Source: Sphaerolaimus hirsutus (taxonomy: Eukaryota > Nematoda > Chromadorea > Monhysterida > Sphaerolaimidae). Taken from it: DNA of 64,000 bases. Both the position numbers and the translations under genes were made by a program. Within the stretch, counting starts at the first letter, position 1; each line of letters opens with the position of its first letter. Positions 1 through 64,000 of this stretch are shown here, piece by piece. The DNA is taken from positions 14,959,855 to 15,023,854 of the forward strand of contig OZ038455.1 of assembly GCA_964036195.1 (NCBI GenBank), written 5' to 3'. The notes beneath the pieces are model-generated. The model saw nothing but the letters and a program-made list of their open reading frames with translations. It was not told the DNA's origin and searched no databases.

Positions 1-100
1 TATATCTGCATTGATCCATTATTATTGCTGATAAATTTATCTGTACAAATGCTTGGCCCAGTATCAATGTAGTCGTTTTTCAGCCTGTATTAGAACAGCA

Positions 101-1390
101 ATGACAGAGGGGAAGCGGCGGTCGGGCTGTGGATCGCCACATTCAGAGGGAACCTCTCCGGTTGGGGGGGGGGGGTACCTACTTTTTGTGAAATTTGCCT
201 CTTAGTTTGTCAAATTTGCAAATCGATCCACTAACCGAAAAAAGCTGTTCCACCTGGGCTGGACATTCTTCTATTGGTAACTTGAACCCAAACAACTCGC
301 CTGCACTTTTTTTTCTGGCAGAGTTCCGAGACGGCTTCAGATGACACTGAAGACTCTATGATGCATTTTCACCCGTTTCTGCTGGAAGACACGCCGCACG
401 AAGATGAGGACACGCCCCCGGAGGTTTCTGTGCGCCATTCATCATCCAGAAGCTCTAGGCTCTCTTCTGGTGTTTTTTTCTGGGGGGGGGGGGGGTTATG
501 TTGGGGTTTTTTTGTGTAGTTGGAGGCGTGTCTGTGTACCAGGGGTTTTGTAGATTAGGACCCCCGCGGGGGTTCATATAGATAGTAAATCGCTCCTCCG
601 GAGGGATAGATAGCTGCAATTTTTTTTGGGTGGGGGGGGGGGGTTCGCGGGGGTTCAATATAAAGGCTTTTCCGATATATAGAAGGAAGAAAATGGAGAA
701 AAAAAATCGCTAAAAAGTAGGTCAAACAGCTAAAAATAGGTATATAAGTACATATAGTACAATAAAATAGCCGAAAATAGCCAATAGGAAACATGAATTA
801 GAACTTTGAAGGCGAAAAACTATAAAAAGGTATGAAAATTAGCGATTTTGAGCGAAAATTGGTGCAAAATTTCTTTAAAATCGCCCCAGATAGATTGATA
901 GCTGGCGGATTGGGGGGGGGGAACCGAAAATAGCCCCCCCCCAACCCCCCCCCCCCGTACTAAACCCCTGCTGTGTACTCTCTCAACTTTCGTTTTTGTA
1001 GTGCAGAGTTGCAGTTGTTTATTTTCCGAGCAGTCCTAGAATAGATGTTTGTTTGGTGCACCACATAGCACCTGAAAAGTATCATATCTAGAAGTCGGAA
1101 GTCATAACTAGCGGTGAGTTCGAACGTTTTGAGTTATGAAAGAAGGCCACCATACAGATTTTTGAAACTTTCAAACGATTTGAGTTTCGATTTCGTTTTT
1201 GGTTATGGGTTATGACTTCCGATTTTGGTGCTGTATGGAGCGCCATTACCCCCCCCCCCCCCTAGGTGACCCCTGCGCCAAAGTTTCATTTTTCCAGGCA
1301 GCAGCAGTGGGCGCGAGGGTGAATGCTTAAAGCCGTACAGATATCGCGGGCGGACGCTGGCTGTTTTCACTAGTGGTGGCGATTCCCAAG
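101..1390 (+). CDS. Pfk: Alternative 5' exons of phosphofructokinase (distal N-terminus)
   Basis: Three exons upstream of the proximal start appear to give a second N-terminus. Exon C, 1298-1390, follows TTTCCAG and ends CAAG|gttggc. It encodes SSSGREGECLKPYRYRGR followed by TLAVFTSGGDSQ, and its last 15 residues (GRTLAVFTSGGDSQ plus the split Gly) match the end of the proximal first exon at protein level but use different codons (ACT AGT GGT versus ACC AGC GGG). It ends in phase 1, as exon 2 at 4180 requires. Exon B, 322-469, has a strong pyrimidine-tract acceptor, is acidic and serine-rich (TASDDTEDSMMHFHPFLLED, HEDEDTPPEV, SSRSSRLSSG) and ends in phase 1, matching exon C. Exon A, 101-160, starts with ATG and encodes MTEGKRRSGCGSPHSEGTSP in phase 0, matching exon B. 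Joined, they give 100 residues in place of 66. Exon C is well supported; A and B rest on phase and splice sites alone. Confidence 0.68.
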
Positions 1391-1415
1391 GTTGGCTTTT
1401 TGGTTGATAATTCAT

Positions 1416-2984
1416 TGGCGCACCGCACACTCAAAATTTTCAAGTGCAGTTCGAACGTTTTTGAGTTCCGCCAAGGCGGAACTCCAAGTGCAGCTCGAAC
1501 GTTTTTTAAAAAGGATTTTTAGGGCATTTTTTGGACATTGAGACGAAATTCAAACAGAGTCCGGACGAATTAGGACAAATTCACATTTTCGTCCATTTGC
1601 ATATCATAACATTTCAATGCCTCGTGTTTCAAAAATATTGGAACAATTTCAATTCCGCCCTTGACTTAGGAGATATGCCCCTTAGAGAAGGTTGTTTTGA
1701 GAAACACATCTTTTTTATTTTGCCAAACATGTTTGTAAAATTTTGTTTATAGGTAGATCAAGGCTTTGTCTTCAAAAATGAATAAAGAAATTTTTTGATA
1801 ATATCCACTTGTTTTAAAGATTTTAAAGTTCACCGTGTGGCATATTTGGGTAAACTGAAACTGAATTCCACCCTGGTAGAAAGTGTCCGTATGTTTTCTT
1901 GCCTAGATGGCGCACCGCACACTCAAAAGAGTGTGGACGTTGTTCAAACGATTTGCACTTTCCGCCCTTTCCAAATTAATTCCGCCCCTGCACAATTCAA
2001 GGCAATTCCGCCATGAGTAAAAAGAGTGCGGACGTTGTTCAAATGCTTTGCGCTTTCCGCCCTTTCCGAATTAATTCCGCCCCTGCACAATTCGAGGCAA
2101 TTCTGCCATCGTCAAAGAGTTTCAAATGTTTCATGTGTGGAATTGAAATCGAGGGCGGTTCGGACATTTTTGAATTCCACCCCCGATTTTAATTCCACCC
2201 TTTTGAATTCCGCCCTTGAAAAAGTGTTCGAACCGCAACTGAAAATTTGAGTGTGACGTGCGACATTGGCGCACCGCACTCTCAAAATTTTCAAGGGTGG
2301 TTCGAACGTTTTTGAGTTCAGCCAAAAACAGTGTCAGGGGCGGAATTCGAACAAAGTCCGGACCAAATTCTGACGGATCCACCCAAGTTCGAACACTTTT
2401 TGGGCATTCACTTGTCATAACATGTGCACGCCTAATGTTTCAAAAACATACGGACACTTTCGATTCCGCTCTTGACTTAAGAGATACGCCACTTAGAGAA
2501 GGTTGTTATGAGAAACACATCTTATTTATCTTGCCAAACATATTTGTAAAAAAATTTATACAGGTAGATTCAGGCTTTGTCTTCAAAAATGAATAGAGAA
2601 ATTTTTTTGTAATATCCACTTGTTTTAATGATATTAAAGTTCACCATGTGGCATATTTGTGTAAACAGAAACTGAATTCCACCCTGGTAGAAAGTGTCCG
2701 TATGTTTTCTTGCCTAGATGGCGCACCGCACACTCAAAAGAGTGCGGACGTTGTTCAAATGCTTTGCGCTTTCCGCCCTTTCCGAATTAATTCGACCCGT
2801 GCACAATTCGAGGCAATTCCGCCATCGTCAAAGTGTTTGAACGTTTCATGTGCGGAATTGAAATCGAGGGCGGTTCGGACGTTTTTGAATTCCACCCCCG
2901 ATTTTAATTCTGCCCTTTTGAATTCCGCCCTTGAAAAAGTGTTCGAACCGCAACTGAAAATTTGAGTGTGCCGTGCGACATTGT
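1416..2984. repeat. Two tandem copies of a TIR element with TTGGCGCACCGCACACT ends
   Basis: Copy 1 is about 1416-2266 and copy 2 about 2267-2984. Each begins ATTGGCGCACCGCACACTC followed by AAAATTTTCAAG and a GTTCGAACG block, and ends with the inverted version (GTTCGAACCGCAACTG, AAATTTGAGTGTGNCGTGCG). Matching internal blocks lie about 810 bp apart, for example GTCTTCAAAAATGAATA near 1769 and 2579. Copy 1 has an extra internal duplication of about 90 bp (CCGCCCTTTCC...CTGCACAATTC blocks at 1960-2010 and 2050-2105). All open frames here are by-products of the repeat. It lies between alternative exon C and the proximal PFK start. Confidence 0.8.
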
Positions 2985-3420
2985 GTCTTCAGATTTAATT
3001 TGCAGCTTTCGCGGATTTGTATCATCTGTTCGTATTGTAGCATCTATTTTTCTGCGACAGAAACTAATTTAATCAGGGTTTTACAGGATTTTTTACGCGC
3101 CCTTTGCAATTTTTCTCGTCAGCCTGGTGTATTCAGAATTTTTGAGATGTTTTTTTCCTTTTTAAAACTTTTTATATCATTACGTCCATTATGAAAATCT
3201 TACTTCAGTCAGGGTCTATAAAAATATATTTATATTTTATATTTCGTACGTCATTCAAACGGGCTACATCCATGCAAAATCGCATAATCTATACTATTTA
3301 TCTATCGAATCCGTCTGCAATCACTGAATTATAATTCAAAATTTTGTCGATCTCAACCAGAAACACTATTTACAATCGACTGTCCTAAGAATCCAAAAAT
3401 AAGACAAAAATCATCAAAAG

Positions 3421-16028
<12,608 letters not shown>

Positions 16029-17370
16029 GAAGGACAGCTTTTTTAGGATGCTGGAAACATTGTTTCCGTCTTTGGGTGGGTTATTGAGTTTTTGAACACA
16101 TAGTTTATCTAGAAACCTGGTGACGATTCCGCTAGTGACCAAGAACTTACAAATGGCAAGTCCAGCGACAATTAGACTCGTCAGGAAAATGCAGCATGTG
16201 CAAAACATCCTTGGCACCTTTCCAGCAGATTCTGTAACAATGCAAAAATTCACATTTTAAAATATTTTTGCTTACCACTTACTTTATCTTGACTTGTTCC
16301 TTGTAAACTGTGTTCTTTTATGACTTGTCTCTTGTAAATTCACTTGTTTCGTGACTGATCGCTTGTCTCTTGACTCGTCTCTCGTATGTTGTCCACTTGC
16401 GGAATCTGCACTGTGCTTGTACTGTTATAGATGTGTCCTTCTTACAAAAATAATTTTTTTTGAGAATAGTATTTCTACACCCGCTGTGTCAAAAACCACC
16501 TTAGTGGAACCAACACTTTCGGTGTGTGCAGAACTTCTTCTCTTTTGATGAACACAATTATCATTCGGTGATAGTTTGACGATATACCATATTTGACTAG
16601 GTTCATAGGCTGTAAAAGTGCGATTTTTTCTCAATTTTTTTAGGATTGAGGTTTTTTAGCTGTATAGCAGAAATGTGCATTTTACTCTGCGCCGCCTTAG
16701 TGCAATTTTGATTCAGATAGATTTTGATTTACACTTATTTACTAGTCAGATTTCGTTTAGTTAAACGTACTAGTCAGTGTGGGATTTACATTTTATTAAT
16801 TTTTTAGAGTTTACAACCTAGTCTCCCCGTGCCAGAGATTACAGTTTCCAGCATTTTTTTGCAACTATTCAGAATTTTTTTATTCAGGTATTGAGATTTT
16901 ACACGTGGGAATCATTATTTTCCACGTAGAAATAGATTACCTATTTATAAATGTATTATACATTTATCGGTATTTACGTCAACGCATCACTTGAATATAT
17001 TGGGTCGAGACACTGGATGTCAACCAATTGTCCTGTGGAGTGTCCTCTTGAAAAGTATCCTGCTATCTGAATTGAGCTAAAATCGAGTTGACACCGAAGA
17101 AACCAGTTGACATCCAGTCTGAGTGACGCCATTAGACAGATGTATTTTCACGATATGCTATACATTTTGTTTGTCGAAGTTTCTATGTGATTGAACATCC
17201 GTAAATCCTCGGAATTCCAGGGGGATTATTTTTCCATCAAAATTTCAATTTCATGTGAAATATATCGCATGCACAATCGACTTCAACAGGCCTTATAATG
17301 CTTGTCAGAGTAACAAAAAAAGACCTTATCGATATAATTTTTACCCGTATTTCAAACGGCGGTGCACTTG
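16029..17370. other. Intergenic, PFK 3' flank
   Basis: AT-rich with no exon-like open frame, splice pair or RNA gene that I can support. A run of CTTGT/CTTGTCTC-like words at 16290-16390 is the only local structure. Confidence 0.5.
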
Positions 17371-18079
17371 TACGCACAAATGCCCGGTACGCACAAAATT
17401 GTGCCCGCCACGCACATCTGCCCGGTAACTTACATGGCTGATGATCTTTGCGTACCGGACAGATGGTCACTACCGTATTTCTCCGTGTAAAGCACCCCTC
17501 CGTGCACAACACCCGGGGTGTTATACAGCTTTATAGCACCCCGGGGTGCTATACTAGGTTGCAAAAAAATCTGTCAAAAATGTACCTAAATATGTAGGGA
17601 CATTCCTAGAAAATGAAAGCACACTGGCCTTTTTACACTCGATATGTACCACAGCCCCTTTGACGTAACACCCGGGTGTTATACAAGTTTTCAAAAAAGG
17701 TCGCTGTAAAGCACCTCAATTTTGTATAACACCCGGGTGCTTTACACGGAGAAATACGGTAATGTTATTGCACAGCTTTTTTCACTTCACTGATATTTGA
17801 AAATCACATGAAAAAGTGTCAAGTGAAAAAAACGGTCAAAAATAGCCATTATCCACCGTTTTTTCACTTGACACTTTTTCAAGTGATGTTCAAATATGTG
17901 TGAAGTGACAAAAAGTTAACTAATGTCATTCCGCAACTTTTTTTCGCTTCACTCACAAGTGTGATGTGAAAAACACGGTCAAAATGTAATGTAATGTCAT
18001 TTCGTACCGGGCAGATGTGCGTGGCGGGCACAATTTTGTGCGTACCGGGCGTTTGTGCGTACCAGCCATTTGTGCGTAG
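17371..18079. mobile_element. Foldback element, arms ACGCACAAATGCCCGGTACG, with nested elements
   Basis: The left arm (about 17371-17428) and right arm (about 18006-18079) are inverted copies built from GTACGCACAAAATTGTGCC, CGCACATCTGCCCGGTA. The loop holds a second palindrome at 17471-17761 and a third around 17770-17955 of TTTTTCACTTGACACTTTTT words. A relative of the last, with the GGGCAGATGTGCG end attached, lies inside the mariner copy at about 52371-52535. Confidence 0.7.
17471..17761. mobile_element. Palindromic MITE, TACCGTATTTCTCCGTGTAA ends
   Basis: Left TACCGTATTTCTCCGTGTAA AGCACC; right is the inverted form ending ACACGGAGAAATACGGTA. The interior has several ACACCCGGGTGTTATAC half-palindromes. 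A solo end of the same family is at about 37020-37038. Confidence 0.75.
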
Positions 18080-19925
18080 GAGGCTTGACCGTTTCAAACT
18101 TGGGTATTTCAAGGGGGAGTTAAAGGAAATACGGTAGGTTTAATCACCCGCAGGTTTCAAGCTAATTTTTGTAGGTATATTTGCATAATACATGGATTTT
18201 TATCAGATTTATTTTTAATATTTTTTTATCACGTTAGATGAGCTTAGATATAATTACGCCTGTCGTCGTTTAGTCTGCCGAACATTGTGATTTTCTGTCA
18301 TCTGCTCTCTGCAATTTTTCCTAGCTGCTTGCACATTGTCATTTTATAAAAATTATTTACCATGTGCAATAGACATTTTATCCGATACAAATATTTTTTC
18401 ATAATTTACCTATAGGCATAATTTACCCGGTGGATTTTTTTCGCTGTGAATAAGGTCTCTCTGTCTCTATTAGGGTTTCACCATTACTTTCCATTAATCC
18501 TTACTTGACTGATTCTCATTTCATTACTCATTTTACGCCTCATAAATAGTTTAGAGTAGGGGTTCGGGCAATATTACTAGCGATGGAAAGGCACCGGAAA
18601 AATACGGCACCAAAGTGCACCATCTTCCATCCTGGGACATGGTGGAAAATGGTCACCGCACCATCGCCGCTGCTGCCGCGGTATCAGGGGTATTCCATGG
18701 AGGGGGGCCGTTATGCTAAAAATTACTTACGTTTTCTGTACTCAGGGGTGAGTAAAAATAAAGTACTTTACGTTTACTTTGAAAAATACGCTTTGCATCA
18801 CTAAATATGACCTTGCCTGAACCCCCCCCCCCTGTATGCAATGTAGATAAATAGATTTATGTATACCTATATGACTTAGTTTGATTAGGCTTAAATACTG
18901 GTTACAGGCTTGAAAAGTGCTTGCTGTATTATATTTACATGGTAAACTATACTGGCTGACGATATTTCCAATAATCGCGATAACTATTGATGTATTTACT
19001 TATTACTGATATTTTGTGAATTGGAGAGGTCGTGGGTTTTTCTTCTAGATGACATAGGATTGGCAGCCCCCACACCTTGAAACAGAGTTGTTAAAAGTTC
19101 CGATGAGTAGTATTTATTATAGTTTTTACCAAAAACTTTTAGTAAACATTTTACTTGTATTGAACACAAAAGTACTTTCTAGGGAGTACAGTGAAGGATT
19201 TCTCTCAACTTTTTACTCGGGAAAACATAGGTAAGTACTTTTCCTGTGAAAACGTAAAAGTACTTTTCCCAGGAAAACGTAAATGAAAATTGTTCTAATT
19301 TTAATTTCAAATGTACCTATTACTGAATTTTTTAATTATTTCTCATGCTTAAAATTCTTTAAAAAATATTTTTCACCACTTTTTCTCCTATACACCAAGT
19401 CACCAACCTTTCAAAAAAAACTGGAAGTTTGTGATTTTTATCCAAAGATATGTATGTAGTGAATCAGTGTAAAAAATACAATTTCAATACGTCGCCGCTG
19501 CCGGAAAACGGAAAGCTTTGGAGCCATCTAATCAATAGCTAACTGTCCATGGTAGACCTGTCGATGCTATTTGATAACCGTTGATATTTTGTCTTGTGTG
19601 TGTCTATTGTGACTTGCACACAAGTTGACACCTATGTGCCAACTTGTCTGTGTCAACTCTGATTTCGGCTTCACGTGTCGCAGACTGACCTCCGAATGCA
19701 CGTGCGGCAATGTTGAAAAATATCCATGCCCTGCGATATTTACGTGAAGCCTAAATCTGAGTTGACACACATGTGTAAACTAGTGTGTGGACCGCCAATT
19801 AGCCAAATTTATTTTTTTATTATAGGAAGTTTGCAACATTTGAAAATGATGAAAATCAATATTTGCGCACCTACTAATTACCCCTGACTTGAATTAAACA
19901 GGTGACTTGAATGCAGAATAAACTT
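18080..19925. other. Intergenic, no gene recognised
   Basis: AT-rich. Fragments of GTAAAAGTACTTT-type repeats occur at 18700-18800 and 19085-19290, the second opening with CAGAGTTGTTAAAAG, a hAT-like end. No coding exon supported. Confidence 0.45.
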
Positions 19926-20324
19926 TTAATCAATTGACATTTGAATTTCTTTTGGCGACGTTCGACAGTACAATTTTCTCTGGCAACTCTTCCAACACGA
20001 ATTTAGATATTCACGTATATGTTCACATTTATTCATGTACCAGCTAAAAAGTATTGGAATTTTGCTCATTTTACCGGTCATCTGAAGTGCTGTCGGTATG
20101 ATACTACGGCATCTTTGCGGCAGCGTTCCCAGCACTAGTTCCCTTTTGGTGAGTTTCCTCAAATTGCTATATTTTGAGCTAGTCGACTGGGGGGCGAAAA
20201 TGTTAAAAGCGGAGTTTTTGGCTGGTTGAAATAAGATTTGGAAAGGTAAAATTGTTGCTTGCGAAAGCGGAAGGTTGGCGCCCCGAGTCTCTTGCTTACG
20301 TTTAGAATATTCAGGAGACTGCAA
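19926..20324 (-). CDS. Unassigned 132-aa open reading frame
   Basis: A single uninterrupted frame from ATG to stop lies between PFK and COX11 on the opposite strand. I do not recognise it. The product is basic (KRKQETRG near the N-terminus, RKLTKREL, KCEHIREYLNSCWKSCQRK near the C-terminus) and has a CX9C spacing (Cys, EHIREYLNS, Cys) followed by CX3C and CX5C. That recalls small mitochondrial CHCH-type proteins but lacks a clear second CX9C. The frame does not overlap any repeat family noted here and is longer than most chance frames in AT-rich intergenic DNA. It may be a real single-exon gene, a terminal exon or chance. Confidence 0.3.
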   Translation of the reverse strand: MQSPEYSKRKQETRGANLPLSQATILPFQILFQPAKNSAFNIFAPQSTSSKYSNLRKLTKRELVLGTLPQRCRSIIPTALQMTGKMSKIPILFSWYMNKCEHIREYLNSCWKSCQRKLYCRTSPKEIQMSID

Positions 20325-20743
20325 AAAACGAAGAAAAATTAATTGTGCAACTTCGCGCAGTGGCTATTAATTAAACTATAACAATGGGGCAAAACTGTGT
20401 AACCACTGCGCAGGGAAATGCACGCACATTGTTATGCCGTGTGCCCGGGCGCCTCGCTTCCACCAGGACCCAGTCCAAGTATAATCGGAATCGATTTCAG
20501 TGAAGTTTTTTTTGCCCGGAAACAGTTTTCGGGCTGTCCTATTCGAGCGTTAGTCGGCGATGAAAACCCTGAAAGTTGTCAATCTGTGAGTGAAGTTGCT
20601 CGTGCTTGCGTGCAAAAAATGTAAAATACCTAGTGCTTGTCTACAAGAAATTTTGCCATTTGATCTAAAAATCAGTTTCCACCCTGTGATTTAAAGCAAT
20701 AAGTGCCATCCCTCCTATGGCTACAACCACTACCACTTATATA

Positions 20744-21175
20744 TACCGTATTCCCTCGAAATAGCCCCCTTGAATCAACCCCCCCCTTCCCCCCGAATAC
20801 CCCAAGGTCTTTTCGACCAGAGGAAAAAATAAACCCTCCTCGAAATACCCCCGTCTAGAATAAGGTACATCATGTATGCAAGGTATATGTAAATATGATG
20901 TATTTATTGACGCCAATATTCATCGCAACTACACATAAGACATTTGTGTAGCTATATACGTTGATATGTGTAAATATAGCCTGTTTTATCCCGTTTATTA
21001 CCAGTTTTGGATATGTAAAACCCCATCTTTACTATGGCCCAGCTCGAAAATTTTTGGGAAAATAATAAAAACCCCTCGAATAAGCCCCCCTCAAAATACC
21101 CCCCCCCCCCCCTCCCTCAATATTTCTACTCTGAAAAAATAAACCACCCTCGCGGTATTTAGAGGAAATACGGTA
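20744..21175. mobile_element. MITE with TACCGTATTNCCTCGAAAT ends, upstream of COX11
   Basis: Left end TACCGTATTCCCTCGAAATA and right end TAGAGGAAATACGGTA are inverted. The interior is C-run AATACCCCC words and a CATCATGTATGCAAGGTATA core. Other copies: 35517-35927, about 40397-40662, 50981-51425, 57256-57417, 61415-61630 (half) and 62042-62565. Ends of this type recur in many animal genomes. Confidence 0.78.
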
Positions 21176-21468
21176 TAAGCACTGCCACTTGTCTGGCATA
21201 AACACCTTAATGTTGACTCTTAATCATATTTGAAAAACATTCCATCATGGACAGCCCACTAGAAAAAAACAAGGTAATCGGGCAAATCAAACTACATCCC
21301 GGTTGCATCAAACGGAAATGTCTGAACTGCGGCGGGCCGTAGATCAAATGGAGCGAGCCAGGTGCCAGATCCAATTAGGGCGTAGGGCGCTCGTAAGGCG
21401 CCTAATGCGCGTGGGATTCACTGCGTGTAGGGCGCCTTACCTGCGCCCTAGGTTCTACTTGAATTGAG

Positions 21469-24400
21469 CGCCAGGAACGTGGACAAGGCGTGCTACGTGC
21501 TGGGCTTAGCCGTGCTCGCCACGGGCGTCAGTTTCGCATCCGTGCCTTTGTATAGGGCGTTTTGTCAGGTTGGATGGAATTCCCTGCTACAATGCAGTTG
21601 GCCTGACAATTTTTTTAGACTAGTTTAAGCAATTTCTGCCACTACGCGATTTTTGAGCTAAATATTTTTTTTCATGCAGCTCCAAAGATGTTGCAGAACT
21701 TATTTTGAGCTATTCATTAACTTTTTTAAGCCATATGCTGTTTTATAACTTTTTTTTGTTGAATTTTGAACGATTTTTCCCTACTTTTAGTTCAAAATCG
21801 CTTGGCTTGTAACTGTTTGCCTATTTTATGCATACATTTTTGTGTTGTGTTTTTCAATAATATCTATTCTAAACTAAACACCTTCCCGGACAAGTTCACC
21901 ACCCATTTTTTTCACGTTGAATGCAATAGCTCTGTCCATGGGGGTGTTCTAAAGCTGAAACTTTGTATATAGCAAGTTGTAAGACCGCTCTACTCCCCAA
22001 CAATGGGGGAGGTGCGGAGACTCACTACAGGGTGGGTCACCCTATATGCAACATTTTTTAAAGGCGTTTTTGATGTCCCAATCAAGTTCACCACCCACTT
22101 GATTGGCTACAGTACGAGGGCCATATCTCAAGCTGTGAGGGTGGTATAAAGCTGAAATTTTGGGGATGTCTTGTCAACAACCCCCCTCACAATACACCAC
22201 TGGGGCGGCTGCCGACGACCCACTAAAGCATGGGTCACTGCATATAAAGTTGACCATTTTCTAAAAACAGCCCAAGTGTCCCAAAACAAGTTCATCACCC
22301 AACTGCATTAAAAAAAATGTTGCAACAACATACCTAATATAAAACTGAATCGGGTTGGAACCCTAGTTCAGGCAAAACAAATTTTTTCAGTAGGGCACCC
22401 ACCCTGTCCCATAAACGGTAGACCGAAAATTTGACTTTAAACCAATTTTTTGTTTCACACTTAAAAAGTTGGTTTACAAAGTTCACTAGAGAATGGTCTA
22501 AGGTTCAAAGTTATGTAAACAACAAAACCTCTAAAATGCCTCCATAAGGAAATTTACTCGGGGTGAATTTTATGATGTCAAAATGATGTCATTGCAGGAA
22601 CAAAATTTGACAAAATTTTCACTTTTTCATTCACCCCAAATAAATTTCATTATGGAAGCATTTTAGAGGTTATCTTGTTTACATAACTTTGAACCTTAGA
22701 CCATTCTCTAGTGAACTTGGTAAACCAACTTTTTAAGTATCATACAAAAAATTGGTTTAAAGTGAAATTTTCAGTCTACCATTTATGGGACAGGGTGGGT
22801 GACCTACTGGAAAAAATTTGTTTGGCTGAATTAGGGTTCCAACCCGATTAAGTTTTTTATTATATGTTGTTGCAACATTTTTTTTATGCAGTTGGGTCAT
22901 GAACTTGTTTTGGGACACTTGGGCTGTTTTTAGAAAATGGTCAACTTTATATGCAGTGACCAATGCTTTAGTGGGTCGTCGGCAGCCGCCCCACTGGTGT
23001 ATTGTGAGGGGGGTTGTTGGCAAGACATCCCCTAAATTTCAGCTTTATACTGCCATCACAGCTGGAGATATGGCTCTTGTAGTGTAGCCAATCAAGTGGG
23101 TGGTGAACTTGATTAGGACACCAAAAACGCCAAAAAAAATGTTGCATATAGGGTGACCCACCCTGTAGTGAGTTGCCGCACCTCCCCCATTGTTGGGAAG
23201 TAGAGGGGGTCTTACAAATTTATATATACAAAGTTTTAGCTTTATAACACCCCCATGGAGAGAGATATTGCATTCGAAGTGAAATAAAAAAATGGGTGGT
23301 GAACTTGTCCGGGAAGGTGTTTTTTTCACCTATAATTGGCGATTCGCTCCCTTGTTTGCCTTCTACACTTAGGAAACGCCTATATTTGATTTATTTTAAT
23401 AATCTTTCCAAAATGAGTGAAAAAGTAAATTTGAAAAGTATTTGAAATTCGGCAATTTTTATTTAAAAACTATTTTAGAGAAAAACCCTCCGGAATTCGA
23501 AAACTCATTTTAGTATTTTTTCAATTCAGTCGCTTTCCTCCGGGGTGTTCGCCGTCGTCTACATCCCCTTACCGCCAAAAAATTTTTTCTAAAAATATCT
23601 CGCAGGCGACCGGTTTCGGTGGGACGACTCAAGTTGAACTGGACGTGGACAAAATTGTGTCTATGCAAGCGCGCAAAGACAGACTTATTCGGGTGAAATT
23701 TTTGGCAGACACTCACGCGGCTATGCGCTGGAAATTCAGACCGCTGCAGGATGAAATTTGGGTAAGTTTGGGGCAGCGGTCGTAGTGCCCAAAAACGCAA
23801 AGCTTTTTATCTACCCATCTATCTGTATAAGGCGAATATTTTGGAGCCAATTTTCAGCAATTTGCATCCGGGATGGAAAATGCTGATGACGATTAGTTGA
23901 ATTTAATAACTTGATCTTGAATAATTGGTTGACAAAAAAAGCCATTTTTACGATGAATTGGTCGAAAATTTTCTGGAAAATTCTCTGGTAACTTATTCAA
24001 GGATTTGGGGGATTCCTTGTCACGGCATACACTGCGTGATGTGAACAACCTTGACCGCATAGATCAAACATTTTTATTTGACATTGTGGTCTAGAAACTC
24101 ATCTCCATTCACCGTAGTCGCCATAGTAAGGTTGGGAATTTATAAATTTTCGGTTCGGTTCCAAAATATGGTTGGAACTGCGGTTCGGTTCAGGTGCCCA
24201 ACCTTACTCCATGGTACTTTGAACACCCTGAGCACAAATTCAATCAGAACCCGACCATCGACTGAGCGCATGAAAAGTGCCACTTACGTTCTAAAAACAT
24301 CTGGTCACTGTGAGGAAAATATTAACCCCCAAATTTCCAAATTCAAGTCACCCCCAACATATTTATTCAGGTGCACCCGGGGGAAACTGCGCTGGCATTC

Positions 24401-25468
24401 TACACGGCTTGCAACGACACCAGACAACCCGTGGTGGGCATCAGCACCTACAACATCGTGCCGTTCGACGCGGGCTTGTACTTCGCCAAGATACAGTGCT
24501 TCTGCTTTGAAGAACAGATATTGAACCCGGGCGAACAGGTTTGTGGTTTCTTTTGAAACAGTGGACAAGGCGGGGGAAGTGCCGCACCCTGTGAAGTGAA
24601 GTGTTAAATGTCATGGCAAAATAATGTCATAAAAAATTTGTCAATGTCATGAAAAATGCGTAACGTTTTTTGTTAAGCCTTTTTTTATTAACACTGCATG
24701 ATATTTACAAGTTTACATACATGACACTTTACAGGGTTCGGGACTGGGCGGCGCTTGGCAGGAGTGCATATGACTTCATTAGACTTAATTGAGTGCACAT
24801 AACCCTAGTTTGCCGCGGAAATATCAATTTTGATACCAGGCATTGCTTAATCAATATTTTCGAAAAGGGTGAAAACCGGTGACTGTCACTCGATATGGCC
24901 GAAAAATTGGCAAGAAAAATAGAAGATGCCATAGAAAGTCGTGCAAAAATGCATAAAATTTAAAATCTTTCTAATAAGAATAACAAGGGTGACAGAGAAA
25001 TTAATGGGGCATGACAAATGTAATGTTATGCATGGTCATTTGAGATACTTGATATGGAAATTTGGAAGTAGGCAAAAGGTGAGAAAGTAGAATTATTCTT
25101 CAGAGAACATATGAAATAAGGTAGCGGAAGAGATAAAATGGATGGGCGGAACCTCCTCGAGGTATGGCCCAATATCCCTTTAGAAAAAATAAAATAAAAA
25201 TGCTCAACCCACCATTAACAGCTACGATATTTTATGCATAAAAATCTCATAACCCAATACTGATATTTTAAGATGTAAAAATGCGCGCCCTCAGGTGGAC
25301 ATGCCGGTGTTCTTCTACATCGACAGCGACTTCGCCGAGGACCCCAAGATGGAGCTGGTGAACGAAATCACCCTGTCCTACACGTTCTTCGAGTCTAAAG
25401 ACGGCGCGCCGCCCGTACAGCTGCCGCAGCCGCATTTGGCCAAGGCCCCGCCTCCTTTGGAGCTGTGA
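21469..25468 (+). CDS. COX11: Cytochrome c oxidase copper-insertion factor COX11
   Basis: Mitochondrial inner-membrane protein that delivers copper to the CuB site of cytochrome oxidase subunit 1. Secure exons: 21469-21568, 23606-23761, 24371-24538, 25295-25468 (stop TGA). The first encodes one transmembrane segment, ACYVLGLAVLATGVSFASVP, followed by LYRAFCQ with the conserved Cys just after the membrane. Then come ATGFGGTTQ, a beta-rich domain (VKFLADTHAAMRWKFRP, HPGETALAFYTACN, STYNIVPFDAGLYFAKIQ), the copper-binding CFCF motif in IQCFCFEEQ, and MPVFFYIDSDFAED. All exons after the first are in phase 0. The N-terminus is unclear: an in-phase candidate is 21318-21361 (MSELRRAVDQMERA, donor AG|gtgcca), which leaves no obvious mitochondrial leader; a real leader exon may lie further upstream. 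Product identity is certain, the 5' end is not. Confidence 0.95.
21877..23322. mobile_element. 1.45 kb near-perfect palindrome (foldback element) in COX11 intron
   Basis: Opens AACACCTTCCCGGACAAGTT CACCACCCA and closes with the inverted form. Inverted matches continue to a centre near 22600: GTTTCACACTTAAAAAGTTG with its complement, and CTCTAAAATGCCTCCATAAG with CTTATGAAAGCATTTTAGAG-type sequence. Each arm is about 700 bp. A second copy is at 55595-57203. No transposase frame. Confidence 0.88.
24577..24748. mobile_element. CCCTGTGAAGTG palindromic MITE in COX11 intron
   Basis: Starts near GCCGCACCCTGTGAAGTGAA and ends TACAGGGTTCGGGACTG; a diverged member of the CAGTCCC family. It begins about 40 bp after the exon ending at 24538. 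Confidence 0.6.
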
Positions 25469-27252
25469 TGTTTTATTGTGGGGTGGCCTGCTTGGAAATG
25501 TGGGGACCCCCCTTCCATGGATATGGATGTGTTTCAACTGTGGTGTGCTAAATGATGCATGCTGCGGACTGGGAGTGTTTAGGTACAGTTTATCAGATGT
25601 TGGTCTTTTAAGTGTATTTGTGATTTGTATAGAACTATAAAAACAAGGTTTATAAATTTTTCGTAAAGGTCTCGCAAAATCAGTGACTCACAATTGAATA
25701 CACATTGTTTTAAATGGGACTCGGTCTGATGCTTGCATTCTACGTGGCTTTTTTTCGTTTTTTTTTTCATTTTTGGCGCCGCGCCAGATGTTCTGCTGGT
25801 ATATTTATTCCGTGGTTAGCTGAACTGAGTCGATTTCCGTACAGATTTTCCCGTTTCACTTCATTTATCCAAAAATGCTGACCGATGGAGCAATCACAAT
25901 ATTCATTCTTCAAATATTTATTGTCATCAGTGGGGTATGTCGTTCCGATTTCATCTTGAATGAGACTTCAATGAAACCAGTCAAGTGATATTGTGTTTTC
26001 TAAAAATTGTTGTTGTTTGGCAAATGCAAATCACAAGCAAGTTTGAACTCATTTGGAGTTACACTCCAGGAAAAATGTCTTTAGCCAAGATCGGGAACAA
26101 AAAAATCAACGTCTTCCCCGCTAACGTGCGATCTGTGTCGTGATATACATGGGATGAATTCTTGTAAAGTAAGGTGCCTTAATGCCACATGTCGATTTTT
26201 AGCTTTCTGGGTGCGTTGCTGCTCATTTGACTGCCATCCAAAGTCAAATTTCCGGTGGAAAAAAGTCTATAGCCTTTTTGTGAAAACGTTAAAACAAGGT
26301 AAAAACGCGTTAAAACGATGAAAAAGACTGCGATGCGATGCGAAAAAAGTACAGCACTGCTCAAATATTTATCACCTTGCGAATTTATATTCAAAATGGT
26401 ATATACCGTGGACTTGATACTCTGCACTCACACTGATTTCTCATCATGTTCAAAATTGTCTGCCATCAGTCGGCAGACAAATATCGACCCGGCATGGTGC
26501 AGATTTTTGAAATTATGAACAAAACGAAATGTTGGCACCATGCCAGCTCATGGCTGCGCGCATTATATGAAATATAAAAAAGCCAAAAAAAATCGCGGAA
26601 GGCGCTGCCTTCACGGTTAACAAAATGTTGACTAGGTATATACACAGGAGCGGGCCATATTTCTACTGTGTGGGGTCGACATAATGAGCCCCCCTATGTA
26701 TGAGTTTCACCCCTCAGTCACCCATATTAAATGTTTGGTTTGCCATTGAACCAAAAAAATCAAAGGGCTAAAGATATATTTCCTGGCGTGTATTTGTGTA
26801 TTTTTACGTGGCACTAATTTTCTATTCTGAAACGTGCTCCGTGTTTGTATTCACACTTATGAATCAAACAGCTCCCAGTAAAGAAAGTTGGGCTAATTTA
26901 ATTCGCACCCTGATAAATTGTTCCGTTGCGCATTCGATAATTCCCTTTTCGTAAATCATTCATGTATCCTGGGTCGCGCCGTAGATGTGCATCGTGAAGA
27001 GAAGCACATATTTTTCATACCAACCCGGAATTACTGTCAACTTGAAATGTGGCAGCTTGTGACTTCTTATAGGCATTATCGCTAGGATATCATAAATAAA
27101 GTAAGCACCCGCGCTCGTTCGCAACGATGGCAAACTGTCTGAATATATATTCAAATCTTGGATTTTTTAATGGTTTTTGAATTGTTCTCAAAATATTTTT
27201 TTTATATCAAACTTCATTTACGACAAATTCGTGTCCTGAAGGCAGTCCCGAG
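25469..27252. other. Intergenic after COX11
   Basis: No gene recognised. It contains a TIR element at about 26066-26790 (see separate entry). The rest is AT-rich without supported features. Confidence 0.45.
26066..26790. mobile_element. TIR element with CACTCCAGGAAAAATGTCTT ends, copy 1
   Basis: Left end CACTCCAGGAAAAATGTCTT TAGCC and right end GGCTAAAGATATATTTCCTG GCGTG, each next to TA. Internal blocks (GATCGGGAACAAAAAAATCA, GCTAACGTGCGA, AATGTTGGCACCATGCC) recur in the opposite orientation in the copy at 45325-46062. TA flanks suggest a Tc1/mariner-like origin. Confidence 0.65.
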
Positions 27253-28394
27253 TAGTGATGGAAAAAGCGCCAGGCTTTCGGCGCCAAGCGCCAAAAGCGC
27301 CATGGCGCTTTTCTGATCCCGGCGCCAAGCGCCAATGGCGCCAGAGCAAAATAGCGCCAAGCGCCATGGCGCTTTTCTGGACCTCAGCGCCAAGCGCCAA
27401 TGGCGCCAGAGGGTGATGGCGCCAAGCGCCAATAGCGCCAGCGCCAAAAAAATTGTTCTGCGATTTGATGGTAGAAAAATGAGTGAAAGGCATAACTGTG
27501 TGAACTTTTGCCCATTCAAACAACCACTACAATGTTAAAAATTGTTTAAATGCCCAGAGATATATTTTTCAGTCAAACATCATGACTGGGGAACTTTCAA
27601 TGGGGGTATCTTTGTTTCTCCCAGCTAAGAGCTGGAGTGATTTAAGGGGCGTATATAGCCATAAACAGTTGAAAATAGGTGATAATACACGTTAAAGATG
27701 ATGATTTTAAAGTCTGAAAAATCACGATAGTGATTTTTAAGGTGAATACTATAAAAAGTATGAAAATCAGCATTTTTTGTGAAAATTGGGGCAAATTTTC
27801 TCTAATAATCGGTCCGTATCTGGTTGCAGGTTGATAGGGGGGGGCTCGAGGGATAGTAGCCTAAAATTATGTTTCAAGTTAGATAGATAGCTGAGCGGCC
27901 CTGGGGGTGGATAGATAACTGCAGCATTTAAGTTTAACTCCACCGTCCCCCCTCCAACCCCCGCCAGACTGAACCCCTGATTTAGACAGCAAGAAAGAAT
28001 TGGGAGCAAAGCATAAAAGGGGATTTATCGCCAGCACATTTTAACACCTTTGCTTTTATTCGATGTAGGTACCTATATAAAGGCTGCCCTAAAATTAACT
28101 TATATTTATTCATTTGTCCTCAAAATTGATCATCTCGAGTGGCGATTTCACCGTATTTTAACAATTTCATATTATCATGGTTGGCGCTTTTTTGGCGCCA
28201 TTTAAAATGCCGGCGCCAATAGCGCCACCGGCAAATGGCGCCAAGCGCCAAAAGCGCCATGGCGCTTTCGCATACCCCAGCGCCAAGCGCCAATGGCGCC
28301 AGAGCGTTTTAGCGCCAAGCGCCAAAAGCGCCATGGCGCTTTTTGCTTTGGCGCTAGCGCCAGGCGCCAGCGCCATGGCGCTTTTCCATCACTA
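27253..28394. mobile_element. 1.14 kb hAT-type element with GCGCCATGGCGC arrays and 8-bp TSD
   Basis: Flanked by GTCCCGAG on both sides (27245-27252 and 28395-28402). Ends TAGTGATGGAAAAAGCGCC and GGCGCTTTTCCATCACTA. Both arms are arrays of GGCGCCAAGCGCCAAAAGCG-like words; the middle (27480-28170) is AT-rich and holds a GGGGTTCAATAT-type sequence. The duplicated target is itself part of a CAGTCCCGAGCCCTGT end, so this element landed in the terminus of an older MITE. Antisense frames rich in Ala/Arg/Trp (such as 27214-27519) are array artefacts. Confidence 0.88.
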
Positions 28395-28402
28395 GTCCCG
28401 AG

Positions 28403-31400
28403 CCCTGTGGTGTGTAAAGTGAAGTGTACAAAGTTATGTAAAATGTCATACAAATTTGATTGCAATTGTATTTTATTGTAATCATTTACGAATTTTTAAA
28501 TTCTATAATTTTCACGGAAAAAAATTGCGTATAAAATGTTATTGTTTTTTTAATAATTATGAAGTGAACTTTTTTGACAGGAACTCGAAAACTCCAATCC
28601 CTGTTTGCCACCGTTAGCGGTTTGTGCAGACTTTCACTGTTCGTTCCGGTATTAGATTCACTTTGCGATATCCCCGTTATATGCAGGGGCCTATTCTGCA
28701 TCATTCAGAGTGCTGTGTCAAATTTTCTGGGTAAATTTTCTTTTTAAAAAACACTTTCTGTGTTTTGGGTTTTTCAAAATTGAATACCTGTGTTTTTGGC
28801 TTTTTGGCAAAAAAAACATGAGTAACTCTGTTTTTATTTCTGTTTTTGGTGAAAACTCGAGTTTTTTCATAAAATGCAGGGTTTTACCCAAATGCAATGT
28901 TTCAATGCAAAAACAGTGGTTTTCTAATTAAAAATTGCTTTATGCATGTTCAGGAGGCACTCGGAGACACTGTAAGATGTGCTGAAAAATGTTAACAGTC
29001 CTGTAAAATGTCTAATTTTATTTTTTTACTGGACATTTGGGATTTTTGATTACATTTTACTTTAATGTTTATACTTCACATGAAATTTTACAGGGACTGT
29101 GATTGATACCATATAAACATCACTGTACCAACCCGCCTATTCAAATGTACGAAAAAGCACCACCACAATCAACAACATGTCCACATGGTCAACAAAATCG
29201 AACGTAGGGGTCTTCAATGGGAGGGCTGGGCTGGGTGTAGCGCCCTGAATCAGCCAGCAATCTATTTATTTATCAGTTATTATGATTATTGCTATCTATC
29301 GAGACCAAATTACTGGACACCCCTGATCAAATGCACATTCCTTTATTTGTTGAGTCAAACACAGCACAGTATTCCTCAAATCCAAAGAAAAAACTCAAAA
29401 CAAATTTCTGTGTTTCCGTTTTCTCCAATAAAAAAACACATTTGAGTTTTGAGTTTTTCAAAATTATTGAGTTTCCGTGGTTCTGTGTAAAACAAAAACA
29501 CAGAAACTCAATGAGTTACTGTGTTCAATTTCTGTGTTTTTCCCATCGTTGGTCAAGTGAGAAATTTCGGAAATAGGAAGAGCCTATTTTATATTTAGTT
29601 CTCGAGAAATGTATGTCAAAGTATTTTAAACTCTCCATCATACACCATCATACTCCATCATTAACTCCATCTTTTAAACATAAACAAGTCAAGTATGATA
29701 TAAAGTGCCTTATATTTTGAAATAAGCCCCTAGGTGTATTTTTCGTTGTACTTTTTGACTTGGAATTTGTTTTTATCAGGATTTGTCAAATACGCCGTGA
29801 TCAAACGTGTCATTCAAAATCAACCATTTGCACCAATTTGCCTTTGTGTCACTTGACAATTCTGCGGCTTCATCCATGTTTTGGTCAGAATTTATGTGAA
29901 CTTCTACTTATCAAGGCGCTCACACTCCGTAGAATGTAAAAGGTACAATAACAAGCAACAGAAAATTTGCTGACCATTTTTACATTTTACAAGTTTTTGT
30001 GACATTCTACATGACATTTGACAAGTTTGCGTGACATGTACCAGGCTGGCTCCTCACACCCGTTCGAAATGGTGCCAATTCATGATTTCACACAATACGG
30101 GCTAAATTTCAGCTAGCTTTTGCGCATGGAAGCCGGACAGGACATATGACACCGAAAATCTGGGCATAATGCAAATGCACTTTTTGACTGCCCGGTGTTG
30201 ATCTGCACGCCATAGCACAATGCACCTTCATGCGCGAGTTTGCGTGTACAGGGTGGCGCACTGAAAAATGTTTCCATACACCACATATGCCTTTTTTAGT
30301 TACCGTATTACCTCGAATAACTTCCCCTACCTGCTCACGTGAGATATAAATATATCTTTTGAAGAATTCCCCAGTTTTAGATCTGCAGCGCTTGCGTAAG
30401 ATAAGGCGGCTAGATTGAGCTCGTATCAGTGACGAAAAATGTGGCGGTGACGCAGTGATTGTCACCGCCTGCTTTTGGGATGTCACCGCCACAAAATGAG
30501 ATGTCTTCGCGATGACAATCACCGCCAGATTCATTGATTAGTGGTTCTGTGCAACAAAAATAATTTTTTTTCGGGGGGACATTCCATAGTAGATGCATTA
30601 GGCAGCGTGCATTCCGAAATTAGCATTCGGCGAACAAAAAAAGTGTTCTCGGGGCTGGGCCAGGCGAAACCCGCTGCACGCAGCACCCGCCTAAATTCAA
30701 ATGTTTGAAATACCTAGTACGTCACGTTTGCGTACACATTTGCATGAATAAAGTGAGCATTGATCAAGTGAGCGTAGAAGCCGTTCAGTCGATGCCTTTA
30801 GGATTTTGCTTTGCACTCTGCTTTCGCAATGCATTTTTGTGAAGAATATATTTTATGCTTAGATGTTCGGCATTTTGTAACACTATTGATAAACGCTCTA
30901 CAGGAAAGTGTTTTAATTTTAAGTAATTTTTCTCAAATGACTTCGAATTTTGAAAAAATTCAAGTATGCTTTTCAAATCGAGTTTCCAATTCAATTTGAA
31001 AAATTCCAAAATTTAGAAAATTTGTCAAGTTTCGTTACTTTTTACCCAGTTTTTACCCACCTTCAAAACCACTATTGTGCCGTGCCTATTATTGCCCATT
31101 TTTAGACTATTGTTGGCTATATATGTGCTTATATACCTATTTTAGTCATTTTCACCTATTTTTAGCGATTTTTCTCACTTTTTCTCATTCTATGACTTAA
31201 AAAAGACTATATATTGTCACCGCCTCTAGAATACCTGTCACTCACTGTCACTGCCAGAAATTTGGAACATTTTTCGTCTATGGCTCGTATACGCAGAATA
31301 AGTACCTAAATACGACACTACGATATAACACCGAATTGCACAGATGAAATAAGGCACCTAGATTATCAAATGTATTTATACTCAGCGGACTGCAAAGTAT

Positions 31401-33631
31401 GCGCAGAATCCCACCATAATTTTATGAATAAAATCTTGTGAAAAATTTCGTAATTATTTATACCATAGTAAAAACGGAATATTATGATGAAAAAACTGTA
31501 TAATTCTTGGTTCATTATTAAAATGGTTTATGGTAGTTTTCCATACTAAGTGTGATGTCCGCTGAGTATGCCTAAATACATTCGCCGCAGTAAATATGAC
31601 CAGGGTGCGCTGTACTCTATTTACGAAATAGATTGTGTTGATCTCTAGAAATTCTGATATCGAGAGATCTGATAAGTGGCCAGACTTTGAAAGATAAATC
31701 TTGACAAAGAGCTTGTTTGTGGCCGAGTATAACACAATTTCCTGTCTGGTGATTTGGCATGATACGGTAATTCACATTTGCAGGGGGTTTTATTCAGAGC
31801 TCCTTTTTGAACTAGAAAATTGATGAAAAAATGAGCGTGGGAAACAAATTCAGAAATTTGAAAAAATTCTATCTAACAGTGACTTTCTAATGAACTTTAC
31901 GAAAATTTTGACGAAAAAATAAGCCACCTATAATAATTTTGCTATTTAACACTGCTCAAATTTTGCTGGTAAAACAGTTAACCCGCAGGGGGTACTTCGA
32001 GGGTATACGAGGGTTTTGCAAAAAGAATACGCGTAGACTACATTTCCATTTTGAACCATCATGTAGTCTGAGTGGGTTTAACATCGCGTCCTGTTGTAGA
32101 ACCTTCCAAGCTTGAACTTAGTTAAGAAGTCTTTCTTTATTGTGCCTACACGCTCTAGTTTTTCTACCGGAATTTCGGAAAATTTGAAAAACTCTTTAAT
32201 CAGCTTTGAACACGTATGATTTAACCGGAATTAGTATCATATTGCGTTTCCTATCAGAGTTGCGAAACGTATTTACATTTACCCGGGATACCCTGGTATG
32301 CAAGGTACCTATTTATAAATTTACCGTTTTCCAATAATAAATACCATTGAGCTTTGTTACATTTTCATAAATTCTACGTTAACGTTTTCATCTACGTTTT
32401 CCCAGGTACTTTTAGAATACCTGACATTTGAGTATAAATAATCAAAATTGCGTAAATTTATTTGGTTGATGTATTTATGTTTATGTTTACGCTTTCAAAA
32501 AATATTTGGAATATTTGTTCATATTTTTGGTCAACAGTATTTGACAAAGGTCGGTCACATGTGTTGAAATGTGCTAATGCGTTTTCTAGACTGTTGTGTG
32601 TAGGGCCATTCATAATCAAATGCAGAAAAATTTCATTATCATTTTGTTATAGCGTATCCATCAAAACTGCCCAAATTTGTTAAAATTGTTAAAGAATTTC
32701 TGCATTTACCTTGGCGTTAAGTGTATAGTTTTCTATCGTCAAATAGCCCGGTCATTTTATTACAGCTAAAATAGAAAGTACGGAAATGCCGTTCTCTTAA
32801 TCACATCGTGGAACGGTGAAGATCAGTCTATCTAATATTCATTTTGATCATGTGCCGAGGTAAATCTGTGGGAGCCAATCTGAAATTTGATACGGAAGGC
32901 ATAATTGCTTGGACGCTTGAAAATGTGTACAGGGTGGCCGAAATTTTTGCATTTTTGCATGTTCGCTTTTGGCGCTTGGCGCCATATTGCTCTGGCGCCA
33001 TTGGCGCTTGGCGCGGGGGTTCGAAAAGGCGCCATGGCGCTTTTTTCGTCACTAGTGGCAACCCTATTTTCAATGCGATTCGTCCGATGCCCTGCGTGCC
33101 CTTGCCCGTGCGCGCGGCATTTCTCTGACATTTTGTGGGCGTGCCGGGTAGGGTTCGATCGAGGGCTCGAAGCACTAAAACGATTGCCTAACTGAACCGA
33201 AATATTTTGAATTAGGTATGTTTATTTCAATTTTACGGTGAAGTTAACTTTCCGTTTCAGCGCAATTGTTCATTATGCTGTAACTTACGCTAAAACTCTT
33301 TTACCGCATTTCTTCTAAAACCCTTCTATTTTTTTCGTCCACCTGTTATAATAGCCACTTTTTCACCCTTCTTTTTTCGCCATTTTTCCAGACATTTTAT
33401 AAAGTTCAGCCATCATTGTACAATACTACTTAAAATCCTTTATTTAGCACAATTTCATAGCCTTCAATATGCTTTAAATAAGAACAAATCGACACAGCAA
33501 ATGAGTCAATACCTGCTAAAGAAATTGATCATTTTTCATCAGACAAAATGATGGAACTGTCCGACATTGGCGCTTCTTCATTGTCAGAAAATTTTCATAC
33601 TCTTCATTGTTCTAAAATGTCATACAGGGGC
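28403..33631. other. Intergenic, no gene recognised
   Basis: AT-rich. I see no exon series or RNA gene. Visible repeats: the remaining CAGTCCCGAGCCCTGT sequence at 28395-28440, a diverged CCTGTAAAATG/ATTTTACAGG pair at about 29005-29100, a TATACTCAGCGGACTGC element at about 31377-31571, a CAGAGTTGCGAAACGTATTT hAT-like end at about 32258, and a GGCGCC array at 32965-33055 ending in GTCACTAG. Confidence 0.45.
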
Positions 33632-34109
33632 GGTCACAAGCCCTGTAAAGTTTAAAGTAAAGTTTCAAATGTAAAGTCAAATGCAAAGTTAAATGTCAAT
33701 TGTCATGGAAAGTGTCAAATGCAAAGTCAAATGTAAAGTGTCAAATGTAAAGTCAAATGCAAAGTCAAATGTTAAGTGTCAAATGTAAAGTAAAGTGTCA
33801 ATTGTGTATCCAAATCTTATTTTTTGTATCCAAATCTTATGTTTTTGTATCTAAATCGTATTTTGATATAAGATTTGGATACAAAAACATAAGATTTCGA
33901 TACCAAAAATTAGATTTGGATACACAATTGAAACTTTACTTTACATTTGACACTTTGCATGACAATTGACATTTGACTTTGGATTTGACTTTACATTTGA
34001 CACTTTACTTTTCACTTTACTTGACATTTGACACTTTACTTTACATTTGAATTTGCATTTGACTTTACGTTTGACATTTTACTTTACACTTTACAGGGCT
34101 TGGGATTGC
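33632..34109. mobile_element. Long member of the CCCTGTAAAG palindrome family
   Basis: Starts GGTCACAAGCCCTGTAAAGT and ends ACAGGGCTTGGGATTGCC. The arms are tandem AAAGTCAAATGTAAAGTGTC words and their complements. The core is a palindrome of GTATCCAAATCTTAT units. The same core occurs in the copies at 60328 and 61739. Confidence 0.75.
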
Positions 34110-34532
34110 CACCAGATTAGTAGATGCAATTTTTGCATGATCAACATCATTTTTTGGCACGTTGACAGCACCCGCCGCCATTTTTTTGAGCGTTTGTCAC
34201 ATTTCCAGCAGTTTCACTATGTACCTTCTATTGAAGACGCCCTTCTATTGGAAACCCGTCCCTCTATTAGAAAAAATACGGTATTTATTTTATATTTTAT
34301 ACGGCATAAAAGCTGTCGTTCTACGTGGATCACCTTGTTGCTGCTTCATGGCACTTACGTATTCAAACAAATATCTGATTTTAGTGTGATCGTTTTGTTT
34401 TACTATTGTTTTCATGTGAATAATTGACGACCACTTTTACGACAAATTTAACGCCAGCGGAACCGTCGAAAATTATAAATATCGTAGGTCCAAAACATTT
34501 TATTATTCACTTCGGCATTCTAAAGTCCAGAA

Positions 34533-37500
34533 ATGGCTCGGCAAAATTCGATGCTTGCTTTGGTGGCAATGGTAATGTTTTTTCGGGGTTTTTGCTGAGT
34601 TACATTCCAAAAGTATATTTGTCCACAAACTTCGGGTTTTTTTTATTAAATTTTCCAAGTTTTCAGCGACGACGCTTGTCCCGCACTTTTCTGATTCTTT
34701 AGACTATTGGGTATCTTCATTTTCGCTGAGGGGAAAAAGGGCCGATTTAAGAATATGGTTACTTGTCGATGAGGCGGAGTTCCGCTGCGCTTTTGTAATG
34801 ATAATCGGTGCCGGACATTAAAAATCTTTCGAAAAAAGAATGAATCTTTCGAATGCCTCTCGAATAAACTTCCGGATTGCCCGGCACGCCCGTTGCTAAT
34901 CACATTTGAGCCCTGTTGCACACTTTCAGATGGTGTGCGCTTTGAGCGTGGTGCAGTGCTTGGAGCAGCCCTACTTGATGCCCTGGGTGTGTTCTCGGTG
35001 ACATTTTCACAGTTCACACCACAGTTGTAAAAATGTATGTACATTTACTCGAAAAATACGCGTACGCGAAAATACATTTACATATACTTTTGAAAAAGTT
35101 CAGTAATTCTAACAACTCTGGTTCACATATAGCACCAGATTATAACAGTTTCCAACGTGCAGTGGGGCGCACTTTCGCAGCTGCCGGCGGGCCGGCCGCT
35201 GGCGGGCAAGCGCATGGCCGACGCCCTGTCCGGCTCCGCCTTCGTGGGCAAGCGCATGGCCGACGCGCTCAGCGGGTCGTCTTTTGTTGGTCGGTTTTGT
35301 TGACACCACTAGTTGGCAGTGGTGTGTTTGGGATGCTAGTATAGTTGGCGGACACAACCTTAGTATGGAAACGTAGCATAACCCATTTGAATAATGAACC
35401 AAACATTCATCATTTTGTTTTATCTTTACTATGGAATAATGAATTACGGAAATTTATCACGGGATTTTATTGATTAAATTATGGTAGGTTTGTGCGCATA
35501 CTTGGCGTACGCCGAGTACCGTATTTCCTCGAAATACCCCAAGGAGGTCTATTTTTTCAGAATGGAAATTTTCAGGGGGGTATTTCGAGGGGGGGCTTCT
35601 TCGAGGGGGGTTTATTATTTCGTCAGAAATTTTCAAGAAATTCATAGTAAACAGTATGCTTTTTCATACCCAAAACCGGTAATAAACGTGGGTAAATATG
35701 ATATATCGGGACATATCGGGTATTTAGACGTACATCTGTACACATATTAATGTATATGTGTATCTGCGATGCAAATTGGCATCAATAAATACATCATGTA
35801 CATTGCATACATGATGTATATCATTCCAGACGGGGGTATTCCGAGGGGGGGGGTTATTTTTTCCTCAGCTCGAAAACACCTGGGGTATTTCGAGGGGGGG
35901 GGGGGGTAATTCGAGGAAATACGGTATATCTCATATTTATTGACCAGTAGTTTGAAACTTTAGCCTTCCATTTGTCAATTGACGGGATGTCAGATTGGTA
36001 TTGGTTTATTTCCTTTTATATTCAGCTTCATATTACCTACAATGGAAAGCAGGCATTTCCAACTTTTTGAATTCACAAAAGGGCACCCTCGATTTGGAGG
36101 CAACCGGGTTTTCAACAAAGTTGTTAAGAGGTACGTACGTGTACTCGAAGAATATGTGTACGCGAGTACGCGGTAAATACATTTACATATACTTTTTGAA
36201 AATATACCGTACACACTTATACGCGTACATTTTTAAAGCATACGTGTACGGGAAATGTATTTCAGAAAATTCAATGTGGAACATATTTATAAAGTCACTA
36301 AAGTACTATGTATTTGCAGAAGTGGTTCCGTTGAATATTAAAGATACGTAGTAGTGCCTTTAAAAATAAGAAAAATCGCAACCAAATCGAAATGGTTGTG
36401 GAGACAATAGAAGTGGAAACGGGTTGGGAGAGCGCCGATTTTCATCTCCTAGAATAAAGAGACCTTCAAAACTATTTTATCTACCATTTTCTTATAGAAA
36501 AACATACGTTGTGCTGTAAACATATGAAAAGCGCCCACTTTCGCATATTCTATGGAGAAAAGTACTCGTTTCTACACTCACAAGAAAAGTACCCACATTT
36601 ACGCGTAAGAAAGAGTAAAAAAAAGTATTTTACGTCTCGGGCACTATACAAATTTGAGGGCTTTTTTCGAACACTTTCCAAGTGCTGTGCATACTGCATA
36701 GTGCCCGGGCACAATGCATTTCACTCGACGATGTCTTTGTATACCAGAAATACCGCCGCCCATACATAATTGCATGGTGAAAGTCCCATCACTAGACCAG
36801 ACGCGTGCACTAGATGTGCGCGGCGCGCCACAACATATGAAATTGTTACATATTTATGCAACAGGCGCTAGCATGTGAAAATTCAGTCCCTTTGTGGACA
36901 TAATCCGACTTGAGTGGCAAATATATTTTTCTGCATTGCATAATGCCCAGGCACTTTGCATGGAACTTTTTGCAATGTAGGTATAATGCCCCGGGCACTA
37001 TGATCGGGGGGGGGGCCTTATACACGGAGAAATACGGTAGTGCGCGTTACAGTGCAAGGTCGCCGTTTATGGGTTATAGTATATATCCGGACAAAGTATG
37101 ATAAGAAGACATCGCTCTATCGATATTTATCAATAAACCATATCACATTTCCACTTGATGCCGGGGATACACGTCACCAGAAAGTTCACTGGGAGGTACC
37201 TAGTTCAGTTAAAATACATATGTTCCACATGTAGTGTGGTACTTGTCAAGGTTTGCAAATTTAATGTACCTATCAACACGCCTCACCCACCCCCGCCTGC
37301 AGAATCTACCATTATAATTTTAAATCAAATTTTATTGCAATAGCGGTGGGAAAAAGGTGTTGGTGTCGATGATGTCGATTGAAATTAATGTCCTATACAA
37401 ATTAAGATGTCGGTGGACTATCGCAAGTTATAAAAAGTGTCCATTCAACTCCACAGGCAAGCGGATGGCGGACGCGTTGAGCGGTTCCGCCTTCGTGGGC

Positions 37501-37584
37501 AAACGGCACTATTTCGACTTCCTAGACGAGCGCGGCCGCCGCGCCCACAAGGGCACCCCTTCGCTGATCGGATGGAGCTTTTGA
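34533..37584 (+). CDS. Secreted neuropeptide-type precursor with three amidated repeats
   Basis: Exons 34533-34571, 34930-34986, 35163-35289 and 37457-37584 have AG/GT borders and compatible phases, giving 116 aa. Exons 1-2 encode a signal peptide (MARQNSMLALVAMMVCALSV, then VQC). Exon 3 encodes WGALSQLPAGRPLAGKR, then MADALSGSAFVGKR and MADALSGSSFVG; exon 4 completes GKR and adds a third MADALSGSAFVGKR, then HYFDFLDERGRR and a tail ending PSLIGWSF. Gly-Lys-Arg after each repeat predicts prohormone-convertase cleavage and C-terminal amidation to MADALSG(S)(A/S)FV-amide. I cannot place it in a named family. A weak likeness to the (D-x-L-x-G-S-x-F) pattern of orcokinin/pedal-peptide-type peptides is inference only. 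Further repeats could be encoded by unseen exons in the 2.2 kb last intron. Confidence 0.82.
35517..35927. mobile_element. TACCGTATTTCCTCGAAATA MITE in the precursor's last intron
   Basis: Begins TACCGTATTTCCTCGAAATA and ends TCGAGGAAATACGGTA, with GGGGGTATTTCGAGGGGGG runs and a TACATCATGTACATTGCATA core, as in the other family members. It appears inserted at a CGCCGAGTA end of the TATACTCGGC family (35507-35518). Confidence 0.75.
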
Positions 37585-38264
37585 GAGTGATTCAATCATT
37601 TGCCACCGTGGTGTCGATTCCGCCAGTGGATAGTGACAGGAAGAGTGTGGGTGGTGTGAGCAGGGGCCACTCTCGAACCCTGTAAAATGTGGTGTGAAAT
37701 GTAAAATGTCGTGTTAAGTGTCAAAAGTCATGTAAAATGCCCTGCAAAATGGCACAAGAAACTGGGTCTGGGAGTGGGACCTGGTTACTGCCAAGTAAAT
37801 TTACCGAAAAACTTCCAAAATGTATCGTTGTCACTTTACTTGTCACATACAACCTTTCTTGTCACTTGACCACTTGCGGGTTTGGCTCCTGGTGTTGGTG
37901 ACGCCCCCTTTTTGTGGTATAGAGAATGGTTAATTCTTTCTCCCTTTTCGGTGTGTCCCCGCCCCGACTAGAAATATATTTTTTCATTTTTTTTGCATTT
38001 TTATTCGCCTGGGTCCTGCATCTCAACAATTTTTGATCGGTTGTTGCTTTTTTTCTCTCTTTTTTAAAGCTGAATTTTGGCACTGAGTTCACTAATGGCA
38101 ATTAATCAATTGTCAAAACATCATCAGCATCAGATCTCTGTCTATTCGTCCAATTTCCATTTAAATTCCGTTCCATCCATCCAAAAAAACACGAATGAAA
38201 TGAAGTTTCTGTTGTGTCAATCCACATTCACACTTTTTAGTAAAGTATAGATATTTACCTGGGG
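37585..38264. other. Intergenic 3' of the peptide precursor
   Basis: Contains one end of a CCCTGTAAAATG family element at about 37665-37750. Nothing else is supported. Confidence 0.45.
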
Positions 38265-38448
38265 CAGTCCCAGACCCTGTAAAATGCCCAGTAAAATGTA
38301 AAATGTCATGCAAAGTGTCAAAAGTCATGTAAAATGCCCTGTAAAATGGTAAACGTACGTTTGCAATTTTACCGGGCATTTTACATGACTTTTGACACTT
38401 TGCATGACATTTGACAGTTTGCAGTGCAGTTTACACGGTCTGGGACTG
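38265..38448. mobile_element. CAGTCCCAGACCCTGTAAAA palindromic MITE
   Basis: Starts CAGTCCCAGACCCTGTAAAA and ends ACACGGTCTGGGACTG, with arms of TGTCATGCAAAGTGTCAAAA and its complement around a short AAACGTACGTTT centre. A clear representative of the family. Confidence 0.82.
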
Positions 38449-38667
38449 GCACATGGCGATCATTTACGATACATGTGATTATAAATATAATATTTATTAG
38501 AAGTGGAGAAAAGTGACGCACACTGGGTAAGTGATGTGTAACAGCTGCTTCAATAATAAACATAAAATTAAAATACGGTTGCTTTAAGAAATTTTTACTA
38601 AAAGTGCATTCGCTCTATTTCAAAATATAGCTTGTAAAATTCATATAGGTAGGTAAATAGACATGAA

Positions 38668-38996
38668 CAGGGTTGGCAAAATCTCAGAAAAAAATAAAAA
38701 TAAAATAGAAAATTGAAGAATAAAATAAAAATAAAATGTAAAATTGAAGAATAAAATACAAATAAAATACAATTTTAATAAAAATAAAATACAATTTTAG
38801 TAAAAAAAATTTTACTTAAATCAATCCTGGTCACGAACTATAATAAAAAATAAAAATAAAATAAAAATAAAATGAAAAATTGAAGAATAAAATAAAAATA
38901 AAATGGAAAATTGAAGAATAAAATAAAAATAAAATACAATTTTAATAAAAATAAAATAAAATTTTAGTAAAAAGAATTTTACTAAAACCAACCCTG
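38668..38996. mobile_element. hAT-type MITE with AATAAAAATAAAAT arrays, 8-bp TSD
   Basis: GACATGAA flanks both sides (38660-38667 and 38997-39004). Ends CAGGGTTGG and, inverted, CAGGGTTGG. The interior is two near-copies of an A-rich block of AATAAAAATAAAATGNAAAA TTGAAGAATAAA words. Confidence 0.88.
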
Positions 38997-39653
38997 GACA
39001 TGAATACCTAATATACAATATGCTCTATAAATTACGCAATTAGCTAGGTAGATCTATAGTGTATGGCTTCATTCAGAATCATCATAGCAGATTTTATGTC
39101 AATTCAAAATACTGAACGCGTATTTACAATGTTATACGGCGTTGCGCGGCAGCGGATTAGCACAGTTCCCTTGTTTGCTTATTTTCACATCCGAAACCTG
39201 TCAATAAGTGCGCAGCGTCTCGGAGAAGAACACACTGAAATATTGCGGGTGCCTAATTTAACTAACCCGAATTATAACTTTATCTGAAGTAAAATATTAA
39301 CTGGGGGTCTGCTGAAGTCGCGCACCCTGGACATCCCATCGTACGAAAAAGGTACTCACTTTTACATGTTCCTGGAAAAAAGTACTCACTTTTACATAAA
39401 ATGCAACGGGCTGCCGGTAAAAAGGTCCATTGGAATTGGTCCCCGCTGTAGGTCTGCGCGCTTTTTCAGTGCACTTCATTCGACTGCAGCGCAGCGCTTT
39501 ACGCCCCACCATTTTTTGGCGCCCATTTACCTATTTATTATCATCAATATTTCTATGACTGAAAACCTAGGTATAATTTTGCTAATCGTATTCGTGAAAT
39601 ACAAAATGACTTATTTATAAGGTGCTCTACCGATGCCATTTTTATGTCGCATC

Positions 39654-39830
39654 TAGTGATGTAAAAGCGCCATGGCGCTGGCGCCTGGCGCTAGCGCCAA
39701 AAGAAAAACTGCCACGGCGCTTGTGGCGTTTGGCGTTATTTTGCTCTGGCGCCATTGGCGCTTGGCGCTGCCGTTCGGAAAAGCGCTTTTGGCTCTTCGC
39801 GCCGTAGTCCTGGCGCTTTTTCCATCACTA
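39654..39830. mobile_element. 177-bp GCGCC-array hAT-type MITE
   Basis: Ends TAGTGATGTAAAAGCGCC and GGCGCTTTTTCCATCACTA; flanks GTCGCATC (39646-39653) and GTCGCTTC (39831-39838) match at 7 of 8 positions. Short member of the family at 27253 and 44308. Confidence 0.8.
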
Positions 39831-39838
39831 GTCGCTTC

Positions 39839-41002
39839 ACAAACGCTACGTGGCATTTTGACACGCCGAAGATGCTTAAGTCCCACTGTATAATGTGCAA
39901 ACGTAAAGCGAAATCCGTCTATGCATTATGCAACTCGTAAGTAGCAGTCTCAGCACAGAAGTGAGACACTACCGTATTCCATTGAATATGTCCCCGGGAA
40001 GCTTTTTTCACTCGCGCTGTTTGGGCCTAGTTCAGGCATGATAACCACGAACACAAACTCAGTGATTAAGCTCAAAAAACATAAATTAGGTAAATATAGC
40101 GACGTATAGCTATGATATATACTCGGATGACATTACGCCGTACATTTTTCCTCAGGAAACACTCCATCATGACGTCATACCCGAAACAGTCAGCGTACGC
40201 GCAAATATTATTTTTTGTGGTTAGTCGGTTCATAAGTTTTCGGTTGGCCGTCTGCCAACCGAAGACATAAATCATATCTATTTGTAGAGTATCATGTCTG
40301 CCGAGTATAGCTGATGCGTGGGTTTACAATTTGTTTCTTTTGTTCAACTTTTGTTTTCGTGAACATGTATTTGTGTTTGTATCAGTAATGTTTACCGTAA
40401 ATTTATCCTTGAATAAGACCCCCAGTTTAGTAATTTGAGGGGGAATTATTGAAGGGGGTTACTCGAGGGGAGGAGTTATTCCGTAATTCAAACAAAGAAA
40501 TCAATCCTACATAAATTAGTTGCGTTTTTATACATGCTGTGTCTTTCCCACCAGTCAGAAAGGGGCAAGTTTATTCGAGGGAGTGTATTTTTTCCTCACC
40601 AGGCCAACAGAGGGAGTTATTCAAGGGGGTGGTTCAAAGGGAATTATTCGAGAATATACGGTGTATAAGTGACACTTCACCGCGGGCGAAAATGTACGTG
40701 TCTATTCATCGTCCATATTCAGAAAAGTATGGTAGATAGAATCGCTTGGCTGTGAACCGCTAAATGTCAACAATAAACGATTTTTCAGGCATTTGACACT
40801 CGAAAAAATGGTCTAAAGGGGAAACTTCTCACTATTTCTACCTTTTTTGTCACCGAAATGATGCAATTTTATATCATGGTCAGATTGAAAATTGACCGTT
40901 GAAAAGTTCAAAGTGACCTGTGCGTGAGGTTGATATTCCCACCAAACCTACACTACTTCCTTACACTCCTTCAAAATCAGGAAGTCAATCTAAAACTCCG
41001 CC
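39839..41002. other. Intergenic 5' of the receptor gene
   Basis: Holds a TATACTCGG element at about 40116-40310 and a GTAAATTTATCCTTGAATAA / ATTCGAGAATATACGGT repeat at about 40397-40662. No promoter motif can be defended. Confidence 0.45.
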
Positions 41003-44000
41003 ATGATATCCAGCAAGGCCACACTGGTCAGTGTGGCATTGCTGTCACTTTTGATGGCCACGGCAGTGCATGGGGCGCACGTGGAACACCAGCTGTATGA
41101 CAAATTGATGGGCAGTTACGACGCGTTGGAGAGACCAGTTGCCAACAGTTCGCACGCGGTCGAGGTGAAACTGAGTGTTATATTGCAACAGTTGATTGAT
41201 GTGGTGCGTTGGGTTTTTTTTGTTTTGGGTTGTGGATTTGAACGTGTGTATTGGTTATTTGTGATAATTAGGACGGTGCAGTTTTTGGTTTCTCATAAAC
41301 ATGATCATCTCCACCTTGCAGGACGAGAAAAACCAAATTGTGACGGTGAATGCCTGGCTTAAATATGTGAGTTATTCAAAATTTGCATATTACTACAACG
41401 TGTACCTACACGTCCTAGAGGTATTTTACAGAAGTATATTATACGTAAATCCCCCTCAAATTCTCATAGGTATTTCTATCAGAATTCTAGAAAGATACAC
41501 CACCAAAGCAACATTTTTTAAACATGTGTAATAAATCAATCTAGGATACTATCAATGTCAATTGACAAGAAAAGTGACGTGGTAAAAGTTATTCAAGTGG
41601 CACTTGCCATGACAACTAATTTCAACTGCAAAATAACCTGTCACATCTTACAACTTCCCCTAAAAAATCATCCCATTAATTGTCCCTCCGCCACAAAAAA
41701 CACGCCCAAAACTTGGCATAAGCACTCAGACGTGGAACGACTACAAGCTAGTCTGGTCGCCGGCCGACTACTCGGGCATCACGGACGTGCGCTTCCCGGT
41801 GGGCACGTTGTGGAAGCCGGACGTGTTGCTGTACAACAGCGTGGATTCGAGCTTCGACTCGACCTACGGCAGCAACATGATCGCCTACTCGGACGGCACC
41901 ATCAGCTGGATACCGCCGGGCATATTCAAAATCAGCTGCAAGATCGACATCACCTGGTTCCCGTTTGATGAGCAGGCGTGCTTTTTCAAGGTGAGCTTGT
42001 TGTTGAGTGTGTCGATTACCTGATTTCCTAGAAATACCCGACGAATTACCCCCACTCTCGAAATACCCCTCTCACAATCAGCACGGCATACTGCTGGGTC
42101 GGGATGGCGGTAGGGTTCAAACGGGATTGACTTTTCGGGATCGGGATTGTTTTTTTGAGATTTCGGGATCGGAATCGGGATCGGAATCGGGATCGGGATT
42201 GGTCGGGATTGGGGTCACGGGATCGGGATCGGGATCGGAATTGGCATTTTTTTCGGAATCGGGATTGGGGTCTTGGGATAGAGATTTTGGCCAATGTTTT
42301 GGCATCCACAGTTGTTCATAAAGGTCTAAAAACACTGTTGGATGCCAGAAATGTGGCATAAAATGAACGCTGGTGGTTTGCGTTCACATTTTTGCATGCA
42401 AAAACGTCGTTTTTTCACTTTTGATAATTTCCACTAATTTTTCCAGGATCGGGATCCTGGACTTTGAAGTTTCTCGGGATCGGGATCGGGATTTGAAAAG
42501 TTTCGGAAGCGGGATCGGGATCGGGACTGCTAAATCCCGGAATAATTTCACGGGATCCGGGATCGGGATCCCGTTTGAACCCTAGATGGCGGCTGGGAAA
42601 AACATCGCCAGGCGCCAAGAAACGCTGTTGGCGTCATTATATATTCCACCATTGTGCCAAAAAAGCGCCACGCCAGGAAAAAATTTCCATGGCGCTTTTC
42701 CTAAACATGCGCCTTTTCACCAGCAGTGAATGAAAACTGTGCATGCTGGCACGTTCCCATCCCAAATTCCTTCTGGCTAGTGGTGGGAGCCTGCAAGGGT
42801 AAATTCTCGCGTTGTAATCAATCTGTATGGCTCTGTCTGTAAAATAGGTAGTCAAATGCGCAATAGAAACTTGAAGCGAGCTTACAAATAAAATATCAAT
42901 ATTTTCCACGATCTTTAAACGTTTTTTAAACTTTCCCAACGCAGTTCGGCTCGTGGACTTACGATGGGACAAAATTGAATTTACAACCGGATGAAAGTGG
43001 CATGGACATGTCCGAATACCTCATCAACGGGGAATGGAATCTGTACAGTGCGTTTGTTCGTTGCTTTTGGAATAATTTTTGCTCATTGCGTTAACAAACA
43101 TTTGGTTTATTTTTTGCCTTTCAATCAGCTATAAGTATGACACTCGATAACCCCCCCCCCCCAAACACAGAAACGGTCGTAACTCGCAACGAGAAATTCT
43201 ACGATTGTTGTCCAGAACCGTATCCAGATCTGCGATTCATCATGCTCATGAAACGTCGCACGCTCTACTTTGGCTTCAACTTGATAATTCCGTGCATTTT
43301 GATCACGTTAATGACAATTTTAGGATTCACGTTGCCACCGGATTCCGGCGAGAAAATCGGATTGCGTTAGTGCCCCTGAAATATGTTTCATCGGGAAACG
43401 TGAATCGAAAATTTCGGCACGCAGAAATCACCGTGCTTTTGTCGATTTGCTTCTTTCTGTCGATTGTGTCCGACATGACTCCGCCCACTTCGGAGGCGGT
43501 CCCACTGCTGGGTGAGTGGATTGAAAAAACACGGTTGCAAAAAATAAGGACGCTACGCTTTTAACTCACGTTAAGTCAAAAATACTCACGTTTACGTTTT
43601 CTGAGGGAAAAGTACGTTTACGATACTCATCTTTTACGCAGTGTAAAAGTAAAAAAATTACTTTACATTTTCTGTACTCAGAGGGTGAGTAAATAAATAA
43701 TACTTCCCATTTACGTATACTTTGAAAAAAGTTCAGTACTTTGAAGAACTCTGATTAAAATTACTAAAAACGTTCAAAATCACATTTTCAGGTACCTTTT
43801 TCTCCACGTGCATGTTTGTAGTGTCCGCCTCAGTCGTTCTTACTGTGGCTGTGCTCAATTTTCACCACAGGACGCCAGATACCCATGAGATGGGCGCCCT
43901 GACTTCAGGTCTATTTGATGCAAGTGTTCTTTTATTTTTATTTTTTATTTGGCACAATGTTCGAACTTTTTTTCTCACGGAACGTAGGTAAGCACAATTT

Positions 44001-47000
44001 GAAAAAACACAATTTCTAAAAACAGCCGTGCTTCTCTACTGGGTGCCGTGGCTGTTGATGATGCAACGACCGGGCAAAAATATCACCAGGAAAGACTTGC
44101 CGCCGCTGTGGCCACTGATCAGTTCGAGTTTACCATTTTGTGGCTCCAGCGGTGATAAATTCAATGTTAGCCAATGTGTCGGCGATGGCGATGATGAAGA
44201 GAATCAATTGATTGAGGATGATGTGAGTTGTTTTAAAATTTCTTTGCAGTGGAATATTTTTGTGCTGTTTTTGGAACTTTTTATGTTTTGAATCATTTGG
44301 AAGTATGTAGTGATGGAATGGCGCCATGGCGCTGGCGCCATTTGAGGGCGCCAAAGGGCGCCGCGCCATGGCGCCATTGGCGCTTGGCGCCCTTTTTCTG
44401 TGGCGCCCTTGGCGCCTGGCGCCCACATTCTGAAAGGCGCCATGGCGCCCTTGGCGTATGGCGCCCTTTTTCCGTGGCGCCCTTGGCGCCTGGCGCCCTG
44501 CTTTAAAAGGGCGCCAAAAAGGCGCCGGCAGGGTTTCAAGGTGAGTGCTGTGTAAACGAAATAAAAATAAAAACGCATGCGTGGAAAATCTAAATTCGCC
44601 GGAAAAATGGACGAAGTGGTGTGAACGGGTGGAAATCTTGCATCCAACGGTTCATCAGATGTGTCTAACGGATCAGAAAATAAGAATGATGAACCGTTGA
44701 ACTTGCAAAATCATAAATAAATGGATTCAAATAGTTGCAATTCCGTTTTTGTCCATTTTATGGAAACATTGATTGAAAAAGTCTATTTGAAGTGAATGGA
44801 TTGTTGTCAAATGACAATTTCCATTTTGTTTTAACTCGTCATCTGGATTTTATTACAAAATTTTTTGTTGCTAGTATTGTTTTTGTGCATTACATCCTGG
44901 AAAACGCCAATAAAGAAGTGAATGCGTGTACTATGGTCTGTAGAAACATTTTTAGCACTTTTAGGGTGTTGTACGCACTTGTTTATCGTGGCGCCCTTGG
45001 CGCTTGGCGCCCTATTTTCCAATGGGCGCCATGGCGCCATTGGCGCTTGGCGCCCTCTTTCCGTGGCGCCCCTGGCGCCTGGCGCCCAGTTTCCGAATGG
45101 CGCCATGGCGCCCTTGGCGCCTGGCACCCTTTTTCTGTGGCGCCCTTGGCGCTTGGCACCCACATTCCGAACGGCGCCATGGCGCCATTGGCGCCTGGCG
45201 CCCTTTTTCCTGGCGCTTTTCCATCACTAGAAGTATGACACCGAATGCCGAGCGCCAGTGGCACATCACTAGTGACGGAAAAGCGCCAGAAAAAAGGCGT
45301 CAAGCGCTAAGGGCGCCACATACATTCCAGGAAAAATGTCTTTAGCCCTTTCATGTTTCTGGTTCAATGGCGAACCAAACATTCAATATGGGTCACTGAG
45401 GGATGGAACTCATACATAGGGAGGGTCATTATGTTGACCCCCCACAGTAGAAGTATGCCCCCCCCCCCCCCCCTGCGTACATAGTCAATATTTCGTTAAC
45501 CGTGAACGCAGCACCTTCAGCGATTTTTTTGTTGCTTTTTTTGCATTTCGCTCAATGTGCTTGGCTGTGAGCTGGCACGGTACCAACATTTCGTTTTGTT
45601 CATAAAGTCAAAAATACACTCCATGCCGGGTCGATAATTGTCGGTCGACCGAAGGCAGATGATTGTGAACATGACACGAAATCACAGGGAGTGCAGAGTA
45701 TCAAGTCAACCGAGTATACCATTTTGAATAAAAATTCACAAAGTGATGAATATTTGAGCAGTGCATCGTTTTTCAAGTCACATCACAGACTTTTTCATCA
45801 TTTTAACATGTTTTTTTCCTTTGTTTGAGCATTTTCACAAAAAGGTTAAAGATATTTTTCCACCGGAAATTTGACTTTAGATGGCTGTCAAATGAGCAGC
45901 AACACACATAGAGAGCTAAAAATTGACATGTGGCATAAAGGCACTTTAATCTACAATAATTCATCCCATATATATTCCGACACAGGTCGCACGTTAGCAG
46001 GGGTGACATTGAAATTTTTTGTTCCCGATCAGGAGGCTAACGATATTTTTCCTGGAGTGTAAAAAGGGCGCCAGTGTCATGGCGCCATTCCATCAGTCAT
46101 CACAACACCTCATCCACGGCGCTTTTACACAAAAGTAACGCCCTTATTTAGCTCCCTAGGGAAAGAAAAATGTTTCCATTCGTAGGGAAAGCGTAAGCGT
46201 ACCTAAACGTTAGCATAAACACCTGAAGTACCTGGGTCCTGGTTACCGTATTTCGTCGATTTTTTTGACTGTTCATTTACATTGGCTTGCTCGTTTACTT
46301 TGCCGGGTCTGTGGGGCATCCGAAAAATACATTGCCGTGTCCAAATACATTGGCGTATGAAAATATCGATGTAAAATTATCCCATTTATCCTTTTATGTT
46401 TGCCACTTTAGGAGTCTGACAACTCCACCGCTGTGACAATTTACCTAATTTATGATGAATGCAACGTGGAGTTTACATTAAACATATTTCACATTCATAT
46501 TTACTTTACAAATGCACATGAAAAATAGACTCTGGAATATACATTGCCATGCTCATTAACTTTGCCATGCTCATTTACATTGCCCCCCAAAAAAGCTTAC
46601 GAAACAATACATTGACGGTCAATAAAATCGAAGAAATACGGTACTTTGGGTAATTATAAATACGCTTTCGTAACTCTGCGTTTCTGCACATTACGTCAAA
46701 GATCTACGGTAAAATAGTGATGGAAAAGCGCCAGAAAAAGGGCGCCAAGCGCCAAAGGATACCGCGCCATGGCGCCATTCCATCACTAAAATACGGTGAC
46801 AGAAGTGACGACAAATCATATATTCTAGACGGTTATCGACAATACCGAATACTTGGTACTTTGAGTGTAAATATACCTAATCTACAATATATCTACTTGT
46901 GCCTCACAGGAAGGGGCTGGGGAGCTGGAGAAGCGCATCAAGCAGTGCTTCAAGCTGTTGGCGGACAACGGCGACTGCATGTCGCCCGGCCAGCAGGCCA

Positions 47001-47507
47001 TACTCATGATGATGCACAGGATTTTCGTAGAGTTGAAGGTAGGTACACCGACAAAACGCAATTTTTACGCATTTTCTAACAAAAATAGTGAAGAAATTAG
47101 ATTGTTAAGTTTTTTATTATGTTAAAATAAAAATTTGAAAACTGAAAAAATTTCAAAACGTTTTCGAATTTTTGTTTGCCATCGTTACTTACATGGGTGA
47201 ATTTTTCAAGGGGTCGTGGATTGGTTTTAGAGGGTCGCCGCACACAAATACACAGGGCTCTTACATTTATAATTTATTTAATCACATAAAAATTTTTTTT
47301 TTAAATTACATTTATAAAAAATTTAATCACATTTTTTTCCAGTTTATAACAAATCGAATGGCGGACGAAGACGAGGCAGGTGATAAGCAAAACGATTGGA
47401 AATTCGCAGCGATGGCAATCGATCGAATGTGTTTGGTACTCTTTTCTGTTTTCATTGCTGGTTCCACGTGTTATATTTTCTTCACTGCACCTTATTTGAC
47501 TACTTGA
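41003..47507 (+). CDS. Nicotinic acetylcholine receptor subunit, alpha type (10 exons)
   Basis: Ligand-gated cation channel subunit of the plasma membrane. Exons: 41003-41203, 41322-41366, 41730-41990, 42945-43047, 43171-43365, 43425-43511, 43792-43908, 44026-44222, 46910-47038, 47343-47507; 499 aa, all phases joining. Visible: signal peptide to about residue 24; NSS glycosylation site; loop D WLKYTW; loop [11 protein letters not shown]; Cys-loop C152-x13-C166 ([15 protein letters not shown]); loop B GSWTYDG; vicinal Cys216-Cys217 in [10 protein letters not shown], the mark of an alpha subunit; TM1 [16 protein letters not shown]2 preceded by GEKI with the -1' Glu of cation channels and Leu at 9'; TM3 [16 protein letters not shown] followed by [10 protein letters not shown]; cytoplasmic loop with an acidic stretch; amphipathic helix; TM4 [21 protein letters not shown]2 is unusual ([20 protein letters not shown], with Gly at 2' and Gln at 4'). 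The 59-bp intron 43366-43424 is very short. Orthology to a particular numbered subunit is not claimed. Confidence 0.97.
42111..42584. mobile_element. hAT-type MITE with CGGGAT arrays, 8-bp TSD, in receptor intron 3
   Basis: GATGGCGG flanks both sides (42103-42110 and 42585-42592). Ends TAGGGTTCAAACGGGAT and ATCCCGTTTGAACCCTA. The interior is GATCGGGATCGGAATCGGGA words on both arms around an AT-rich centre. Fragments of the family: about 8638 and 52647-52706. Confidence 0.9.
44308..45229. mobile_element. 922-bp GCGCC-array hAT-type element in receptor intron 8
   Basis: Exact 8-bp duplication GAAGTATG (44300-44307 and 45230-45237). Ends TAGTGATGGAATGGCGCC and GGCGCTTTTCCATCACTA. The arms (44323-44525 and 44988-45215) are dense GGCGCCNTTGGCGCNTGGCG arrays; the centre is single-copy-looking AT-rich DNA. 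The long frames on both strands here (for example 44204-44647 and 44831-45163, minus) come from the arrays. Confidence 0.92.
45325..46062. mobile_element. TIR element with CATTCCAGGAAAAATGTCTT ends, copy 2
   Basis: Left end ATTCCAGGAAAAATGTCTTT AGCC; right end GGCTAACGATATTTTTCCTG GAGTG. The interior is an inverted-orientation relative of 26066-26790 (GACCCCCCACAGTAGAAGTA here versus its complement there; both have ATCAGTCGGCAG/GTCGGTCGACCG-like sequence). Confidence 0.65.
46244..46643. mobile_element. MITE with TACCGTATTTCGTCGATTTT ends in receptor intron 8
   Basis: Left TACCGTATTTCGTCGATTTT, right AAAATCGAAGAAATACGGTA. Interior words TTTACATTGGC/CATTTACTTTGCC are repeated in both orientations. 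An exon-like stretch after TTTAG at 46411 belongs to this element. Confidence 0.72.
46715..46788. mobile_element. 74-bp GCGCC hAT-type remnant
   Basis: TAGTGATGGAAAAGCGCCAG to GGCGCCATTCCATCACTA; the smallest version seen, essentially two ends back to back. Receptor intron 8, 121 bp before exon 9. Confidence 0.7.
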
Positions 47508-47625
47508 ACATTACTGCCTTTGAACTTAAGTATGTAACTGAACTTAAGTAACTTTTTGACAATTTTTTCACTTGTAAAATTTTATACATTGTGGTGATTA
47601 CTTTGATAACTTCAAAATGAAGAGA

Positions 47626-47631
47626 AATAAA
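47626..47631 (+). promoter_or_regulatory. Candidate polyadenylation signal of the receptor gene
   Basis: AATAAA about 120 bases after the receptor stop codon, in an otherwise ordinary 3' flank. Confidence 0.5.
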
Positions 47632-47947
47632 AAATTTGCTACCATATTTGCTTCTGCCTGTTATAATTGAGAGGCAGAATGAATTTTGACAGTTTGCATG
47701 AGATTTGACATTTTACAGGGTCTGGGACTGGCAGGTTGATTATTAGAGTCACCAATTATTATTGAGTGGTTGATTTCCTTCACAGTTTTATGTCGCGCTA
47801 CTCTTGAAGCATAAACTGCAAAGAAGTCAAAAGAAGAATTAAATAAAGCTAAGTAAAATGATAAGATATGGTAAAAGGTTGGTTTTTATTCAAATGGGAT
47901 ATGATGATACATTTTACTGTTAAGTAGGTTGCCAGTAGAGTCAATAC

Positions 47948-49154
47948 AAATGGGGAGTTCCATTCTAAAAGTTCACAAGCGCCAAATCCAGAAAAATCAA
48001 GTTAAGCGTGGATTTGACCTCCACGTATAGTTTTTCACATTTTAGAAAAAAAATCAGCGTTATAGTCCATTTCGTTCCCGAGATACAGTGGCACCGATTT
48101 TCAAAAAATCGGCGCGGCCGCGAAGAGCTGGCCGGAATTCCCATACAAAAAAGTTTCATTTCCAAAAATGCATACGTGAATTTCCAAATCTATTTTGCAC
48201 TATAAATCAAATATGCGTGCATATATTGATTTGAAAATTTAGGTAGAGGTACTTTTAGACACGGGCTTTTCAGTGATGTGATTCGTTTTTGCCTACGATG
48301 CACAGTTAAGAAGTTATTTAACATTTAATGTCAAATGTTCGGATTTGTTCCCAATTTTGGGTGACTTACAAAATCTCACATAACTAGGGTGTCAACAAAA
48401 ACCTTTTGGCGGAAAACGGAAACGGAAACAGAAAAATTTTTGCACTTGCCGGAAATTGGAAACGGAAACGGAAAAAATCTGGCACCTGCCGGAAAACGGA
48501 AAAACGGCAAAATGAAAGGCCGGAAAACGGAAAACGGAAATGGAAAAATTTGCTGAAATTATGCCGGAAACGGAAAAAAATTTGCTGAAATTTTGCCGGA
48601 AACGGAAAAAAATTTGCAGAAATTTATCCAGAAATCAAAAAATTTGCAGAAATCTTGCTAGAAATAGAAACAATTCACATAATTGAGAACCTGCATGCAT
48701 GTTTACCAGTTTGGCTGAAAGAGAAAACAGAGAATTGAGCCAGAAAATGAAAAAAAGTTGGAAAAACAGACAATTGAGCCGGAAAACGGAAAAAAGGCGG
48801 AAAAACTGAAATTTTAGCCGGAAAACGGAAAATGAGCCGGAAAAACGGAAACGGAAACAGAAAAAAAAATTAGTAGCCGGAAAACGGAAATGGAAACGGA
48901 AAAAAATTTGCCTGCGGAAAGCGGAAACGGAAAACGGAAAGTTGACACCCTACACATAACTCCCTAAATATTTCCCGGCCAACAAAATTTGTGGTTACAA
49001 AAATTGTAGAGAAATGTCGGATCTATCTGAAAAGTTCAAGGCAAGCTTTGTCGCCCAAACACAGCGCCGTCGGGCCATCGTCAAACTTTAAAATGCGATT
49101 TTGAAAAATTGAAAATTGTGGATACATGCGTTTTTAGAATGAAACTCCCCAAAT
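47948..49154. mobile_element. 1.2 kb TIR element interrupted by a hAT-type MITE
   Basis: Left end AAATGGGGAGTTCCATTCTA AAA, right end TTTTTAGAATGAAACTCCCC AAAT. The two halves are separated by the nested element 48385-48952. Remaining sequence (CCACGTATAGTTTTTCACAT and AAACACAGCGCCGTCGGGCC) shows no frame I recognise. Confidence 0.75.
48385..48952. mobile_element. hAT-type MITE with GGAAAACGG arrays, 8-bp TSD
   Basis: CACATAAC flanks both sides (48377-48384 and 48953-48960). Ends TAGGGTGTCAAC and GTTGACACCCTA. The interior is almost wholly GGAAAACGGAAACGGAAA words, here in one orientation across the element. Confidence 0.9.
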
Positions 49155-49495
49155 ATTCGTTGATCACTCTCATTGAGCCTAACATGAAACTGCCTCTGTA
49201 TCCAAAACTTATGTTTCAAAAAATTGGAAATACCCCGTATGTAAACTTGACAGTCGGCCAAAAGTTTCGAAATCGCTAAATATAAACAAAATAGGCTAAA
49301 AATTGTTTGACAATAGGTATGTACTATGTATATTGTGCGACAATAGCGATTATGAAAATAAAACTTGTTAAAATTGGGGATATTTTAGCGTCCGGAAAAA
49401 GGAAAAATCCGTACACAATCGGTAACTTGGACGTGTGCCAAATTGCCATACGTGCCATAACCGAACGTTCTAAAAAGAAACGCAGAAAGATAGCG

Positions 49496-52400
49496 ATGGC
49501 AGTAAACACATCGCATGCCCCAACTGATGGGCCGGCCCAAGGGGCTCATTCTGGCGTCGTTATATATAATGGAGAACAGTGAGTTTTTGAGCACTTTGAT
49601 AAAGGAACTTGTGTCTTGTTGGTCTAGTTTCTTTTGTGATGATTATTTGGCACCATGCCAACTTTTACCCACGGTGATTCACGTGCCGTTGTTCACGCCT
49701 GGTGGTCTCACGTGAGGTTGTTTGAGCTTAGAGTTTGGTATTCGCTAGTCATGAATGTATTTCATCTAAAACAATGAGTCTATTGTTTTCAGAAATCAAA
49801 CGCTTCTGTTGTCAGTTGCCGCTCCGCTCTATTACAAAATTGCATGTGCATAAATCGTCATTTGTCAATATCACAAATGTCAAGTGTGTTTTAGTCAAAC
49901 CGGACTAACATTTTCATCTCTAATCAGATGAGACTGATATTCATATAGCTATTTTCCTAGATTTTCTGTCGGACTAAACACTATCACTTAAAGATATAGA
50001 TAAATATAAACATTTATATCACATGACGACCTTGTGGACTCCACTTCAATTTCCTTCTTTTTTTCAGCATCATGACTTTTGTGAAAATTGTCAACCTTTC
50101 CGTGAGTGCCAAGCAAAGCCAGTCGAATGGGGCACTTTTCAAGGGCACCAAAAAGGGAGCATTGTACCTTACTACCCACAGGGTTAGTTTGGGGCTGTTT
50201 TTTTTAATTGAAAGTGACTTGTTTAAAGGTGTATGAGTTTTTCATCGAATCGTTTTTAGACTCTAGACGTGTTATACTTCAAATGCTTTCAAATTGGTTC
50301 AAATTGGTACAAATGTTGACAGAATGACAATTTCTGTCAAACCTACGGTTGTGGGAATCATTTATTCCAAAAATGGAAAATTACGATTTTTCCAAATTAC
50401 AGTTTCACACTTCCAAAAAAACGTTCAAATGCGCGACAAAATTTTCCAATCTGTCGTGTGAGTCACACGGTGTAACCAAGGGCGTAGCCAGGGGGGGGCT
50501 GACGCCCGCCCTTTTCCCAGGTCGAACAGGAAAATATGCCAGAAATGGCACTTCCATAAATCTATTCTGTCGGCAGATCCAAAAATTTATCGCACGGTAT
50601 GCTTTATTCATACCTATGGTCTACGACCAAAACTCACTCAAAATTTGTCCCGGTCGCTGTAAATGTATGTAAAATACCTACATACAATACAGCACTATTT
50701 GGCGCCAATGCCAACGCCAATGGCGCCATGGCGTTGCGCCTACGAAAGTCAAGTTAATTGAAAATTTTATCCGATTTTATCCATCCAGATAATTTTTCGG
50801 AACAAGAATTCCAAAGATGCGATGCAGTCGTTTTGCATGCCGTTCTGTTGCATGCGCGATGTGAAATTGGAACAGCCCATTCTCGGCGCTAATTATCTGC
50901 AGGTTATGTTTGTTTCGTTTGATCGTTTTTGGTTGTGGCCATGATTGTCTTTTCAATGGGTCGCCATTTGAAATACATTCTACCGTATTTCCTCGAAATA
51001 CCCCCCTCGAAATACCCCCCCTCAAAATGGACACTATGAATTTATAACCCCCCTCGAAATACCCCCCTCCCCAAATTTCAGTGTATACAGAACGTAGATG
51101 ACAAACGCTCCAGGAAACGCAGAACACACGTGAAAAACAATGACTGTGTTTTGTTGTGTTAGAACAGGGTTTATACCGTCTACGTACTTCTATAGTCCAT
51201 AGACTATAGAGACTATAGTCTATAGATAAGTCTTATAAATGGCGGTTTTTGTTGCATTTTTCGACGTCTGTGTCTGTTACAGACAACGATTCAGTACCAG
51301 GATTTTAAAAATTTTCTGGCAAAGTAAAAAAAAACCCTCGAAATACCCCCCTCTCGTTTAACTCCCCCTCAAAATTTCCAGTCTGAAAAAATGAACCCCC
51401 GGGGGTAATTCGAGGAAATACGGTATTTACAAATTTTGATGTTATTTCAATTTCTCGAATCAACTAATCTACATGTCTACCTATTTATTTGTGTTTCAAT
51501 GTGATCTAGTTTGCAAATCATCCGGCCATCCAAATGGGACCGCTTGGCCCAGTGCCAGCATTGCAACAGTTGCCACAATCTAACGCAGGGCGGGGTGGTG
51601 GCCATGCCGAACGGGAACTGGGAGGGCGAGGGCACCTTCAAGTTGACCTTCGATCACGGCGGCTGCATCGACTTTGGCCAGGTTCTATTGAAGGCTGTTG
51701 ATATTGGTGAGTAGGGTTTGCATAGCTTTTTGGCTTTGTGTCAAGTATGAATGCCCGAGTATTTGTGCCAGAGCTACCAACCAAAACTCAAAAACGAAAC
51801 ATTTTGCTGTAACGCTGAATTTCCCATGTACGTCCTATAGTGGAAATAATAAAAGGATTGACAATTTCGTATTGAGTAACAGAAAATTGCAAAACGGTTT
51901 GCCGAATATCATCGTTTTCAAGTTTATATGCAGTCTTCACCCGCCAGTACTCTATTCTTTACTCTTCATGGCACATTGCCAACCTTCCCATTATATCGCA
52001 GCCAGCCGCTTCAGCATGTACACCTCGCCGCCGCCATACAGCCAACCCACTGGAGGAGTGTTCAAGTCTGTTTCCATATTTTTTTGAACATTATCGCTCA
52101 AAATGGCCCTCCTGGGACTCTCCAGCACCATGTAAAATGTCAGATGAAATTGTCAAGTGCCATGTAAAATGCCCGGTGGTATAGAAATGAATTCGTCCGG
52201 TAAAAAAATAAAACAATTTTTTTGCAGAATATTTTATTGATTGACATTTTACAGGGCGCGGGACCGCCCCCATTGCGTCATCATCATGACATTAAACCTT
52301 CCTTGCATAACTATAAGTATTGGTCTGGTGCGTAAGTTTTTGCCGTTTCCGGATCGTTTCGCATTGGAGCGTGATTTCAAGTGATTTTCAGATATGAGTA

Positions 52401-53529
52401 AAGTGAAAAAAAAGTTGCGCAATGACATTAGTGAACTTTTTTCACTTTACTCATATCTGAAAATCACTTGAAAAATTGTCAAGTGAAAAAACGGACAAAT
52501 GTGCGTATCGGGCAGATGTGCGTATCAGTGCACCCCCTTTCAGCCGGGTTATATAAGCTGGCATTAATTAAAGTGTACAATTTTACTGTGAAATTGATCG
52601 CGTAAAATTGGATCCAGTCCTAATCCATCTCTCAATAATGTCCAAAACTCCCGATCAACAATCCCGATCCCGATCCCGAAAAGTCAATTCCGTTTGAACC
52701 CTAGATCCAGGACGATCCTGAAACGGCAAAAACTTTTCACCAAGCCAATAGCACGGCTGTTCCCAACTGCGATGAATATTAGGAACGCGCAGCGGCGACC
52801 GGATAAAAAATGTAAAAATTGCGAAATGAATGTTCGCAGCCCGCCGCCCGACTACTACTGGTCATCTAATGGCAACTATCAAGGATTCCAAGCACCCATG
52901 AACGCATTCCCCGACGCACCGAACCGTAAGTGTGAATATTTGTTTACAACCAGTCGTGCAGCTAGGGTTGGGAATTTCAATGTTTTCGGGTTTTTGTATC
53001 GGGTATCGGGTTCCGGTATGAAGTTGGGGTATCGGTATTATGTTCCGCCACCAATAGATTGGTGTGAAATGATAGTTTCGAATTGTATTTCTACGTTTAC
53101 ATGCATTTTCAAACGAAATCGATTTTTGTGTCTTTATAGCAGTGGAATAAAAATTCGAAAATGATTTAAATTTTTTGTTTGCCATCGTTTGGCGAGCAAG
53201 GTACCTATTTTTAGTGCTCTCTGCATATTTTACTGGGTACCACTTCGAATAGCCTATTTTATAAACTTGCCAAACCTTCGAATATATCCCTGTTCTACCT
53301 ACCTACCTACTCTGGTTTCGAGCCGCGGTCGTAACCATACAATCACCCCCCCCCCCCCCCCGCAGCGAACGACGTGTACATGTACGAAGCGCCTCCCCCG
53401 TACCCGGGGGTGGTGGAGCCGGCCCCTCCCCCATTCAACCCCCAGTCGAACGCGAACGAAGCACCCCCCTACCCGGTGCAGCGCAGTGGCGCCACCCGCG
53501 CGCAACCACCCCCCTACCCGATGGGGTGA
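49496..53529 (+). CDS. WBP2: WBP2-like protein (GRAM-type domain, PPxY motifs), 7 exons
   Basis: WBP2 proteins are soluble adaptors and transcription co-activators bound by WW-domain proteins (YAP, NEDD4 type ligases) through PPxY motifs. Exons: 49496-49578, 50068-50182, 50789-50902, 51589-51706, 52002-52065, 52840-52925, 53366-53529; 247 aa against about 261 in human. The GRAM-like N half carries GVVIYNGEH, ALFKGTKKGALYLTTHRIIF, DAMQSFCMPFCCMRDVKLEQ, PILGANYLQ, WEGEGTFKLTFDHGGCIDFG. The proline-rich tail has SPPPYSQ, PPPDYYW, APPPYPG, APPYPV and a terminal QPPPYPMG. Exon 5's donor (AA|gtctgt) is the weakest border; another in-phase choice is GT|gttcaa. The frame is open upstream of the chosen ATG, but the start gives the N-terminus expected for the family. 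Confidence 0.95.
50474..50745. mobile_element. Truncated copy of the GGACGTAGCCAGG hAT-type family in WBP2 intron 2
   Basis: Begins CAAGGGCGTAGCCAGGGGGG and runs through a GGCGCCAATGCCAACGCCAA stretch matching the inverted interior of 5490-5929, but lacks the opposite end. Confidence 0.65.
50981..51425. mobile_element. TACCGTATTTCCTCGAAATA MITE in WBP2 intron 3
   Basis: Ends TACCGTATTTCCTCGAAATA and TTCGAGGAAATACGGTA, CCCCC runs on both flanks, and a small palindrome CTATAGTCCATAGACTATAG in the centre. 445 bp. Confidence 0.78.
52106..52266. mobile_element. CCATGTAAAATG / ACAGGGCGCGGGACCG MITE in WBP2 intron 5
   Basis: Diverged member of the CAGTCCC...CTGTAAAATG family: GGGACTCTCCAGCACCATGT AAAATG at the left and TTTTACAGGGCGCGGGACCG at the right. 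Confidence 0.6.
52320..52748. mobile_element. Second Tc1/mariner-type MITE, with nested inserts
   Basis: Ends TTGGTCTGGTGCGTAAGTTT and, inverted, TTGGCTTGGTGAAAAGTTTT, with TA on both sides. Compared with 4368-4804 the interior is displaced by a palindrome of TTTTTCACTTTACTCATATC words (about 52371-52535) and by a CCCGATCCCGATCCCGAAAA ... CGTTTGAACCCTA fragment (52647-52706). It ends 91 bp before WBP2 exon 6. Confidence 0.78.
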
Positions 53530-55594
53530 ACTTTCAGGGGGTTTGTTTTCGGGTTGAGAGATTTGTGAGGAATACGGTTGATTCAAAATTTTAATGTGAT
53601 ATGGTCTGTGTTTGTGTTTTTTGCCTGTCCATAAAAACTGCTAAAGCTAACGATAAGTGGACGCTGTAGCCGAAGAAATTCAACCAAATTTAGAATGGCA
53701 GCGTGAGCTGTGTCAAACTGTTGCTCATTTGAAAGATACAAAAAGTTCACGCCGCCATGCTAAAGTGGGGTTCAATTGTTTCCTTGTGATGCGGTGGATA
53801 ACCTATGTTATTAGGATTTGTACATCACCCTTGATTTATGCATCACCCTTGATTTACGTCTTTTGAAAGCTGAATATGGCATTGTAAATATACCTATGAT
53901 ACATATATTCCTTTTTGTATTTAAAATTATACAAAAGTGATGTTTGGCTGCAGGGACACTTATTGTTGGCTTTAGCTATTTTTTTATAGGACTTACTTAT
54001 TTTTGGGGCCCACCGACCCAAAAAGTTTCCTAAGTTATTGCAATCAAGCAAATGCCAAATTTATCCATACAGTCTATGGTCGAATAGAAGTCAAATTGAA
54101 AGATGATTCAAAGATTTTCAACTTAATGTTATAAATTTTTAGTTTTTATCAGGATAATTATTTGTCATTTCTCACTACAGTTCTAATTTGACATATTTGT
54201 CACTTAACTATCAAGATCATTTCCATTTGATATTAACCACTTGACATTTATTACCTAAAAGTTATCTTTTGATGTTAACCATTTGACATTGATCACTTGG
54301 CAAAAACTAGTAGAGGCAAGTTATCACTTTTCATTGGTGTGGTCAGTTTTACGCTAACTGAATGCACTCATTTTGCGATTTTCTCATTTTGTCATGTCTG
54401 ACCATATTATGGGTGGGTTAGCGAGAGCAGATTTTGCATGCAGATTTTGTGATTGAATAAAATCCCGCTTTTCTGTAACAACTTGAAGATAGTGTCAGTC
54501 GGAACTGTGATGTAGATAGTTGCTTTAGTTCATGTAAATATTTCAGGTATGTAAATAGAATACAGTTTCAGCAGAATTAGCTCCATATAACAACTGTGAA
54601 TTTTTTCTATGAATGAATGAATGTTTACTTGAATAGCTGTGCCACATGACATTGTTTAACAGAATCAGCGTTCTAAAAATCTCTGGGAGGTTTATATTTA
54701 AAACATATAAGATTTGATTATACTTATATTTTTCCAGAATTTTTGGAGATTTAATCAGGTATATTTTTTTCTGATGGCCAAAATATCAACAAAAAAAATC
54801 TGAATATAATTGCGATGCGAAAAACTGCTAAACACAGGCAATGTGATTGTTCTGTTGTCTCCGCAGCCAGAATTGTCAAGTATTTAGGATCACCCCTGGA
54901 TCATAAAAAAATATATTCACTGGAGGGTTGGAGGGAGCGTCCCAGAGAATGCAGTTATAAGTTGGGAATGGCTTTGTGAAAATTGCTCGAATTAAAATAT
55001 ATTTCATTATATATTCATGAAATTCATTGGTTTTGTTGCATATTTAGTGACAAACCGTTCATTTTGGCATTACCATAATCTAAAAGTTGCGGCGTGTTAG
55101 TGTAGTATTTATATTATGTAGCATTTAATATTTTCATCTGCAATCATTTTACAAACTCGCTTAAGTGGCGATTACAACTTGACGTAAAATTAGACGTAGC
55201 ATAATATGGATTACAGGTGATTAGATAAAGATACAGCGTTCTAATTTCAAAAAAAGCGCATATGCAGGTGCTTCTTGTGTCCAAAGCTCAGGACTTTATT
55301 TTAATTGTAATAGCAGTTATCAATTTTAGCGCATTTAAAAAAATTACATTACATTTAGCATTAATATCAACTCATGAGCTTTGGTCACAAGAAACATCTG
55401 AATCTATGCTATCCTCGATTGCCGTGGCAAAGCCTATCTGTATCTATTCACCTGTAATTAATTTTACGACCAAAAAAAAACAATTTTACGTTGCGTCGAA
55501 ATTTGCGTCGAGCAATGATGGTCCGTTTAGATTCACCGAAACTCGCATCAATGGGCTTCTCTGCGCGAACATAAATATAATATACAGATAAATA
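53530..55594. other. Intergenic after WBP2, nothing recognised
   Basis: AT-rich. There is a loose cluster of TTGACATTNATCACTTGACA-like words at 54180-54310. An open frame at 55262-55591 has no family likeness and I do not annotate it as a gene. Confidence 0.4.
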
Positions 55595-57203
55595 AACACC
55601 TTCCCGGACAAGTGCACCACCCATTTTTTTATTTAACTTCGGATGCAATATCTCCGTCCATGGGGGTGTTATAAAGCTGAAACTTTGTATATATAAAGTT
55701 GTAAGACCCCCCTACTCCCCAACAATGGGGGAGGTGCGGCGACTCACTACAGGGTGGGTCGCCCTTTATGCAACAATTTTTTTGGCGGTTTTGGTGTCCC
55801 AAACAAGTTCACCACCCACTTGATAAGATACACTTCGAAGGCCATATCTCCAGTTGTGAGGGTGGTAGAAAGCTGACATTTGGGGGATGTCTTGCCAACA
55901 ACCCCCCTCACAATACACCAGTGGGGCGGTAGCCAACGACCCACTAAAGCATGGGTCACTGCATATAAAGTTGACCATTTTCTAAAAACAGCCCAAGTGT
56001 CGCAAAACAAGTTTACCACCTAACTGCATTATAAAAATGTTGAAACAACATACCTAATATAAAACTGAATCGGGTTTGAACCCTAGTTCTGCTAATAAAA
56101 TTTTTTTTCTGTAGGGCACCCACCCCGTCCCATAAAACCAAAAACCAAAAATACTCTAAAGGTACCAAAGGGCAGACCAAAAATTTCACTTTAAACCAAT
56201 TTTTTGTTTCACACTTAAAAAGTTGATTAACAAAGTTCACTAGAGAAGGGTCTAAGGTTCAAAGTTATGTAAACAACATAACCTCCGAAATGCCTCCATA
56301 AGGAAATTTACTTGGGTGAATTCTATGATGTCAAAATGATGTCATTGCAGGAACAAAATTTGATGAAATTTTCACTTTGTTATTCACCCCAAATAAATTT
56401 CCTTATGAAAGCATTTTAGAGGTTATGTTGTTTACATAACTTTGAACCTTACACCCTTCCTTCCCTAGCGAACTTTGTAAACCAACTTTGTAAGTGTGAA
56501 ACAAAAAAAATTGGTTTAAATTGAAATTTTTGGTCTGCTGTTTATGGGATGGGGTGGGTGCCCTACAGAAAAAAAATTTTATTAGCAGAACTAGGGTTCA
56601 AACCCGATTCAGTTTTATTTTAGGGTTGTTGTTGCAACATTTTTATAATGCAGTTAGGTGGTGAACTTGTTTTGGGACACTTGGGCTGTTTTTAGAAAAT
56701 TGTCAACTATCCATTCTTTAGTGAGCTGTCGGCAGCCGCCCCACTGGTGTATTGTGAGGGGGGCTATTGGCAAGACAACCCCCAAATTTCAGCTTTTTAC
56801 AACCCTCAACTGGAGATATGGTGTTCGAAGTGTAGCTAATCAAGTGGGTGGTGAACTTGTTTGGGACACCAAAAACGCCAAAAAATTTTTTTGCATATAG
56901 GACGACCCACCCTGTAGTGAGTCGCCGCACCTCCCCCCATTATTGGGAAGTAGTGAGTCGCCCTGTAGTGAGTCGCCGCACCTCCCCCCATTATTGGGAA
57001 GTAGTGAGTCGCCCTGTAGTGAGTCGCCGCACCTCCCCCCATTATTGGGAAGTAGTGAGTCGCCCTGTAGTGAGTCGCCGCACCTCCCCCCATCTTACAA
57101 CTTTATATATACAAAGTTTCAGCTTTATAACACCCCATGGACGGAGATATTGCATCTGAAGTGAAATAAAAAAATGGGCGGTGAACTTGTCCAGGAAGGT
57201 GTT
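55595..57203. mobile_element. 1.61 kb foldback element, copy 2
   Basis: Ends AACACCTTCCCGGACAAGTG and CTTGTCCAGGAAGGTGTT, and full-length similarity, in the same orientation, to 21877-23322. The longer size is mostly a 51-bp tandem array at 56911-57092 in the right arm. Confidence 0.88.
56911..57092. repeat. 51-bp tandem array inside the foldback element
   Basis: CCTGTAGTGAGTCGCCGCAC begins units at 56911, 56962, 57013 and 57064, with CTCCCCCCATTATTGGGAAG between. The units look identical, so it is a recent expansion of arm sequence that is present once in the copy at 21877. Confidence 0.92.
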
Positions 57204-58217
57204 GATATGGCAGGTAAAGATATACAAATACATTAGCCGGTATTCCGCCACAAAGTACCATATTTCGTCAAAATACCCTCCCTTGAATTAACCCCCCTCG
57301 AAATACCCCCAGGTCTTTTCCATCAGAGGAAAAACACCCCCCCCCTCGAAATACCCCCTCAAAATTTCCACTCTGAAAAAAGTGACCCTCTGGGGGTCTT
57401 TTCGAGGAAATACGGTATGTGGGAGCGGGGGGTAGCCACTGTCGACCACCTTCCACCCCCATAAGTGACCCCATTTTATAATCAGGCTTCCTCAGTGCCA
57501 CGGTAGCTGCTCGTGTTTGGCACTTCGTTCTGGTCGTTCGGTATTGGTTCTACGGAAACGCTGCCGTGTCCACCTGTGAAACGGTCACCGAGTAAATATG
57601 TTGACGTATTTACTAGGGGATAGCATTTTATTTTAATAAAAGTTTTTAAGTTATCTGATGTTTATGATGAGATTTGGGTTCAATTACCATCAATGTTCGT
57701 AATTGACATCACAGTATCGTTTGTCATCTGCCCCATTTGGGAAAAGTACCTAGGTGGTAATCACACTTAATATTTTCAAATAAGCTGTCTTAAACCTCCA
57801 ATGGCCCCACGCACGCTAGTTGACAACAGAGATAACGCAAACTAATATACTTGGCAGACACTAATATACTCTACAAACAGATAGGAGTTATGTCTTCGGC
57901 TGGCAGACGGCCAGCCGAGAACTTATGGAAGACGTAATGACGACAAAGTGATGACGTCATGAAGACGACGTGATGGCGAGGGATAACGATCACGACGAAA
58001 CTGATGACGTCATTATGGAGTGTTTCCACCGGAAAAATGTACGGCGTAATGTCATCCGAGTTTACCCTGTTTTAAACACATTTGAGTTTACCGTTATGAA
58101 TCGTTTTTGACCTCCGTCGGAAGTAGTTGACGGATGCGTAATACTGGTAAACCCAAGTGTGTTTATAACATTTATCAACTTGAAAATGTTCGGTCGTCAA
58201 CTGGGCTCAGTCGCAGA
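57204..58217. other. Intergenic with a short CCTCGAAATA MITE
   Basis: 57256-57417 is a 162-bp member of the TACCGTATTTCCTCG family. 57860-58060 is a diverged TATACTCGGC relative with GTCTTCGGCTGGCAGACGGC. No gene seen. Confidence 0.5.
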
Positions 58218-59160
58218 CAGAGTTGGAAAAACGTATTTACGTTTACCCGAGATACCCGGTTATTCGGGTATTTATATTTACGTTTACGTTTACGTTTTCC
58301 AAAAATACCGTTACGTTTTGTTACGTTTTCCTGACCGAAATACCCGGGTACTTGGGAAAACGTAAAAATTCCTATATTTAGTAGTTTCTCAGTGGCCGTG
58401 CCCTCAGACGGAACTGCATATATCCATGAATTCTCTACCGATTGTGATGCTTGAGCACTTGAAATGATCAGAATGATGTGGCGATCGCTTTAGTGCATCG
58501 ATTAGAATGATTACAAACAATACACATCAAATATTTAATACAGTCCAATACATGGGCACTATTGTTTACTGACTGGAGTCAATGTCGCACATAAAAATGT
58601 CACTGTGTTTTGTCATAAACTGACAACAAATTATGAACAAAAAAGTGAAAGAAATGTAATATTTATGATGAAAAATTCAACACAATTTTAGGTTCCGTCT
58701 TCATATAGGTATGGCAGATGTCATAATATATTTTATGGGACATTTTTCCAAAATAGGCTAAACAAACAGTTTTAAAAGTTGCAATGCACTGAAACGGTGC
58801 TGTAGAGCGTCCATGGCCATGCTGGGCTTTTGAAATTTGGTAAAATGATCCATTTGGGATATGGAAACATTTGAGCAAGTCTGACTTGATGTAGTTCGTT
58901 ATGGTGAGCATGTAGTGCTAAAAACATAAAAATGTTGTATGGAAATCAGCAATTGACCCATATAAAGCTGAAAATAATGGTATTTTCCAGAGCAAAATGA
59001 CAAATACTACATGTATAAAATTTTTACGTTTACGTTTTTTTTACGTATTCCTTGGTATTTTAAAAATACCTTATGTTTGAGTATTTATACTTTTGATTTG
59101 GAAAAGGTATTTACGTTTACGTTTACGTTTTCCAAAAATACCAGTATTTGTACAACTCTG
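58218..59160. mobile_element. 943-bp hAT-type element with TTTACG arrays, 8-bp TSD
   Basis: GTCGCAGA flanks both sides (58210-58217 and 59161-59168). Ends CAGAGTTGG and CAACTCTG. Both arms are TTTACGTTTACGTTTACGTT words with ATACCCGGGTAT-like spacers; the centre is AT-rich. End fragments of similar elements are at about 19085, 32258, 34990-35118, 36115 and 43560-43755. Confidence 0.88.
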
Positions 59161-59168
59161 GTCGCAGA

Positions 59169-60327
59169 CCGTGAAAAAGAAGATCCGGTTAAGTGTAAAA
59201 GATAGGCAAATACCTATTCATTAAATTGCACATTTGCTTTTCTAGTAAATTTGTCAGTTTGATGGTGCTTTTGTCATACAAATAAATTTGCCAGTCTGGC
59301 AGAATTTTTGTCATACACAGCGGAATATTTAACATAAGGGTTATATATTCGTCATACCACAAAGTATAGGGCTGCTGTTCATGCTAAATACAGACCTAAG
59401 ATTTATCATATTGTATTTTATGCTGGTTTTGTGTACCTCTGTTGGCATGTGTAAATTAATCCCTACAGGATAATCCTCAAATGTATGAGGAACCTTCAAC
59501 CTTAAACAGGTGAGGGAATTATAAAATAAATGGAATTAGTGTGTAAAGTGCAGGTGTGTTTTAGTTTTATTATTGTATTTTTGAATATAAGACTATATAG
59601 GGATATTTATGTTTTTTTTGCAAATCAAAATTTCAATTTGCACTCATGAATGATGTTTGTTTATTTTTTGTAAATTGCGATTTTGTTTTGCAAATGCAGA
59701 TAATAATTTTTTGCAGATTAAAATTTTGATTGTAACATCTCAATGAATGTCTTTACAAATCAATTAAAATTTTTATTTGAAAAAAATACAATGTATTTAT
59801 CATTCATAACTCATAATTTTTTCTCACCTCAAATTTCAACAATGTATTTATCATTCATTCATAACTCACAATTTTTTCTCACCTCAAATTTCAAACTGCA
59901 ATTTAGACTTTAAAATGCAATTTTGAAAAAAAAACATGGAGACTGTCCATTCAGGAACTATAAAAACTCAAGAATATATAAATAATATATGACTTCTTTA
60001 AATTGAATTCAGATGTAAATATTATTCACACATTCTCACAATTACTATCACACTTCTCTTTTCAATGAACTGCTCAATACCTGGTATTATGGGAGATATT
60101 TATATTGTCACCTATACTCCTTTGAATAAAGCGCCATACCTTCAGTATGACAAATTCTGTTGGTATGACGAATTGCATGCACTTGAAACTTAATCTCATG
60201 ATGAACTGCCCTCACTAACTGGCAAATTGCCTGCCTGTATGACGAATATTCCATTTGACAAATAGGCGAAAAAATATGCAAAACTTATTTGTATGACAAA
60301 AATGCATTTTGATAGAAACATAGGGAG
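59169..60327. other. Intergenic, nothing recognised
   Basis: AT-rich, with a local tandem duplication of about 50 bp (AATGTATTTATCATTCATAA, CTCACCTCAAATTTCAA) at 59790-59893. No gene supported. Confidence 0.45.
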
Positions 60328-60610
60328 TCTAAAAGACCCTGTAAAATGTTATGAGTCATGTAAGAGACCTTGTAAAGTGTCAAATGTGATATAAAATGTC
60401 ATGTGCATCCAGTTATTATTGTATCACATATTTTATGTTTTTGTATCCAAATATAATGTTAAAATTTGGATACAAAGACCTAATATATGGATAATTAACA
60501 ATAATATATGGATACACATGGTCTTTTACCTGACAGTTGACACTTAACAGGGTCCTTTAAAATTTACACGACACATGGTATTTACAGGATATTTTACAGG
60601 GTCTGGGACT
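60328..60610. mobile_element. CCCTGTAAAATG palindrome with GTATCCAAAT core
   Basis: GACCCTGTAAAATGTTATGA at the left, TTTTACAGGGTCTGGGACTG at the right, and a GTATCCAAATATAATGTTAA AATTTGGATAC core. It ends 13 bp from the stop codon of the minus-strand gene and may supply part of its 3' UTR. Confidence 0.68.
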
Positions 60611-60622
60611 GTCCCCTGGTAT

Positions 60623-63600
60623 TTACGCGGGTCGGTATTCACCGATCCACTGGCGTCTAAAACGACCGCTGGAGCTGCGCGACTTGCGCATGTTGTTCCT
60701 CGCTCCGGCGGCATTCGCGGCCGCGTTGGTCTCCTCCTCGTCCTCGACGAGTCGCTCCAAATTTGGCGCCCAGCCAATGGTGTTGCTCTCGGCCACGCTG
60801 CCCGACACCACGCTCAGGTTGCTCTCCGAGTGCGCCGGCGAGCCGCCCGACGTTTGAGAGGTTTGCCGCTGCGTGCGAGATTGCTTGTTCGATTCGCACT
60901 GCGGATGATGTGCTCGTGAAGTGCACTGCAGTGGTTTGAAGCGCCTCCCCCCCGTGGTCACACTTCAGAGCCTGATCACACGTAGCATGCAGTGCAACAG
61001 TGCCTGATCACACCTGGTCACCAATGGCATGCACTTCACGAACTTTATCACGGCCCGGCCAGCATCGCACCATAAAGTGTCTCTCAAGTGGCTGTCACAC
61101 TTGAAAAGTGATAGTTTGAGTCGATAAAGTTTAGGTCACTCACATCGGTAGTGTTGTGGGCTGTGCCAGTCGCTTTCTTGCCACTGTTCGCTTTCTTTTC
61201 ATGTCCACTGGCGGGATTTCCACCTGAGTTTTGAAATGGTTTTTTAGTCCATGATTTGTGTGGTTCAATTTATGATTATAACAACAACTATGCCGATGGA
61301 TGAATCAAAGTAATTATCATCATTCGTACCATGAGTTCATGTAGAGTTCGTATCATGGGAAAAGAAAACAAAAACGGAAAATGTACCGTTTAAAAAACTG
61401 TTTTAAAAATTTACAGTATATCCTCGAATAAGCCCCCCCCCTCAAAAAACTCCCGCTTCGAAGTTCGAACGTTTCCACCTTGTTAGCCGAGTGAGGAAAA
61501 AAATCCTCCCCTCGAATAATTCCACACCCAAGTTTGACAGGTAGCAAATGACTGGTTTATTTTTTCAGGGTGGAAATTTTGGTTGGTATTTCGAGGGAGG
61601 CCTTATTCCAGGGGGGGGGTATTATTTCATCAGTAATTTTCGTGAAATTCATAGTGAAGATTACACATTTTCATATGCAAAAACAGTTATTAAATCTGAG
61701 AAAACAGGATATATCGGGACATATCAGTTATATAAACCTCCCAGACCCTATAAAAGACCCTGTAAAATGTCAAAGACCCTGTAAAATGTTATGTGTCATC
61801 TAAAAGACTATGTAAAGTGTCACGTGAATCCAAAAAAATTTCGCGTCCAATTCTTATGTTTTTTTTGTATCCAAATCTTACTTTTGGAAATAAGATTTGG
61901 ATACAAAAAAACAGTTGGATGCCATACAATAAGATTGGGAAACACATGACACTTCACAGGGTCTTTTACATGACACATGACACTTTACAGGGTCTTTCAC
62001 ACTTTACAGGGTCTGGGAGTGGCACCTGTACACAATCAGCGTACCGTATTTCCTCGAAATACCCACCCTTGAATTAACCCCCCCCCCCTCGAAATACCCC
62101 CAGGTGTTTTTGAACTGCGGAAAAAATGCCCCCCTCGAAATACCCCCGTCTTGAATCAGGTACATCATGTATGCGATGTACATGATGTATTAATAGGGGC
62201 GAATTCTCATCACAGCTACAAAATAGACTGCGTTGTGTATCAATGTACGTTTAAATGTACTTGTATATACCGTTTAGTCACGTTTATTACCTGTTTCTGG
62301 TACGTCAAAGCCCATTCCTTACTACGACCGTTCACAAAAATTTCTGGCGAAAAAATAACCCCCCTCGAAATACCCCCCCTCAAAAATTTCACTCTGAAAA
62401 AATAAACCCCCTGGGGGTATTTCGAGAAAATATGGTATATGTGTATCTGCCATGCAAATTGGCATCAATAAATACGTCATGTACTGCACACATGATGTAC
62501 ATCATTCCAGACGGGGGTATTTCAGGTGGGGTATTAATTCAAGGGGGTATTTCGAAGCAATACGGTGAACATTCAGCAGTAAGCTCACCACTAGTATTGA
62601 TTTTATTGCTTACACTTATGGAATTTGTAAAAATTCTGGTTCCGATCCCAGTCTGAAAAACTAGTCACGCTTGAACTGCGCCACATAAAAATGGCGCCAG
62701 CACCATGGCGCCATTCCATCACTAGTACACAATACAGTACACACCAAGGTTGAAAAATGTAGCAATATTGTCCGAGTTGATGCTCAGGTTGGACTTGCTG
62801 TTGTTGTTGCGCTGCATCACCGACATGCTGTCCAGGCGCGATCGCATACTGCCCGAGTCGTTCCCGTGGGTGAGCGTGCTCACCATCCGGTTGACTCTGA
62901 GGGGATTTGCGTGTGTAAATAATAAGTGACCCCACTCTTTGCTCGCTCCATGCGATTTTTTTCGGCGGAAATTTCGAAAACTTATGAATCTGTTCGACAC
63001 GTTTAGGTTGGCTAGAATGGCGCTGCGCACACTAGTTTACCGCCAGATTTTGGTAAACTCATAAATCGACTTTGACCGCATTTGAGTTTACCAGAGTGAG
63101 GTGTCGTTAAACTGCAGTCGATTGGGATTACGAATAACTAATTTCAGTAAACTCAAATGCGTTCAAATCCGATTTATGAGTTTACCAAGATCTGGCAGTA
63201 AACTAGTGTGTGCACGCGCAATGCATCATTTTCGATCTCTGTCAACAGTAGTTGACGGATTCCTCATTCCGGTAAACTGAAATGTGTGCGGCCAATTTCT
63301 TTTATCATAAAATTTTACCCACATCGACACATGCAGCGGGACACAAACTTCACGGAAAAACACTGTCGGACTGATGGAATTAGTCCGGGCAAATTTAGCC
63401 ACTTATAAGCGAGCGATGTTACCTCCAACCTGTATGGTTTGGTCTTTGAGCTGCAGTCGGACACCTTGCTGCGGGCCCGGCTGAACAGCCGCGACGGCAG
63501 CTGGCTCAAATAACGCTTCACTGTGGCCGTCGCCTCTTCGAGATTGGCGCAAAATGACAAATCTTGTCCCGTGGAAACGATATGAAAGAAATTTGTATTG

Positions 63601-64000
63601 GGTCAAATGAATATAAACATTGACGGTGAATATCTACATTCTTCAACAGGAGCCAGTTCCGCAAAATGAGAGGTGAGAAGTTGAATGGCAAAGGCGAAGT
63701 AAAATCGCAAAAGCGAAGTGAAATGGCAAGTGAAATGGCGAAAGCGAAGAGAAATTACTTTTTATTTTTTCCTTCGCTTTCGATATTGCACTTGCCGTTT
63801 CACTTGGCCTTTGTGCTTTTACTTCGCCTTTGCCATTTCACTTCTCATTTTGCGGAACTGGCCCCTAGTAATCTGATAGCCAAAAGTACCTGTTCTCGCT
63901 GGCAGCACGCCCTGCGGCACCAGCTGGTTGCCGAACCTGGAATCACCCGCGTGCGGCAGCGAGCTGTGCGACGCCGTTTTGACCGCTACCTCCGCCTGCT
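60623..64000 (-). CDS. C-terminal part of an unrecognised gene (five exons, 5' end outside window)
   Basis: Exons, in transcript order on the - strand: 64000-63890 (partial), 63535-63430, 62896-62745, 61223-61144, 60898-60623 (stop TAA). Every acceptor/donor pair is AG/GT and all four junction phases fit (1, 2, 1, 0). The roughly 240-residue tail reads QAEVAVKTASHSSLPH ... ATVKRYLSQLPSRLFSRARS ... YRVNRMVSTLTHGNDSGSMR, RSRLDSMSVMQRNNNSKSNL, GHEKKANSGKKATG, SESNLSVVSGSVAESNTIGW, LERLVEDEEETNAA and ends FRRQWIGEYRPA. It is hydrophilic, Ser/Asn/Arg-rich, with many candidate basophilic kinase sites and no membrane segment or known fold. It looks like a disordered cytoplasmic tail of a larger protein. 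I do not recognise the family. Confidence 0.72.
61739..62021. mobile_element. CCCTGTAAAATG palindrome in an intron of the minus-strand gene
   Basis: CCAGACCCTATAAAAGACCC at the left, ACAGGGTCTGGGAGTGG at the right, and a GTATCCAAATCTTAC/GTAAGATTTGGATAC-type core. It looks duplicated at its ends (two CCCTGTAAAATG starts). Confidence 0.68.
62042..62565. mobile_element. TACCGTATTTCCTCGAAATA MITE, compound copy
   Basis: Begins TACCGTATTTCCTCGAAATA; one inverted end (TTTCGAGAAAATATGGTAT) is at about 62436 and another (TTTCGAAGCAATACGGT) at 62565, with a TACATCATGTATGCGATGTA core in between. It lies in the intron between 61223 and 62745. Confidence 0.65.
63016..63222. mobile_element. TIR element, AATGGCGCTGCGCACACTAG ends
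   Basis: Left ATGGCGCTGCGCACACTAGT TTACCGCCAGATTTTGGTAA, right the inverted form with TGCACACACTAGTTTACTG. The outer end is shared with 7631-8164 and 1416-2984, but the interior (GGTAAACTCATAAATCG) differs. Confidence 0.75.
63649..63866. mobile_element. Palindromic MITE with GGRGCCAGTTCCGCAAAATG ends
   Basis: Left GGAGCCAGTTCCGCAAAATG AGAGGTG, right CATTTTGCGGAACTGGCCCC. The interior is AAGTGAAATGGCAAAGGCG words. Family of 4914-5076. It ends 24 bp from the exon at 63890. Confidence 0.75.

Follow-up and report, generated by a model that had tools for sequence, protein, structure and literature searches.

Positions 34533–37584 on the plus strand of the window, the whole stretch of 64,000 nucleotides that was analysed, hold what we take, at a probability of about 0.8, to be an amidated neuropeptide precursor gene, most likely of a diverged pedal peptide/orcokinin type. 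The predicted precursor contains MADALSGSAFV twice and MADALSGSSFV once, 11 residues each and every time followed by Gly-Lys-Arg. That the gene is real and of the amidated neuropeptide type is well supported at the DNA level, and the link to the orcokinins, drawn from pattern and profile, is suggestive only. The peptide sequence is new to the searched literature, and the kind of system is already known.

Gene structure

Four exons in one frame make up a coding sequence of 351 nt, corresponding to 116 amino acids and a stop codon, and the four-exon frame of the preliminary description was recovered at the same coordinates with its joins in frame. Exon 1 (34533–34571), encoding MARQNSMLALVAM as the putative start of the signal peptide, is in frame but is the least certain of the four, and a TATAAA sequence, a possible TATA box seen directly in the DNA, lies at 34474–34479, 59 bases 5' of the ATG. 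Exon 2 (34930–34986) encodes MVCALSVVQCLEQPYLMPW, the remaining hydrophobic leader and the start of the propeptide, and exon 3 (35163–35289) encodes WGALSQLPAGRPLAGKR and repeats 1 and 2, its last base opening a Gly codon. This codon is interrupted after repeat 2 by a phase-1 intron of 2167 bases (35290–37456), and exon 4 (37457–37584) supplies the rest of the Gly, Lys-Arg, repeat 3, another GKR, the tail and the stop codon. The third repeat, earlier placed across the junction of exons 3 and 4, is therefore entirely within exon 4; as exon 4 holds one complete copy, the suggestion that copy number might vary by splicing keeps a structural basis, but nothing indicates that splicing does vary. 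The long introns recall those of mermithids, Mermis nigrescens having a mean intron of 2085 bases. The GC content is 0.60–0.73 in exons 2–4 as against 0.35–0.41 in the introns, with a GC3 of 0.83.

For scoring the splice sites, 17 donors and 18 acceptors deduced from protein continuity in two flanking genes served as the reference, and each site was ranked as a percentile among all plus-strand GT (donors) or AG (acceptors). The donors reach the 98th percentile for exon 2 and the 97th for exon 3, and the acceptors the 96th (96.3rd) for exon 3 and the 99th for exon 4, while the exon 1 donor (66th) and the exon 2 acceptor (87.5th) form weaker joins. There are 35 in-frame upstream ATG..GT joins for exon 1, so many being possible because exon 2 itself holds much of the hydrophobic leader, and the exon 1 join is the weakest of the gene model, plausible but not proven. 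The exon 3 donor, GTCGGT, has a C at +3, as in two of the 17 reference donors. For the join of exons 2 and 3 there are five in-frame options, and the chosen acceptor tops the four that were scored; the runner-up at 35139 (88.9th percentile) would add IITVSNVQ ahead of WGALSQ.

A search of the organism's own genome (348,482,957 bases in 762 contigs, with all 15 first-look candidates scored) gave three matches with E up to 0.001, and all of them are exons 2–4 of the peptide locus itself. As far as this search sees, the gene is single copy. The contig that carries it measures 29.3 Mb.

Selection on the repeats

The repeats differ from each other mostly at silent positions, indicating that the peptide is under selection. 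Pairwise, there are 8, 10 and 11 differences in 42 nt but only 0, 1 and 1 in 14 amino acids, with pS of 0.55–0.76 and pN of 0.06–0.10. When equal numbers of substitutions were placed at random, 0, 1 and 0 of 50000 trials left the protein equally well conserved. A unit enclosed by a pair of G[KR][KR] sites and directly followed by another at least 80% identical occurs once in the window, in the peptide gene, and not at all in 150 first-order Markov windows. Pairs of G[KR][KR] sites within 20 amino acids number eight in the window, three of them in the frame of the peptide gene, compared to a mean of 0.76 and a maximum of 4 in the Markov windows.

Predicted products of the precursor

The 116-residue precursor reads MARQNSMLALVAMMVCALSVVQCLEQPYLMPWWGALSQLPAGRPLAGKR MADALSGSAFVGKR MADALSGSSFVGKR MADALSGSAFVGKR HYFDFLDERGRRAHKGTPSLIGWSF. 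Its leader has a hydrophobic core with an 11-residue mean of up to 2.86 and a V-x-C ahead of LEQ, the part contributed by exon 1 being weak. Repeat 1, MADALSGSAFV, is at 35214–35246 and its Gly-Lys-Arg amidation and cleavage site at 35247–35255, repeat 2, MADALSGSSFV, at 35256–35288, and repeat 3, MADALSGSAFV, at 37465–37497, all on the plus strand; the three 11-residue units and their amidation signals are thus where they had been reported. The calculated MH+ is 1067.519 for MADALSGSAFV-amide and 1083.514 for MADALSGSSFV-amide, and oxidation of the Met would bring the former to the mass of the latter.

Besides the three GKR sites the precursor has two further Gly-dibasic sites, and here two of the earlier product predictions had to be changed. 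A separate amide starting at WGALSQ is not expected, since WGALSQLPAGRPLA starts at the predicted exon boundary and not at a cleavage site, and in the four exon-join options that keep WGALSQ there is no Lys, Arg or basic dipeptide between the leader and WGALSQ. The first product is instead predicted to span from the leader cut to the PLA-amide; a cut after VQC would make it LEQPYLMPWWGALSQLPAGRPLA-amide. Similarly, HYFDFLDE is followed by RGRR, another amidation signal, so that HYFDFLDER-amide is the simpler prediction for HYFDFLDERGRR (37507–37542), whose sequence is direct and which should yield this peptide together with a dibasic site. AHKGTPSLIGWSF (37543–37581) is the C-terminal tail and lacks an amidation signal. 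No unit of the NFDEIDR type is present in the precursor.

Relationship to known peptides

When read without gaps from the residue after Lys-Arg, the unit has D3, L5, G7 and F10 in common with the nematode NLP-14/15 peptides, which, aligned in this register, have D3, L, F or M at position 5, mostly G7, and F10 (PMC5344539, PMC5656890). According to PMC5656890, the pedal peptide/orcokinin group takes in NLP-14 and NLP-15 of C. elegans. The likeness, described before as a loose recall of orcokinin and pedal peptide sequences, is closer than that, with four positions agreeing in one register. The NLP-14/15 peptides listed in these sources are unamidated, whereas the unit here has Gly-Lys-Arg; it also ends in Val and has Ala at position 2, where NLP-14/15 have F or L. 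Among 38 published 10-mers compared, the nearest was ALDALEGNSF of NLP-14/15, with six of ten residues identical to MADALSGSSF, followed by AFDSLAGSGF and GLDSLSGATF with five identities to both units and SFDRLEESAF with five to MADALSGSAF. All 38 have F, L or I at position 2, against the Ala of the unit.

C. elegans NLP-3 is amidated. Its peptide YFDSLAGQSL (PMC6381162) shares D3, L5, G7 and S9 with the unit and is identical to MADALSGSSF at four of ten positions, but it has 10 residues and ends in Leu, compared to 11 residues and Val here. In the description of PMC5814872 the pedal peptide/orcokinin type carries a hydrophobic residue, F, L or M, once towards the N-terminus and twice towards the C-terminus. 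Here F10 fits one of the C-terminal positions and Leu 5 might fit, Ala 2 does not, and Val 11 is hydrophobic yet outside F/L/M.

An amidated, Val-ending 11-mer is known from the beetle Tenebrio, in which an orcokinin-B-like transcript encodes SLDGIGGGNLV-NH2 and SLDRIGGGNLV-NH2 (PMC9552230). Like the unit here, SLDGIGGGNLV-NH2 has 11 residues, D3, an aliphatic residue at 5, G7, a hydrophobic residue at 10 and a Val-amide, in several paracopies; it differs in its GGG core and in having at least 30 copies, compared to SGS, Ala 2 and three copies here. Some of the orcokinin-B-like peptides of cuttlefish are also described as amidated, and with those of Tenebrio they indicate that amidation is no bar to membership of the orcokinin group. 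The orcokinin B consensus given in PMC7058690 is x(I,L,V)DxxGGG, from which MADALSGS departs at positions 2, 6 and 8 while D3 and G7 agree, and the peptide was therefore not filed as orcokinin B. In insects orcokinin B is an alternative transcript of the gene that also encodes orcokinin A. The Locusta orcokinin-gene peptide SGLDSLSGATFGEQ (PMC4237046) contains DSLSGATF, with five of eight residues identical to DALSGSAF, but it is longer, originates from the orcokinin A transcript, and its sequence as printed there has no amidation signal.

From PMC5344539 the profiles took 18 of the 25 NLP-14/15 peptides in its Table 1, after removal of two duplicates and of five with a different register or length, and three of the 12 in its Table 2. 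NLP-8 contributed four of six peptides, the Tenebrio OKB-like set two of four, and the eight wasp orcokinin A peptides six distinct 10-mers. Two peptides of the OKB group stem from the Locusta orcokinin A transcript and are described as no more than similar to OKB and orcomyotropin, and one of the two was moved one residue to match the register.

On the profile of NLP-14/15 only, the two units score 3.9 and 6.2, under all 21 left-out members (13.6–31.9) and compared to 9.3 for orcokinin and 7.2 for NLP-3; 2521 and 1608 out of 200000 shuffles of the units score as high. With NLP-8 added they score 5.9 and 6.2, again under all left-out members (25, at 7.6–30.9). Pooling six published groups into one profile gives the units scores of 5.8 and 7.4, comparable with those of entire left-out groups, whose scores range from 1.7 to 8.0 for OKB, −0.1 to 12.8 for OKA, 2.9 to 14.7 for NLP-14, 5.8 to 25.0 for NLP-15 and 4.4 to 15.1 for NLP-8, with NLP-3 at 5.9. 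They are under the medians of NLP-14 (11.1), NLP-15 (9.5), NLP-8 (11.0) and OKA (8.2) and exceed the OKB median (3.7), so that four of the five multi-member groups lie higher. Shuffles of the units match the pooled score in 1659 and 1263 of 200000, fractions of 0.6–0.8% that are optimistic because the register and the groups were picked after seeing the peptide, and random 10-mers match it in 66 and 38 of 200000. For the OKB-only profile the corresponding numbers are 830 and 768 (shuffles) and 352 and 185 (random 10-mers).

The profiles were also applied to HYFDFLDE, which had been considered as the decayed N-terminus of an orcokinin (YFDFLDE compared with NFDEIDR). Starting at Y, its scores are −3.4 and −0.4 in the analysis with the NLP-14/15 profiles and 5.5, −9.2 and 0.2 in that with the pooled profile; starting at H, they are −14.7 to −23.3. 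On these scores it was dropped as evidence.

A diverged pedal peptide/orcokinin-type origin, nearest to NLP-14/15 and the amidated orcokinin-B-like peptides, would on these comparisons have about an even chance. The main rival is a separate, lineage-specific family of amidated neuropeptides whose orcokinin likeness arose by chance in a short peptide, which we regard as possible but less probable. It agrees with the position of the units under every left-out NLP-14/15 member, with the lack of the OKB GGG core, with the absence of accepted relatives in Pfam, NCBIfam and solved structures, and with the absence of the peptide strings from the searched literature, where the text of 5.39 million papers, figures and supplements apart, gave no match. 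It is less easily reconciled with four positions matching in one ungapped register directly after Lys-Arg, and with a length and a C-terminal Val-amide that agree with the amidated orcokinin-B-like peptides. The earlier proposal of an undescribed family is supported in part: the strings themselves are absent from that literature, but in pattern the unit agrees with the pedal peptides and orcokinins. That there is an undescribed Val-amidated family in a nematode-like lineage, whether separate or an amidated, orcokinin-B-like branch of NLP-14/15, is put at slightly under even odds.

In the database searches NCBIfam gave no accepted relative of the precursor, solved structures gave one match (E 0.19) and no accepted relative, and none was confirmed in bacterial/archaeal and viral contigs. 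The Pfam family CW_binding_2 gave an 8-residue sub-threshold match (E 0.0066, 17.4 bits against a cut-off of 24.9) which was taken as chance.

That the frame arose by chance, or encodes a repetitive secreted protein instead of a neuropeptide precursor, could be imagined in a window so rich in repeats, but is very improbable in view of the silent-site excess among the repeats, the GKR sites in register, splice sites that fit the window's own genes and the lack of a comparable case in the Markov windows. An enterin-type peptide, to which the SFV-amide ending of MADALSGSSFV-amide might point, most enterins ending in HSFV-amide (PMC4603347), was rejected as improbable in the extreme, as the unit ends in SAFV or SSFV, no more than SFV is shared and two of the three copies carry AFV, the N-terminal pattern differs with nothing in common, an enterin reference gets −19.0 to −30.8 when scored with the orcokinin profiles, and enterins are known from Aplysia whereas the host appears nematode-like.

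Neighbouring genes and repeats

Upstream of the peptide gene there is a multi-exon phosphofructokinase gene on the plus strand, with exons between 4180 and 15183, and a reading frame at 23435–23782 (plus strand) with a match to COX11/CtaG (E 1.2e-8). Downstream, at 41003–47507 on the plus strand, lies a gene for an ACR-16-like nicotinic receptor subunit, with 3' exon pieces at about 46955–47038 and at 47343–47507. Eight of its exons, when joined, give a product with 68.7% identity to ACR-16 of C. elegans and 50.2% to alpha-7 of human, and around the second transmembrane helix the identity to ACR-16 rises to 90%. With these two references compared, the receptor suggests a nematode or near relative as host, other ecdysozoans being less probable.

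The peptide gene is flanked, at 33629–34110 and 38260–38453, by two large, imperfect inverted repeats that belong to one family (TAAAGTGTCAAATG-like), the longest arms being 148 nt at 81% and 97 nt at 88%, and a further stretch related to TAAAGTGTCAAATG is found at 37661–37754. Dispersed tandem repeats of the GGCGCCAAGCGCCAAT-like kind are located upstream of the peptide gene (27295–27447 and 32969–33014) and within the span of the receptor gene (44369–44499 and 44982–45216), and a 51-base tandem repeat occupies 56910–57093 with 3.6 copies and a 100% match. The window contains no tRNA detected by ARAGORN with the bacterial code and no Rfam family at the gathering score.

Proposed processing and significance

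Neuropeptide precursors are cut by convertases, trimmed by carboxypeptidases and amidated by PHM/PAL. The precursor described here would accordingly enter the secretory pathway, where a PC2-type convertase may cleave the dibasic sites, a carboxypeptidase would remove the basic residues and amidating enzymes would convert the Gly to a C-terminal amide. The expected products are two copies of MADALSGSAFV-amide and one of MADALSGSSFV-amide, a longer PLA-amide peptide from the N-terminal part, and HYFDFLDER-amide. The 11-mers might be released by neurons or by endocrine cells of the gut, and their receptor would be a G-protein coupled one.

Few peptides of this class have been described from basal nematodes, and the two clade 2 species surveyed in PMC8764417 have 14–15% of the C. 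elegans NLP set. If the peptide belongs to a separate family, it would be a new signalling peptide of defined masses. If it is orcokinin-B-like, it would be an amidated form of a bilaterian family in a nematode-like lineage in which the listed NLP-14/15 peptides are unamidated.
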